Shown piece after piece: positions 1 through 64,000 of a stretch of 64,000 nucleotides of DNA (positions within the stretch are counted from its first letter, which is position 1; each line of letters starts with the position of its first letter). Under the pieces are notes generated by a model, which did not search any database, was not told the DNA's origin, and saw only the letters and a list, made by a program, of their open reading frames with translations. This DNA is from Cladocopium goreaui (taxonomy: Eukaryota; Sar; Dinophyceae; Suessiales; Symbiodiniaceae). The DNA lies in contig CAMXCT020001083.1 of assembly GCA_947184155.2 (NCBI GenBank), positions 62,001 through 126,000 of the forward strand, written 5' to 3'. Made by a program: the position numbers and the translations under genes.

Positions 1-375
1 AGTAAATTGATACATCCAAAAAGTGGAGTCACAATGGAGTCATTGACATCGACTATCACACATCTCTACCAACTCTGAAAACTGGCTCGATCTACGAGCA
101 TCATTCCGGAGCAACCAGAGGAAACAGTAACAAGCTGTACCATGAAAAAAATGCATGAAGTCACAAGAAATTCATCAAAAGTCTCTGTTTTCTTGACGCT
201 CGAGATGTTCTCCTCAAACTTCGTCAAACATGTTCAAAATAATTTCATACAATCTCTAAAGATCTCTGAAGTAGCCAAAGAAATCCATTCAGAACTTCTG
301 GAACCGCAAGAAAAACATCAATATACGACAATATGATCACGCCATCCTTAGGCCATCATTGTTGTGATATCCAAC

Positions 376-576
376 TCATATCCAACTCATATCCAACACC
401 CCGCTCTCAAGCCATCCACTTGGCCCTGGCCACGCCTTTCGTTCCGGGATTGGCTTCTCCAAGAGCTCCAGCCACAGAGCTTTGGCGCGTTGGGTCTCTT
501 CGGTGGAACTCCAACCCTCCACGGGCTGCTGGTTGGGCTCTGTTTTGCCTGGGACGTTCCAATGTGGGGAAATCAA
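376..576 (-). other. coding-like island, unassigned exon
   Basis: The minus strand is open here and reads as an ordinary polar protein segment, with stretches such as GWSSTEETQRAKALWLELL followed by EKPIPERKAWPG. No start, stop or clear splice pair fixes its ends. It lies downstream, on the same strand, of the J-domain gene and could be a later exon of it or of another gene. The opposite strand is also open, so the strand is a judgement from composition. I do not recognise the family. Confidence 0.25.
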
Positions 577-1110
577 TGGAAATCATCGAACTTCAGGAAT
601 AAACCAAAAAACTGCATAGTTCGAAATTCTAATTTTTTAGGACGTTTTAGGCACAAGATATCACAAGATGCTGCAGCTGCGAGGGGTTGTACATATGTTT
701 TTTGTTAATCAATTAGAAGGGCTTTGGGGTGGCATAAAGAGTTTCATGACACTGAGAACAATTCTCAGCCCCCAGCCTAAGTCAGGAAGACCAAAGGTGT
801 CCGCAGCAGCTGCTGCGGCAGCAGCTTGACTCTCCTGCAGCTGCTGATGGAGGTGAGGAGTTTGATAGAATTTTTGAGCCTGGATCCAACTCTTTACAAT
901 TTGGACATATCTGAGTAGACTGATGGTGTCTTAGCAGGGGATGGGGATTCAGTTGAAGTGATCATTCAATTGAAGCGCTCAAAGAAACTCAACGAAATTC
1001 AGACTTTGACTGATATGGGCATGAGTCAAAATCAACCAACCAACCTTTGGGAAAGGAACATCCATTTGCCAGCCATTTAGTTGATGGTTTTGATGTTCAC
1101 CAGGCTACGT

Positions 1111-1320
1111 TCACGAGAGTATCCTGGTGCCGTCCATCTTGACTGCCAGTTCGTTGCAAATCCTCATCATACCTGAGCACACCAGCATTGATTTCCTATC
1201 CCAAACAGGCCAACGGCGATTGGAGAAACGGCGGAAAAAATCCTGAACTCTCGGCCAAAGTGTGCGATCCAAGGGCTTGAGACTCCAAAGTTGGGATTTT
1301 AGATTTCGGATTTTTGAAGC
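1111..1320 (-). other. coding-like island, unassigned exon
   Basis: A minus-strand open stretch contains RVQDFFRRFSNRRWPVWDRK and, further on, MMRICNELAVKMDGTRIL, then a stop at about 1111. It lies less than 150 bases beyond the J-domain exon on the same strand, so it may be a separate downstream exon or part of an alternative 3' end. No family recognised. The 36-base inverted repeat next to it is not part of the coding stretch. Confidence 0.25.
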
Positions 1321-1323
1321 ATC

Positions 1324-1415
1324 ACCAATAGGATCCATGTATGCTATATATGGTAACATTTACCATCAATATACCCCCAATGTTAGCATATATACCATAC
1401 ATGGATCCTATGGGT
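1324..1415. repeat. inverted repeat, MITE-like hairpin
   Basis: Arms of about 36 bases (1324-1359 and 1380-1415) are nearly perfect reverse complements, each containing ggatccatgtatgctat or its complement, with a 20-base loop. This is a short foldback of miniature-element type. No target duplication was seen. Confidence 0.55.
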
Positions 1416-1457
1416 CATAGAATATGTCTGAATATGTGATGCAAACACGCCAGATCC

Positions 1458-2110
1458 TCAGTAGATGTAGCAGGTACAGCACCATTTGTTGCAGTGAGGG
1501 TCGAGGTGCTTCTGTCGTTTACGGAGGTCGGACAGAATCTCGAATGCTTCTACGACCTTTGGCAGAAACCCCCCAGGACACTCTGAGCGACATGATTTTT
1601 CTCAGCATAAAATAGGGTATGAGGAAACCCGATCAACACTAACGATGGGAAGCAATGCTGGCACCTGCAAAAAGACTTTACCCTATGGCGGGTCCACAAG
1701 CAATATGATATGACACAGGTTGACAAAGCTATGACATGTTGAAACAGCACCATCAATTGTTGTTCCTTGTTCGTCTCAACGATCGAATCGTTGGAGTTGT
1801 TCTGACTTTGCCATATGAGGTGGTAGCAGTCATTGATCTACGAGGTCGTGTGTCCGAGCATTAGAAAGAATGAAACATCATGAGACATCTCAATTCCCCC
1901 ATTTGTGGCCGCAAATTACCCAAAAAACTCCTACCACTCATTACCACTCCAAGGTCTGCAGTTCCCTGCCTTCAAAAACTCCTCTTCATTGCCACCTTTG
2001 TCCGGATGCGTCGCCAGGGCCCGTAGACGATACGCTCCACGGATTTGCGCATCAGTGGCATGGCGACTCACACGCAGCACGCTGTACAGGGTAAGGTCCA
2101 CAGACACCAT
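1458..2110 (-). CDS. short J-domain (DnaJ-like) protein, two exons
   Basis: J-domain proteins stimulate the ATPase of Hsp70 chaperones through an invariant HPD tripeptide. Exon 1 runs 2110 to 1970 and begins with ATG. It encodes helix I (LTLYSVLRVSRHATDAQI), helix II (RGAYRLRALA) and then THPDKGGNEEEFLK, with the HPD motif intact. Exon 2 runs 1556 to 1458 and continues helix III and IV as VVEAFEILSDLRKRQKHLD, then a short Cys-rich tail and TGA. The junction is phase 0: AAG followed by a GC donor (gcaggg, 1969) and a CAAAG acceptor ending at 1557, giving a 413-base intron. The predicted protein is 79 residues, essentially one J domain. Further 3' exons by alternative splicing are possible because coding-like islands lie just beyond. 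The domain call is firm and the C-terminus is less so. Confidence 0.82.
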
Positions 2111-2884
2111 GGCAGGATGAAGCGAAAGGAAGCAAAAGGAAATTCCAGGAGTGCTCCCACCAGAGAAATGATGCGAAATTGCATTTATTCTCCACCCTCC
2201 ACTACCCCCTTCAACAACCCATGTCGGTTTTCTTCCATCTTTTTCAGGGTTCACTAAGGTATCTGAGCCTTCTCCCGGCAGTGCGTCTGGATGATGCAAA
2301 CACGCGGGTGATGTGCAAACATCCAAAGTATCCAAACAGCCAATTCCTGAATTTATCCTGGGTACATGCACAACTACACTACATCCAAGCACACCTTGAA
2401 CCCCACCACAATTGCTGATGGTCTTCTATTTTTCCACCTTGTCTGCTGGTCTTTTAAAGTCTTTCTTCAACCGCACGGGTTGCCGGGTTGCCCTCATGAG
2501 CTCATCATCTTTGTAAAGAGCGCCTTCCTTGGTGCAAGGGAAATGGGTGAACTGTTTCACCGCTGGTTTCAACTCAGCTACTAACAATTGGTTTGTTGGG
2601 ATTTATTAGCCTCACTATGATGGGTTCCCCCCTTGGGCTCATTGACATGTTTTTTGTTGACGCCCTATCATTGAATCTGCTTAGGTCGGCTATCCCAATC
2701 TCCTCTTCCCTTTGGAAACTTCCAGGTTGGTCAATTTGATTGAAAAACTGGTCCCCACGGGCCCCACACTGGACACGAATTTGAAAATTCAGGTCCCGGA
2801 AGGTTTTACCCATTAATAATGACCAGTTGGTGCGGGGCGGTTCATTAGGGACCCTGACAAAACTGTAGTCGCTTTTAGTTGTTG

Positions 2885-3165
2885 AGGTTTTGATTTGATT
2901 ATTTTCATTGAAGGAAAGCTTCGAAATCCAATTTTTGGCAATATGTTGATTAGATTTTAAAAAGGATTTTGATCGATTTTGAACTGAAATTTTAGTGCAT
3001 GTCATTCAGGTTTTGATTTGATATTAGGAGGAAGCTTCAAAATCCTGTTTTTGGCATCAGTTTCAGGGTTGCTCCTAACACCCAGGTACAAGGGTGGGTA
3101 ATGTTTCAATTATCTAAGGTTTTGAGTTCTGATTTGATCATTAGGAGGAAGCTTCTAATGCTTTA
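2885..3165. repeat. degenerate tandem triplication, ~120-bp period
   Basis: Three imperfect copies begin near 2885, 3009 and 3117. Each has ggttttgatttgat followed by a gga(g/a)gaagctt core and a T-rich tail. The open minus-strand frame across part of it has no coding character. Confidence 0.5.
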
Positions 3166-3180
3166 TGCCCCCTCACAATA

Positions 3181-4490
3181 AAAACGGCCCGTAAGTTTTT
3201 GTATTTGGGGCGAGAAGGGGAGGGTTCTTCCTTCCCTCAGGAGGATCCAGTGGTCAAGCATCTGCTTCCTCTTGGCGACTGCGGCGCCATGCTCAGCCAT
3301 CTTTATCAATTTCCTGGGGGGCCAAGGGAAGCCGCACGAGGGAGCAGCAAGTCAATAGGACAGTTGGGAAATGTGTATGGTTACCCTTTGGTTCAAAAAT
3401 CACAAACTGTATATTATTGCATTACATGACGTCAATTACATATATCATATCACTTGTTCTTTTGTTGATGAGAGGATATCAAACTCATCAAGAAGCTCAC
3501 ATTTATATGGCTGCAAGACATGGGGACAGCATAATGGCGCTTGCTGGGAGTTGTTCACTACACTGGTCTGGCCAGGAGAAAAAAAAAAACGTACTTCTTG
3601 GAAGGACGGAAAAAAACAAAAACTGGCCAGGAGAGAGGCTGTTGTAGGCAGGCCCCATCAGGCCCCAAAGCAGCAGCAAAAGGAGACGCGGCAGACTTGC
3701 AGCCAGAAGGGGCTGGATGCACATACTATCCAACAAAGGGAGGCACACGCAAGCAACCAAACAAACAAACACAACCAAACAAAGCACCAAACGAAACACA
3801 CAAGACCGGATAGTGAGCATCAGCCACAAATGCAAGACCGCAGATGGAGCCAAGGACCTGTGGCCACTTTGCTTCAACAAATAGTGGACGGAAAAACAGG
3901 CATAAAGGCTCGTAAATGGCAAATAAAAAATATTATACAACGGAAATGGGTGCCCAGTCAGTGTCTTTCAGTAGACCTTAATGGCGACCCAACATACGGC
4001 AGAGTTTCGGGAATCAATAAGCTGATGTCCTTCTCTGGTCAAATGCGCCAAGTAATTAATGTTGAAACTCGCCAGCAGTCTGCCATGATCAAGGTTGCCA
4101 TGTTATCATTCATGTACTGCCCTGTTTTGTCGCAACAGTGCGCGGGTGTAAGATAGGCATGTCCCAAACCTTTTTGGTTGTCCGTCAAACCACATCCCCT
4201 TGTGGGTTTTGGGCTGCTCAACTGGACTGAGCATCGCTGCTTCCTCTTGCTCCTGCTCTTCCAGTTCCTTCGCAGTCCTAAGGACGGTGTGCGCTATCGT
4301 GGTTGCACAACTCCTTGACTTTTACAAGCATCATGCCACCTTTAGCTTGGCGTCCTCTCAAGTTACAGAGGAATGACACTGCGATCCTTGCTATGTTTGA
4401 ATTTGATCACACGCAAAAAAAACACATTCAAAATCCAAAAACGGTTTGAACCACAGTCAGTGCCGTCAGGAAAGCCACAGCAACCGCCAA
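3181..4490. other. no supported gene
   Basis: Open frames of up to 261 codons occur here on the plus strand, but the predicted sequence is rich in Gln, Lys and His from A-rich low-complexity DNA. It has no start context, no splice pairs and no recognisable motif. I see no gene. Confidence 0.4.
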
Positions 4491-4500
4491 GCAGAACAGG

Positions 4501-7069
4501 CAAGCGTCAGGTGCACCGCATCAAAGTTGCCCAGTGCTAGATGGGCTTGACCCATCCGGAAGAGCGATTTCACCTCAAATGCGGTGCTTGGCCCCAAAAA
4601 GTCCATGAAGCATTGAAATAAGTACCAGAAATGGATGCATGCATATGAATACAAATATGTCCAAATATATGTTACATATACATATACATACATATATATA
4701 TATATATATTCATAATTATATGTATAATATATATATATATATATCTGTGTTACATGAACTGCCTATTGTATTACTTTATAATATTTTATAGTTGTATATG
4801 TAATATATATAAGATCGATATATGTATGTATATGTTTATTTTATATTAAATTTACATATAATTAATCACACATATATATATATATATATACACGGTAGTC
4901 CCAAAAGTGAATGGAATGTAGTGAGCTTTCCAGAAATGTCCACCGCATCTTGGTGCCAAGTCGCATGTTTCGGATCAAAGCGCAAGGCTTTCTCCGCATA
5001 GCCCAGCGCCTCGCTGGGCTCATCCATCTTCCTTGGCTTCGACTCGGTTGCAGCGATCCCACATCAGTGGAGTACTACCCTCTGGTAAACATACAAAAAG
5101 CTATTGAAAATGGCCATTTATAGTGGATTTACCCATTAAACATGGTGATTTTCCATAGCTATGTTAGTTTACCAGAGGGTAGATGATAGGATATGGTAGG
5201 TGATGGTAGGTGATGGTAGGTGATGCTAGGTCATGGGTGGGTGGAGTCAAAAGCTATAGATTCTGAGTTGTATACGCGATGTGCCGCAATGGTAATTCAC
5301 AGGGAATCTCCCTTCAATGGCAAATCTGGAGGGCACCCCAGTTAAATACTTGCAGCCATGGATATTTGGGAAATTGATCTCGTGATTCCAATAGGAATGA
5401 TAATGATCTCCACATGACAAATCAAAATCATGAGTCTTGAACAATTAGACAAATGGTCCATGCTCAATGCTCATCCAAAATCATTAAACGCATAAAGGCC
5501 CTATTGACCATTTGATATCATATTCCACATTTTGCTTCTGCTGGCTCACACCAACACCTTCAGCAACCCAGCAACCCTCCTCTCAGTTGCTCATCTCCAA
5601 CCAGTGCACCAGCATCCCAGGCCAAGTAGCAGCATGGTGGCGGCCAAATTGCTGAAAATCGTCACTGCCAGCGCCATATCTTTCTCTAAACGCTGCGCGC
5701 CTCCATGGTCGGATGGCAACGGCTGCATCTGCTGGTCATGGGCTACAAACTCCTAAGCGGCGTAGGTGGCTGGGCAGCTCTGAAGGCAGTTTACGCTGTT
5801 GGGGATCATCTTCCAAAACTGAAGTCATGTTGTGTCTGTATAGGTTCTGGCCACTGTCACTGTATCAAGGCGTCCAACAATCTAGGCATACCCCGACACC
5901 CCCCAACACTGTCACATGGTATGGGTCGAATCCAGGAGGTCTCTTCACCGCTACACGTCTCCCTTGTGCGGTCCCATCCGCTCAGTATCCCTCAGCGAGG
6001 CACTAAATATCTGATGCCTTCCTGGTAGGCCACAACTGCATAGTCCCAATCCCCTGCCTGAGACTCACATTCCAATGAGTTGGCAGGAAGATTGCCCAAG
6101 ATTTTCCAATCCCTATTTGTATCACCATAGCTGCTAGCATCTGCAAGGAACATATACCCAAATCATCCCAAAATCTCCATGTCCATCTGTCCATTGTGAA
6201 TAATCTAATATCTATTGGTATCTTGAAGGCTGTGGTGATGATATCCCCTACACCAGGGCTTGGCCACCACCTGAAAACCGCGATTGCCAATTCCTTTGCA
6301 TTTCTCGGCAAAGGCGGAGCGTTCCTCTGCTGTCATCTCTTCTGGCTCCTGGAATTTCTGGAATGGGATCTGGTCATGTAGCTGGCCTACATGTGGTACA
6401 GTACCATCTGGCTCTGGGGTCCAACAAAAGCAGTGGACAGTTTATGAAAGTTTAAGATTGCAGAGTCGGAAGGGGAGGTGAAGCAGCAACAACTCCAACA
6501 AGTGGACGTTCTTGGCACATTAGAGATCATCATCCAACTTGTGATAGAGCCAGGGCCGCTCAGAACCAGAAAGACTCCACCCAGTGACACACGGCGGAGA
6601 TTTGGCCCACATCATTGGTGTGATTACTAACATGCACCAACCACTTGTAGTCAATTGTTTCAATGGAGTCATTTGCTTCGGCAAGTGAAACAAGAAACCA
6701 AAACCAACCCGCTTGACATAGCTTCTCCTTTGGCCTTGGGATAGATGCTGAAGAATCTGTCGACTTCCTGAAGAGACTGGAGAGATTCCGGTGTTTTTTT
6801 TGTGACACCATCTGGCATCTGGGTTCATGCTCAATTGTTCAACTCCAAAGTTAGGACTGGACTTGAATCTGTATTTCCTATTAAATTAACCCATATTAAA
6901 TATATTAATCCCAAGTGGTTCCCAAGTGGTTATGAGATTTTGATAGATTTTCCCAAACATGGATCCAATGATCCAATTATGCCCTGAAAAGATGTGAAAA
7001 GCATATTCAACGGCCGCATTCTCACCTTCCAGCCACATCATCAGCGGGTGCAGCAACTGGGTCTGACAT
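4501..7069 (-). CDS. TPR co-chaperone-like protein, multi-exon gene
   Basis: Tetratricopeptide repeats bind partner proteins such as Hsp90. Exons on the minus strand, in transcript order, are: 7069-7026 (ATG, MSDPVAAPADDVAG, donor AAG|GTGAGA); 6767-6728 (KSTDSSASIPRPK); about 6413-6271 (EPDGTVPHVGQ, then EMTAEERSAFAEKCKGIGN); 6057-6004 (AGDWDYAVVAYQEGIRYL); about 5752-5631 (RLEKDMALAVTIFSNLAA); 5031-4965 (EALGYAEKALRFDPKH); and 4573 to about 4501 (VKSLFRMGQAHLALGNFDA). Reading phases match at each junction from the 6271 donor onward, which gives continuous TPR units (GN..F, YQEGIRY, SNLAA, YAEKAL.FDPKH, K.LFR.GQAHLALG). A further small exon near 6530-6570 is likely. Donors after 5631 and 4965 are GC. 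The layout resembles FKBP/TTC-type proteins with a C-terminal three-TPR block, but I see no FKBP domain. The 3' end is unresolved. Confidence 0.72.
4675..4890. repeat. AT-rich microsatellite inside TPR-gene intron
   Basis: Runs of (ta)n and tat/ata triplets fill most of the last detected intron (4574-4964) of the TPR gene. Confidence 0.7.
5074..5230. repeat. inverted-repeat element plus 10-bp tandem repeat in intron
   Basis: ctaccctctggtaaac at 5075-5090 recurs inverted at 5167-5182, with further similarity inward (agctat), making a roughly 108-base foldback. It is followed at once by four to five copies of a ggtgatggta-type 10-mer. Both lie within the 5032-5630 intron of the TPR gene. Confidence 0.5.
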
Positions 7070-10000
7070 GGGGCACCAACGCGCTGCGGAATCTGACACT
7101 GTACTGAAGCTTAGGAAGCCACCGGCGAGCTGATGCTTGAAATGTGGCTGATAAGATTCGCCGGAAATGATGTGATCAGGCTAAACAAATGTGCTAACTT
7201 ATTCTCATAATATTCTCATATGCCCTCAGTTTTGGAGAAGTTGCGTCAAGAGCTGACGACTCAGCAACCTGTGTCTCCTTGTCTCCACTGTTTTGCTTCC
7301 ATCTTCTTGGCTCGTCGCAGCGGCGTAAGCAGTCTCGTTCAATCATGATGTAGCAACGAAAACCCTCATGAACTCATAAATTCCAAAGTCATGAGGGCAT
7401 GTCAAAAGGGATCGTGATTGATACTTCTATCATGTTTTCATGAGAGAGTGACCAGGCACACATACCTTCGATACAATTAGACCACTACTGAGCTGCTACT
7501 GCATTGCACATGGTGGCTAAAAAGCCTAACGTCATAACTCATAACCGCCCCCCCTGTAAACCTTCACACAACCGTGGCACTCTCTCTCTCTCTCTCTCCA
7601 TTTCACAGCTCTTGGCTGTCTGGCCGATGAGTTTCCGAGTTCCCGGTTGCATGGCCAGAGTTACGATCTGGCAAGGGTCAAACATCTGAGTGGGTCCCCC
7701 ACTCACGCATCAACATGACAAAATTGGCAAGCTAAAGCTCAGAATTTTGGGATGCTGTAGATTCTCAAAGTTCCCAGACACGCCCCAGGGAGTGACCCTT
7801 ATTGGCGATTCAAGTGGGGCCACGCTTTGCGTGGGCCCACTATCAGGCATCAAATGATTCCATTCCAGCAGTTATTCCGGCACTAGCAGCAAAGGCTGTT
7901 ACAATGTTGTGGGATGTTGTGGGTATGCCGGGAGTTTTACATGGCGAACATAGAATCTGGAAATGGACCGTAGTGGAACATCATGACCTGCCTGTGAAAA
8001 CTAACAGGCCTCCCATGGTTCCACCAGAGGTGGGTGCTGCCATTGCCATTCCGTGGCCGGGTCGAGAGGAAACGAATCCCCAGCACACGCGGCCGCGACA
8101 CAGTCCAAGCTATGTGAGACGGAGCAAATCACTTATAGGGTAAATCATCTATCTATGATGAATGTGTCTATGCATGTTTTACCCATTATAAACTATCTTC
8201 AATATAGGTAAACCATGGTAAACCATCTATTAGCAAGTGAGGCGGTGTTCATCATATATTCCAATTGCTCAGGTTCCAAAAGCCATGACCCAATCTGTAA
8301 TTAAATAGTGTCGTCCCTGGCTCCCGGATCACTGCTTAGAATTATTATATAATATGTATGTATCTTTTCAAGAATGTACATATTCATGTGGAATGTATTA
8401 AACCTAGTACCAAAACAATCCATGGAGAAGCACGGTATCATCATGTTTATATACATTTTACGACATATCATATCATCATATCTTTCCATACACCTTTACA
8501 ATAAAAAAAGTGAAATTGCATGGCACTATATATTGGAATTTTATCTTACATGTCTATACCGATGTTTTTCACCATATTTTCATCTCGTGTGGTTGCTGGA
8601 TGTTGCTGGCTGTGTCAGCCGGCGGTGGGGACCAGGGAATCCTCCATTGGTCCTCCGGAGCTCACTCCACTGATCTGATCTCCGTCTGTTTGTCACTGGC
8701 CATGGCGGTGGTTTTTGGAAAAAAACAACAAACATTGGGATGTATCAACATTACAATATGCTGGGAAACAACCATACTTATATAAATATACACGATTTAG
8801 TTGCCGACTCAAATGGTTTAATAAAATTGTTATATACATGGATATATATATATATATATAAATGGTTGAATAGCAGCAAACTCACAAAAAAACATCGGGA
8901 AACTGTAGTTTGTTCACGTCAAATTCAGGGAGTCCCTTTGAAATTTCTGGGACAAAACCGTCGGATTCATTATCATGTCACCATATTTGATACGAAAAAT
9001 GCAAAGCCGCTTTTGCAGCTGTCGCCTGCTTCACTTGCGTCCATGGTCTTTTCTTTTCCAAGTGGTATCTGCCAGTGGGGTCAGCCTGAGAAAATGCAAT
9101 AAAAAACCTTTGGGAACATTGTGGCGAGGATCAAGACATGGAGTAAGGAATACGCTTTGACTAAGTGGGCTGGATGAACAAATACGTCTGATGAGGGTGA
9201 TCGGGGCGTTGTGGAGGAAGGGGCCGACAATTATGATTGTTGTGAAGGGTTCTGACAATGACAATGCAAACTTTATGCAAACTCATCTTTCAAATGAGCA
9301 TTCTTTCACAACCCAGCTGCTTCAACAGCACTAACTATGGCTACCAAAAAAGGAACACACATATTTGAACCTTGAAGCCGAATTTGAAGCCCTCCGGCAA
9401 ATTATCATAGTTCATCCCTACCTCCATCCCACTATTTCAAATCTTCAACATACTTCAACCGCCGCTCAGAATAGTCAATAGTCGTTCTCAAGCTCCATAT
9501 CTTGATCATGTTCGTCCTACGGCCTACGGGCGCATGATCTTCAAAAAGCCATCTAAAAATTCAAAACGTCGGAAGATCTCAGTCGATGCCCATGACATGC
9601 CCGAGACTGGGAGCGACATAGTCAGGCACACATTCCCTGCGCATCTCCTGCTGAAAAGGTGATTCGGCATTACACAGAACAAACATCAAAAAATCACTGG
9701 AGAATTTTCAACATCAAACTAAATCATAGTGAATTGAAGCGAATGGTGTATATATCTCAAACATGTGTCATGCAACTGGTTGGAGAAGGGGCCCTCTGAA
9801 ACCCGAGGATGTCAAACGTTTGGAGTTCCTGCCAGAGGGGCATGTACCCCAACAACATTAGTTGAGGCAAGTGCTTTTCGTTCGAAATGTGCGCTCTCAA
9901 GACTTTGTTTGTATATATGTACTGTAAATAAACTCACATAGAGGGAGATAGAGATACAGTACGGAGATACGGAGATAGAGACAAAATATTCACACACCAT

Positions 10001-10095
10001 CACACCCCGTTGAAATGCATGCGTATATCTTTGTAAACATTAAATAGATTCCATAAGATTCTATATGCATCTGTATGCACATATGCACCCTTAGA
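7070..10095. other. no supported gene; simple repeats
   Basis: Upstream of the TPR gene I found no exon with a convincing splice pair or motif. Short (tc)n at about 7570-7595 and (ta)n at about 8845-8860 are present. Open frames on both strands between 8.4 and 9.3 kb have no coding character that I trust. Confidence 0.4.
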
Positions 10096-10101
10096 GTGTT
10101 T

Positions 10102-10693
10102 AAACATGTTCGCTGCAACCCTGACGTTGCGCCGCGTCTGACTTCAGGTAGATATGAAGATAAGGGTAGTGCTATTACCCCAATCAACATCTTGTTCATA
10201 GGGGGTGGCGAATTTGGATTCCTTATGAAGATAAAGTTGATGTTATTACCCCAAGCAACATCTTGTTCATAGGGGGTGGCAAATGTTGATTCCTGAAGAT
10301 AAAGTTGATGTTATTACCCCAAGTAACATCTTGTTCATAGGGGGTGGCGGTTTTGTTTTATCCCTTATGAAGATAAAGTTGATGTTATTACCCCAAGTAA
10401 CATCTTGTTCATAGGAGGTGGCGAATTTTGATTCCTGAAGATAAAGTTGATGTTATTACCCCAAGTAACATCTTGTTCATAGGGGGTGACATTTGTTTAT
10501 CCCTTATGAAGATAAAGTTGATGTTATTGCCCCAATCAACATGCTGTTCATAGGGGGTGGCGATTTTTTGATCCATCATGAAGATAGGGGATGGCAAATC
10601 TTGATCCCTCATGGAGATATAGTTGATTTTTACCACAATCAGCATGTTGTTTATAGAGGTGTGGAGCAACGTCCGGGTTGGGGCGAACATGTT
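10102..10693. mobile_element. satellite-bearing element with inverted ends, copy 1
   Basis: Left end 10102-10130 (aaacatgttcgctgcaac and on) and right end 10666-10693 are near-perfect inverted copies of 28-29 bases with about three mismatches. Between them are about seven tandem copies of a 65-75 base unit. The unit contains gaagataaagttgatgtta, then accccaa(g/t)(t/c)aacat, then cttgttcatagggggtgg. The same unit and similar ends recur at 35,037-35,506. There is no coding capacity. It is best explained as a non-autonomous inverted-repeat element that carries a satellite. Confidence 0.65.
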
Positions 10694-10864
10694 GAATTTA
10701 CATGATGTATATAATACAGTATATAAATTATAATATGCATATCTCTATCATATGTCATTCCACCTTGGTCAACTGAAGTTGGCCCTCGAGGGTGTCCTCA
10801 GATTGGCAAGAATGGTAAAGTTGGCTCAGGAACATGAGTTTTCAGCAATGGAAATCCATGGAAT

Positions 10865-10935
10865 TTGGGACATCAACAAGTTGTTGGAAAATATGTTGAG
10901 GATTCAGCAATTTTCAACATATTTTCAAGCCATTT
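10865..10935. repeat. short inverted repeat
   Basis: ttggaaaatatgttga and its inverse tcaacatattttcaa flank about 15 bases, forming a small hairpin. Function unknown. Confidence 0.4.
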
Positions 10936-11562
10936 CTTATAGATTCCTTCTGGACATGTTGTCATGAGACTTGAGGTGGTCAAAACGTCGACTTTCCAAG
11001 GCTCCAAAACCAGGAGGCATGACATGCCAGCCCTGTACGCAAACCTGTCGATATTGCAGCAACTTTGGAATTTGATCCGAGTCGTGAAGAAATAGAAACG
11101 GAACTTGAACAACAAGACGTTGGAAAACGCATCTGTTTCTGTCTGATTTATTTCATCGCCTGGCTTATAGGAAAGGCCTTGAACCACCTTTGCAGGACCC
11201 ATTTGTCAAAGGCCTTTCCAAAGACTGTAACCACTGCCAACTACTGCACTTGGGCTCCGACACTTTTTTAAACCTGTGGATTCCCTTATTACTGGAAACC
11301 CAAGCATGTTACAGGTAAACAAACTAACAACACCATTTCAAACCGCTTTCTCATCCTTTGTGATTTACACATATTCGCAGGCTAGCTCACGTATCTCCCC
11401 TACGACCACCTGCCTTGCAGTTTTTTCGAAGCTCCTGGAGAGAAACAGCTGGAGGGACCATACAATGAGGCTGCAAATCGCTGAAGGATTTAAATACTAA
11501 GGCACAACATAGGCACAACCACTCTCAAAGCTGATGGGATGCTGATGGGATGTGTTGCTCAC

Positions 11563-12087
11563 CTTTGTTTTGCCCCAACCGCACCTTCCAATCATCAAAG
11601 TTTCACCCGGTTTGAAGCGCTGTGTGTCACACAATGCGGCTGACAGCATGATGGATGGCCATTGCGCATCGATAAATTCCTGGCGGGCCCGGCTGGACAC
11701 ATAGCTTGGCTACCCGCAGCGTGATTCCTTGCCACATACACATATGAACGTGACGTGACATGCCTGCCTTCTCTTTTTCGCATATCTATATCTATCTCTA
11801 TATATATATATATATCCATATCTATACTGGTTGGTGGTTTCAACCCCTCTGACACATATTAGTCAGTTGGGTTTTTCAAATGCCCAATATATCGAAAAAA
11901 ATGCTCCAAACCACCAACCAGTATATATATATATATTATATATATTATACATATATGTGTGCTAAATGTGCTAAATTAGCGGTGGAAAACCGCTCACCCA
12001 AGAGGGCACCTCGTGAAGCACCCCCCGCAACAAGCGCTGTCCAGCCACGGAGCTCCTGAAGCTCGCCAGGTGACCGTCCCACAGCAG
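11563..12087 (-). CDS. unrecognised protein, two probable exons
   Basis: The exon at 11709-11563 has 49 codons. It is preceded by AG and followed by a strong donor AAG|GTGAGC, and it includes RARQEFIDAQWPSIMLSAAL and FKPGETLMIGRCGWGKT. The exon at 12087-11998 has 30 codons (LLWDGHLASFRSSVAGQRLL, then GVLHEVPSW) and ends at GTGAGC. Both are phase 0, so they join in frame; the intron (11710-11997) contains the 11.82-11.93 kb hairpin. GRCGWGKT looks superficially like a P-loop (GxxxxGKT) but one short exon is not enough to call an NTPase. Upstream exons may lie at 13.0-15.7 kb on the same strand. Confidence 0.5.
11823..11925. repeat. perfect 18-bp inverted repeat, MITE-like
   Basis: tatactggttggtggttt (11823-11840) is matched by its exact reverse complement at 11908-11925. 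(ta)n tracts flank both sides, as in TA-targeting miniature elements. It lies in the intron of the gene above. Confidence 0.6.
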
Positions 12088-12140
12088 CTTTTTTTTCATG
12101 CACAGTAGATTGTGAACAAATGATAAACAAACGCATGTTA

Positions 12141-12200
12141 TATAATATCATATAATATCATATAATATCATATAATATCATATAATATCATATAATATCA
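12141..12200. repeat. 10-bp tandem repeat, six perfect copies
   Basis: tataatatca is repeated six times without error, in an AT-rich tract. Confidence 0.85.
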
Positions 12201-12963
12201 ATATATAATAGATATAATTATAGACTGATTGGTTAATTGAATGATTGATAGGTTGATAGATACTTCGAATATCTTCGAATTATGTTACACCTCATTAAAG
12301 GTTGAACGTACACAGCTGGAATCACCAACCAAGTCGTGTATTCGTGATATTCACCAGTGGTTGGTCAACCCCGCCATCTGCTCTTGTGCTGGATTTATTC
12401 TTGTTTAAGGCCATTTACCGTCATTTGTACTGTATAGTGAACCACCGGTCATGGTCCAGCTAGTCCCATGTGAGCAAATAACATCATATAACCATATGGT
12501 TCTACAAGGTTTAGATCCCAATTTCTGGAGCTTACAAATTATAAACTGGAACATGTTAGAACCACTAAGCTATACCAGGATATACCAGGTATAGCCATAG
12601 AAATAACCCAAAAACTTCATGGCAAAGCATAGAACTTGCCTCATGATCTTCATTTTTTTCCGTGTCCGTGGAGGGCAGCAGCACACCTAGGGGTTTTCAA
12701 CCACGACATGGTGTGCCTCCATGCCATGGGGCATCCAAAAGTGGTACCCCATAAATCATCATAAATAATTAATCCATTTAGATCATTTAGATAGGATTGT
12801 CCAGTCTAAACCAACCAGTTTAAATTGGATCCCCTATTTATGGAAAGCACCATTTTAGATGTATACCCTCACAACATCACATAGTCACAGTACCACTACA
12901 TGTCACTACCAACCAACCAAAGGGAGTCCCAAATGTGGAAAATCTGCCTGCCTTTGGACCGAT

Positions 12964-13557
12964 TCAGAGAACAAAAAATAGGGATGCTGGCCGACGACGC
13001 AAAAAAAAGGGGTGGTTCTTCAAAATGGCAATTTGGGCCCATTGATGCCCAATATCATCTGGGGACCTGACTAGCATGGGCCACGTGGATTGCGCTGAGA
13101 CTACGTCCAGTATGCTGTCGATCAGGGCTGTCATCAGGGCCGACATGTCCTGATCCAAGCACCAATCCCCGAATGATACCCATTCGTAGTTCGCAGTCCG
13201 TATGATTAAACTACACAAACATTGGGATGAACAATGATGGATCATGATGGATAGTGGTGGGTAAGGATGGATAGGAGTTGAAGCCACCAACCAACTCACA
13301 ATTCTTACACACTGCAAATTGCGACTTGTAGTGCTGCTCGTGTATGCACCGTCGGCTGCAAGGGTCAATAAACACATATTTGATCGTGCTTCTATTTGAA
13401 AGTGTGAATGTGCATCGTATGCTAAGCTTTGGGGGAACAGCAGTTTCTGCAGGCTCAGCTCATGGCAAGTGCAAAGCATGTCAAAACTTAGGCCACTGTG
13501 GAGACTGCTCTGCCGGAACAACTCAAACAACTCATTCCGTTTCAAGTGGCTCAGCAA
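12964..13557 (-). other. coding-like islands, unassigned exons
   Basis: Two stretches of the minus-strand frame look like real exons: about 13557-13440 (NELFELFRQSSLHSGLSFDM) and about 13215-13010 (NYEWVSFGDWCLDQDMSAL, then SPDDIGHQWAQIAILK). The stretch between contains repeats of ggatggatag type and is not credible protein. They may belong to the same transcription unit as the exons at 11.6-12.1 kb. No family recognised. Confidence 0.35.
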
Positions 13558-13569
13558 GTGTTTTTACCC

Positions 13570-13745
13570 AAAACCTAATTAATAATCATTAATTAATAAT
13601 AATAAACAATAACAATACATAATAAGCAAAAACAGTGAATAATAGTAAGACATATAAATAACAGTAAAGAATTGTGAAACTCTAATAAATAATGATAAAT
13701 AATAATCAAATATTATATATATATAATCAGTAAGAAATAATAGTT
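13570..13745. repeat. A/T-rich (aat)n-like tract
   Basis: Degenerate aataat and aataaacaa repeats with no coding signal. Confidence 0.6.
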
Positions 13746-14377
13746 GACACTTAGAATAATATGGAAGCCCAACATGTCAAAAACACACATTTTCCGAGTC
13801 CTTCAGAGGACCAATGACCTCAGCGAAGGCATCCAACGTCCCATGTCTGAAAACCGGGCATCATCGGGGCCATGATATGCCCCTCTACATTGGCGTTTAA
13901 TAGGCATGATCATTGACTAATAGATTGAGGGGTAGCCAATGTTCAAACAACCCATGTGCGTCTTAAAAAAAAAAATCAAACCTCTTTGAGAAGGCATCAG
14001 TGGATTTGGAGGATTGTGACTCTGGAGATGACGCTTTCGAGCGCACACGTCAAAGACGGCAAACTTCACCTCAACTTATTCTGTCTGTGCTCGCCCAAGT
14101 CTAAATCACTTGTCATGAACTCATGAATTTGCCACAATACGTTCTGGATTTATAATTGTATCCGCAGCCACAAATCTCCCACAACCCTCTGTCCATTTCT
14201 ACAAATGCATTTGTGCGCCCCCGAATTTGCAATTTATATAATCTGTTCCTACAGCAGTGGCCCCCCAAAAAAGGACAGAAAAGTCATTTACCAAATTGTA
14301 CCAAATATTTAGTCGACATGAATTTACCCTGTAGATCTGGGAGTTGCTATATTATTTCGGGGCACCCCTGACAAAAC

Positions 14378-14483
14378 CTGAGCTGCGCTACTACTGCATC
14401 AGCACGTCCCAAACGCTTCAGGGCTGCCTCTAAATGATCTTCTCCTAGCAGGTGAGCAACCCGACGGAAATTACCTTGGACAC
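14378..14483 (-). CDS. single exon of unrecognised protein
   Basis: An acceptor (tttccAG) and a donor (CTCAG|GTTTTG) bracket 106 bases reading NFRRVAHLLGEDHLEAALK and then RLGRADAVVAQLR, a clean amphipathic helical stretch. Phase is 2 bases in and 2 bases out. Its neighbours on the same strand (15.3-15.7 kb and 11.6-13.5 kb) suggest one long gene with introns of 0.5-1.5 kb, but I could not chain all the phases. Confidence 0.5.
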
Positions 14484-15339
14484 CTGGAAATCGAAAGTAA
14501 ATATTATGGATTTGACATCCTGGTGGCACACGTCTATAGGCATTTTTAGGGGGGTGCAATCAATAAGTTGTTGATAATCGTCGCAATGCGGGTGGTGCTG
14601 AAATAATGGTCATGTGGATTCATTTGGAAAATTGTCATCGGTACTGGTTGGGCTACCATACTATTATAAAAAGCAGCATTGCTTTGAAATCACCGGTCAA
14701 AAGAGTCTTTGAACAAAGGTCAACACAGAACTCCTTGATGTGTGAAACTTGGGAGATTCCTCCTGCCTATCAACCTGTTTTGTAAGTTAGATCCAATATC
14801 CACTCAAAGCTCAGCCAGTCTGGACAAAATGCCAAACACATCTTCAGACAGTCCACATCTGTTCACCCTCAAACATGCTGGTGTTCCACACTTTGAACCT
14901 CTACCAAAAAAGGTTTGCTGAGTTCTAGTGACCATTATTGGATGCGCATATTTCATATGCGCATTGTATACGAACCGACATGTAGATACAGAATGATAGA
15001 ATCCACAAACACATTCAAATAATGTGGTGAGCCCAATGATAACTGTCCTATTTCAGGATGGTTTCGACCATCTATTTTCGGTAAAATTGAGGATGGTTTA
15101 CTATAGGGTTTAATTTACCGAGTTCTTATTGGAGATGGTTGGTTATTAGGTTTTACTCTGGGGTTTAAAAACTGTTAACATAGCTTTACATATATAATGA
15201 ACCAGCGTATTAAAAATTCCAAATCACAACATAGATATACATAGATAACATATGATAACATTATCATTCTCATAGTTTCACATTTTTGGGCTTTACACAC
15301 ATGTTAATTATCTATGTAATAGTGGCCTGTAAACATTTC

Positions 15340-15453
15340 CCCGTTTCCCCACGCCTGCTGTTGTATCTGGGACGCTCAGCTCTTCTATGAGTTCGCTCTC
15401 CTGCTGGATTCGTTGAAGATGCGTTGGGGGATCCACTGGTGGCTTTGGTGGTC
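15340..15453 (-). CDS. single exon of unrecognised protein
   Basis: The minus strand reads PPKPPVDPPTHLQRIQQESE followed by LIEELSVPDTTA: a proline-rich linker, then a charged helix. The upstream limit is uncertain because the frame stays open for about 25 more codons. Probably the same gene as 15614-15699. Confidence 0.45.
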
Positions 15454-15530
15454 TGAAAAATTCGAAGCTCGTGGGTCTGTTTGAAATGGTGCGTTGCCCC
15501 CAAATGGTTCTTTTGATAATTAGAGAAAAT

Positions 15531-15570
15531 CATGATGAACCATGATGAACCATGATGAACCATGATGAAT
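15531..15570. repeat. 12-bp tandem repeat
   Basis: catgatgaac repeats as a 12-mer (aaccatgatg) about four times. Confidence 0.6.
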
Positions 15571-15613
15571 CAACGGATCTAGAGGTACCCTGTTTTCATA
15601 CAAGACTTTGTAC

Positions 15614-15699
15614 ATGAAAATCCACCATTCGTTTGGGGGGCAGGTCCTCCAAAATGCTGAGGCAATCCTTGAAGCCAAGGTCTTTCATCTTGGTGCTGG
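15614..15699 (-). CDS. single exon of unrecognised protein
   Basis: An acceptor (gccacAG) at 15701-15700 and a donor (CAT|GTACAA) at 15613 bracket 86 bases reading STKMKDLGFKDCLSILEDLP and then PKRMVDFH. The length is 2 + 28 codons, ending in phase 0. The composition is typical of coding sequence. No family recognised. Confidence 0.5.
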
Positions 15700-16424
15700 C
15701 TGTGGCAAGTACTGTATATGATAAATATTTAAATATAAATATATATATATATATGGGTCTTTGTGGTATGACACTCCGAACACATCCTGAGGAATGATTG
15801 GTTTACATAGTATAAATCCGGCTACGGTTTTCCTTTTCCATCTCTATATGACTCTATTTCTACTTGAGGGCAGACCCCCAGGTTTCCGTAAACCCCACTC
15901 CACAAAACAAATGTTCAGGCCCAACACCCTCACTGCTTGCCAACTATCAGTAAAATCACTATGGAAGTCTCAAGAGACGGACCGATTCCGAGGGAAATCA
16001 CATGTTTCACGCTGCATGTTACAAGCATCCGACAACCATCAGTTCCAACGTGCCATCTTGAACTTCTGCGTGGTACCAGCACTATTCACCAAGAGAATAT
16101 GTTTCATACCAAGGCACTTCCTGCACGAAAGCAGCCTGGAACAGGCGTGACCCTTTCCATGAAACTGAAGGCCAAAAGGAACAAAGGTCTGCTACCCCCG
16201 CGACCCATCACACAATTCGATGGGCACCTGCGTTGAAACGATCAATGGCTTAACTGATCCTGCAGGGAGCGCAAGAGTCCGAAGGATCCAGAATCCACAT
16301 ACCAGTAAATATGTATGCCTCTAACTCATGCAAAGTATTTTGATGCAAACTATCATCATACATAATAATATTACGGCGAGACCCTGAGGTTTGCCTGGCC
16401 TCGCAGCGAGCGCCCGGGCAAGCC

Positions 16425-16487
16425 AAGATGACGATGACGATGACGATGAGGATGACGAGGATGACGAGGATGACGAGGATGACGAGG

Positions 16488-16519
<32 letters not shown>

Positions 16520-16580
16520 GATGATTGGATGATTGGATGATTGGATGATTGGATGATTGGATGATTGATGATGATGATGA
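16425..16580. repeat. (gatgac/gaggat/gatgattg)n microsatellite
   Basis: Trinucleotide-based gat/gac/gag repeats grade into a 9-mer gattggatg. Long Ser or His frames on the minus strand are artefacts of this repeat. Confidence 0.85.
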
Positions 16581-16790
16581 TGATTTTGACATCCTCTTGA
16601 AACCCTAAAAGAAACCTTGATGATTGTACGGATAATTGTTCCATGGGGCCAGGGGATTTTTATATATTCTTGAAACCCTAAAAGAAACCCTAATGATTGT
16701 ACGGTTAATTGTTCCATGGGCCAGGGGATTTTGATATCTTCCTGAAACCCTATAAGCAACCCCATGACTGTATGGTTAATTCCATTTGAT
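16580..16790. repeat. ~76-bp tandem repeat, three copies
   Basis: Three copies contain cttgaaaccctaaaagaaacc, gattgtacgg and attgttccatgg-type blocks. The aaaccctaa words resemble telomeric sequence but are not consecutive. Confidence 0.7.
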
Positions 16791-17013
16791 AAATGGTATG
16801 TACAAGCGACATGTTCTGGTTATATGATATGTAGAAGAATCATGTTCTGGTTAACACCCCAGCAACATAATCGAACATGAAATCCTTCCCGTTATTTGAC
16901 ATTGTACAGAATTCCCTGGTATTTACGCTATTCTGGGCTTGGGCAAACCTCGGGATCTGTGTGTAATATTTTTATGGCATAGACATATTATACACTGATT
17001 AATGCTATCTATG

Positions 17014-17145
17014 ACCCAATCTATCTCCTATCTATCTCTCTGTCTATATGCTACTGTGTTTGTCTATCCATCGATCTATCCCTCCATCCCTCGATCCATC
17101 TATCCCTCTATCCATCTATCCATCCATGAATCTATCTATATGCCT
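17014..17145. repeat. tetranucleotide repeat (ctat/catc)n
   Basis: Consecutive ctat, tccatc and ccctc units form a simple-sequence tract. Confidence 0.8.
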
Positions 17146-17444
17146 GAGATCTTATCAAGCGAAATATGTCTAAGATCTACCAATCTAAACAATCAGATAC
17201 AGTCAGCTACTAGTGATAAGAATGGCACTGGAAATCTAGGTGATATATAGTCATATGTAGTTATTAATCGTTTCCCGCCCGTGTCTATCGCTCTGAGAGA
17301 GGAGCAACAAAAACAACAATTAAAGGATCGGATAACCCCACATGTCAACTTCTTCCAATAAGCAGCAAAAGAAAGGTAAAAAGATGGGATGGGAAATGCA
17401 GGAAAGAGAAAAGAGATGGTGAAGGATCGGCGTGTGCAACAATG

Positions 17445-18305
17445 AAACGGTCGCGGCGCCGGCGTCAACTCAGACCCAAGCACGCCACCAGAGCCAACCC
17501 AAGCACGCCACCAGAGCCAGCCCAGTGCCGTAAGTGCCACGCCTGCCACGCAAAGCGACGGTCCATGTCGCCAAGTGCCACGCCTGCCAGGCAAAGTGAC
17601 GGTCCATGTCGCCAAGTGCCACACCTGCCACGCAAACGGCCGCGGCGCCCACGGCGTCAACTCAGACCCAAGCGCGCCACCAGAGCCAGCCCAGTGCCAT
17701 AAGTGCCACACCTGCCAGGCAAAGTAACGGTCCATGTCGCCGCCAAGTGCCACGCTTGCCGCGAAAAGTGACGATGCGTGTCCCCAAGTGCCACGCCTGC
17801 CACGCAAAGTCCACGTCCATGTCGCCAAGTGCCACGCTTGCCAGGCAAAGTAACGGTCCATGTCGCCAAGTGCCACGCCTGCCACGCAAACGGCCGCGGC
17901 ACCCACGGCGTCAACTCAGACCCAAGCACGCCACCAGAGCCAGCCCAGTGCCGTAAGTGCCACGCCTGCTACGCAAAGCGACGGTGCATGTCGCCAAGTG
18001 CCACGCCTGCCAGGCAAAGTGACGGTCCATGTCGCCAAGCGCCACACCTGCCACGCAAATGGCCGCGGCGCCCACGGCGTCAACTCAGACCCAAGCGCGC
18101 CACCAGAGAAAGCCCAGCGCCGCCACGCCTGCCACGCAAAGTGCACGTCCATGTCGCCAAGTGCCACACCTGCCAGGCAAAGTAACGGTCCATGTCGCCA
18201 AGTGCCACGCCTGCCACGCAAACGGCCGCGGCACCCACGGCGTCAACTCAGACCCAAGCGCGCCACCAGAGCCAGCCCAGTGCCGTAAGTGCCACGCCTG
18301 CCACT
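17445..18305. repeat. GC-rich tandem array (aagtgccacgcctgccacgc family)
   Basis: Units of about 42 bases (ccaagtgccacgcctgcc, acgcaaagcgacggtccatg) are nested in a longer unit with gcgtcaactcagaccc and gccaccagagccagccc. The array also occurs at 32,578-33,180. Frames encoding repeated CHACH arise from it but shift between units. Confidence 0.85.
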
Positions 18306-18982
18306 TTGCGAGTAAGTTGTGTGTGGACAAGTTGTGTGTGAGTAAGTTGTGTGTGAGTGAGCAAGTTGTGTGTGAGTAAGTTGTGTGTGAGCAAGTTGTG
18401 TGTGAGCAAGCTGTGTGGTGAGCAAGTTGTGTGGTGAGTAAGTTGTGTGTGAGCAAGTTGTGTGTGAGCAAGTTGTGTGGTGAGCAAGTTGTGTGGTGAG
18501 TAAGCTGTGTGTGAGCAAGTTGTGTGTGTGTGTGTGTGAGTAAGTTGTGTGTCAGCAATTGTGTGTGAACATGTTGTGTGTGATCACGGTGAGTAAGTTG
18601 TGTGTGAGTAAGTTGTGTGTGTGTGTGAGCAAGTTGTGCGTGAGTAAGTTGTGTGTGAGTAAGCTGTGTGTCAGCAATTGTGTGTGAACATGTTGTGTGT
18701 GAGCAAGTTGTGCGTGAACATGTTGTGTGTGTGAGCAAGTTGTGTGTGAACATGATGTGTGTGAGTAAGTTGTGTGTGAGCAAGTTGTGTGTGAGCAAGC
18801 TGTGTGGTGAGCAAGTTGTGTGGTGAGCAAGTTGTGTGGTGAGTAAGTTGTGTGGTGAGTAAGTTGTGTGTGTGAGCAAGTTGTGTGTGAGCAAGTTGTG
18901 TGGTGATTAAGTTGTGTGGTGATTAAGTTGTGTGTGAGCAAGTTGTGTGTGAACATGTTGTGTGTGAACATGTTGTGTGTAA
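18306..18982. repeat. gtgtgtgagcaagtt minisatellite
   Basis: About 40 units of 15-17 bases (gtgagcaagttgtgt, gtgagtaagttgtgt, gtgaacatgttgtgt). Confidence 0.9.
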
Positions 18983-19060
18983 GGAACGGTACCGGGCGGG
19001 CGATGGCAGGTGGGAGCGGGCAGGCGGAAGTGCACAACCAAAAAATACCAAAAACAAGAA

Positions 19061-19080
19061 CCCCACACAAAGATGTGGGG
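19061..19080 (+). terminator. terminal stem-loop of family 2 element (not a transcription terminator)
   Basis: CCCCACA, loop caaaga, TGTGGGG: a perfect 7-bp stem at the right limit of the element. The same 20 bases, preceded by aaaaacaagaa, occur at 33,552-33,571. Sequence similarity stops immediately after it in both places. Confidence 0.6.
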
Positions 19081-19138
19081 AACAATGTTCTTAATTCCAC
19101 GGCAATGTAGTGATGTGCCTTTGATGGTTTTAACTCAC

Positions 19139-19553
19139 CAGAAATAGGTCGATCGTGTTTGACCATCGTACGGATACGGATTGCAAAGTAGATAAAGTAG
19201 CCAATGACATCGTCAGCCAGATCCAGCGGTGGTTGAATCTGCATTGTTCTTGCATGCATGTTCTTGATGTTCTTGTTATGGTTTCGGTTCTGGACGTGTC
19301 ACCTGATGTCACCTGCTCATTGTCGCCTGATGTTGCCCCCGGTCCTTGCAATTTCAGATACCAGGCTGCAGTGCAGGCAGGAGTCCAGACCTGCCAGGAA
19401 TTGGCTACAGAAATGGCCGGGGTGTCATTTATTTGGATATGTGAAACTGCAGATCCCACCTGGCACCTGTCCTTCTTGATTCCTTTACTCTGCAGCTGTT
19501 CAAGGAACCGCTCCCTGGCGCCAACGTGACTGCTGAAAGCCACGACTTCCCGT
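19139..19553 (-). CDS. unrecognised protein, two exons
   Basis: Exon 19553-19467 has acceptor tttgcAG and donor ACAG|GTGCCA and reads REVVAFSSHVGARERFLEQL then QSKGIKKD. Exon 19238-19139 has acceptor aatgcAG and donor TCTG|GTGAGT and reads IQPPLDLADDVIGYFIYFAI then RIRTMVKHDRPIS. The phases do not join directly (2 bases left against a phase-0 start), so a small exon is probably missing between them. The second exon has a short hydrophobic segment, but not enough to call a membrane helix. The following intron holds the composite element. Confidence 0.5.
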
Positions 19554-19639
19554 CTGCAAAGAAAAAGCGGTGAAGACTCTGGGTTGATCATCTGGATAAA
19601 TTATGATAAATCTATCTATCCAAACTTCTCATCATTCAA

Positions 19640-20470
19640 TAATTCACAAAGCTGACATAAGAATATATATATATATTATTAAACAATATTATATATATAT
19701 CAATCTATTTGCGGATACTTCCCCCCATTCACCATGCATTGGTTGATTTTTGCCTGAAAATGGCCGCAATGGCCTCGTCACCTGCAAATTGGCACTGTCG
19801 CAAAAGACCAAGCGCTTCCCTGCGTCCTCACGGGGCTGTCTATCGGGACCACTCATCGACTAATTATGATGGTACCCCTATGCCTATTCAAAACTTCCAC
19901 CATTTGGGGTCCCTATACATAGACATCAATCTGGGGAGGGTGTGGAAAGGAGTTTTCCGGCAGTTTCACATCCGCGAAACTTCATCCATCCTTTTCATCA
20001 CATTAAGTCACGTTTCCTACAAGGAAGGCAGCCGCAACAGAAGATGCAAACTTATTCTGAATGTGAATGATGGTATGCAAATAGCTAGGTTCACTATGGT
20101 AAGAAAAATGGGTACATTCACTGCCAAGTTTCTGCCAGAGCGTTCAAGAACTCAACCTGAGTCATTTCAGCGAACAAGTGCACCGCCACTTCACTAATAT
20201 CATATCCTTAGGTCCTTTCTGGCCACTACCATCACTTTCCGACTGTAATTAGTCCCCATGTGCGTCTCCATCCTTGTGTGTGTGTGCGCGCATGACGGTC
20301 GGGGTAAGCCTTGGTTTCCGGCAACTACCAGGGTTGCTCCCAATGCCGCAAATACACCCGATACAAGGGAGGTAAATTACGTGGCAAATCACAAATGTCT
20401 TCCCTTCTGGATATGATTCACATACAGGTTGGAGAAACCCAGCCTACCCAGGGTAGCTTACTGCCAAATC
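19640..20470. other. no supported gene
   Basis: A plus-strand frame of 162 codons (19709-20197) is open but has no splice sites, motif or convincing composition. (tg)n and (ta)n words are present. I see no gene. Confidence 0.35.
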
Positions 20471-20859
20471 GCACTACGACATACTAGGACCTAGAAACGT
20501 TCTTTCGCACGTAGTTCTCTGAACAGGACTTTGGGCCGTCCGATTCCTGAACGTTGAAGAGCAAGCCTTCCTCGGAAATGTGAACATTGCAACCAAGGAA
20601 CCGATTACGGCCAAAAAAGAGGGTTGAAAGAAATTATGGAACATGGTAACCTGGTAGGGTTTATGTGTTAAATAAAACTGTATATTATACAAATGGAATA
20701 CTACTACTACTACAAACTCAAAAATTGTTGGCAATGCTTGAAGGAATGTATAAGTTGGAGGCTGTTGGCCAATCACTGGCTGGCCGAGCTGCACAGTCAA
20801 CCACCACATTTTCGACCTACGCGTGGATCGAAGGGAAGAAATCCTCCAAACGTGGTAAT

Positions 20860-20944
20860 ACATAATATATATATATATTCATATGTATACATATATATAT
20901 GTAATTATATGTATATATTATGTATATATATATACATATGTATC

Positions 20945-20976
<32 letters not shown>

Positions 20977-20985
20977 TATATTGTA
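20860..20985. repeat. (ta)n/(tatg)n microsatellite
   Basis: Almost uninterrupted alternating AT and tatgta words. Confidence 0.85.
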
Positions 20986-21674
20986 ACCATATGTTATTAA
21001 ACATATCCATATGTCTACATGTGAGCAGAAAGAGCTTGACATCAATTTCCGAAACATCTCCTACAGCATGTTAAATGTATATATATATAGCTAACTACAA
21101 AAACAAATAAACAGATAGTTATATACAAATACATATCATAAATAATCATCAAAAACTGATGTGCCCTATATCTGGGCATGCCCAGCCCATAGAAAAAGAA
21201 TGGCGCCTCTCTGAGATGAGCTTCTTTGATGTTGCCACACTGAGGCTGATCACTGCGAGGGCATAAGCCTGCGACAAAACACCGACCAATGGATGAAAGA
21301 ATATGGACCAATACAACTATATTGATGAATCTGAATGATATTCTGATGGATGAATGACTCTGAATCTTAATCTGAAGAGAAATGGAATGAAATGGAGCGA
21401 GACAATTCGTGAATCTAAATCTTAATCTGAATGAATCTGAACAATCTGGAGATGTGCTATCTTCTGGACTTTTATGCTGCAACTCTGCTTCCTTAACCAT
21501 CACTGTTCGCGGCGGCCAGCTGCCTGCCTGTCAACAACTCTTCTGGTTCTACTATGCCTGCCGGCACATCATGGCCCGGCAACCGGCCGTGATTGGTCCC
21601 TTGGAACTATCGCCACAGATAGAGTTGGATGGCAAAAACTCTTCCAACTTTGAAACAAAAAAATCAGACCCAAA

Positions 21675-21945
21675 TCCGGAAAAGGGAGGGTGACCCTATG
21701 TGACCCTCATGCACAAGGCCAAGTAATTCTAATGCAATTTGATGCGGCGAGCTTTTCATGACCAGGACCCAATGGGGATCATCCCCCAGGATGGGAGTGG
21801 TACTGCTTGGCAAATGCGCAGCTCGCGACCAATTGCTAAGGGTAAAATTCGGGTACCGTTGAGCCAGCAAGCAAAGTTGAACTATGTTGAAATGGGCATC
21901 CGCCAACTTTTGCCCCCTCACCTTCAGCACCAGTCTTGAGAGAGC
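21675..21945 (-). CDS. probable exon of unrecognised protein
   Basis: The minus strand reads GQKLADAHFNIVQLCLLAQR, then NFTLSNWSRAAHLPSSTTP and ILGDDPHWVLVMKSSPHQIA, a long stretch without repeats and with balanced codon use. A possible donor (AAG|GTGAGG) lies at its upstream side, so the exact extent is uncertain. The plus strand is also open over part of this region; I prefer minus because neighbouring exons are minus. No family recognised. Confidence 0.4.
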
Positions 21946-22439
21946 CAACTGCCTGGGCAATCCCCATGGTTCGACTTGGGGTTTGCCGAATTGAATTACA
22001 TTTTGTTGCATCAATATTACATCATCAACCCTGTTTTCGTGGTACTTCATTATGACTCTTACCTCACTTTGGCTCTGTTGTGGATGAAACGGTCTCAAAT
22101 AGCCTCAAGTTTTGAAGTATGGATGTAACCTGCTAGTTATTCAACTTGTTTTGCGGATTATTCTGAATAGATATTCATAAACCCTGGATTCCGCGGATCA
22201 CATACGGTGTATGTTTTGCCATGTAGCCCCATGTTGCTTTGCAAGCCTACCTTTTCGGTACGAAACTTACCTTGAAGCGGAATATATGGGATTATGTTAT
22301 TGTCATTATCCTCATTGTCACTGTGAGTACTATCTATGATTATCTATTATTACCATTTATTACCTCTTACTAATGTTTATTGTATAAGTATATGTATGTA
22401 AGTATATTGATATTAATTACTCTTTACCATTGTTTTCAA

Positions 22440-22590
22440 CGTGCCCATTGACCCCATTGGTATCTGAAGCACCAAGCCGAGACACTTGGCTTCCAGCCCA
22501 AGAGCCAACACCCGCACTGGCGGCAGCAATTTCATGTCAGACCCAACACGTTGCACATGGAAATGGCTATCTTGATATTGTGGTTTTAAA
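22440..22590 (-). CDS. probable exon of unrecognised protein
   Basis: The minus strand reads QDSHFHVQRVGSDMKLLPPV then RVLALGLEAKCLGLVLQ. Its ends are not fixed. It is probably the exon upstream of 21.7-21.9 kb in the same gene. Confidence 0.4.
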
Positions 22591-22974
22591 CTGAACGTAC
22601 CTCTGCCAACTCAGCGAGAGGTCGATTGTTTTTGCGCCAGCATGCGCCAGTCCAAGACAGAGAGGTTGGGAGATTGGAAACTGTTTCCATGTTGGTTCTG
22701 GTTGGTCGTTGAGCCGTCCCAAAATTTAGGCTTAGGCATGGCTAGCCTCCATACAGAAACATCAAAGTTTCTGTTGGGTATCTGCCCCATGGTCTTACTT
22801 ATCTTACTTTATCCGGGGCCTATGCATATGTAATCCTGATTCAAACGTCCATTTATATATATATATACACTTATATACTTATATAATTTAAATGATACAT
22901 TATATGAAATTTATCGAAGGAAGTTTGGAAGTCAAACTTCCGACAATATGGACAAATGAAAAGCAGAGATGAGA

Positions 22975-23050
22975 AGAGTCAGAGAGAAGAGAAGAGTAGA
23001 AGAGAGAAGAGCAGAAGAGAGAAGATCAAAGAAGAGAAAGAGTCAGAGGA
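22975..23050. repeat. (gaagagaa)n purine tract
   Basis: Repeated agagaagag words on the plus strand. Confidence 0.7.
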
Positions 23051-23189
23051 AAGAAGATGCAAGTGCGCGAAAAGGTAGGAAAGTCGCGAAACACCGTGTT
23101 TTTGCACTGATTTGTGGCTCCGGCGGGTCTCGCTAAAGCGGCGGGTGCGGAGCCAGCTGGCCAGATGAGAGATGAAAAATAGCACGCTG

Positions 23190-23520
23190 TTAGGCGCGAA
23201 GCACATGTCCAAGTCAAAATGCACAAAAAACACCATGTTCGAGATGTCGAAAGAGTGCACGCCGTTGTGGCGCGAAGCACATTTCCAAGTCAAAATAAAA
23301 CACGCCATTCTCGGACCACTTTTGGAAGTTGAGATGTCGAAAAAGTGCACGCAGTTGTGGCGCGAAGAACATTTCCAAGTCAAAATGTACAAAGCACACC
23401 ATTCTCGGACCACTTTTGGAAGTTGAGATGTCGAACAAATGCACGCCGTTGCGGCACGAAGCACATTTCGAAGCAGGGGTGGGGACCACTTTTGGACGTT
23501 GAGATATCGTTACGCGTGGC
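23190..23520. repeat. ~93-bp tandem repeat, 3-4 copies
   Basis: Each copy has gtgcacgc(c/a)gttgtggcgcg, aacatttccaagtcaaaat, ccattctcggaccactttt and ggaagttgagatgtcga. Confidence 0.75.
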
Positions 23521-23584
23521 AGGCACAAGGGATTGTGCACCTTGTCAAAAGTGAGCAAAAAAAGGTGAGGGTTTTGTAGCATTT

Positions 23585-24185
23585 TCAACTACAACCCACT
23601 ACACCACACTACACTACAACTACAACTACACCTTCACTAAATTCCACTACACTACACTCCACTACACTCAATTACACTCAATTACGCTACACTACGCTAC
23701 ACTACACTACACTACATTCCACTACACTACACTACATGACACTACACACTCCACTACACTACACTACACTGCATTACACTACACTACACTACATTACACT
23801 AACTTCCACTACGCTACACTACATTACACCACACTACACTCCACTACGCTACAACTACACTACACTACATTCCGCTACACTACACTACACTCCACTACAC
23901 TCCACTACACTCAATGACACTACACTACACTACACTCCACTACATTCCACTACACTCCACTACACTACACTCAATTACACTACACTACACTACATTCACT
24001 AAACTACACTACATTCCACTACACTACACTACACTAACTACAACTACAACTACAACTCCAACTACAACTCCAACTACAACAATACTACAATTTACACTAC
24101 GCTACGCTACGCTACACTAATTACACTACGCTACACTACACTACACTAATTACACTACACTACACTACACTCCACTACACTGAAT
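23585..24185. repeat. (actacactac)n minisatellite
   Basis: About 600 bases of actac/acttcc/actcc pentamer-type repeats. Confidence 0.9.
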
Positions 24186-24194
24186 GACACTGCA

Positions 24195-24360
24195 CCACAG
24201 ATAGACAGGTAAACAGATAGACAGACAGATAGATAGATAGACAGATAGGCAGGTAGACAGGTAGACAGACAGACAAAAAGATAGATAGATAGATAGACAA
24301 ATAGAAGATAGGTTGGTAGGTGGGTAGATAGTCAGAGAAAGAGAGAGAAAGAGAGGAGAC
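24195..24360. repeat. (gata/gaca)n tract
   Basis: atagacag and gatagata words, then a purine-rich end. Confidence 0.85.
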
Positions 24361-24544
24361 CTCAAGCACCTTTCGGTCCATCAGTGGATTCGCTCTGCCA
24401 TCCGTGATTCACAGCAACCACTCTCTCCTATAGGTTCCTATTTTTGAAACTTCCGCCACCGCCTTGTGCGGTACAGTACGACTGGTAATTGTTTAATTCA
24501 TAATAGCACTAATAACAAGTATATAATAACATCTACCTATTCAA

Positions 24545-24885
24545 TGATTGATACAATCATATTCATTGAATTGTATCTCCATTGTCCCCATGCGGGGTCC
24601 TCGCCTAACCAGTGCATCCACTTGCCTATCATCCTGACCTGCCAGGATTTGCGCGCAAAAAATCGCTCGAAAACCATGGGAAAACCACGGAGAAACCGAA
24701 AGCTTGCATGGTTCACACTGGAGTAGATGCAAACAACTGAGAGTTGAATGAAGTTTTGACCACTCCCCAAGTATCTGAAGAACTTGGCAGCTGCACCCTG
24801 ATCCAACATGATCCAACTGGTGCCCGTTCGGTGCGCGCCTTGCTGGCTCACGCTGCTACTCTGCGAGACCATGGAAGGTCGTTTC
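24545..24885 (-). CDS. probable exons of unrecognised protein
   Basis: Near 24,645 an acceptor (cctggcAG) is followed on the minus strand by GQDDRQVDALVRRGPRMGT then MEIQFNEYDC, which reads as coding. Further upstream (24,775-24,885) the minus strand reads QQGAHRTGTSWIMLDQGAA then AKFFRYLG. The intervening bases are likely an intron. No family recognised. Confidence 0.35.
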
Positions 24886-25401
24886 CGCACCCGTGGCGTC
24901 TGTCACAAGATGATGGCCAAATGCCAAATGGCCACGCCGTTAAGGCACGACATATTGGCACACATGACCCTATAGTATATACATATCATACATGTACGCG
25001 TGTACAAAAAATAATTAATGATCAAGTATGCAAGATATGCAAAATATATGAAGGGATGAGTATATTCTGCAAACAGCTGCGCTTCTTTGGGTTGTTTGGG
25101 GTTTTCAAGTGTGTAACTGCTCTGCTGTCAGTAGGACGGATGGTAAAACTGTCTCAGCGCTTGAGGTATATCAACAAATAGCAATCAACACTGGTCGATA
25201 TTTGCCTTGTCCGTGGTTTCATCCCCAAAAAAAGTGAGTCCTTGGAGGATCATCAAGGGAGAAAATACGATAAATCAAAACTCGCATCTCGGGACCGACA
25301 CTATGTTGCAACAAACTATGTATATATATAATATATAATCCTATGGTATATATATATTAAATATTATATGTGTTTCATACTTATATGTTATAAATAAATC
25401 A

Positions 25402-26437
25402 CTTTACTTCGTGTGATCCCCACCATGACATTTATACATTTTCTTACTGGCAAATCTTCTGGCATTCTATCTGACATATCTTCTGACATTCTATTTGGCA
25501 TTCTATCTGGCATATCTTCTGTCATATCTTCTGGCATTCTATCTGGCAAATCTTCTGGCATTCTATCTGGCATATCTTCTGGCATTCTATCTGACATATC
25601 TTCTGGCATTCTATCTGGCATATCTTCTGGCATTCTATCTGACATATCTTCTGGCATTCTATCTGGGCATATCTTCTGGCATATCTCTATCTGGCATATC
25701 TTCTGGCATATCTCATATCTTCTGGCATATCTTCTGGCATATCTTGTCAGGGCATATCTTCTGACATTCTTTCTGGCATATCTTCTGATTCTGTTCATAT
25801 CTTCTGACATTCTTTCTGACATTCTTTCTGGCATTCTATCTGGATCTATCTGGCATATCTTCTGGCAAATCTTCTGGGATTCTATCTGGCATATTTTGTG
25901 GCATTCTATCTGACATTTTATCTGGCATTCTATTTGGCATACCTTCTGGCATTCTATCTGACATTTTATCTGGCATTCTATTTGGCATTCTATCTGGCAT
26001 ACCTTCTGGCATTCTATCTGGCATATCTCATGGCATTTTATCTGGCATATCTTCTGGCATTCTCTTTGTCCCATATCTTCCTACATGAGGTCCGACAGGG
26101 AACACTTGGCATGGATACTCGCAGATGAGGTCCGGCAGGGAACACTGGGCGTGGCTGGTCGTGGTTGAGGTCCGGCAGGGAACACTGGGCGTGGCTGGTC
26201 GTGGTTGAGGTCCGGCAGGGAACACTGGGCGTGGATGGTCGTGGTTGAGGTCCGGCAGCGAACACTGTGGATCGCGAGTCGCAGTTGAGCAGGAGGACGA
26301 GGAGGACAACGAGACGAGGAGGACAACGAGAGGAAGAGGACAACGAGAGGAGGAGGACGACGAGAGGAGGAGGAGAGGAGGAGGAGGAGCAGGCAATTTA
26401 GATAAAATCTAACAACCCTCACCTGGCAGGTGGGGAA
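25402..26437 (-). mobile_element. family 1 minisatellite element, copy 1 (inverted)
   Basis: In reverse orientation it starts ccccacctgccaggtgag (26437-26415) and ends gtggggatcacacgaag...taaagt (near 25402). It contains a 40-bp repeat (gaggtccggcagggaac core, four copies, 26,088-26,290), a CTC/GAG-rich spacer and about 50 units of a 12-b repeat (gccagaagatat / gccagatagaat in element sense). Both ends match copies at 42,243 and 50,567. No transposase is encoded. Confidence 0.75.
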
Positions 26438-26807
26438 AAACACATATTATATAATATATGTGTATATATATATGTATATGTATGATGATGAAAAAACATA
26501 CACACACATATATATATATATATATACATATATCATATGTCACCCCACATATATCTATATATATATATAGATATACACATGAAGGCATCCAGGGATTGCA
26601 ACAAAAACCCGCGGCGCCTTCAGACTTGCGACGCTGGTTACTGACTGATCTCCCTGGCGGACAACGCCAGTGCTGGGATTATCTCGATAGCCGAATCATT
26701 GGCAATTTAAATATTGTGGATATACTGACATGCAATGACATGCATATGAAACAAATGTTTTTTGCTTAAATAGAAAACAGGATGTCTATGAAGCTTGGAT
26801 GTAAAAA

Positions 26808-27000
26808 TTAAAGGACCGGATAACCCCACAATGCAACTTTTTCCAATAATGAGCACCAAATGTTGTAGCGGGGACGGGGCAGGAAGGAAAGACAAAGGAG
26901 CTGGTGGAGGATCGAGAAGTAAAACAAAGTTGAGTGTGACAAAGTTGTATGTGAAAGATGGTACAAAGAAAGATGGTGTGTGTGTGACAAAGGAAGGGAA
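26808..27000 (+). mobile_element. family 2 element, short left-end copy
   Basis: aattaaaggaccggataac followed by cccacaatgcaact and ttccaataa matches the left end of copy A. The purine-rich segment (gcaggaaggaaag...gaggatcg) and a few gtgtgtgacaaag units follow. The hairpin right end is absent, so this is a truncated or internally deleted copy. Confidence 0.55.
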
Positions 27001-27094
27001 TGAATTCAAGATTTAATTAAGATCAAATCGTGTGTCAATGCTTCATGATCTGTTTGCGTTTCCAGGTCAATGATGCACGGCTTAACTCGAGAGT

Positions 27095-29934
27095 TAATTC
27101 TCTACCTTTGAGGCCTAGAACAATATCTTTTGAGGGAATTAAATCTTGAGTTAATTCTGTTCATATTGGCTCTGATACCTCCTGCTCTTTCTTCCCTCTT
27201 CTCTTCTACTCTGCTTGTATTGATTCTTCCCTTCTCTTTTCAACTTGTTTGTTTCTCCTTTAACCCCTCCATCCTTCTGATTCTTTCCTTTTCTCTTCTC
27301 TACTCGTTTCATGTAGTGTCTCTAAGTGCACTTGCCCGAAGTTTAACTGCAACAGTTGAGGAAGGATCTCTTTTGAGGGAATTAAATCTTAAGCTAATTC
27401 TGTCCATATTGGCCCTGATACCTCCTGCTCTTTCAGTTGGTATAGGATCTCTTTTGAGAAGGACATGAAATCTTGAGTTCATTCCGTTCATAGTTCATTC
27501 CGTTCATATTGACTCTGATACCTCCTGCTCTTTCTTCCCTCTTCTTCCCTTCTCTGCATGTATATAATCTTCCCTTCTCCTTTCAACTCTTTTGTTTCTC
27601 CTGTACCTTCTCCATCCTTCTGATTCTTTCCCTTTCTCTTCTCTACTCTTTTCATGTAGTCTCTTTAAGTGCAATTGCCCGAAGTTTAACTGTAGTAATA
27701 GTTGATATAGGATCTCTTTTGAGGGAATTAAAATCTTGAGTTATTTCTGTTCTTATTGACTCTGATACCTCCTGCTCTTTCTTCCCTCTTCTTCCCTTCT
27801 CTGCTTGAATATAATCTTCCCTTCTCTTCTCAACTCTTTTGTTTCTCCTCTACCTTCTCCATCCTTCTGATTCTCGCCCTTTCTCTTCTCTACTCTTTTC
27901 ACGTAGTCTCTTTAAGTGCAATTGCCCGAAGTTTAACTGTAATAGTTGATATAGGATCTCTTTTGAGAAGGACATGAAATCTTGAGTTCATTCTGTTCAT
28001 ATTGGCTCTGATACCTCCTGCTCTTTCAGTTGGTATAGGATCTCTTGAGAAGGAATTAAATCTTGAGTTAATTCTGTTCTTATTGACTCTGATACCTCCT
28101 GCTCTTTCTTCCCTCTTCTTCCCTTCTCTCTTGTATATAATCTTTTCTTCTCTTTTCAACTCTTTTGTTTCTCCTCTACCTTCTCCATCCTTCTGATTCT
28201 TTCCCTTTCTCTTCTCTACTCTTTTCACGTAGTCTCTTTAAGTGCAATTGCCCGAAGTTTAACTGTAATAGTTGATATAGGATCTCTTTTGAGAAGGACA
28301 TGAAATCTTGAGTTCATTCTGTTCATATTGGCTCTGATACCTCCTGCTCTTTCAGTTGGTATAGGATCTCTTGTAGAAGGAATTAAATCTTGAGTTAATT
28401 CTGTTCTTATTGACTCTGATACCTCCTGCTCTTTCTCCTCTACTCTTTTCTTTTCAACTTTGTTTCTCCTCTACCTTCTCCATCCTTCTGATTCTTTCCC
28501 TTTCTCTTCTCTACTCTTTTCATGTAGTCTCTTTAAGTGCAATTGCCCGAAGTTTAACTGTAATAGTTGATATAGGATCTCTTTTGAGGGAATTAAAATC
28601 TTGAGTTAATTCTGTTCTTATTGACTCTGATACCTCCTGCTCTTTCTTCCCTCTTCTTCCCTTCTCTGCTTGAATATAATCTTCCCTTCTCTTCTCAACT
28701 CTTTTGTTTCTCCTCTACCTTCTCCATCCTTCTGATTCTCGCCCTTTCTCTTCTCTACTCTTTTCATGTAGTCTCTTTAAGTGCACTTGCCCGAAGTTTA
28801 ACTGTAATAGTTGATATAGGATCTCTTTTGAGGGAATTAAAATCTTGAGTTCATTCTGTTCATATTGGCTCTGATACCTCCTGCTCTGTCTTCCTTCTTC
28901 TTCCCTACTCTGCTTGTATTGATTCTTCCCTTCTCTTTTCAACTTATTTGTTTCTCCTTTACCCCCTCCATCCTTCTGATTCTTTCTTTTTCTCTTCTCT
29001 ACTCGTTTCATGTAGTGTCTCTAAGTGCACTTGCCCGAAGTTTAAGTGTAATAGTTGATATCTCTTTTGAGAAGGACATGAAATCTTGAGTTCATTCCGT
29101 TCATATTGGCTCTGATACCTCCTGCTCTTTCTTCCCTCTTCTTCCCTTCTCTGCATGTATATAATCTTCCCTTCTCCTTTCAACTCTTTTGTTTCTCCTG
29201 TACCTTCTCCATCCTTCTGATTCTTTCCCTTTCTCTTCTCTACTCTTTTCATGTAGTCTCTTTAAGTGCAGTTGCCCGAAGTTTAACTGCAACAGTTGAG
29301 GAAGGATCTCTTTTGAGGGAATTAAATCTTGAGCTAATTCTGTTCATATTGGCTCTGATACCTCCGGCTCTTTCTTCCCTCTTCTTCTCTACTCTGCTTG
29401 TATTGATTCTTCCCTTCTCTTTTCAACTTGTTTGTTTCTCCTTTACTTCCTCCATCCTTCTGATTCTTTCCCTTTCTCTTCTCTACTCTTTTCATGTAGT
29501 CTCTTTAAGTGCAATTGCCCGAAGTTTAATTGTAATAGTTGATATAGGATGTTTCTCCTGTACCTTCTCCATCCTTCTGATTCTTCCCCTTTCTCTTCTC
29601 TACTCTTTTCATGTAGTCTCTTTAAGTGCAATTGCCCGAAGTTTAACTGCAACAGTTGAGGAAGGATCTCTTTTGAGGGAATTAAATCTTGAGTTAATTG
29701 TGTTCATATTGGCTCTGATACCTCCTGCTCTTTCAGTTGGTATAGGATCTCTTTTGAGAAGGACATGAAATCTTGAGTTCATTCCGTTCATATTGACTCT
29801 GATACCTCCTGCTCTTTCTTCCCTCTTCTTCCCTTCTCTGCATGTATATAATCTTCCCTTCTCTTTTCAACCTTTTTGTTTCTCCTGTACCTTCTCCATC
29901 CTTCTGATTCTTTCCCTTTCTCTTCTCTACTCTT
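27095..29934. repeat. pyrimidine-rich tandem array, ~245-bp unit
   Basis: About a dozen variable-length units contain tgatacctcctgctctttc, cttcccttctctgcttgta, ctccatccttctgattc, ctctactcttttcatgtag, tgcccgaagtttaactg and ttgagggaattaaatcttg. Local deletions make units of 90-350 bases. The array resumes at 31,099 after an insertion. Leu/Ser-rich frames here are artefacts. Confidence 0.85.
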
Positions 29935-31098
29935 ATGAGATTCTTTGGCAGCCAGAGATTGGAAAATCCTTTAAAGGCTTTTTTTATCCTTTTTTTATCC
30001 TATTTGAATTTTCTGGGATATCCTTGTTTTATCCTTTTTTTATCCTCCTTCATTTTGGTGTTTTTTTGTTGATCCTTTTTTTGATCATTTTTTAATCATG
30101 GTTTTATCCTCCTTGATTTTGGTGTTTTTTTTGTTTATCCTTTTTCATCATTTGTTTATCCTTTTTTTGTCCTCCTTGATTTTGGTGTTTTTGGTTTATC
30201 TTTGTTTTCATCATGGTTTTATCTTTTGTTTATCCTTTTTTAATCCTCCTAGCTGCAAAATGGATCAAAATTGGCTTCTCCAGGTACAAAAGGCAAAGGG
30301 CTGAGGAAAAGTGTAGGGTTTTATCTTTTTTTGTCCTTTTTTAAAACATTTTTTTATCCTTTTTTTATCCTTGTTTTATCCTCCTAGCTGCAAAATGGAT
30401 CAAAATTGGCTTCCCCAGGTACAAAAGGCAAAGGGCTGAGGAAAAGTGTAGGGTTTTATCCTTTTTTATCCTTTTTTTATTTTTTTTTAAATCCGTGTTT
30501 TATCATCCTAGCTGCAAAATGGATCAAAATTGGCTTCTCTAGGTACAAAAGGCAAAGGGCTGAGGAAAAGTGTAGGATGTTATCCTTTTTTTATCCTTTT
30601 TTATCCTTTCTTTAACATCCTAGCTGCAAAATGGATCAAAATTATTGGCTTCCCCAGGTACAAAACGCAAAGGGCTGAAAAGTGTAGGGTTTTATCCTTT
30701 CCTTATCCTTTTTTATCCTCCTAGCTGCAAAATGGACCAAAATTGGCTTCTTACTACTTCCTACTACTAACTACTAATAAGCAGTACTAATTACTACTAA
30801 CTACTACTAACTAGGAGGATAAAAACAAGGACAAAACAATGATAAAAACAAAAAGATATCCAAAATTGATGAAAATTCAAATGAGGATAAAAAAAGGATA
30901 TCCAGGTCAAGGACAAAAGGATAAACAAAATGATAAAAAATGATTAACAAAAATGATTTAAAAAAAAAGGATATACAAAATTGAGGAAAAATCAGAGGAG
31001 GATAAAAAAAGGATATCCAGGTCAAGGGCAAAAGGATAAACAAATGATAAACAAACCTTTAATTCTGACCCCATTCTGTGGCTCAAAGATTCTCATAA
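29935..31098. mobile_element. foldback element with 10-bp target duplication
   Basis: The array is interrupted exactly inside its ctctactcttttcatg word. ctctactctt occurs at 29925-29934 and again at 31099-31108. The insert starts atgagattctttggcagcc and ends ggctcaaagattctcataa, so its termini are inverted copies. Subterminal parts are also inverted: tttttatcc and ggatatcc words on the left, ggataaaaaaggatatcc on the right. The centre holds five copies of a ~120-b repeat (cctagctgcaaaatggatc, aaggcaaagggctgag). Length is about 1,164 bases with no coding capacity. A 9-11 base duplication is typical of Mutator-like elements. Confidence 0.78.
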
Positions 31099-31470
31099 CT
31101 CTACTCTTTTCATGTAGTCTCTTTAAGTGCAATTGCCCGAAGTTTAACTGCAACAGTTGAGGAAGGATCTCTTTTGAGGGAATTAAATCTTGAGTTAATT
31201 GTGTTCATATTGGCTCTGATACCTCCTGTTCTTTCTTCCCTCTTCTTCTCTACTCTGCTTGTATTTATTCTTCCCTTCTCTTTTCAACTTGTTTGTTTCT
31301 CCTTTACCTTCTCCATCCTTCTGATTCTTTCCTTTTCTCTTCTCTACTCTTTTCATGTAGTGTCTCTAAGTGTACTTGCCGGAAGTTTAACTGTAATAGT
31401 TATGATATAGGATCTCTTTTGAGGGAATTAAATCTTGAGTTAATTCTTTTATATTGGCTTGGATCCTCTG
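31099..31470. repeat. continuation of the pyrimidine-rich array
   Basis: One and a half more units of the array, beginning with the duplicated ctctactctt word and ending at about 31,470. Confidence 0.8.
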
Positions 31471-31612
31471 TGCTCTGTTCAACTCTCTGGTTGCTCTCTA
31501 TCTTCTTCATGATTATCTTCGAGGGTGTAGCCTTGTGAAACCATTGGCCTCTCGACTGAACGGCAACGTCCACGCAGCAGCCACAGATTTTTTTCAGTGA
31601 GAAGACAGGCAG

Positions 31613-33810
31613 TTAAGCCAGCACCGTAGCGTCGTAGTGCTTGTCCATCATCAAACTGATTGTGACTTTGGGTCCCCAAATTTCTTTGCTGATGATATCG
31701 GGTGGCGTCATGCTTACCACAAAGTTTGAGTTCACACCTGGCAGGGACAGGTTGAAGTGTATCTGATGGTAACGGTTTAGATCGTGATTTAATTTTAATT
31801 GCGTACTGGAATCCACTCCTTTTCGTGTGACAAAGTAGTGTGTGAAAGATGGTGTGGCGAAAGACGTTGTGGCGAAAGATGGTGTGTGACAAAGTTGCGT
31901 GCGAAAGATGGTGTGGTGAAAGATGGTGTGTGACAAAGTGGTGTGTGAAGGATTGTGTTGTGAAAGATGGTGTGAGACAAAGTGGTGTGTGAAAGATGGT
32001 CTGTAGGGGTGTGAAAAATGGTGTGTGACAAAGTGGTGTGACAGATGGTGTGTCAAAGATGGTGTGTGTCAAAGATGGTGTGTGAAAGATGGCGTGTGAC
32101 AAAGTGGTGTGTGAAAGATGGTGTGTGAAAGATGGTGTCTGACAAAGTTGGGTGTGAAAGATGGTGTGTGAAAGATGCTGTGTGAACCATGGTGTGTGAC
32201 AACGATGGTGTGTGAAAGAGGGTGTGTCAAACATGGTGTGTGAAAGATGGTGTGTGACAAAGTCGTGTGTCAAAGATGGTAATGGACAAAGATGGTGTGT
32301 GAAAGAGGGTGTGTCAAAGATGGTGTGTGACAAAGTGGTGTGTGACAAAGTTGTGTGTGAAAGGTGGTGTGTGAAAGTTGTGCGTGAAAGATGGTGGGTG
32401 CAAGATGGTGGGTGAAAGATGGTGTGTGACAAAGTTGTGTGTGAAAGATGGTGGGTGACAAAGTGGTGTGTGAAAGATGGTGTGTGACAAAGATGGTGTG
32501 TCAAAGATGGTGGGTGAAAGATGGTGTGTGACAAAGTGGTGTGTGTGAAAGATGGTGTGTGACAAAGATGGCGTGTGACACCAGGGCCAGCCCAGTGCCA
32601 TAAATGCCACGCCTGCCACGCGAAACGTCACCGGCGACAAAAAGGGGCCCAAGCGCGCCACCAGAGCCAGCCCAGTTCCAAAAGTGCCACGCCTGTCACG
32701 CAAAACGAAGGTGGATGTGACCAAGTGCCACGCCTGCCACGCGAAATGAAGGTGGATGTCACCAAGTGCCACGCCTGCCACGCAAAGTGCCGCGGCGTCA
32801 GACCCGTCACCGGCGACTAAAACGGGCCCAAGCGCGCCACCAGAGCCAGCCCAGTGCCATAAGTGCCACGCCTGCCACGCAAAACGAAGGTGGATGTGAC
32901 CAAGTGCCGCGCTTGCCACGCAAAACGAAGGTGGATGTGACCAAGTGCCACGCCTGCCACGCGAAATGAAGGTGGATGTCACCAAGTGCCACGCCTGCCA
33001 CGCAAAGTGCCGCGGCGTCAGACCCGTCACCGGCGACTAAAACGGGCCCAAGCGCGCCACCAGAGCCAGCCCAGTGCCATAAGTGCCACGCCTGCCACGC
33101 AAAACGAAGGTGGATGTGACCAAGTGCCGCGCTTGCCACGCGAAACGAAGGTGGATGTCACCAAGTGCCATGCCTGCCATGCCAAAGTTGTGTGTGAAAG
33201 ATGGTGGGTGAAAGATGGTGTGTGACAAAGTAGTGGGTGAAAGATGGTGTGTGACAAAGTGGTGTGTGAAAGATGGTGTGTGACAAAGTGGTGTGTGAAA
33301 GATGGTGTGTGACAAAGTTGGGTGTGAAAGAGGGTGTGACAAAGTTGTGTGTTTAAAGATGGTGGGTGACAAAGTGGTGTGTGAAAGATGGTGTGTGTGA
33401 CAAAGTGGTGTGTGAAAAATGGTGTGTGACAAAGTTGTGTGTGAAAGATGGTGTGTGACAAAGTTGTGTGTGTGAGTGAGCAGACGGGCGGCGGAGGAGG
33501 AGAAGAAGGAGGAGGAGGAGGAGCGGGGTGGTACAGAATCAAAAACAAGAACCCCACACAAAGATGTGGGGAAAAAAATGCCGTCCTGATTTGTCAAGTA
33601 TAGGATCGAAGCGCCAGGATGGGTTTGTGGTGGCGACGGTACAGGTGACCGCTTTCAATCAGGTTCTCTCAAATGTTCTTAACCGTTGATAGAGTCATGC
33701 AACATAGATTTCCGTCCAGTGCAAAGGAAACTTGAGGAACGCCAACCTCCAGGGTGGCGTGAAAGAAAATATTTCGTGCAAGTGTGACCCGGTTGCTGGT
33801 TTCAGCCAAT
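31613..33810 (-). CDS. unrecognised protein, two probable exons flanking a satellite intron
   Basis: Exon 33810-33684 has acceptor ttctAG, 42 codons and donor ACG|GTTAAG, and reads LAETSNRVTLARNIFFHATL, EVGVPQVSFALDGNLCC. The terminal exon starts near 31,737 (acceptor cctgccAG), reads NSNFVVSMTPPDIISKEIWG, PKVTISLMMDKHYDATVLA and ends with TAA at 31613-31615. About 1.9 kb between them is almost entirely family 2 satellite. Phases do not join directly, so a further exon is expected; a stretch near 33,600-33,660 (ENLIESGHLYRRHHKPIL) is a candidate. Function unknown. Confidence 0.5.
31830..33571 (+). mobile_element. composite satellite element, family 2, copy B (left end lost)
   Basis: Two blocks of a gtgtgtgaaagatggtgtg / tgacaaagtg minisatellite (31,830-32,575 and 33,186-33,475) flank a GC-rich array (32,578-33,180) homologous to that of copy A. 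A gga-rich spacer follows, then aaaaacaagaa and the CCCCACA-TGTGGGG hairpin at 33,552-33,571. The defined left end seen in copies A and 26,808 is missing. Confidence 0.55.
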
Positions 33811-33859
33811 CTAGAAAACCAGTGAAACCTTAGAGCAGGTTCCTTGCTTGTAGACAATG

Positions 33860-34330
33860 GTTCTCATTCTTAATTAATGTCCAGTCAGGATTAATCAACC
33901 CCGCCCGATTAATCAACCTCCAGTGCTGAAATCCATTTTTTATTTTCCAACTCTCTTTATTTTCAAATGGTTTCCTTATTCCATACTTAAGTTGAAACCT
34001 CATGAACACCAGAATCCATCACTGCTGATCATTGAAATTTTGAAAAAAAAACAACTATTCCCCAAATGATCGATTTCTAATTGAATTGTTCTCCCAAAGG
34101 GTACCCCCCATGAGCACATGTCCCCCATTTAATAGTAACCAGAGGGTTCCCCTTATTAATCAACCCCTTCCAAGGGGGCATTTATTTAGGGGGGAAACTA
34201 CGAAAGACCTTACAAGGTCCATCTGACCTTGTGGGAGGGGTTATTAATCCGGTGTTGCCATTACCATGAAATATCATCATTTTGGGTGGCCAAATCATGT
34301 TAAATCATGTTAAATCCGTTTATATCTTAT
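33860..34330. other. no gene seen; possible strand-switch interval
   Basis: Between the last minus-strand exon and the first plus-strand exon-like stretch I see only AT-rich unique sequence. Confidence 0.35.
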
Positions 34331-34334
34331 CTTT

Positions 34335-34565
34335 GGGCCGCTGCCTGTGAACGCAACACCACCCCCAGCGGATCCTGCAAGCTGTGCCGACGCGAAGTGG
34401 GCGTACGGGGTGAGCAATCTGCTACCGCGAGAATGTTAAAGTCGAACGTCCTTCAGGCGCATGTTGAAGGAGAACATGATGAAAATAAATATTATTTTGT
34501 TTTCAACTCTGTGGTTGAGTTGGGCCCTCATTTTCGGCCAGATACCCATGACAGGCACCATCCCA
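34335..34565 (+). other. coding-like islands on plus strand
   Basis: The plus strand reads PLPVNATPPPADPASCADAK then WAYG up to a donor (GGGTGAGC near 34,410). Near 34,530 it reads IFGQIPMTGTIPP up to CCCAG|GTACTG. Both look like short exons but cannot be chained. Function unknown. Confidence 0.3.
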
Positions 34566-35036
34566 CCCAGGTACTGTCGGTCTTGCTTTCCGAGCCCTTG
34601 GGGCTGCCGGGAATCCGTTTTTCCACCGGCAAAGAAATTTTCTTTTCCACTGGCAACACCTGTCGAGGAGCAGGTCAGGTTGGTAAATAGCTATCCGCAG
34701 CTATCCCTATTGTTGTTTATCATGGTCCCCAATAAACATCAATAAACCAGGTAGATAAACCAGGTAGATAAATAAACCAGGTGGCGCAACCCTCTAGAAT
34801 AGACTATCAAAAGGGGTATTTCTAATGGTTCAGGTGAGTTGGATTGTTGCGCATGATTTTCAACTGCATGATGACATATTCTGGTTGATAAAAGGAGATT
34901 GCTCAAACTTTTGGTATCAAAGGGAAACAAAATCACACATTGGTCATGATGTGTCTTTAAGCTTTCCAACACGGGGGCCAATATGTTTGGGCCATCCTGC
35001 TGCAATATTTTGATTTTTGGCGCAAGACTGCCTACT

Positions 35037-35506
35037 GAACATGTTCGCTGCAATCTGGACGTTTGCCCGGAGTTGATGTCCCGCAATCAACATATTGTTC
35101 AGAGGGGGTGGATTTGATCCCTCATGAAGATAAAGTTGATGTTATTTCCCCAATCGACATATTGTTCTGAGGAGGTGGCGAATTTTGATCCCTCATGAAG
35201 ATAAAGTTGATTTTGTTAGCCCGTCCAGCATATTGGTCATAGGGGGTGGCGGATTTTGTTCCCTCATGAAGATAATGTTGATGTAATTACCCGATTCAAC
35301 ATATTGGTCATAGAGGGTGGCGGATTTTGATCCCTCGTGGTGATCCGTGATCAGGTGATATTGCTTCCTCATGAAGATAACTGTGTTCAAGGATTCTTTC
35401 ACATGCCACCGTGGCCTAATTTTCCCCCTTGGCCTTGCTTGGATTCGCAAATTCCCAGCAACACAGAATTGTCTCTGTTATGTATAGGGTTGCGGACAAC
35501 ATGTTC
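35037..35506. mobile_element. satellite-bearing element with inverted ends, copy 2
   Basis: The left end (gaacatgttcgctgcaatc, 35037) matches the left end at 10,102. The right end (gggttgcggacaacatgttc, up to 35506) is a degenerate inverse. Four to five tandem units with cctcatgaagataaagttg and atattggtcatagggggtg lie inside. Confidence 0.55.
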
Positions 35507-35764
35507 AAAAGATCCGATGTCATCTATTTACATTGTTTAAGCGGGCACCCCTCTGAGTGATATATTAAATAAATATATATATATATGCGTGCTGTGTCAT
35601 ATAGATGGGTAAATCCTTACCGTGCACTCTATGACTATATATCTATAATATTCTATAATTATGAATCAGCACGTAAAACGATAGCTCGATTTTCAGCCGG
35701 GACAAGTCCCAAGCCAAAAATCAGTCACAAAATGAGCAGCAAGCAAGAAAACTCACTATACCAG

Positions 35765-35915
35765 GTAGTGCCCGGCAGGCGCCGGGGCGGAAGTTTCAAA
35801 AATCCCGCTAGGGGCCCGCGGGGCCCGGAGCTGGCCGTGTCCATGCCGGAGGCATTCTCTCCTCTCCGAAGGAGAGAGGGGCCGCGCCCCCTGCCGCCGA
35901 CCACCGCGTACCATC
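35765..35915. other. GC-rich unique block
   Basis: About 150 bases are far richer in G+C than their surroundings and include a ctctcct/aggagag hairpin (about 35,858-35,880). It is not readable as a convincing exon. It may be the head of the minisatellite locus that follows. Confidence 0.35.
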
Positions 35916-35969
35916 AAAAAGTGCCGCGTTTTACGGTGTTTTTTGCTGTTCCCATTTTTCGACTCTTGT

Positions 35970-36200
35970 GGCCTAAGATGGGTCAACATGGGCCAACATA
36001 GGCCACAAGATGGGCCAACATAGCCCCAAGATGGGCCAACCTAGCCCTAAGATGGGTCCAAGATGGGCCAACATAGCCCCAAGATGGGCCAACATAGCCC
36101 TAAGATGGGCCCAAATTGCCCTCAAGATAGGCCAACATAGCACCAAGATGGGCCAAGATAGGCCAACATAGCCCCAAGATGGGCCCATATAGCCCCAAGC
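35970..36200. repeat. 21-bp minisatellite (gatgggccaacatagccccaa)
   Basis: About ten copies, variable at ccccaag/ccctaag. Confidence 0.85.
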
Positions 36201-36224
36201 CGTTGACAACAAACCACGAACCAC

Positions 36225-36475
36225 AAACCAGAACCCTCAAACCCCAAACCCCAAACCACAAACCACACACAACAACCAGAACAACGACAACACCGACAAC
36301 AACAACAACAACAACAACGACAACAACGACAACAACGACAACAACAGCAACAACAGCAACAGCAACAGCAACAGCAACAACAACAACAACAACAACAGCA
36401 ACAACAGCAACAACAACAACAACAACAGCAACAACAACAACAACAACAACAACGACCTCCACAGCAATAATAACC
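36225..36475. repeat. (caa)n/(cag)n and (aaacc)n tracts
   Basis: aaaccccaaacc words pass into a ~190-base caacaa/gacaac/agcaac repeat. Confidence 0.85.
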
Positions 36476-36774
36476 ACAACGCCAGCCACAACCCAGGCCG
36501 CCCCAAAGACCCCTGCAACCGCCGCCCACCTAGTCCCAAGCTACCCCCCGATAGCCCCAAGCTGGACCTACATAGCCTCCCGATGGGGCAACATAGCCTT
36601 GAGCTCTTGCTCCCTGCTCGACCCCTATCACCTCAACATGGGCCCCTGGCCGGCTGTCGCGCGTAAGCGCTTAAATAGGACAGGACTATAGGAACCAGTT
36701 TGCTTATAGGATTTGTTGGTGAGCTGGAAAGAAGTGAATTGAAATGAACGAATTGAAGAAAAATAATGAATGCA

Positions 36775-37045
36775 ATGAATGAAGTGAATGAACGGATGAA
36801 CGGATGAACGGATGAACGGATGAACGGATGAATGGATGAATGGATGAATGGATGAATGGATGAATGGATGAATGGAGGAATGAATGAATGAATGAATGAA
36901 TGAATGAATGACTGAATGACTGAATGACTGAATGAACGAACGAACGAATGAATGAATAAGTGAGTGAGTGAGTGAGCGAGCGAGTGAGGGAGTGAATGGA
37001 TGAATGGATGAATGGATGAACGAATGAATGAATGAATCAATGAAA
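36775..37045. repeat. (gaatggat/gaatgaat)n tract
   Basis: Octanucleotide and tetranucleotide gaat/ggat/gaac repeats. Confidence 0.9.
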
Positions 37046-37094
37046 TTTGCCGACCTCATGTTCCAAAAGCACTGAAACCCTCAGTTTTTGAATA

Positions 37095-37660
37095 TTTTAT
37101 GTGAAGTCGAGCTCTCGCTCCAGTCTCGTGCCCATTTTGCCCTGCGAACACGACCACACAAGAAAAAGCCGCTCAAAACATGTGCGTTTTCTCTCAGCTT
37201 TTTTATGTGAAATCGAGCTCACGCTACAGTCTTGCACACATTTTGTCGGGCTCATCTTCCCAAAGTGCTGCGAACGTGACAGTTTTTTAACATTTTCATG
37301 TGGGAACCGAGCTCTGGCTACAGTTTTGTGCACTTTTGTCGGCAACTTTCCCCGATCGAGCCGCAAAACCGCAGAAACAGAGACCCTACTTCGGCGACCA
37401 AGGACGGCCACTTTACCCAAAAAAACACAGGATTTCGCGCACCTGAATTCACGCGTTCCCGACCTGTTACACACCCCAACTATGATGATGAGGTTGTGGG
37501 TGCCATGATGGTGCGGCGGCTAGCCATGACATATGAAATCGAGCTCTCGCTACAGTCTCGTGCACCTTTTGCCGACCTCATCTTCAAAAGCGATCCGACT
37601 GTGACGGTTTGTTTTTGTGATTTTTATGTGAAATCGAGCTCTTGCTACGAGTACGGGTGG
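37095..37660. repeat. ~105-bp tandem repeat
   Basis: At least five partial copies carry atgtgaaatcgagctctcg, tacagtctcgtgcac and gaacgtgacagtttttt words. One copy is joined to a unique 140-base block (37,350-37,495) that recurs at 38,690-38,820. Confidence 0.75.
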
Positions 37661-37744
37661 TAACTTAGGCCACAACCTATAATCTTACTCCACCGCATGG
37701 CACGCAGCTAACCCCACAACCTAAAGAATTTGTGCCATAGCCAA

Positions 37745-37945
37745 ATCACCACAGCACACCAACACCTATCCATATATGTGCACATTGTTTTCATTAAATT
37801 CCTATGCGGACTGCAACGCTTTGTACGGTTTTTTGTGCCATAGCCAAATCACCACGGCACACCAACACCTCTCCATATATGTGCACATTGTTTTCATGAA
37901 AATCCTATGCGGACTGCAACGCTTTGTACGGTTTTTTTATCTATC
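37745..37945. repeat. duplicated ~105-bp unit
   Basis: Two nearly identical copies of caccacggcacaccaacac, atatatgtgcacattgttt and tgcggactgcaacgctttg. Confidence 0.75.
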
Positions 37946-38559
37946 CTAAACCTGACACAAAGCGTTGTAAACCGCATGGCGCACCATCAACTTGACTCTA
38001 GAAGACCAGGAGTTCTACATGTCACTCTCATTGGCGGACTCTCATTCCTACCCTGGGAAACGTATATACTCAAAAAACGCTTTTCTCAGCGGCACGCCAG
38101 GAACATTCCAGCACTGAACAACACAGCACAATGGCACTGAGATATTCAAGGTACTGCTTGACAGCGTGATTTTTACGAGATCCTTACGAGGTCTTTACGA
38201 GATCGGGATTTTGCAAGGCAAGGCAGCAGGGCAAGGCGGCAGGGATCCTTTCTACTCTTCCCTTCGATTCTCTTCTCTTCTCTTCTGTATATAGTCTCTT
38301 CTACTCTACTCTTCTCTTCTACTGTTCTCTTCTCTGTCTGAGTCAAGCTATTGAGAAGCCATCCCCGTGAGTTTCTATCTCAAAACGAATATGTCTCAAA
38401 GACATGTGTGCCCCCGCAAAGTGTTAGAAAAATCAATGCCACAAACACTTGATTCATCCAATAAGAATGGCATGTATATCATGGACTTCCCAACGGCACA
38501 CCGTTTGCGGCACAAGAAGACAACCGCGACACAAGTTACCACCCTGACCCAGTACAGTC

Positions 38560-38819
38560 TCGTGCACATTTTGTTGGCCTATATTCCAAAAGTGCTCTGA
38601 ACGTGACAGTTATTTGAACATTTTCAAGTGGAAATTGAGCTCTCCCTACGTGCTACAGTCTGGTGCACTTTTTGTCGATCACTTTCCCCGATCGAGCCGC
38701 GAAACCGCAGAAACAAAGACCCTACTTCGGCGACCAAGGACGGCCACTTTACCAAAAAAAACAAAGGGTTTCGCGCACCTGAATTCACGCGCTCCCGACC
38801 TGTTACACTTCCCAACTAC

Positions 38820-38820
<1 letters not shown>
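38560..38820. repeat. second copy of the 37.1-37.5 kb repeat block
   Basis: Repeats the tandem unit once and then the block cgatcgagccgc(a/g)aaacc, gcagaaacaaagacccta, ggcgaccaaggacggcc, ttcgcgcacctgaattc. Both copies end at a (gat)n microsatellite. Confidence 0.75.
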
Positions 38821-38888
<68 letters not shown>

Positions 38889-38890
38889 TA
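38821..38890. repeat. (gat)n microsatellite
   Basis: About 23 uninterrupted gat triplets. Confidence 0.95.
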
Positions 38891-39079
38891 GATGATTGTA
38901 GATGTAGTTGGCATGATGATGTGGTTGACATCATGGTGACATGACGATGATGTGGTTGACATGATGGTGAGAATGCTGCCCCTGACAATCGTCCGCAACT
39001 CGGAAGTTTTCGAACCTAACTTCCTTTGATAAATCCATCGTCCTGGTCTTTGTCTGATCACCCCTCGTCGCAAATCTTC

Positions 39080-39274
39080 TTACAGAACGATGACCGCCAC
39101 CACAGGAACAATAACAGCCAAATTTACCGAAAGTCCCTTCTTAAACTGAAGGTAAAACACTGTAAGCATTGCAATCCATGAAAATCGAATCCCAAATTCC
39201 CTCAACTGCAGAGCCCGCCCCAGTCGTGCCCTCGGGGTAGCAATGGTACGACCGACCGCCGACAACATCTTCAT
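39080..39274 (-). CDS. 64-residue membrane microprotein, single exon
   Basis: The frame has its own ATG (39274) and TAA. The predicted protein is basic at the N-terminus (RTIATPRARLGRALQLREFG) and then has two hydrophobic segments, FSWIAMLTVFYLQF and LAVIVPVVAVIVL, separated by KKGLSVN, so a two-helix membrane hairpin is likely. A pyrimidine tract and CAG lie about 20 bases before the ATG (near 39,299). That arrangement suits a spliced-leader trans-splicing acceptor, the way dinoflagellate mRNAs begin. No family recognised; organelle or endomembrane localisation is only a guess. Confidence 0.5.
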   Translation of the reverse strand: MKMLSAVGRTIATPRARLGRALQLREFGIRFSWIAMLTVFYLQFKKGLSVNLAVIVPVVAVIVL

Positions 39275-39921
39275 GGCAGTGATGGGCAGCTAATCTGAAG
39301 GTAAAAAAAACTGGAATCATGGGGCCTGCCTGGGGTCCAAACAACAGGAAATATGGAGGAGAAAATCAAAAAATTGCACTACTTAACAGTGGTATGAGAT
39401 GTGTTTATGCTTGATCATGGAACCCAATTTGATGCAATCTTTCAGCTTGAAAGAACTAGATGGGCATGCAAACCTCCTCATTTTCAATGGTAATCTTCTC
39501 CTAGAGGTGGATCCAAGTGATTCACTCGAATGGCTGAACCCTGCTTTCATTGCTAGTGAACTGTCCCGGCACAGCTGCAGGGCTATGGGCCATTGAGATG
39601 ATCAAACCATATCAAACCCAATGGCAGCTGCAACTTGGCAGCGATTGCTCAACGGAAATGGTAAACCTGGTGCAGGTTAGCAAATACCACTTGGATTGAC
39701 AAACTACCACCTTTGACTTTGACGCTCATCTACTCAAATGCATCGATACATGCATATAATTTTACTACAGTTTACTTATACTATCAAGACAAATATCTTG
39801 TATGCTGAGCACTCTGAAAGTCAAGTAAAAAGTACATGCCTTGATTTCAACCGGATTGAATCTCCAATTTGAACTTCCATTCCAAGCCTCCCCTTTTTCA
39901 AAGCGAAGCGGCCATCACGGC

Positions 39922-40270
39922 CTAGGGGGCTCCCACTTGGAAGCCCTGGATGATGGCAGGCGCCAACTGGGCCGTGCCTGTCAGGGCTTCAGCGTCCTCC
40001 TCAGGTATCACCAGCGTCAGAGTGAAGAGATTCCGATTGCCATTGGCATCCGGAAGCCCCAAGCTGCAGCTGCTGTAACCTGTGGGGCTTCATCTGTGGA
40101 GAAGGCACTGCAGGGCAACAAGCATAAATACGATCAAATCATTCTGCATTTTTCCTTGGGGATTGAAAGTAAGCATGACCTGAGACACACTAACCAGCAG
40201 AGTAGCTGAAAGGATTCTGGGGGTAAAGAAACTTGGAACTTCAGCTGTGAGGAAAAGGTAGCCTTGAACC
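39922..40270 (-). CDS. probable terminal exons of unrecognised protein
   Basis: The terminal exon (about 40,063-39,922) reads LGLPDANGNRNLFTLTLVIP, EEDAEALTGTAQLAPAIIQ, GFQVGAP and then TAG. A likely preceding exon near 40,235-40,195 reads AEVPSFFTPRILSATLL and ends at a GTTAGT donor. The plus strand is open across the same bases with plausible composition, so the strand is uncertain. No family recognised. Confidence 0.4.
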
Positions 40271-40535
40271 AAGGCTTAGAGGCTGGGGCTTTGCACTGCG
40301 AATCTCATGAGGATATCGGGCTGTCTTATGCTGCGAAAAACGCCCAATCCCCACTAAATATGACGATTTTCACATTTGCAGAGGATTTCCCATTGTCATG
40401 CAACCTGGTTTCTACATGGACCATGGGGCCAAAAACGGCAATTTTCGACCACGGCGAGCAGCTTCGAAGCGCTACACCTGATGGGAAAGTGGTCTTCCAT
40501 TGATATTCCTTGGCCGCTGCACTGCAGCTGATCAT
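40264..40535. other. region open in several frames, undecided
   Basis: Three overlapping frames (plus 40,264-40,503; two on minus) all look protein-like. One of them is probably an exon, but I cannot decide which. Confidence 0.25.
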
Positions 40536-41003
40536 TGCAACAACTCAGTTCTGCCCGTTCAAAACTAGAAACACAAACTAAGGGGGTGCAAATATCAAAA
40601 GACTATTCATTCACAGTCCACTGGCCAAGATCCCTCACTTGATGTTGTGACCAAGCAGGTGGAGGCGGCTTAGAATTTCAATTTCTCATTTCTTGCTTCT
40701 CATACATCCGCACTTTGGCAATGTTCGTGTCCTACTAAAGAGACCCAAAATCTATCAACAAAAAAACATGCTACTACTGCTCCAAACATCTTCTGAGACT
40801 GTATTTGGGGTTGGTATTTGGATGTTTCTGGGGACCAGACACCCTCATAGGATATTTGGAGCATTTTGGAGCACTAGACATACCAGACATACCACAATCA
40901 ACTGGGCCCAAAAAAATAAACAACACATAAAACATCATAAAACATCATAAAACTCCATGTGTCGTAATAGGTGTTTCCACCCTTCTGAATCTTCTCCGCA
41001 GAT

Positions 41004-43397
41004 ATGGCCTCCACTTCTTTTTTTGAACCCTCGGGTGCGATGCTTTCGCGTAACAAACGCTCCAGGGAGGCTTGTGGCTCACCAAGGATCTCGCTGATCC
41101 TTGGCTGTGATGACTTTCAGGTGAGAGGGCATATACACAGATAAGATACTGTTAAAACACTACGGGAAATACATGGAAATACTGTAAACGTAAACTATAT
41201 GTTTATGGCCGTGTGACATGGGCAATTTCCAACCATTGGAAACCGGACCAATGCACAGCCAGGGATCTCTTGTGGCTCTCGGCTCGCCTGCGACTTGGGC
41301 GGCAGGGTTTGTTTCACCACCGACAGGTTCTCCCGCTTCTTGAGGTTCCGATCACCACCACCGGGAGGACCCCAGGCATTGTCTGGGGCGACGCCTTCCT
41401 GGGGCGCACAAACCAAATTGCTGAGATATGTTGAGATACCGCATGTGACCATCTTCAGTTGGAAAAATCAAAAGATTGAAACGATTGAAAGAGCATACCT
41501 GCAAACTCCAAATGACCTTTTATTTTTGCCAGTTTTGAAAAAAGCGACTTTGAACACATCGAGGCGATAAAAATGCCCCAGGGCGTTTTTCATAACTTGC
41601 AGGCGTTTCTGCAGTTCTAGGGTTCAATCAGGGTTGATGGGTTGATGGCCCATCTACTGAAGTCTTCAATGGTACGCCCCCTCCCTGCCAGTGACCAATG
41701 CCTGCATTTGAGAAATTTGCTTTGCAGTATTCAATCTTCAGCTTGCTCGCAGCATTTTTGGCTGCATCATCCCTCGATCTCTCATTTCATTTTCAAAATG
41801 GATCCGGAAGTCCACAAGATTTTGGATGATGCAGGCAAGCTTGATGAGACTGCTGACTAGAGCAAGGATGTGATATCAAGTTCCTATACTACACTAGCTG
41901 TATAGATTATAGATGGTTATCCTGGGAGGTTTGTCCAAAATGCCGGACGGTTTCTTCAAGGAGGCCCGGCGTGCGCTGTGGCCACTGAGCGAAGCAAATG
42001 ATTCTTTTCCGCAAAGACCCAAGTACAAGCCACAGTCCAGGCAGTTGTCATTCCCGCCTAGAATGAGGAAACCCACGGGAACCCAGAGCGCATGTCTCAG
42101 GATCCTTTGGATGTCAACAAGGCCAAGGTGCTGGTGGACAATTTTGCTGCTAAGGGTGCCGTCTTCACCCTTCATGAATTTTATTGGCAGTGGAAAGCTG
42201 AATGCAACCTGTCTCATATGAAAAAGATTTCAAACATTTAATTCCCCACCTGCCAGGTGAGGGTTGTTAGATTTTATCAGAGTTGTTCTTCTCCTCCTCC
42301 TTCTTCTTCTCCTCCTCCTTCTCCTCCACCACCTCTGCCTCCACTTCCATGTCCACCTCCGCCTTGCCAACTCTTCGCCAAGCTCTTCGCCAACTTCCGC
42401 ACGCAGTGGGCGCTGCTGGACCTCAACCTGGGACCTGCCGAGTTCAGTGAGCACCGCTGGACCTCAACCTGGGACCCGCCGAGCTCAGTGAGCACCGCTG
42501 GACCTCAACCTGGGACCCGCCGAGCTCAGTGAGCACCGCTGGACCTCAACCTGGGACCTGCCGAGCTCAGTGAGCACCGCTGGACCTCAACCTGGGACCT
42601 TCCGAGCTCAGTGAGCACCGCTGGACCTCAGCCGAGCTCAGTGAGCACCGCTGGACCTCAACCTGGGATCTTCCGAGGTCAGTGAGCACCGCTGAGATAA
42701 AATGCCAGAAGATATGCCAGATAGAATGCCAGATAAAGTGCCAGAATGTTTGCCAGATAGAATGCCAGAAGATTTGCCAGATAGAATGCCAGATAGGATA
42801 TCAGAAGATATGCCAGCAAATATGCCAGATAGAATGCCAGAAGATATGCCAGAACATATGCCAGAAAATATGCCAGATAGAATGCCAGAAGGTATGCCAG
42901 ATAGAATGTCAGATAGAATGCCAGAAGGTATGCCAGATAAAGTGCCAGAATGTTTGCCAGATAGAATGCCAGAAGATTTGCCAGAACATATGCCAGAAGA
43001 TATGCCAGGTAGAATGCCAGAAGATATGCCAGAAAGAATGCCAGATAGAATGCCAGAAGATATGCCAGAACATAATGAACATATGCCAGAAGATATGCCA
43101 GGTAGAATGCCAGAAGATATGCCAGATCGAATGCCAGAAGATGTGTCAGATAGAATGCCAGAAGATATGTCAGATAGAATGCCAGAAGATTTGCCAGTAA
43201 CAAATCGATAAATGTCATGGTGGGGATCACACGAAGTAAAGTAATGTTTCGTTATGGCATGGTATGACTATAGATTATCAATGTTTGGCTTTCGTGCTAA
43301 TGTCCTTGTCCTAGGTGACAAGCTGCGCGAAGAGATGACCCCGGGAGCTGGTGAAACTGAAATCCCGGCCACGCAGCCGGACACCGCCAGCTCATAA
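41004..43397 (+). CDS. plus-strand gene P0, partial exon set
   Basis: The first exon is 41004-41120: ATG two bases after a pyrimidine-tract CAG (a good trans- or cis-splice acceptor), reading MASTSFFEPSGAMLSRNK, CGSPRISLILGCDDFQ and a strong donor CAG|GTGAGA. Coding stretches at 41,790-41,860 (MDPEVHKILDDAGKLDETAD, stop), about 41,931-42,047 (GFFKEARRALWPLSEANDSF) and about 42,070-42,210 (MSQDPLDVNKAKVLVDNFAA, FTLHEFYWQWKAECN) follow. The last exon, 43315-43397, reads DKLREEMTPGAGETEIPATQ and ends in TAA. A family 1 element fills the intron between the last two. Chaining of the middle exons is not secure and more than one gene may be involved. Function unknown. Confidence 0.4.
41200..41460. 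other. open in three frames, possible exon
   Basis: The plus strand (LLWLSARLRLGRQGLFHH and on) and the minus strand (NLVCAPQEGVAPDNAWGPPG) are both plausible. Splice sites do not decide between them. Confidence 0.25.
42243..43242 (+). mobile_element. family 1 minisatellite element, copy 2
   Basis: Starts ttccccacctgccaggtg and ends gtggggatcacacgaag followed by taaagta. Order inside: gagggttgttagattttat, a ctcctcctt tract, about six copies of a 41-b repeat (ctggacctcaacctggg, agctcagtgagcaccg), then about 40 units of the 12-b gccagaagatat / gccagatagaat repeat. It lies within an apparent intron of the plus-strand gene P0. Confidence 0.78.
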
Positions 43398-43908
43398 GAA
43401 GTTGACCTCAACTGATTTCCCATGGCATAGCAGCAGGAGTTTAAAAATGAGGTAGGCGCTTATGGGCCTGCACGGTGTTCAACGTACAAGCATGTTTACA
43501 ATTGAACATCCTGCCCCAACGCAGGTTTCTCTATGTCGACACTTTACTTGCTGATAGCTAGTGCGCCCGGTAGCTTCTGAGCAGCCACTGCCTGTTTTAT
43601 CCCCGTGTTTGGTGGCACAGGTACATCTACACCAAATTGAGGAGCTTGGATGTGGCAGCTAAAGTTGCTTGTTGGAGGCCAGCCCATGACTAAGAAACTT
43701 TGGTATGGTGAGTCTTAGTTGAATTCGATGCTGTATATTTCATGGCTTCCCACTTTGGCAAGGCCACCGGAAAGAAAAGGTGTTCTTCGAGAGTTCAAGG
43801 TCTGCCCTCCTTTGTTTTGTGCCAAGCCAGGTCCACCAATCCAATTCAAGTCCAGCAGTCCTCCAGCCCTAGTGTGATAGTGTGATTTTTAATTTGGACA
43901 TGTGCCAG

Positions 43909-46900
43909 GTGCCGGGCTCTGCGTTGGACAAGTACCCTTTCCGACCTGGGCTGGACATTGCTCAATGTCAACTTCTTACAGAAGACGTTCCGTGAAGAAC
44001 ATTGTCATGTAAAAAACATTCAGACTCAAGATGCTTTGATATTTCAAAAATGTATCAAGCATTTTGGCCCTAGCAAAGTACGTGTATCAGTCAACCTGTT
44101 GCCATGGGGGATCCTGTGCCCATACTTGGTGAGAACCGAACGTTGCATGGATTGGGTACGGCTTGGGAATCAACCAAATCTATTCGCCGATATGTTCTCA
44201 AAGAGGGCCAGCTACTTCGGTGGTCCACCAAAGAGACGGTTGGAGTGGTGAACTTCCCAACGCTGAAACTGAATCGCCAAGTGCTAGAGCATTTGCTTTC
44301 TTTTTGGTGCCCCCAAGCCCAGGACCGCAAGACGGTTCCGATCAAGCTTGTCAAGCCTCAGGCGGACAGGGCTGTTGTCTTTGGAACATCAGTGACTATC
44401 GACTATCAATGGTTTCTACTCCCAAATCTGAAGTGATCTTTTTGGCTTGCCATGTCAGATTCGTGAACTCCGTCGTTCGCTGGAGTTACCGGAGAATGGT
44501 GCGCTGGTGCACTGCGAAGCCCATGCCTTGAAAGCTATGGTTTCATTGCTCATTCGTCGGCATGACGGGTCGAAACGACGAGTTGCTAGACTCCAAAATG
44601 TGAGTATGGAATCGCATCCCATGTTACATGGAAACCCCGTACATACATAACATCTTGATCCCACAGATTGCACATATCATCTGTATATTATACGTTTCCT
44701 TTTGCCAAAAAATAGAATGCAAATTGTTTTCTCTAAGGACGGGGATCTGGCCAGCTTGTTTGCTGTCCTTGGTGACTTCTTCACCACTCGCCCCAACAAC
44801 AGCCGCTCCAGGGAGGCACTGGGTGATGCAGAGGAGGAAGAGGCTGTAGGAGAGGGCCTCAAGGAAAGTGAAGGGGGAGAGGTGACTCAGGGAGAGGTCG
44901 CCCAGGAAGAGGGTGAGGAAGGTGTTGGGGAGAAAGGTGGGGAAGGTGGTGAGACCGAACCGCCCACTCATGATGAATATGATGAGCCTGTTGATGGTGA
45001 TGCTCCCCAGGCACTCCCTTCTTGCCCCACCACACCAGTCAAGAAAACTTTGAGCTTCGAAGGGGATGATGACCCCATGAATGAGCTTTTGGCATTTCGG
45101 ATGGGGGGTGAGTCCATGGTGAAACCCACCCCGTCTCCTGGCCCAACCTGGGCTCCAAGCCCTGGACATGGATCGCCAACCTCACCAAGTGCTCTCGCGG
45201 ACAGTTGGGAATGGGTCCAGAAAGAGCTTGCCCGAGTTGAGTATCTAGGCTCCATCCCAATCAAACCAAGGTACTTTCTAGCCATCAACAAGTGTCCTAT
45301 AGACAGGTTTTTGGAGCACAAAAACATGTTTTTCAGGTCACTTGTTAAAATACCCCCAAAGTCAGTCTTTAGGGTTCCAGTTGGTTCTTCTTACCTGTTC
45401 CTCTGTGACATCTTAAAGTGCACCCAAGGTATGAAATGGAACAGCGAAAGTTGTCCTTCTTGGGGCAGAAAGCCAAATCGAGCTGGAACCTTGATGCTTC
45501 AGGTGTGGTATTAGGATGATGCCATTTGAAATCTCAGTGATGAACTACGGGTTATCAGCTATCGTTCACTTTTATTGTCTTACCTGTTTCAGGTGCTTGT
45601 GGACCTGAATCTGATACCATGCCCTATGACCATGAAGAAGCCGCCCACGAAGTTCAAGCTGCTGTGGCCCAAATTGAAGAAGCATCCCATGTGACTACAA
45701 CCCCTGAAGATCCCAATGTGGAAAAGGTTCCTGGCCCACTTGCAGCATCCACCCCCGAGATGCCGCCGCCTTCGTTCATCCCAAAACGTGCCCGGAAGCA
45801 GCTGCCTGCAGGCCCACTTTCCGAAACATCTGCTGGTTTGTTGGAGGATGAGGCATGGTGTGGGTTGTTCTTGTTTTGTTTCCAACTGCTTGTTTGGCAG
45901 GTTGTCGCTTTGATTGCCATCAGGTGGATGTCTCGAGGCACAAGCAGATCGCCGAGTTTCCAAAGCCTAAGGCAAAGGCCAAAGCCAAGGGCAAGGGAAA
46001 GGGTAGGAAGGCTGGGCGGGGAAAAGGAAAAGGCAGAGGCAGAGGCAAGGCTGAAACAAAGAAACGAAAGGCTAAGACCAGTTGCAAACCCGCAGCCACC
46101 CCAAAGGCAAAGGCCAAAGGGAAGGCGAAGGTGAAACCCTCAAAAGGTGCAGAGGAGGTGCCAGGGTCGAAGGTTGAGGTGCCCAAGGACAAGGTTAAAG
46201 CGACATTTGCCCGCCGCAATTGTCCCAAGTCAGAGCCAGCCAAGAGCTGGCATGTTGCAGTGCGTGGTGTGTTTGAATCCGAGCTCCAGCCGCTTTTGAA
46301 GTGCCCCAGCAAACATGAGGACTGCCCTCACTGTACTTGTTTGTGGTGCTGGTATGGATGGCTAAAACCTATCACAAAATTCTAAAACATATTGATCGCC
46401 ACAGCTTATCAGGAGCCCTTCTTGATCTATTGCAACCAGCAATTTGAGAATGAGGAGAGCTTGAGCCCCCGTCGGTACAAGGAATGCTGCTCACAGTGGG
46501 CCCATGATTTCGAGAATGATTTGGACCAGTCTTTGTTGAAACGTTCATCCCTTATTTTTCATTTGGCTGAGATCCAATCCTCCTTCAATCATGACAAGCG
46601 CTCTGTATCAACATCACTAAATCTAAGTTCATTCCGAGCCCACTGTCAAGGTCAGAAGGTGGACTAACACCTACAGCGTCTGAGCGCTCTCTACCATCCA
46701 TGGGCTTAGAAGAATGCCCCGTTTGGAACTGGATGCTGGCTTCCAGAAATCTTGGGGGGAAAGGAATGCCAACAGCTCCTTAGTCAATCATGTTCAGTTC
46801 TCAAATGTCTCGAAACAGAAACTGTTATCTGTTTGCCTTCTTAGCTTTTTAGCTTTCCATAAAATCTTTGATGCATTCCTGAAGGAAACCTAGGCCCTGA

Positions 46901-49175
46901 GAATCAGGGGTCTGGGCGTTGGAGGTCGTACCATTTTGTCCTTACATCGGGACCGGTGCCTTTGGATGAGAGATGACAGCGTGAAGCCCGGGGAAAATGT
47001 TAAGCAACAAGGCCCCATTGTGTTTTGATGATGATGGTTGACTCACAACAAAATAACTTACATTCATGCTTATCCCCCACCGTGTCACTATGGCGTACCC
47101 ATGAAACTGAATTGTTCCTTTTGGCCTCATGCTCCCCTGCGCAGGTACTGACACATGCCCATCCTCTCTGTCTATGCCCGCCTTGGGTCACGGTGTTCGC
47201 AAGATGACGGCGAAGGCTGGCCTGGCAGATGCGTGGGCCGATGTTGCGAGGGTTGGTTTCTGCTGGCTCCCATGCTGAGCAATTTCTGTAAACCCATCAC
47301 CTGCAGTTTTTTCACCAAAAGGATTGGTAGTTTGAAGTTCGGTGGGGCGCCATGAACCGGTCCCAAATTGATCTCACCATTCGGCGCCTCATCCATTGCA
47401 AAGCTCCCTGGGAGTCCTGCCAGCACAAAACATGAGGGATGACGAGTGGCTATGAGTCTGACCAATGAACTTGGTACTGTTAAGTGAAAGTGGTGGTGGT
47501 TACCCCACCAGCTAAGGCTTTTGTGGTATTGGTGGTACTTACCTCATACCTCGACCTGTGGGATGACGACCCGCAGTTTGAAGTGATGGAGCTCTATGCA
47601 GGAGCCGCCAGAATCACTCGCTTGGCTAAAGCGCTTGGTTTGTCAACATGTGGACATGATATCTCTTTCGACCGCAGTCAGAAGTCAGCTTTCGACCTTC
47701 TTGACAATGCTGGCTTTGTGTTTCATTGGTACTTGTTTCGGGAAATTGTTGTTTATTTCAAGTTGAATGCTATTTTGAGACTTTGTTACCTGGGCAGGTT
47801 TACCCCCCAAAACTGGAATGTTTTCCCACAAGTCGGAATGCCATCTAAGGTTGGCGATTTACTGTATATTGAGCTCCAGGTATTCTTTCCTGACCCTGAT
47901 GATGGGCATTCTTTGCAGTTCGTTCGTCCAAATAAATTCGGGTACGTCTGGAAGAGATTGGCTGACCCCAGAGGGTGTTACTCGCTTTCCTTCCGTTTTC
48001 AACTCAAACCTGCTCGTTGCCAGGTGCTGGCTGAAAAAGTTCACCTCGGTTAAAGGTTGCCTAGGGCAAGAGCCCAGAAGCCGCTTTTAAACACTTGGGC
48101 TTTGGATGATGGGGCATGTATAGTATAAGACACCCTAATCTTTTTTGAGTTGAGCTAGTCAGTTACTTGTGTTCCCAAAACACCCTGGAGGTCAATGCTG
48201 TTGGCTCTTCTCACAATTTGTTGCCGCGGGACAGTGCTAATAGAAAATCCTGACAACAGCTTCATTAACCAGCAGCGAAGATTCCGATGGATGGCTAGGA
48301 AACTACGACGCATGGGGCTTCCAGTCACATGTCTAAAAAACAAATTGGGTTCGTTTTGTAACCCTGTTTATTAGGTTGTTGTGCTTTTTGTCCAGCCCCA
48401 AAATATTATAGTCAACAGCTTAGTTTCTCGAATTTTGCCCACTAAGATGTATCGGTGCTCTTTCTGGATGAAGCACTGGGGAGGAAAGACTGCAAAAAGA
48501 ACCAAATTGTTCAGTTGGTCATGGGCTGTGTCTGTATTCAAGACTGCTAAGCTCAAGAAGAAGGATCGAAAATCAACAATCAAAACTGCTTTGGGCTATA
48601 CGGATGCCAAAGGGGTGCGTCGGTGGAAAGGCACAGGTGCATTGAAGAGTACACAGTTCCTTTTTAGCAGTGGGTGTCGGTAAGGTTTCTGTGACTACTT
48701 TATTTGTAGTTGGAAAATGTTTCGACTCACCCAACTCCCCAAAATATCAAATTAAATTGGAGGGTTGGAGAAAACACCAATCCCTTCCCCTCCCCAGCTG
48801 CTGCCCAGGGTGTATAGTCCTCTCTTTGCAGCTGCAGTTCTTCGTGCCCGACGAGCCTTGCGGAGCACGGCAAGCAAAGTTCCAAAGGTGGTGGATGGGA
48901 ACCCCGGGTCCTTAGCTGGCCAAAAGATGTTTGATTTTCACCTTTGGGGATAAATCTAAAGTTTATTGTATCCAACACATAGCGGGTGTGTTCTTAGCAA
49001 GTCCCTGGTACAGGTCGATGAGGCTACCCCACTTCCTCAATTGCTAGCTTCCATGGACAAAGGGGGAGATCAGTGGATCGATGCTGCTCTCAAACCGGCA
49101 ATCGTCTATGCCCGTGGATCCAAGCTGTTGAAGCTCCCAGATTCATACCGTGCTGTCATTCCCAATTCTATTTAA
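43909..49175 (+). CDS. P1: large protein with acidic, Lys-rich and C5-methyltransferase-like regions
   Basis: Exons: 43909-~43982; ~44104-44430; 44459-44599 (donor AAT|GTGAGT); 44738-45270 (Glu/Gly- then Ser/Pro-rich); 45373-45428; 45593-45835; 45901-~46350 (Lys/Ala/Gly-rich, then TFARRNCPKSEP and CPSKHED); 46405-~46528; ~47511-47719; 47880-48023; 48191-48323; 48447-48655; ~48790-48884; 49014-49175 (TAA). Phases match across 44459-45901 and 47880-48655. The late exons carry VMELYAGAARITRLAKALG (like SAM-binding motif I), GILCSSFVQINSGTSGRDW (position of catalytic motif IV), VLIENPDNS (like ENV, motif VI) and RRWKGTGALKSTQ. I recall these strings in a repeated Symbiodiniaceae protein family. 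Enzymatic activity is unproven. The 5' end and the 46.5-47.5 kb exons are unresolved. Confidence 0.7.
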
Positions 49176-49350
49176 AAACCACTTGAATTGCAATTCCAAA
49201 TTCAAGATTCTGCCTGACTCCAGGCAGTGCAGCAATTAGCCGAGACATTTGCCTGCGCGCAACAGCCAAACAAAAAACAACTGACATGAACGCAAAGATG
49301 CCTGCATTTTGCATTTTTCTGAGATTTTCACAAAATTTCAGAAACTGTTG

Positions 49351-49405
49351 CCGGCGTAATTACCCGTCATTCCGGCGTAATTACGCGTTAATCCGGCGTA
49401 ATTCC
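49351..49405. repeat. 22-bp triple repeat (ccggcgtaattac)
   Basis: ccggcgtaattac occurs three times at about 22-base spacing, in the region 3' of P1. It might be a terminal or subterminal repeat of the mobile unit. Confidence 0.6.
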
Positions 49406-49419
49406 CCGTAGGCAGATTC

Positions 49420-50030
49420 TGGGTAATTTTTTGGGAGTGCAAACAGCCTTTATATCTGTTAGATTTGGCTTCAAGTTGGTGGGATGCAATCTCTTCCTAG
49501 TAGGACCCTATCTTCTGAGACTTTACTTCGGGGTGCAGGGATTGTTAGATCACAAACCATGTCGATCGAACGAGATTCTGAGTACGCAGCCCTCAAAGAA
49601 CAGCGTGATCTTTTGTTGGTGACTTGGTGGGTGCTCAACCTTTTATTGTGACCAATTGTTTTCCAGTTTTCCCCTACACTGTGTTCAAGTATACCATCAA
49701 AAGTTTCCATCTCTCCCAGGACGTATATTTTCTTATGGTCTGAAATCTGTATGTATACTACTTTCTTTCAAAAGTTTTTTGACACATTGGTTCGAGCTTG
49801 ATCAACTAAACATGTTTTTATGTTAGTGATGCTTAAAAGAAGTAAAGTATATCTATTCTAGATAATAGTATGTATGGTGGTTCCCCCTAGTATAACAATT
49901 ATATATGCACAATATATATATATATATGGTTTCATGTGTACAGATCAAGTTTCAAGATCGTAGATTAAAAACACATTATGGTTGTAAATTGCAATCCTTC
50001 TATTTTACAATATGTGCATAGCGCATACAT
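49420..50030. other. P1-P2 intergenic or intron, no exon seen
   Basis: AT-rich sequence with a (ta)n tract at 49,912-49,926. No coding stretch supported. Confidence 0.35.
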
Positions 50031-50040
50031 AATTGTTGAC

Positions 50041-53000
50041 GCCCCCCACGATCAAAGACATCAAGCTTTTCGCCAAAAGGCTCTTAGCACGAACAATCGT
50101 GCCAGGGTATCCCAAACCACCCACACCCTCAGATGCCGATGGTCTGTCCTCCTTTCTAGCCAAGGCGAAGAAAGAGCTCCTGATGAGGGCCCAGGTGGAT
50201 GGCTCACGGGCGACCAAGAAGAAAAAGGAAATTAACTTGGAGGAATACCCCTGGTGTGACACAGGTGCCCAGCCCACTGAATCCATGTACGTACCTAGGC
50301 TCTCACTGAAACTTGTGGGTGGCAAAGCTAGGTATGAAGTATTGTGTCATTCAGTTTTGCTGTGGGGATTCTTGATTCAATAACTTACAGTTGGGGGTTG
50401 GGTTCACCACAATGTCTACACATGATTTGGCGGTCAGCATGTCCTTAGGTAGGCTGATTCTCTCATCCAACAGACATGGAATCCTCACACTGAATGTTTT
50501 TGGGGCGGCCTTTTTGATTCACTCTGTGCTCCACTCAACGGTTGAAAAGTTTACCCAAAAGTTTTTTCCCCACCTGCCAGGTGAGGGTTGTTAGATTTTA
50601 TCAGAGTTGTTCTTCTCCTCCTCCTCGTTCTCCTCCACCACCTCTGCCTCCACTTCCATGTCCACTTCCGCCTTGCCAACTCTTCGCCAAGCTCTTCTCC
50701 GACTTCCGCACGCAGCGGCCACTGCTGGACCTCAACTGCAAGGGTCTGAGCGCACTGGGCACCACTGGAGTGAGCACCGCTGGACCTCAACCTGGACCCA
50801 GTGAGCACCGCTGGACCTCAACCTGGGACCCTCCGAGCTCAGTGAGCACCGCTGGACCTCAACGGCCAGATAGAATGCCAGAAGATATGCCAGATACAAC
50901 GCCAGATAGAATGTCAGAAAGAATGCCAGAAGATATGCCAGATAAAGTGCCAGAATGTTTGCCAGATAGAATGCCAGAAGATATGCCAGATAGAATGCCA
51001 GAAGGTATGCCAGATAGAATGTCAGATAGAATGCCAGAAGTTATGCCAGATAAAGTGCCAGAATGTTTGCCAGATAGAAGCCAGAAGATTTGCCAGAACA
51101 TATGCCAGAAGATATGCCAGGTAGAATGCCAGAAGATATGCCAGATAGAATGCCAGATAAAGTGCCAGAATGTTTGCCAGATAGAATGTCAGAAGATATG
51201 TCAGATAGAATGCCAGATAGAATGTCAGATAGATTGCCAGAAGTATGCCAGATAAAATGCCAGAATGTTTGCCAGAACGTTTGCCAAAAGATTTGCCAGA
51301 TAGAATGTCAGAAGATATGCCAGAAGATATGCCAGATAGAGTGCCAGAAGATATGCCAGAACATATGCCAGAAGATATGCCAGGTAGAATGCCAGAAGAT
51401 ATGCCAGATAGAATGCCAGAAGATATGCCAGATAAAATGCCAGAAGATATGTCAGATAGAATGCCAGAAGATTTGCCAGTAACAAAACGTATAGATGTCA
51501 TGGTGGGGATAACTCGAAGTAAAGTAATTTTCTTAGGGTGATTTGCCTGGCTCAGGAAGCAGAATCTCAACCTGCTGCTGAAGGGCCACAAGAACATGAT
51601 GGTCCGAAGTCCCCGGATGTCGTTGTTGCTGTGGAAGATTCAACCCCCAAAGGTCTTGAAGAAATTCCAATTCCCGCTGATGGCCCCCATGATGATGGCA
51701 GTGAGAACTTGGTGAAAGAACCGGAAGGTACCAGTTGTGGGAACAAGACTCCACAACCCAGGTCCCCGATCTTTCCCCAACAGAGCCTGCCTCCGCCAAT
51801 CAGACCCAAGAGGGTGAGGAGGATGAGGACGACGCTGTGCCTCATCAGCCCCCTCCCGAGGAGCTGACCAAGGCAGCTTCTGAAGCCCGCTTGAGGCGTG
51901 TGATGGCCCCGAGATCTGATGGCTCCTACCTCGTCCCTAAGGAAGCTGTGGATATGTGGAAGGACAAAGACAAGAGGGATTCGCTGAAGAGCATGTTTCA
52001 GAAGTGCGGGCATTGCCCTGTACCATGACAAGATGGTTGAGCTATTTTATTGATCCCCATATTATATAATAGCCGATATTATATTATAAGATATCTTCGT
52101 AAATTTACATATATATAGATAGATATTAAAGTATATTTTGAACACACCTCACACCACAGTCTTAGACATCCTCACCACCGAAAGCCTGATGCCTTTTGTT
52201 TCCATGTGATCAAGGAAGCTTTCCGCAAGCGCGTTTGCAAGATCTACGAAGAAGTGACAGAACAGAACGTCGAGGATGATTATGAGTTCATGACGGAAGC
52301 TGACATGAAGTCCCTGGTTCCACCCTTTTCTGAGATACTAGGAGGCATAGAAAACAAACTAGTTTCACTACCCCTGGCCAGCCTTTTGAAAATTCAAGCC
52401 CTTGAAAGCCCTGCTCTTCCTTCCCCTGGCCAAACCTTCTGAACCGCAGCTGCCAGCTCAGGAAGAAGATCGCGAGCATCAAGAAGACCTGTGCACAGAA
52501 AGAAGGCTACATCAGGATCCACGGGGTCTGCGAGCGGTTGCTGGGAAGGTTCTTCTATTGTAGCACTTGCTTTTGGGATTCTCTGTGTAGCGTTAGTTCT
52601 CCACACCCATCTCTGCCAATTTTAGAAGAGTTGGGGGGTCCTTCTTGTCCCGTGTGATATTCCCATTGCACCATCTTTCGTAAATTTTCAAGCGGCATTG
52701 AAAAACAACCAAAAAATAGTCTCCCTGTCTCGGAGGAAGTCTGAATATGGCGAAGGCAAGATGTATTGGGTTTGTGTAAAGAAGCGAGGATCTCTCAAGT
52801 GGCTTTGCGGCAGCTGGTCAATACTTCAAAATCCTGAACCTCATTTTTTTCCTCACTGAAGCTATCCCACATGAAAAGGCAGCACTATAGACTCTAGACC
52901 TAGGGAAGGAACTGGACCATCAACCACTAGTCACTTCAACCAAGATACCTGGCTTACATCCATTGTACTGGGGGCAACCGATTAAGGCGAACCAAGCGGA

Positions 53001-54262
53001 ACATCTTCCGGGAGATTGTTGAAGAGGATGCGCCGAATCTGGAACCGAAACGTGTCAAGCGAGATTCCTTCGACCTGTTGGAAGGCCCAAATGGGGGATG
53101 CTGTGGTGGGGTGCAGGGTTTACCTATAGGTCCCGAAAATTTGGAATGCAATTCTTACTAAACTCACAAGTCTCAAGTTGGCTTGTCTCTGCCAGGAAAG
53201 CGGAGCAAGAAGAATCAAAGTGAGTCCGCTGCTCCGTCTGTCAAGTCGGTGGAATCCCCCGACTCTCCCAAAGATGACGAGTCCACAGCCTCCTCTGACG
53301 AAGGCGCTAAGGAGCAAGAGAAGGTACTCAAATCTTTGGCCTTTCCAGAGATTGAGACGGGCAGCTTCAGTGCAGATTGGTGCCCCAAAATCAACAAGTG
53401 CATCTCTAAGAGGTTGACAAAGCTGGAGCTTCAGTTGACCCAGTTTCCGCCCGTTGAGAAGCAAACGTCCGTTCAACAGCAGTGGGGGCCCTAACCTTTT
53501 TGAAGCCAATCCGATTGGTTGAATACTGTGAACTTGAGAAGTCCAGAGTCAAGATGAACCAGTTACCTCCATTGTCTTTATCGTCGCTACCAGTGCCATC
53601 CCCGTGCTGAGGATGCACGCCAAAGTGCAGGGGCTGATCAAGGATCTTGCCGGCCTGGCTGAACAGATCGGGAATAGCTACACAAAGGGTTTGGTGGATG
53701 GGTTTGACCGACCGTCCATGCCTCAATCCAAGTTTCGAAATAGCTCTAAACACATCAACATGTTCTGCGATTCAGGTCGATGAAGGTCATCAAAGCCCAG
53801 TTTGGGGAGGCAAAGCGCAAGCCCAATACTCAGGTCGTCTTGAAATTCACATGTTTGTCTCTAGGACTCTGGGCTTGTCCATAGTTGCAGTTCCTCTTCA
53901 AATGTTGAATGTTGATTGGCTTGTATGTTGCTTAGGGCCATTGAGTCCTATGCCCTGGATGAGCGTTTGAAGTATGATTCTCAGAGAGAATTCGCAATCC
54001 TCCTGTCAACACATGGTGCTTTGAACGTCTGAAAGCATTCCACTCCTACAGTGTTGGGCCAACACCTTCCATCGATGCATTTATTTGCCAAGTTCTGGCT
54101 TTCCTGAGGCATGTCTTGAAAAGCAAGGGGCCTACTGTGCCAAAGGCCAAGACAACTCCCAAGCCAAAGGCGTCTTCTGTGCCTTCTAGCAAGAAGGCCC
54201 CCAGCAAGGCGGCTTCGACGCCCAAAGCAAAGGCTTCTGGAAAGGGCAAGGCGAAGGCTTAG
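50041..54262 (+). CDS. P2: charged multi-exon protein of the mobile unit
   Basis: Exons: ~50041-50291 (DADGLSSFLAKAKKELLMRA, EINLEEYPWCDTGAQPTES); 51556-~51710 or 51727 (PADGPHDDGSENL); ~51761-52019 (ARLRRVMAPRSDGSYLVPKE, SMFQKCGH); 52215-52316 (DDYEFMTEADMKSL); 52457-52515; 52736-52801 (YGEGKMYWVCVKKRG); 52987-53084; 53196-53466; 53594-53731; 53776-53833; ~53940-54030; ~54040-54262 (tail rich in Lys/Ala/Pro, KASGKGKAKA, TAG). Phases match from 52457 to 53833, with GA (52516) and GC (52802, 53085) donors. The order RLRR..P..DGS..VP, then F.TEADMK, then YWV matches what I remember from repeated Symbiodinium proteins. No enzyme motif seen. A family 1 element sits in the first intron. Confidence 0.65.
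50567..51525 (+). mobile_element. family 1 minisatellite element, copy 3
   Basis: Starts ccccacctgccaggtgag and ends gtggggataactcgaag then taaagta. The 41-b repeat is reduced to about three copies; the 12-b repeat has about 45 units. It lies in the intron of P2 between 50,291 and 51,556. Confidence 0.78.
52040..52200. other. AT-rich P2 intron
   Basis: The tatatta-rich interval between exons 52,019 and 52,215 is consistent with an intron. Confidence 0.45.
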
Positions 54263-54306
54263 CTGCGAGGGGGCCAGTAGCCAATTTTAACCTTTGCTTT
54301 TGAGGG

Positions 54307-56624
54307 GTGCTGACGTCTGCAACGAAGCCTTGCAGCATACGTCTCAGTAGGTTTATCAAATGTTTGGGCGTATGTCTCCATACGCTGCTGGGGGGCACGC
54401 GTCACATGTGCTTCAAGTTTTGCTTTCTGAATCTTTGCGGATCTGACAAAAATGCCGCCAAAACCACTGCTGCATGCAGCCTCCATTGGACCTGGTGTTA
54501 CATGAATCGCTGTCTTAAAGAACACAAACACCTAGCCACCAACAATGGCCGACTTTGCTCTTTCAACTCTTGGGCAGGCATCCCCTGTGAGTCAGACGAC
54601 CCTGAGCAGTTGAACTGGGCAGAGTCCTTGGGGAAGGTGTGCCCTAGCTGAATTATATTTGGAGTCGAATGGGGCTCTGTTTTGGAGAGGGTGATCAAAC
54701 CATAGACAAAATGTTGTCCTCCCATTACCATTTTCAACAGCAAAGAAACTTCTCAAATTTGTGGTCAAGCCTCTGCCCATGCATGGCTGCCCAGGACCAT
54801 GCCTGCAAGATCAAGCGGAACATGGCCATGCGTGCCATCAATGACCTGAGCGGCAAACGGAAGGCAGAGGCCATGGAGGATGAGGAAAAACGCAGAAATG
54901 TTACCAATGCCGAAAGGGATCTGCATAAACATTTCCGTAGGCTTGGTCTTTCTTTGGCGATACCGATTAGACAATTGAAGCACACACTCTCTGATGGAGG
55001 AACTGGGGTCACAGAGTACATCAACCCATCAGATTGGTTGAAACTATTGGTGCGGAAGTACTCATTCTTGCTAGCTGGTGGAACTTCACCCATTGAGAGT
55101 ACATTGCTCGGATTCTGGGAATTGTATCGGTTTCACCATCCTTGCCACCCCGTCTTTGCGATCCACAACCAGCACCTTGGAAAAGTCTTTCCCCTTTGCT
55201 TTTGGGGAGATGAAGGGCGAGGACCACGGCGGAGCCATTATTTGGAGGGGACAATCGAATGCCCGCTGGGGCTGTGGGATAAGGACGTCACTTGTGACTG
55301 TCATGACTGTTTGCAGTCATTGCCTGCTCACTGGCTACCAGCTGAACCCTCACAAATTCGGGATACTCCCCATCTTGACTCTGTAGACCGGATTGAAACC
55401 AATTACCGTGGCCATTCTTACTTGAAAAGGCACTTCCTCTTTGGCTTGCCCGGGTTCGTATATGAAACTGAGCCGGGTATCATCAAGAAACATTTGGAAG
55501 TGATTGCTGATGACCTTGTGAATCTATTCAACACTGGCTTTCGCAAAGACGATGATGTATTCTATGCAGCATTGATCGGATCCAAAGGTGATTTGAAGTT
55601 TCAAGCGCAGACCATTGCGTCCATGACGCGTTCTTATGCAAACATGGGAACCATAAACCAAATCAGAATGTGTTCACTCTGCAGAGCTGGGGACCCAGAC
55701 TGTCCCATGGAGGATGTCAATGTGGAACCTGGGTGGCAGCACACGATGTATTTTGACCGTCCATGGGAACAGGGCAATGCGCCACCTTTCACCCGGGTAC
55801 CCCATGATCATCTACACCCAGAACGGCTTTACAAGCTCGATTTCTTCCATTGCTTCAAAGTGGGCTTGGCCAGAGATATCATTGGTTCCACCGTTATTTG
55901 GCTTTGCCATTTGGGCTGCTTTGATCTTCAAGATGGAACTCAAAATTTAGATGACCGCCTGGAAAGAGCCCACACCCAGTTCAAGTTGTGGGCCCTCACT
56001 GAAGGATATTCCCCAGCATTACGAAGCTTTACAAAACATTTCATGAATTCTCGGGTGTATGCAGATTCTGCTTGGGCTAACTCGAAAGGAAGTGATAGCA
56101 TGATACTACTGCGTTGGTTGCGGTTTTATCTGGGATTGATTTTGTCAAGCCCGTGTGATGCAGTTCAACCCCATGCCTTACATTTGCAGCTCGTGCGTGA
56201 TGTCATCCACAATAGCATTTCCATGTGTGATTTGGTGTACTCCCACAACCTTTTCTTACGGAGACATTGTGCTCGAAGATTGTATCTTCACATTATGGTC
56301 GTGGTTCGGGGGTACAAGAAAATTGCTGCTTACTGCTTAGAGAAACACTTGCCGGGCTACAGACTGAAACCTAAACTGCATGCTCTAGCTCACATGGCGC
56401 TTGAAATCCGTAAAGGCTTGAAAACAAAGACCCCGAGATTGCTCAATGTGCTGATTTGGGCATGTGAGATGAATGAAGACCACATCGGGCACGTGGCCCG
56501 ACTCTCACGAAAACTGGCTACACGCACGCTCGGCCAGCGCCTGGCTCAAAGATACTTACTCAAATCCAAAGCGCTGTTCAGGAGACACTTGGAGAAAAGA
56601 AAAAAAAGTAAACTGAACACATGA
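54307..56624 (+). CDS. P3: probable DDE-type (CACTA/KDZ-like) transposase
   Basis: Transposases of this fold cut and join DNA through three acidic residues. Exon 1 ends at 54636 (GK|GTGTGC) and is Cys-rich (FKFCFLNLCGSDKN). Exon 2, from 54795 (ctgcccAG), joins in phase and is one 609-codon frame to TGA. Numbering residues from 54669, I see CFWGDEGRGPRR (D181), SKGDLKFQAQ (D308), a CSLCRAGDPDC zinc-like knuckle (C335, C338, C345), KLDFFHCFKVGLARDIIGS (D391), KPKLHALAHM (H571, H575) and CEMNEDHIGHVARLSRK (E600, E603, D604). In CACTA and KDZ transposases a first Asp, a second Asp followed by CxxC, a D.FH...K block, an H..xH block and a final acidic block occur in this order. That makes the assignment plausible though unverified. 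The long exon is intact. Confidence 0.68.
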
Positions 56625-56639
56625 GGCGTTGACCTCAAA

Positions 56640-57900
56640 AACTCTGTCTTGAAGCTGGGTGCCCCTGCTGAGTTGATATAGCTGCCGTGGCTGAAAAAAA
56701 GGAAGCACGGAATGGGGAAGCCATTGGCACAGGGAATGGTTCTTCCTTGTTGGAATGTAGACCCTGCAGCTGCAATGTTTCTGATTTAATCTTGGGGTAA
56801 TATCAATTGATATCAAGTGCCTTTGCAAAGACCCCCCACGAATTATATATTATATTGTATATTGTATATTTGGATTTTTATGTTAAACTAATCCACCATG
56901 CTTAAAGGATTTTTTCCCTGGCTTTTTTTGCCAAGATGCTACTTGTCTGCAATGTTGAGTGTGGCGAGGAGGCTGCTGCGAGTGAAATACCCATGGGACC
57001 ATAAATGGCTAGTTGGGGGGAAATTATCGTACTACTTGCTGGTAACATTCCAATTCACAATTCCTACTGGGTGTTGACTATGTCAATGGTATGTTCCAAC
57101 TTACCACATGGTATCAATTCCGGCAATTTTGGATAGTGCCGGCGATCTTGTTGAGTATTTTTCAGTTCGCGGCGATTCCAGGTCGTGCGGGCATAAATCC
57201 AGTACACAATCCAAACAGGCAAAAATATTTGCCAGAAGATTCTCTAGGTATGAGGAATTACTAGGAAGGAAATGGGCCGGTGAAAATATTGAGAGACAGG
57301 GAGAGGAAAACCAAATATTGAAGTTTAGTTTAGGGGATATGATGGGGATATGTCAAAATATGCCAAAAAAAAAAAACAACAGATGCATACCGATGCTATG
57401 GTTTCAATAGCTAACCCTGCAAAACTACAGGAGGTTCTGGGGCCCCCAGATGTTCCTTTGACCCATAGCAGCAAAAATCCCACATTGTTCCGGTCTAGAT
57501 CTAACTGATTCCACATGATTGCTTGTTAAATCCCACTATGCGCCGCTAAATCCCAAGTTTTAATTAGTTCGATGGTTGGCAGTAAATCCAATTATATATA
57601 CCATCAGTTCTCTATTATCATTAATTATGGTCCCCACTGTAGCAAATTTAAGCTGGTTCAACCAGGTTCAACCTACACTCATGTAGGTTATTTGTGAGTT
57701 GGGGATGGGTCACGATTTATTCTTACCATATTTGGGCGATTCACCATCCGTTAGCCAGCTATTTTAGGGTACCTAGGGTCCCAGTGGTTTCGCCGTGCGT
57801 CTACTGCCGCGCGCCGGCGCGTTGACACACCCAGAAGGTCATCGGGGCTGCTTTGCCGAGCCTGGCGATTCATAACATGGCCAATCTTGGACTGGATTTG
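56640..57900. other. downstream of P3, no supported gene
   Basis: There is unique sequence with a short ttatattgtatattg tract near 56,845. A plus-strand frame at 57,108-57,410 has a possible exon but no reliable boundary. Candidate right limit of the mobile unit; I did not find a clear inverted terminus. Confidence 0.35.
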
Positions 57901-57934
57901 CTGTTTAGTTGGTTGTAGTTGTTTAGGACATGAG

Positions 57935-58350
57935 AGAGAGAGAGAGAGATATATACCCTATGATTCCATGGACCTTTCCTGGCATGGTCGTTCGCAGAGA
58001 GGACATACCAGGGTTTGCTAGGACATGCAGGGATATTTTCCTGGTATGGTCGTTCAGGCTTTCCCAGTATAGTCGTTGCATGTTTCCTGGTATAGGCGCT
58101 TGGGACATCACAAGGATGGACCGTGGACAACACGTGGAACGCACATGTGAGAACGTGGAACGACCTCCTGGGAACGTGGACAGGACGTGGACAGGAGGTA
58201 CCCTAATTCAACGCCAATTCGCCCCTCCAGCAACCAAGCCATTTCCCAGCATGGGCGAGAGTGTTTTCCTGGTGTAGTCGTTCTTGGTTTCCCACCATGG
58301 TCGTTCGAGAAATCCCGTTATGGTCGAGCAAAACCCGTTATAGTCGTTCA
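57935..58350. repeat. dispersed cctggtatggtcgttc-type motif, ~9 copies
   Basis: Variants of ttcctggtatggtcgttc recur at irregular spacing: tggcatggtcgttcg, tggtatggtcgttcag, cagtatagtcgttgc, tggtataggcgcttg, tggtgtagtcgttct, caccatggtcgttcg, cgttatggtcgagc, cgttatagtcgttc. Confidence 0.6.
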
Positions 58351-58696
58351 TTCCTAGTATAGCCTAGGCTATGACAGAAACAGTCGAGGAAGACTAGGGT
58401 ATATATATATATATGCCCCCGATCTGTCGGAACAAAAACATGTAATACAACTAATGTTGGCCCAAATAATTCAGTTTCGAGGTTTGGAACATATGATTTA
58501 TACTTGTGTTGGAACATGTTCAAAACTCAGTATATAGTGATAGTATGTGATAGTCAAGAAAAATGTTGTCTCTGATGCTCACTGCTGACATCTGTCGATA
58601 CATGCTTGGCTTGACACTTGATTTTTTTTGGCATATGATTATCATAAACAATCTGAATGTGAAGATCTTCGTCATGGTCAGCTCCAACTCATTGAG

Positions 58697-59077
58697 AACA
58701 ACGAGAGCAGGTATACAAGCGCATGCTGGCCATCAAACAAATCGCAAGACTGCAAAACATCATGGCACTTCCCACTGCCACCGCCACCCCAAAGGTAACC
58801 TCACCAGCACAATTTCTCGAGAAAAACCAAAGCTATAAACCAACAATCACAACCATGTCACTTTTACTGAACCGAACAACCCGCATGAACGACTTAACCC
58901 AGTGGCAGAGCTTGTGCCAAGGAGCTTTCAGCAGAGCTACTCTTTGATCTAGGAGCCAGGTACTCGGATATCGTGCCTGATATTGCTCCTCATAGGCAGT
59001 TTTCAGCCCATCCACCGCATAGAGGGAGTCCAAATGAACCTCCCGAGCCTCCGTACGGGAGCGAATCATTGCCGTGA
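58697..59077 (+). CDS. unrecognised protein, two exons
   Basis: Exon 58697-58794 reads QREQVYKRMLAIKQIARLQN, IMALPTATATPK and ends at AAG|GTAACC. The terminal exon (about 58903 or 58909 to 59077) reads AKELSAELLFDLGARYSDIV, PDIAPHRQFSAHPPHRGSPN, EPPEPPYGSESLP and TGA. The first is a basic helix, the second an acidic helix followed by a Pro-rich tail. Phases do not join directly, so a small exon or a different boundary is involved. No family recognised. Confidence 0.5.
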
Positions 59078-59324
59078 AACGCCCATGGCCATGGACAGGG
59101 GAAGGAAGATGGGTAAGAAAGAGATGGGCTCACATGAGAAACCTCTGTGTTGAACTCAAAGCTGCCCACCCCTTGCTGAAACACAAAAAGACTCCAGCTA
59201 GCTATAGCTAGCAGCTACCGCTAGCTTTTGTGATGAAACCAGCTAATGGCGCTCAATGATGTTGCCTATGCCTATATATGTACAATATTGCATTTAAAAT
59301 ATGATATTATAAATGTATAGTATG

Positions 59325-59475
59325 TATGCATATATATAAATAAATTGCAAATGAATACGCACACACACACACATATATATATATACATATATATATATAC
59401 ATATATATATACATATATATATACTTGTATATAATACGTATAATTATGCATATTATAAATATATATATATATCTC
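59325..59475. repeat. (ta)n, (ca)n microsatellite
   Basis: Alternating AT with acacac and atacat blocks. Confidence 0.85.
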
Positions 59476-59636
59476 TCTGTATATTATGCCTGGCTGTACC
59501 TGGCTTGTCAAGTTCTAGTACTTCCAGCAAGGACTTGGGAGGAGCACTTCAGGACCAGAACAGTTTCTTCAGGAGCCAATGCTTATGCTTTATGGTAATC
59601 ACTGATTACCTTCTGCAGGACACTGAAGATCTAAGC

Positions 59637-60079
59637 TGAGGCGCCTTTTCTCCAATGGTTGGGAAGACGCGGAAGAGAAATTCCTGGTTCTGCAGCATGG
59701 ACGATCACTCGGAGTGGATGTATCGCCAAAAACTCCATGTCACAAAGCAGGGAAAACCAAACGATCCAAACGGCAACATGTGCAGCTAGTGCAGCTGTGG
59801 CTCGGTCTGCCCCCAAAGGTTGCTGGCAAGGCCTATGAGAATTGCAAAGAAATTGGTGATGATGATCCTCTCCGGCGAGGTGCCAACCAAACCTCAGCTC
59901 TCAGCGCCCCAGAAGGGCGCCCTTCCAAGTGCTTGGATGGTCCATGTTTTTCTTCGCCCAGTCGTTTGTTTCCTCTAATGCACGCAAGCCCTCCTGGGCG
60001 ATGGCTCCAAGGCACTGAGGTCTCTCCGAAATTCCCCAGGTTTTCCAAAGATGTACGTCCAAATGCCCACCTCCTCTGA
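59637..60079 (+). CDS. unrecognised protein, probable terminal exon
   Basis: The plus strand is open from about 59,637 to TGA at 60,077-60,079, with NGWEDAEEKFLVLQHGRSLG, KTKRSKRQHVQLVQLWLGLP, ENCKEIGDDDPLRRGANQTS and EVSPKFPRFSKDVRPNAHLL. The composition is not repetitive. An internal PPK|GTTGCT could be a donor, but the frame stays coding-like beyond it. The basic patch KTKRSKR could be a nuclear localisation signal. Function unknown. Confidence 0.42.
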
Positions 60080-60099
60080 CGATGGCTTACTGGGCTCTG

Positions 60100-60690
60100 G
60101 ACCTCCACGGGAGCAGTTGGTGGTGCTAACCTTCCATGGCATAGCAGCTAATAAGTGCTAAATACGGCAGCATGTTGATGGTTTTGCTCAAGGGTCAGGG
60201 TCCATGCAGATCCCAAATATCCTCAAATCTTATCTCCAATGGACTCATATTCAGCTCATACGGACTGCTTTCTTGGAGAACCCCAAGGAGGTATAAGAGC
60301 AAAATAAGAGCAAAACGTACATCCCAAAGGAGCCAAAGTGCTGACCGTTTGGGAGACGTTTGACTCGGAGATTTCCTGAGGCTCAGGATAACAAAACCAG
60401 ACTCACCCAGGTGATGCTCATTGGATCAGGGAAGTGTTGTAGCGGCGACTGGGATCCACTAACCACTCAAATGACCTATATATGAACTAAAACTATATAA
60501 GGATGATTAATTACACACACACACATATATATATAGATAATATGATATGTGTATATGATTATTGATTTCATGATCCAGCCAAAACAGTCTATTGATGACC
60601 CATTTACGACACGTTGACTACGGCACAAGGGCACCTGACAGTTGAATGACGCATCAAATTGGGATTATACCAAGGGTGGAGAATTATTTG
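60100..60690. other. no supported gene
   Basis: Unique AT-rich sequence with short (ca)(ta)n at about 60,510-60,535 and a T17 run at 60,693-60,710. Confidence 0.4.
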
Positions 60691-60869
60691 AGTTTTTTTT
60701 TTTTTTTTTCCGGGTGATTTTTGCTTTTGTTTGTTTGATTCCTGTTACCTTATATTTGCAGCATTTAGAAACTATAACCTTGGTTTTCACGTGGTATTTT
60801 GCAGTTCTTATGCTTGTTGGGTAGGGGGTTGTGGGGGGTTAGGCATTTAGGTGTGGAGGGTGGGGGAGT

Positions 60870-61140
60870 TAGGGGTCTTATGTTGAAAGTGTTGAAGGTG
60901 TTGAAAGTGTCGAGGGTGTTGAAACTGTCGAGGGTGTTGAAGGTGTTAAAGGTGAAGGTGATGAAGGTGTTGCTGTTGGTGTTGGTGTTGGTGTTCTTGT
61001 TGTCGTTGTGGTTGTGGTTGTGGTTGTTGTTGTTGTTGGTGGTGGTGGTGGTGGTGGCGGCTATGGTGGTTGCCTGGATGCTGCTGTTGTGGTTGTTGTT
61101 ATTGTTCTTCTTGTTCGTCTTCTTGTTATTGTTGTAGAGA
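60870..61140. repeat. (aggtgttga)n and (gttgtt/ggtggt)n tracts
   Basis: G/T-rich minisatellite and microsatellite sequence. Val/Leu-rich or Asn-rich frames are artefacts. Confidence 0.85.
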
Positions 61141-61284
61141 AGAGAAGAGAGGGGCATGTGCCCTGCGACCTTTAGGGTTTGGGATGGGGGGGGGGTTAGG
61201 ATTTTAGGTGGGGGGGGGTATAGGGGGTGGAGGGGTAAGGGTTTGAAGGTGATGATGCTGACGCTGATGTTGATCTTGTTGTGA

Positions 61285-61410
61285 AGATTGTGAAGAGAAG
61301 AGAAGAGAAGAGAAGAGAAGAGAAGAGAAGAGAAGAGAAAAAAAGAGAAGAGAAGAGAAGAGAAGAGAAGAGAAGAGGAGAAGAGAAGAGAAGAGAAGAG
61401 AAGAGCAAGA
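61285..61410. repeat. (agaga)n purine microsatellite
   Basis: About 24 copies of agaag/agaga. Confidence 0.95.
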
Positions 61411-61739
61411 AACTCAGGCAATCTCATCCAGAGACTACACAGAGGAAGAGAGACGAGCACATCGCATGATAGCACCCAAACAAAAAGGAGAGAAGCATCC
61501 AAGAGCAGGCGAAGAACAGGAAAGAAACAAAGAGGCCAGCAAAATTAAAGATGTACAGGGGTTTAAAAACAAGGACCATATATGCCAGGGTCAACACATG
61601 GTATATCATGTATGATCATCCATCTAATAATGGTAATCCTTATCATGGGTATACAAATCCCTGTGAATGGATTCATGACAAATATGGGAAAGTAACCCAT
61701 GTTAACCATGGCACATTAAACACAAAAAAGATCAAATAA

Positions 61740-62035
61740 GCATATAGAGAAATAAAACAAACACCAAAGCAAAACAGAAAAAAACGTAGAAGAAAAGCAG
61801 AAAAACGAAAGCAAACAAGTCGATAAGCAAAGAAGCAGCAAAAAGCAGAAAAGCAAAAAGAAAACAAAAGCCCGAAAACGGATAAGCAGAGAAGCAAAGA
61901 AGCGGAAAAGCAGAGAAGCAAAGAAGCAGAGAAGCAAAGAAACAGAAAAGCTGAAAAGCAGAAGAGGCAATCAAAAAAAAGCAGAAAAGCAAACAAGCAG
62001 AGAAGCAAAGAAAAAGAAGAGAAACATAACAATTT
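61740..62035. repeat. A-rich (gaagcaaagaagcagaaaa)n minisatellite
   Basis: Irregular gaagcaaa, gcagaaaag units. Confidence 0.8.
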
Positions 62036-62669
62036 GATTAAAGCGAAAGAATGACCCTAAAAGGCACCCAAAAGCAAAAAGCAATGAAAGGAGTAACAAA
62101 AAGGACGACAACAAACAGAAACAAACTCACCCGGAAAAAAAAAAAACTGAATAAATCCCTTCCCATATACAAACACTAAATGACTCTCTCTCTATATTTA
62201 TATATATAATCAACATAATGTTCAACAATGAGGCGACTACCGATGAGAAAAAACATAACGAATGAATGCGTTCATCAACGCGTACTGGTTGCTGAATGGG
62301 CAACATACTGATATCCGTTTGCAGCTGAACATGCTGAACAATGCATACATTCTGGATAGCCCAATTGGTATTACAATTGGTATCCGTATCCCCTGGGTAT
62401 GGTTCAAAACATTAGACCCACAAGACCACTGATTTTTGTCATGTTTGGCATCAAGCCATATATCAAGACCATCCTGGTTTCATCAAGTATTTTAGAGCAC
62501 CCAGTTTGACCCATGCCCATATTTGGGTAATTCCTAGAATATACATATTATATATTATATATATATATATATTTAGGTTGTTAAGATTTGGCTCTTCATC
62601 CGACTCCTCCCATCTTTTTTGTCAAGTTTCTTCCGTCTCCACTTGCCTTTGTTCCATCTGCGAGCGCAG

Positions 62670-62822
62670 AAACAAACGTTGTTCGCTGCGGCCTTTCCCA
62701 AGGGAGGGCACGAAACACAGCGAAGGCAAGCAGCATGCGATCACCTGAGGGAGCCCATGGGGACTCCCTTTGGGGCCATCGATGTAACAAAGGCTGAGCG
62801 ATGGCTGACACAAAAAGCGTAA
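62670..62822 (+). CDS. terminal exon of unrecognised protein
   Basis: An acceptor (gagcgcAG) precedes 50 codons and TAA. The stretch reads KQTLFAAAFPKGGHETQRRQ, DHLREPMGTPFGAIDVTKAE, RWLTQKA. The 5' exons were not found; a (ta)n tract lies just upstream. No family recognised. Confidence 0.45.
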   Translation, partial: KQTLFAAAFPKGGHETQRRQAACDHLREPMGTPFGAIDVTKAERWLTQKA

Positions 62823-63349
62823 AAAAAGAACACGCCGCAAATTGACAAAGTCTATAAAATAACCAAGTTCTATAGTTTCTATAGCTTCAATCAACATAAA
62901 ATATCATAAAATCACAAAAAAAATCCGTAAGCACTTCAGACTTCCGACACATTCAAAAAGCCAAATCACCAGCACTCCATGCCGTCGCTTCGGGCGCACT
63001 GCTTCCGTTCGCGGCACCATGGCGGCCCCGTCAAGCTTCCATGCTGGAACCTCCCACTAGTTGTAGAGTAGTTGGGGGAATTATGCAAATAGTTTGCAAA
63101 TGTTTGCAACAAAGAAAGGATCTGAACCGGGCGGAACTCAGTAGAACCATCTATAACCATCTGTAACCCATTTACTGTAGATCCATTCTAGCCCTGAGCA
63201 GTTGCAAATGCACTGCAAACTGTTTACCAGTTACTAGCTTGAGTGGCCAGCCCTTTCACAAACCATGGGGAACTGTCACGTTACCCATCCAAAATAGTGC
63301 AAACAAATCTGAAATCCACTGATCTGGAAGCCCAGTCCTATAATCATCA

Positions 63350-63866
63350 GGTCACAGGTCATGGTTTGCTGCTAGGTTTGGGTACTGTCGGCTGCTTTGA
63401 CCCACAATTTCGGCTCTACAAGCAGCTGTCTGCACAAAAGCACGTGGCGGAGCTGCCCCCCCTGAACATTGGCTCCAACCTCTTGAACTTGGCCAGGCGT
63501 ACGCCTGAAACATGAACAAATGGGGATACAGCATAGACGTATAGGTCTTCTGTGAAAGAACTAGCTATTCTACATGTGAATCCTAAGACCTGTTTCGGGA
63601 AGAGTGCTGCCCTTGGACAACCTGTGGAAAGACCTATTAAAAATGTGGAAAAACCAATTGAAAACTACGTGGGAAAACCTACTCAGGTCGTGGACGTGGG
63701 CATGCAAAAACTCAAACATTGGCACGTCCCGTCAAAGGAAAATGACATGCATCAGAATGCACGATGGTTTCAATCTGAATTGTCTTGTTGGCACAAAACT
63801 CAAAAACAAACGACATTTGGGATATTGTCTAAATATCCAAGGTCCTCAAAAACGTCTTTAACCTAA
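63350..63866 (+). other. coding-like islands near window end
   Basis: The plus strand reads HGLLLGLGTVGCFDPQFRLY, KQLSAQKHVAELPPLNIGS to a stop at 63,513-63,515. A separate frame, 63,552-63,866, reads KPIENYVGKPTQVVDVGMQK. Neither has a clear splice site. Probably pieces of a gene continuing outside the window. Confidence 0.28.
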
Positions 63867-64000
63867 ATGCTTCCCAAACGGCTCTGAACGGCCGACTTTT
63901 CTGTGCTGAAAACTCCTGTGCTCACGGCGCAGGGCACGGCGCAGGGCGCGGCCCGGGGTCCGCATCGTCAGCGTTGTCCTTGGCGAGCTGCAACACCCAG

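Follow-up and report, generated by a model that had tools for sequence, protein, structure and literature searches.

The window, by which is meant the whole 64,000-nucleotide stretch of Cladocopium goreaui DNA that was analyzed, contains a 15.8-kb unit that is a recently moved DNA transposon with fixed ends and many diverged subfamilies, and that moves as an intron-containing block. Quite probably it is a recently mobile cut-and-paste element whose transposase, P3, belongs to the CMCT clade (CACTA/EnSpm, Chapaev, Transib/RAG1, ESTA); less firmly, P1, probably fused to P2, would be a divergent cytosine-C5-methyltransferase-like protein that methylates the DNA of its own element. An earlier, sequence-only reading had described P1, P2 and P3 as three consecutive and well-spliced genes on the plus strand, and both the open frames and the splice model bear out this order. 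That they form one unit also holds, with the corrections that the unit is larger (Table 1) and that P1 and P2 are probably a single gene.

Table 1. Coordinates of the element and its parts in the window
Feature	Position	Strand	Remarks
Complete mobile element	41495..57251	+	15,757 bp; 5' ATACCT ... AGGTAT 3'; C22 copy with the same sharp limits
Left end with ATACCT as short terminal inverted repeat	41495..41550	+	Window and C22
Right end, ...AGGTAT	57196..57251	-	Compared across P3 copies
Nested repeat cassette (CCCCACCTGCCAGGTGAGGG ... GGTGGGGAT) with GCCAGATAGAAT tandem array	42242..43268	+	Inside the element
P1 N-terminal part, 7 exons	44104..46544	+	Splice model; parts match gene model P0043
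P1 exons 1-4	44104-44391, 44459-44599, 44738-45270, 45429-45502	+	
P1 exons 5-7	45593-45852, 45924-46319, 46413-46544 (acidic, Lys-rich linker)	+	
P1 methyltransferase-like domain, 4 exons	47562..48656	+	All four recur on C22, C569 and C418
P1 exon with ELYAGAAR, motif I-like	47562-47719	+	
P1 exon with CSSF, motif IV-like	47850-48023	+	
P1 exon with IENP, motif VI-like	48191-48323	+	
P1 exon with KRTKLFS	48447-48656	+	
P1 tail exon (AAVLRARRALRST...), limits approximate	48830..48919	+	P0043 506-536, 45% identity, E 7e-5
Second copy of CCCCACCTGCCAGGTGAGGG ... GGTGGGGAT cassette	50566..51531	+	Between P1 and P2 exons
P2 exons, first five	51556-51726, 51762-52007, ~52203-52324, 52452-52513, 52700-52790	+	
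P2 exons, last five	52977-53091, 53192-53481, 53594-53717, 53777-53826, 53937-54010	+	
P3, predicted transposase, single exon	54678..56624	+	648 aa; open frame 54648-56624
P3 acidic residues	D178 (55209), D305 (55590), E600 (56475)	+	
P3 Cys/His pairs	C332/C335 (55671/55680), H568/H572 (56379/56391)	+	

The copy on C22 is 99.8-99.9% identical to that of the window from one end to the other, and the identity stops abruptly on both sides, where the flanks are unrelated. Over the 15,757 bp, 10 substitutions and 5 indel events separate the two copies. The P1 exons are free of them; P3, which is frameshifted on C22, has three substitutions that change an amino acid and one indel, and one exon of P2 has an indel. 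Because introns are retained between such nearly identical copies, the element moved as DNA. Its left end matches the right end imperfectly in the subterminal region. The right end AGGTAT recurs in 20 of 22 other P3 copies (8 near-identical sets), with a one-base variant in two (L012 and L024), while the left end ATACCT is also present in five further copies (C846, C5981, C224, C3112 and C807). By coordinates the elements are 13.9 to 15.8 kb long, C224 and C3112 having been read outside their middles only. Of the two nested repeat cassettes, the second is probably intronic.

The assembly (1.17 Gb, 6202 contigs) was searched exon by exon and only the best candidates were scored (for P3 the best 67 of 1082), and the P3 counts are lower bounds: at least 69 matches were obtained, at least 58 of them free of internal stops, at no fewer than 66 places after three fragments were merged. 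Matches to the P1 domain number at least 164 and those to P2 at least 74. Of the 66 listed P3 places, 36 are preceded by a same-strand P1 match at a distance of 5.0-7.7 kb, where 0.04 would be expected, and 32 are accompanied by P2. The full series P1, P2, P3 is present, in this order, at 23 places; at least one of P1 and P2 accompanies P3 at 45 and neither does at 21. Seen from the side of P2, 57 of the 74 matches have a listed P3 on their own strand within 10 kb downstream. Nine rows in which side or strand does not agree with this arrangement can all be read as one tail-to-tail pair of copies on C569. The linkage of the three genes is beyond chance, and their order and orientation are constant where they are found together. 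The outcomes that were to speak against a mobile unit, a single syntenic locus or genes never adjacent elsewhere, are contradicted by these many copies at unlinked loci, among them near-identical ones with unrelated flanks.

Near no listed P3 are 88 of the 129 P1 rows used and 17 of the 74 P2 rows, which may represent elements with an unscored P3 or P1 without P3. One such place (L035, on C347) was read directly, and its frames resemble P1, P2 and a split P3, again in this order. Across 12 loci the P1 distances (56-aa exon) track the P3 distances (r 0.84, p 0.0002; r 0.72 for the 10 without twins), and the P1 exons have pN/pS values of 0.27-0.43 with silent sites nearly saturated; together these results indicate that P1 has long been constrained and has travelled with P3. 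For P3 inside young subfamilies changes are few and selection is hardly visible in pN/pS, the pair L003/L004 including a fragment. Named relatives occur in Symbiodinium microadriaticum, S. pilosum, Durusdinium trenchii and an EukProt entry with the prefix Skav, which we take to be Fugacium kawagutii; these relatives and the splice sites agree with an origin in Symbiodiniaceae. Viral contigs searched with P3 and P1 profiles contained no relative.

The flanks of the window element run from GAGC into ATACCT and from AGGTAT into GAGG, with no 7-8 bp repeat in common. Alignment of flanks, as proposed in the sequence-only reading, yielded the common ends, whereas the target duplication could be read only indirectly. 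The right flank of C61 is a dispersed repeat that is element-free at all four other places read (C2990, C1702, C2282 and C1369), where it reads CTCATATG; the left flank lies off the contig, and the four element-free relatives all have ATAT at the junction. The same ATAT stands at the junction in 5 of 5 right-flank relatives of C807 that lack the element; its right flank is continued by a repeat to which the left flank of C807 has no match, which indicates a rearranged locus. The right flank of C224 is duplicated on C3505 next to a different left side, and C1437 beside C1258 is an AT-repeat. Searches with joined flanks returned no empty site for the window insertion, only the two halves, and for C846, C5981 and C3112 only their own halves among the best 40 of 1007 candidates. 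At none of the loci were both flanks found together with an empty allele. Since left ends read ATA/CCT and ATAT is found at the element-free junctions of right-flank relatives, a duplication of TA within ATAT is favored and would fit better than AT.

P3 is predicted to fold as a DDE transposase of the RNase H type, into which a helical domain is inserted in the manner of RAG1/Transib. In an alignment of 42 members (P3 and 41 relatives), D305 is present in all 42, C332-x2-C335 in 42 and 41, H568-x3-H572 in 40 and 39 (2 gaps each) and E600 in 37 (4 gaps); D178, D305 and E600 are the candidate catalytic acids. This motif set and the RAG1/Transib-like fold suggest that P3 belongs with the DDE transposases of the CMCT clade. 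Pfam transposase models match none of the 42 members, and as the CMCT models are silent too, this result alone excludes neither KDZ nor CMCT. A search of the PDB by sequence gave nothing useful for P3, and a search of the genome with PF02992 gave no match, but its controls were equally silent and it is uninformative. The fold lists include no CACTA or KDZ structure among their rows; to our knowledge, none has been solved.

The splice model of P1 comprises 11 exons (44104-48656) in a single frame of 833 aa. Of its ten junctions, nine are properly bordered, seven by GT-AG, one by GC-AG and one by GA-AG. The tenth, 46544/47562, spans a gap in the model (46545-47561), and these two limits, like the outer limits of P1, are arbitrary. 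P2 is made up of short frames that resemble exons (51556-54010) and whose joins are inferred; most of these frames recur in the C22 copy, and several also do so in diverged copies. P1 and P2 are probably a single gene, with P2 as its 3' half, because one protein, the 693-aa EukProt gene model P0043, unites the N-terminal part, the IENP piece and the tail of P1 with the P2 domain.

Cytosine-C5 methyltransferases possess motif I (FxGxG), motif IV (PCQ, with the catalytic Cys) and motif VI (ENV, with a Glu). ELYAGAAR, CSSF and IENP, which had been singled out at the outset as occurring in this order, are present in P1 as a relaxed form of motifs I-IV-VI, and the Cys of CSSF and the Glu of IENP are kept in all 15 other P1 copies read. 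The distant relative P0078 has PPCSTW and IEQP and is the sole place with a Pro before the Cys. In the predicted-fold ranking of P1, C5 methyltransferases occupy the top 15 rows and 40 of 50 rows. Sequence comparison did not extend this likeness: PF00145 gave zero matches to P1 and its relatives at E-value limits up to 10, hhalign of P1 against five PF00145 proteins gave none (P3 was run as control), and nothing useful for P1 or P0078 was found in the PDB by sequence. PHROGs returned only weak matches to unknown or tail families, NCBIfam no relevant match, and the first protein search with P1 a single match covering 13% of the query. Motif order, conserved Cys and Glu and fold ranking thus suggest that P1 is a divergent cytosine-C5 methyltransferase-like protein, an assignment weaker than that of P3, as sequence-profile support is absent.

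In the proposed mechanism, P3 would pair the element ends, cut at CCT...AGG and insert into ATAT, most likely duplicating TA. Less firmly, P1, probably fused to P2, would bind SAM and methylate the element DNA before or during insertion. The genomes of this group are mostly CG-methylated (PMC5890265), and such methylation would make the element resemble its heavily CG-methylated host genome and thereby hide it; alternatively, methylation may gain or regulate the recognition of the element ends by P3. A wider proposal can be made only tentatively, namely that this is an undescribed dinoflagellate branch of RAG1-like (CMCT) transposons that, while diversifying, for the most part kept a divergent C5 methyltransferase of its own, acting on cytosine (or another pyrimidine), and that methylates its ends or new insertions. 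If true, a transposon would write the epigenetic mark of the host on its own DNA, whereas the fungal transposons with TET are presumed to remove this mark. A single protein now suffices to test if mobile elements write methylation instead of erasing it. Three recurring dinoflagellate "hypothetical protein" strings become one transposon with known ends, and on fold and motif evidence RAG1-like transposases extend to dinoflagellates. The element is also an example, present in many copies in a cellular genome of a mostly CG-methylated group, of a DNA transposon associated with a methyltransferase-like gene.

The mobile unit and its transposase could be correct and P1 still be no methyltransferase but some other, or a decayed, accessory protein of Rossmann-like or DNA-binding type, such as a partner of the transposase; TnpA is such a partner of TnpD in plant CACTA elements. 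This is rather unlikely in view of the motif order, the Cys and Glu kept in every other copy read, the place of C5 methyltransferases in the fold ranking, the PPCSTW and IEQP of P0078 and the constraint on the P1 exons. That P3 is instead a KDZ (Kyakuja-Dileera-Zisupton) transposase derives from the motif impression of the sequence-only reading, which had placed it near CACTA/KDZ; the transposase part of that claim stands, with motifs and fold pointing to CMCT, and KDZ is very improbable. All 42 members are without a Pfam transposase match (the CMCT models being silent too), P3 has, between its second D and its E, the C(2)C and H(3)H arrangement that PMC12730594 gives as the CMCT signature, and the ends imply a 2-bp TA/AT target, against the 8 bp of Zisupton and Dileera and 7 bp of Kyakuja given there, with no such repeat at the window flanks.

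Segmental or tandem duplication of an ordinary gene cluster, or duplicates of the assembly, would agree with the rearranged or inverted surroundings of some copies (the tail-to-tail pair on C569, the flanks of C807), and yet near-identical copies with unrelated flanks begin at the same base, diverged subfamilies have the same termini, the joined flanks of the window, C846, C5981 and C3112 match only as halves (for the last three among the best 40 of 1007 candidates), and the C61 right-flank repeat continues without the element at 4 of 4 places read, which leaves this explanation extremely improbable. Hardly credible at all is a retrotransposon with a DNMT gene, of the kind documented in Symbiodinium as SymbioLINE-Dnmt and SymbioDIRS-Dnmt3 (PMC5890265), as introns are kept between copies, P3 is by predicted fold a DDE transposase, P1 has no PF00145 match, and the lists of PF00145 places and P1 places, compared by eye, do not overlap. 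The eight long element frames and the spliced P1 that were scanned contain no reverse transcriptase.

A transposon with its own CMCT-type transposase and methyltransferase-like gene, the preferred reading, can be set beside several known systems. According to Kojima (2025, PMC12730594), CMCT elements (CACTA/EnSpm-Mirage-Chapaev-Transib, with ESTA and RAG1) have 5'-CA..TG-3' termini in most cases and 2-5 bp target duplications, and ESTA elements are EnSpm-like with TA target duplications, some fungal ones carrying a TET/JBP DNA-modification gene. The present element would resemble them in the 2-bp TA duplication that is favored for it, a size within the CMCT range, as AT would also be, and in its putative DNA-modification cargo. 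It differs in its CCT...AGG termini in the copies read (varied in L012 and L024) in place of CA...TG, in the lack of a Pfam match, in a methyltransferase-like gene instead of TET/JBP, and in its dinoflagellate host, its length of 14-16 kb and its intron-rich accessory gene. The fungal KDZ elements with TET/JBP named in the same source likewise combine a DNA transposon with a DNA-modification gene, from another transposase lineage and with opposite chemistry. SymbioLINE-Dnmt and SymbioDIRS-Dnmt3, the LINE and DIRS elements of Symbiodinium with DNMTs (de Mendoza 2018, PMC5890265), are also mobile and carry a cytosine methyltransferase gene; they differ as mostly intronless retrotransposons with PF00145 domains and no DDE transposase, and the count of PF00145 genes in that study is one by which P1 would be missed. 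The literature covered, with most subscription journals and Repbase outside it, yielded no DNA transposon of a dinoflagellate that carries a methyltransferase-like gene. The principle of joining the two is not new, however: as reported by Bao and Jurka (2013, PMC3627910), Mariner-1_OLpv and Mariner-2_PGv of algal viruses encode a transposase and a methyltransferase, of C5 type in Mariner-1_OLpv, and the present element would share this pairing, while they differ from it in their Mariner transposase, their location in virus genomes and an extra endonuclease, and P1 for its part is missed by C5-methyltransferase models.

Among the P1-domain (methyltransferase-like) rows in the C. goreaui assembly, 88 of 129 had no P3 (transposase) nearby among the matches listed; these 88 may represent elements whose P3 was not scored, transposase-free copies of P1, or host genes. 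Contig C6086 (299700-310380) carries two P3 copies that point the same way and are separated by about 9 kb; neither P1 nor P2 (the exons between P1 and P3) is among the matches listed there. On C569 (~356000-375300), two copies of the element (loci L003 and L061) are placed tail to tail with their right ends facing, which is a composite or palindromic arrangement.

The right flank of the element copy on contig C224 is duplicated on C3505 (L060, 17518-19717), where the duplicate starts at the insertion point and the adjoining sequence on the other side differs from C224, as if the same break had been used by another insertion or rearrangement. A AAGTGCCACGCCTGCCACGCAAA satellite in the window (17532-18304) is similar to the DNA to the right of the element on C418 (locus L004).

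The window also holds three copies of a TTCCCCACCTGCCAGGTGAGGG ... GGTGGGGAT repeat cassette with a GCCAGATAGAAT tandem array, two within the transposon and one outside. The cassette may be a small element in its own right, either mobile or carried by introns.

Copies of the repeat cassette
Feature	Window position	Strand
Copy outside transposon	25398-26437	-
Copy within transposon	42242-43268	+
Other copy within transposon	50566-51531	+

A related element at L035 (C347:634500-644499) has an intron pattern unlike that of the window copy: its P3 is apparently split across two frames and its P1 lies within one frame from motif IV through the C-terminal part, the opposite of what the window copy shows. 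The same genome yielded 125 matches to the C5-methylase domain PF00145, many of which fall into equal-score sets; these are probably the DNMT-carrying retrotransposons that de Mendoza 2018 (PMC5890265) describes in Symbiodinium.
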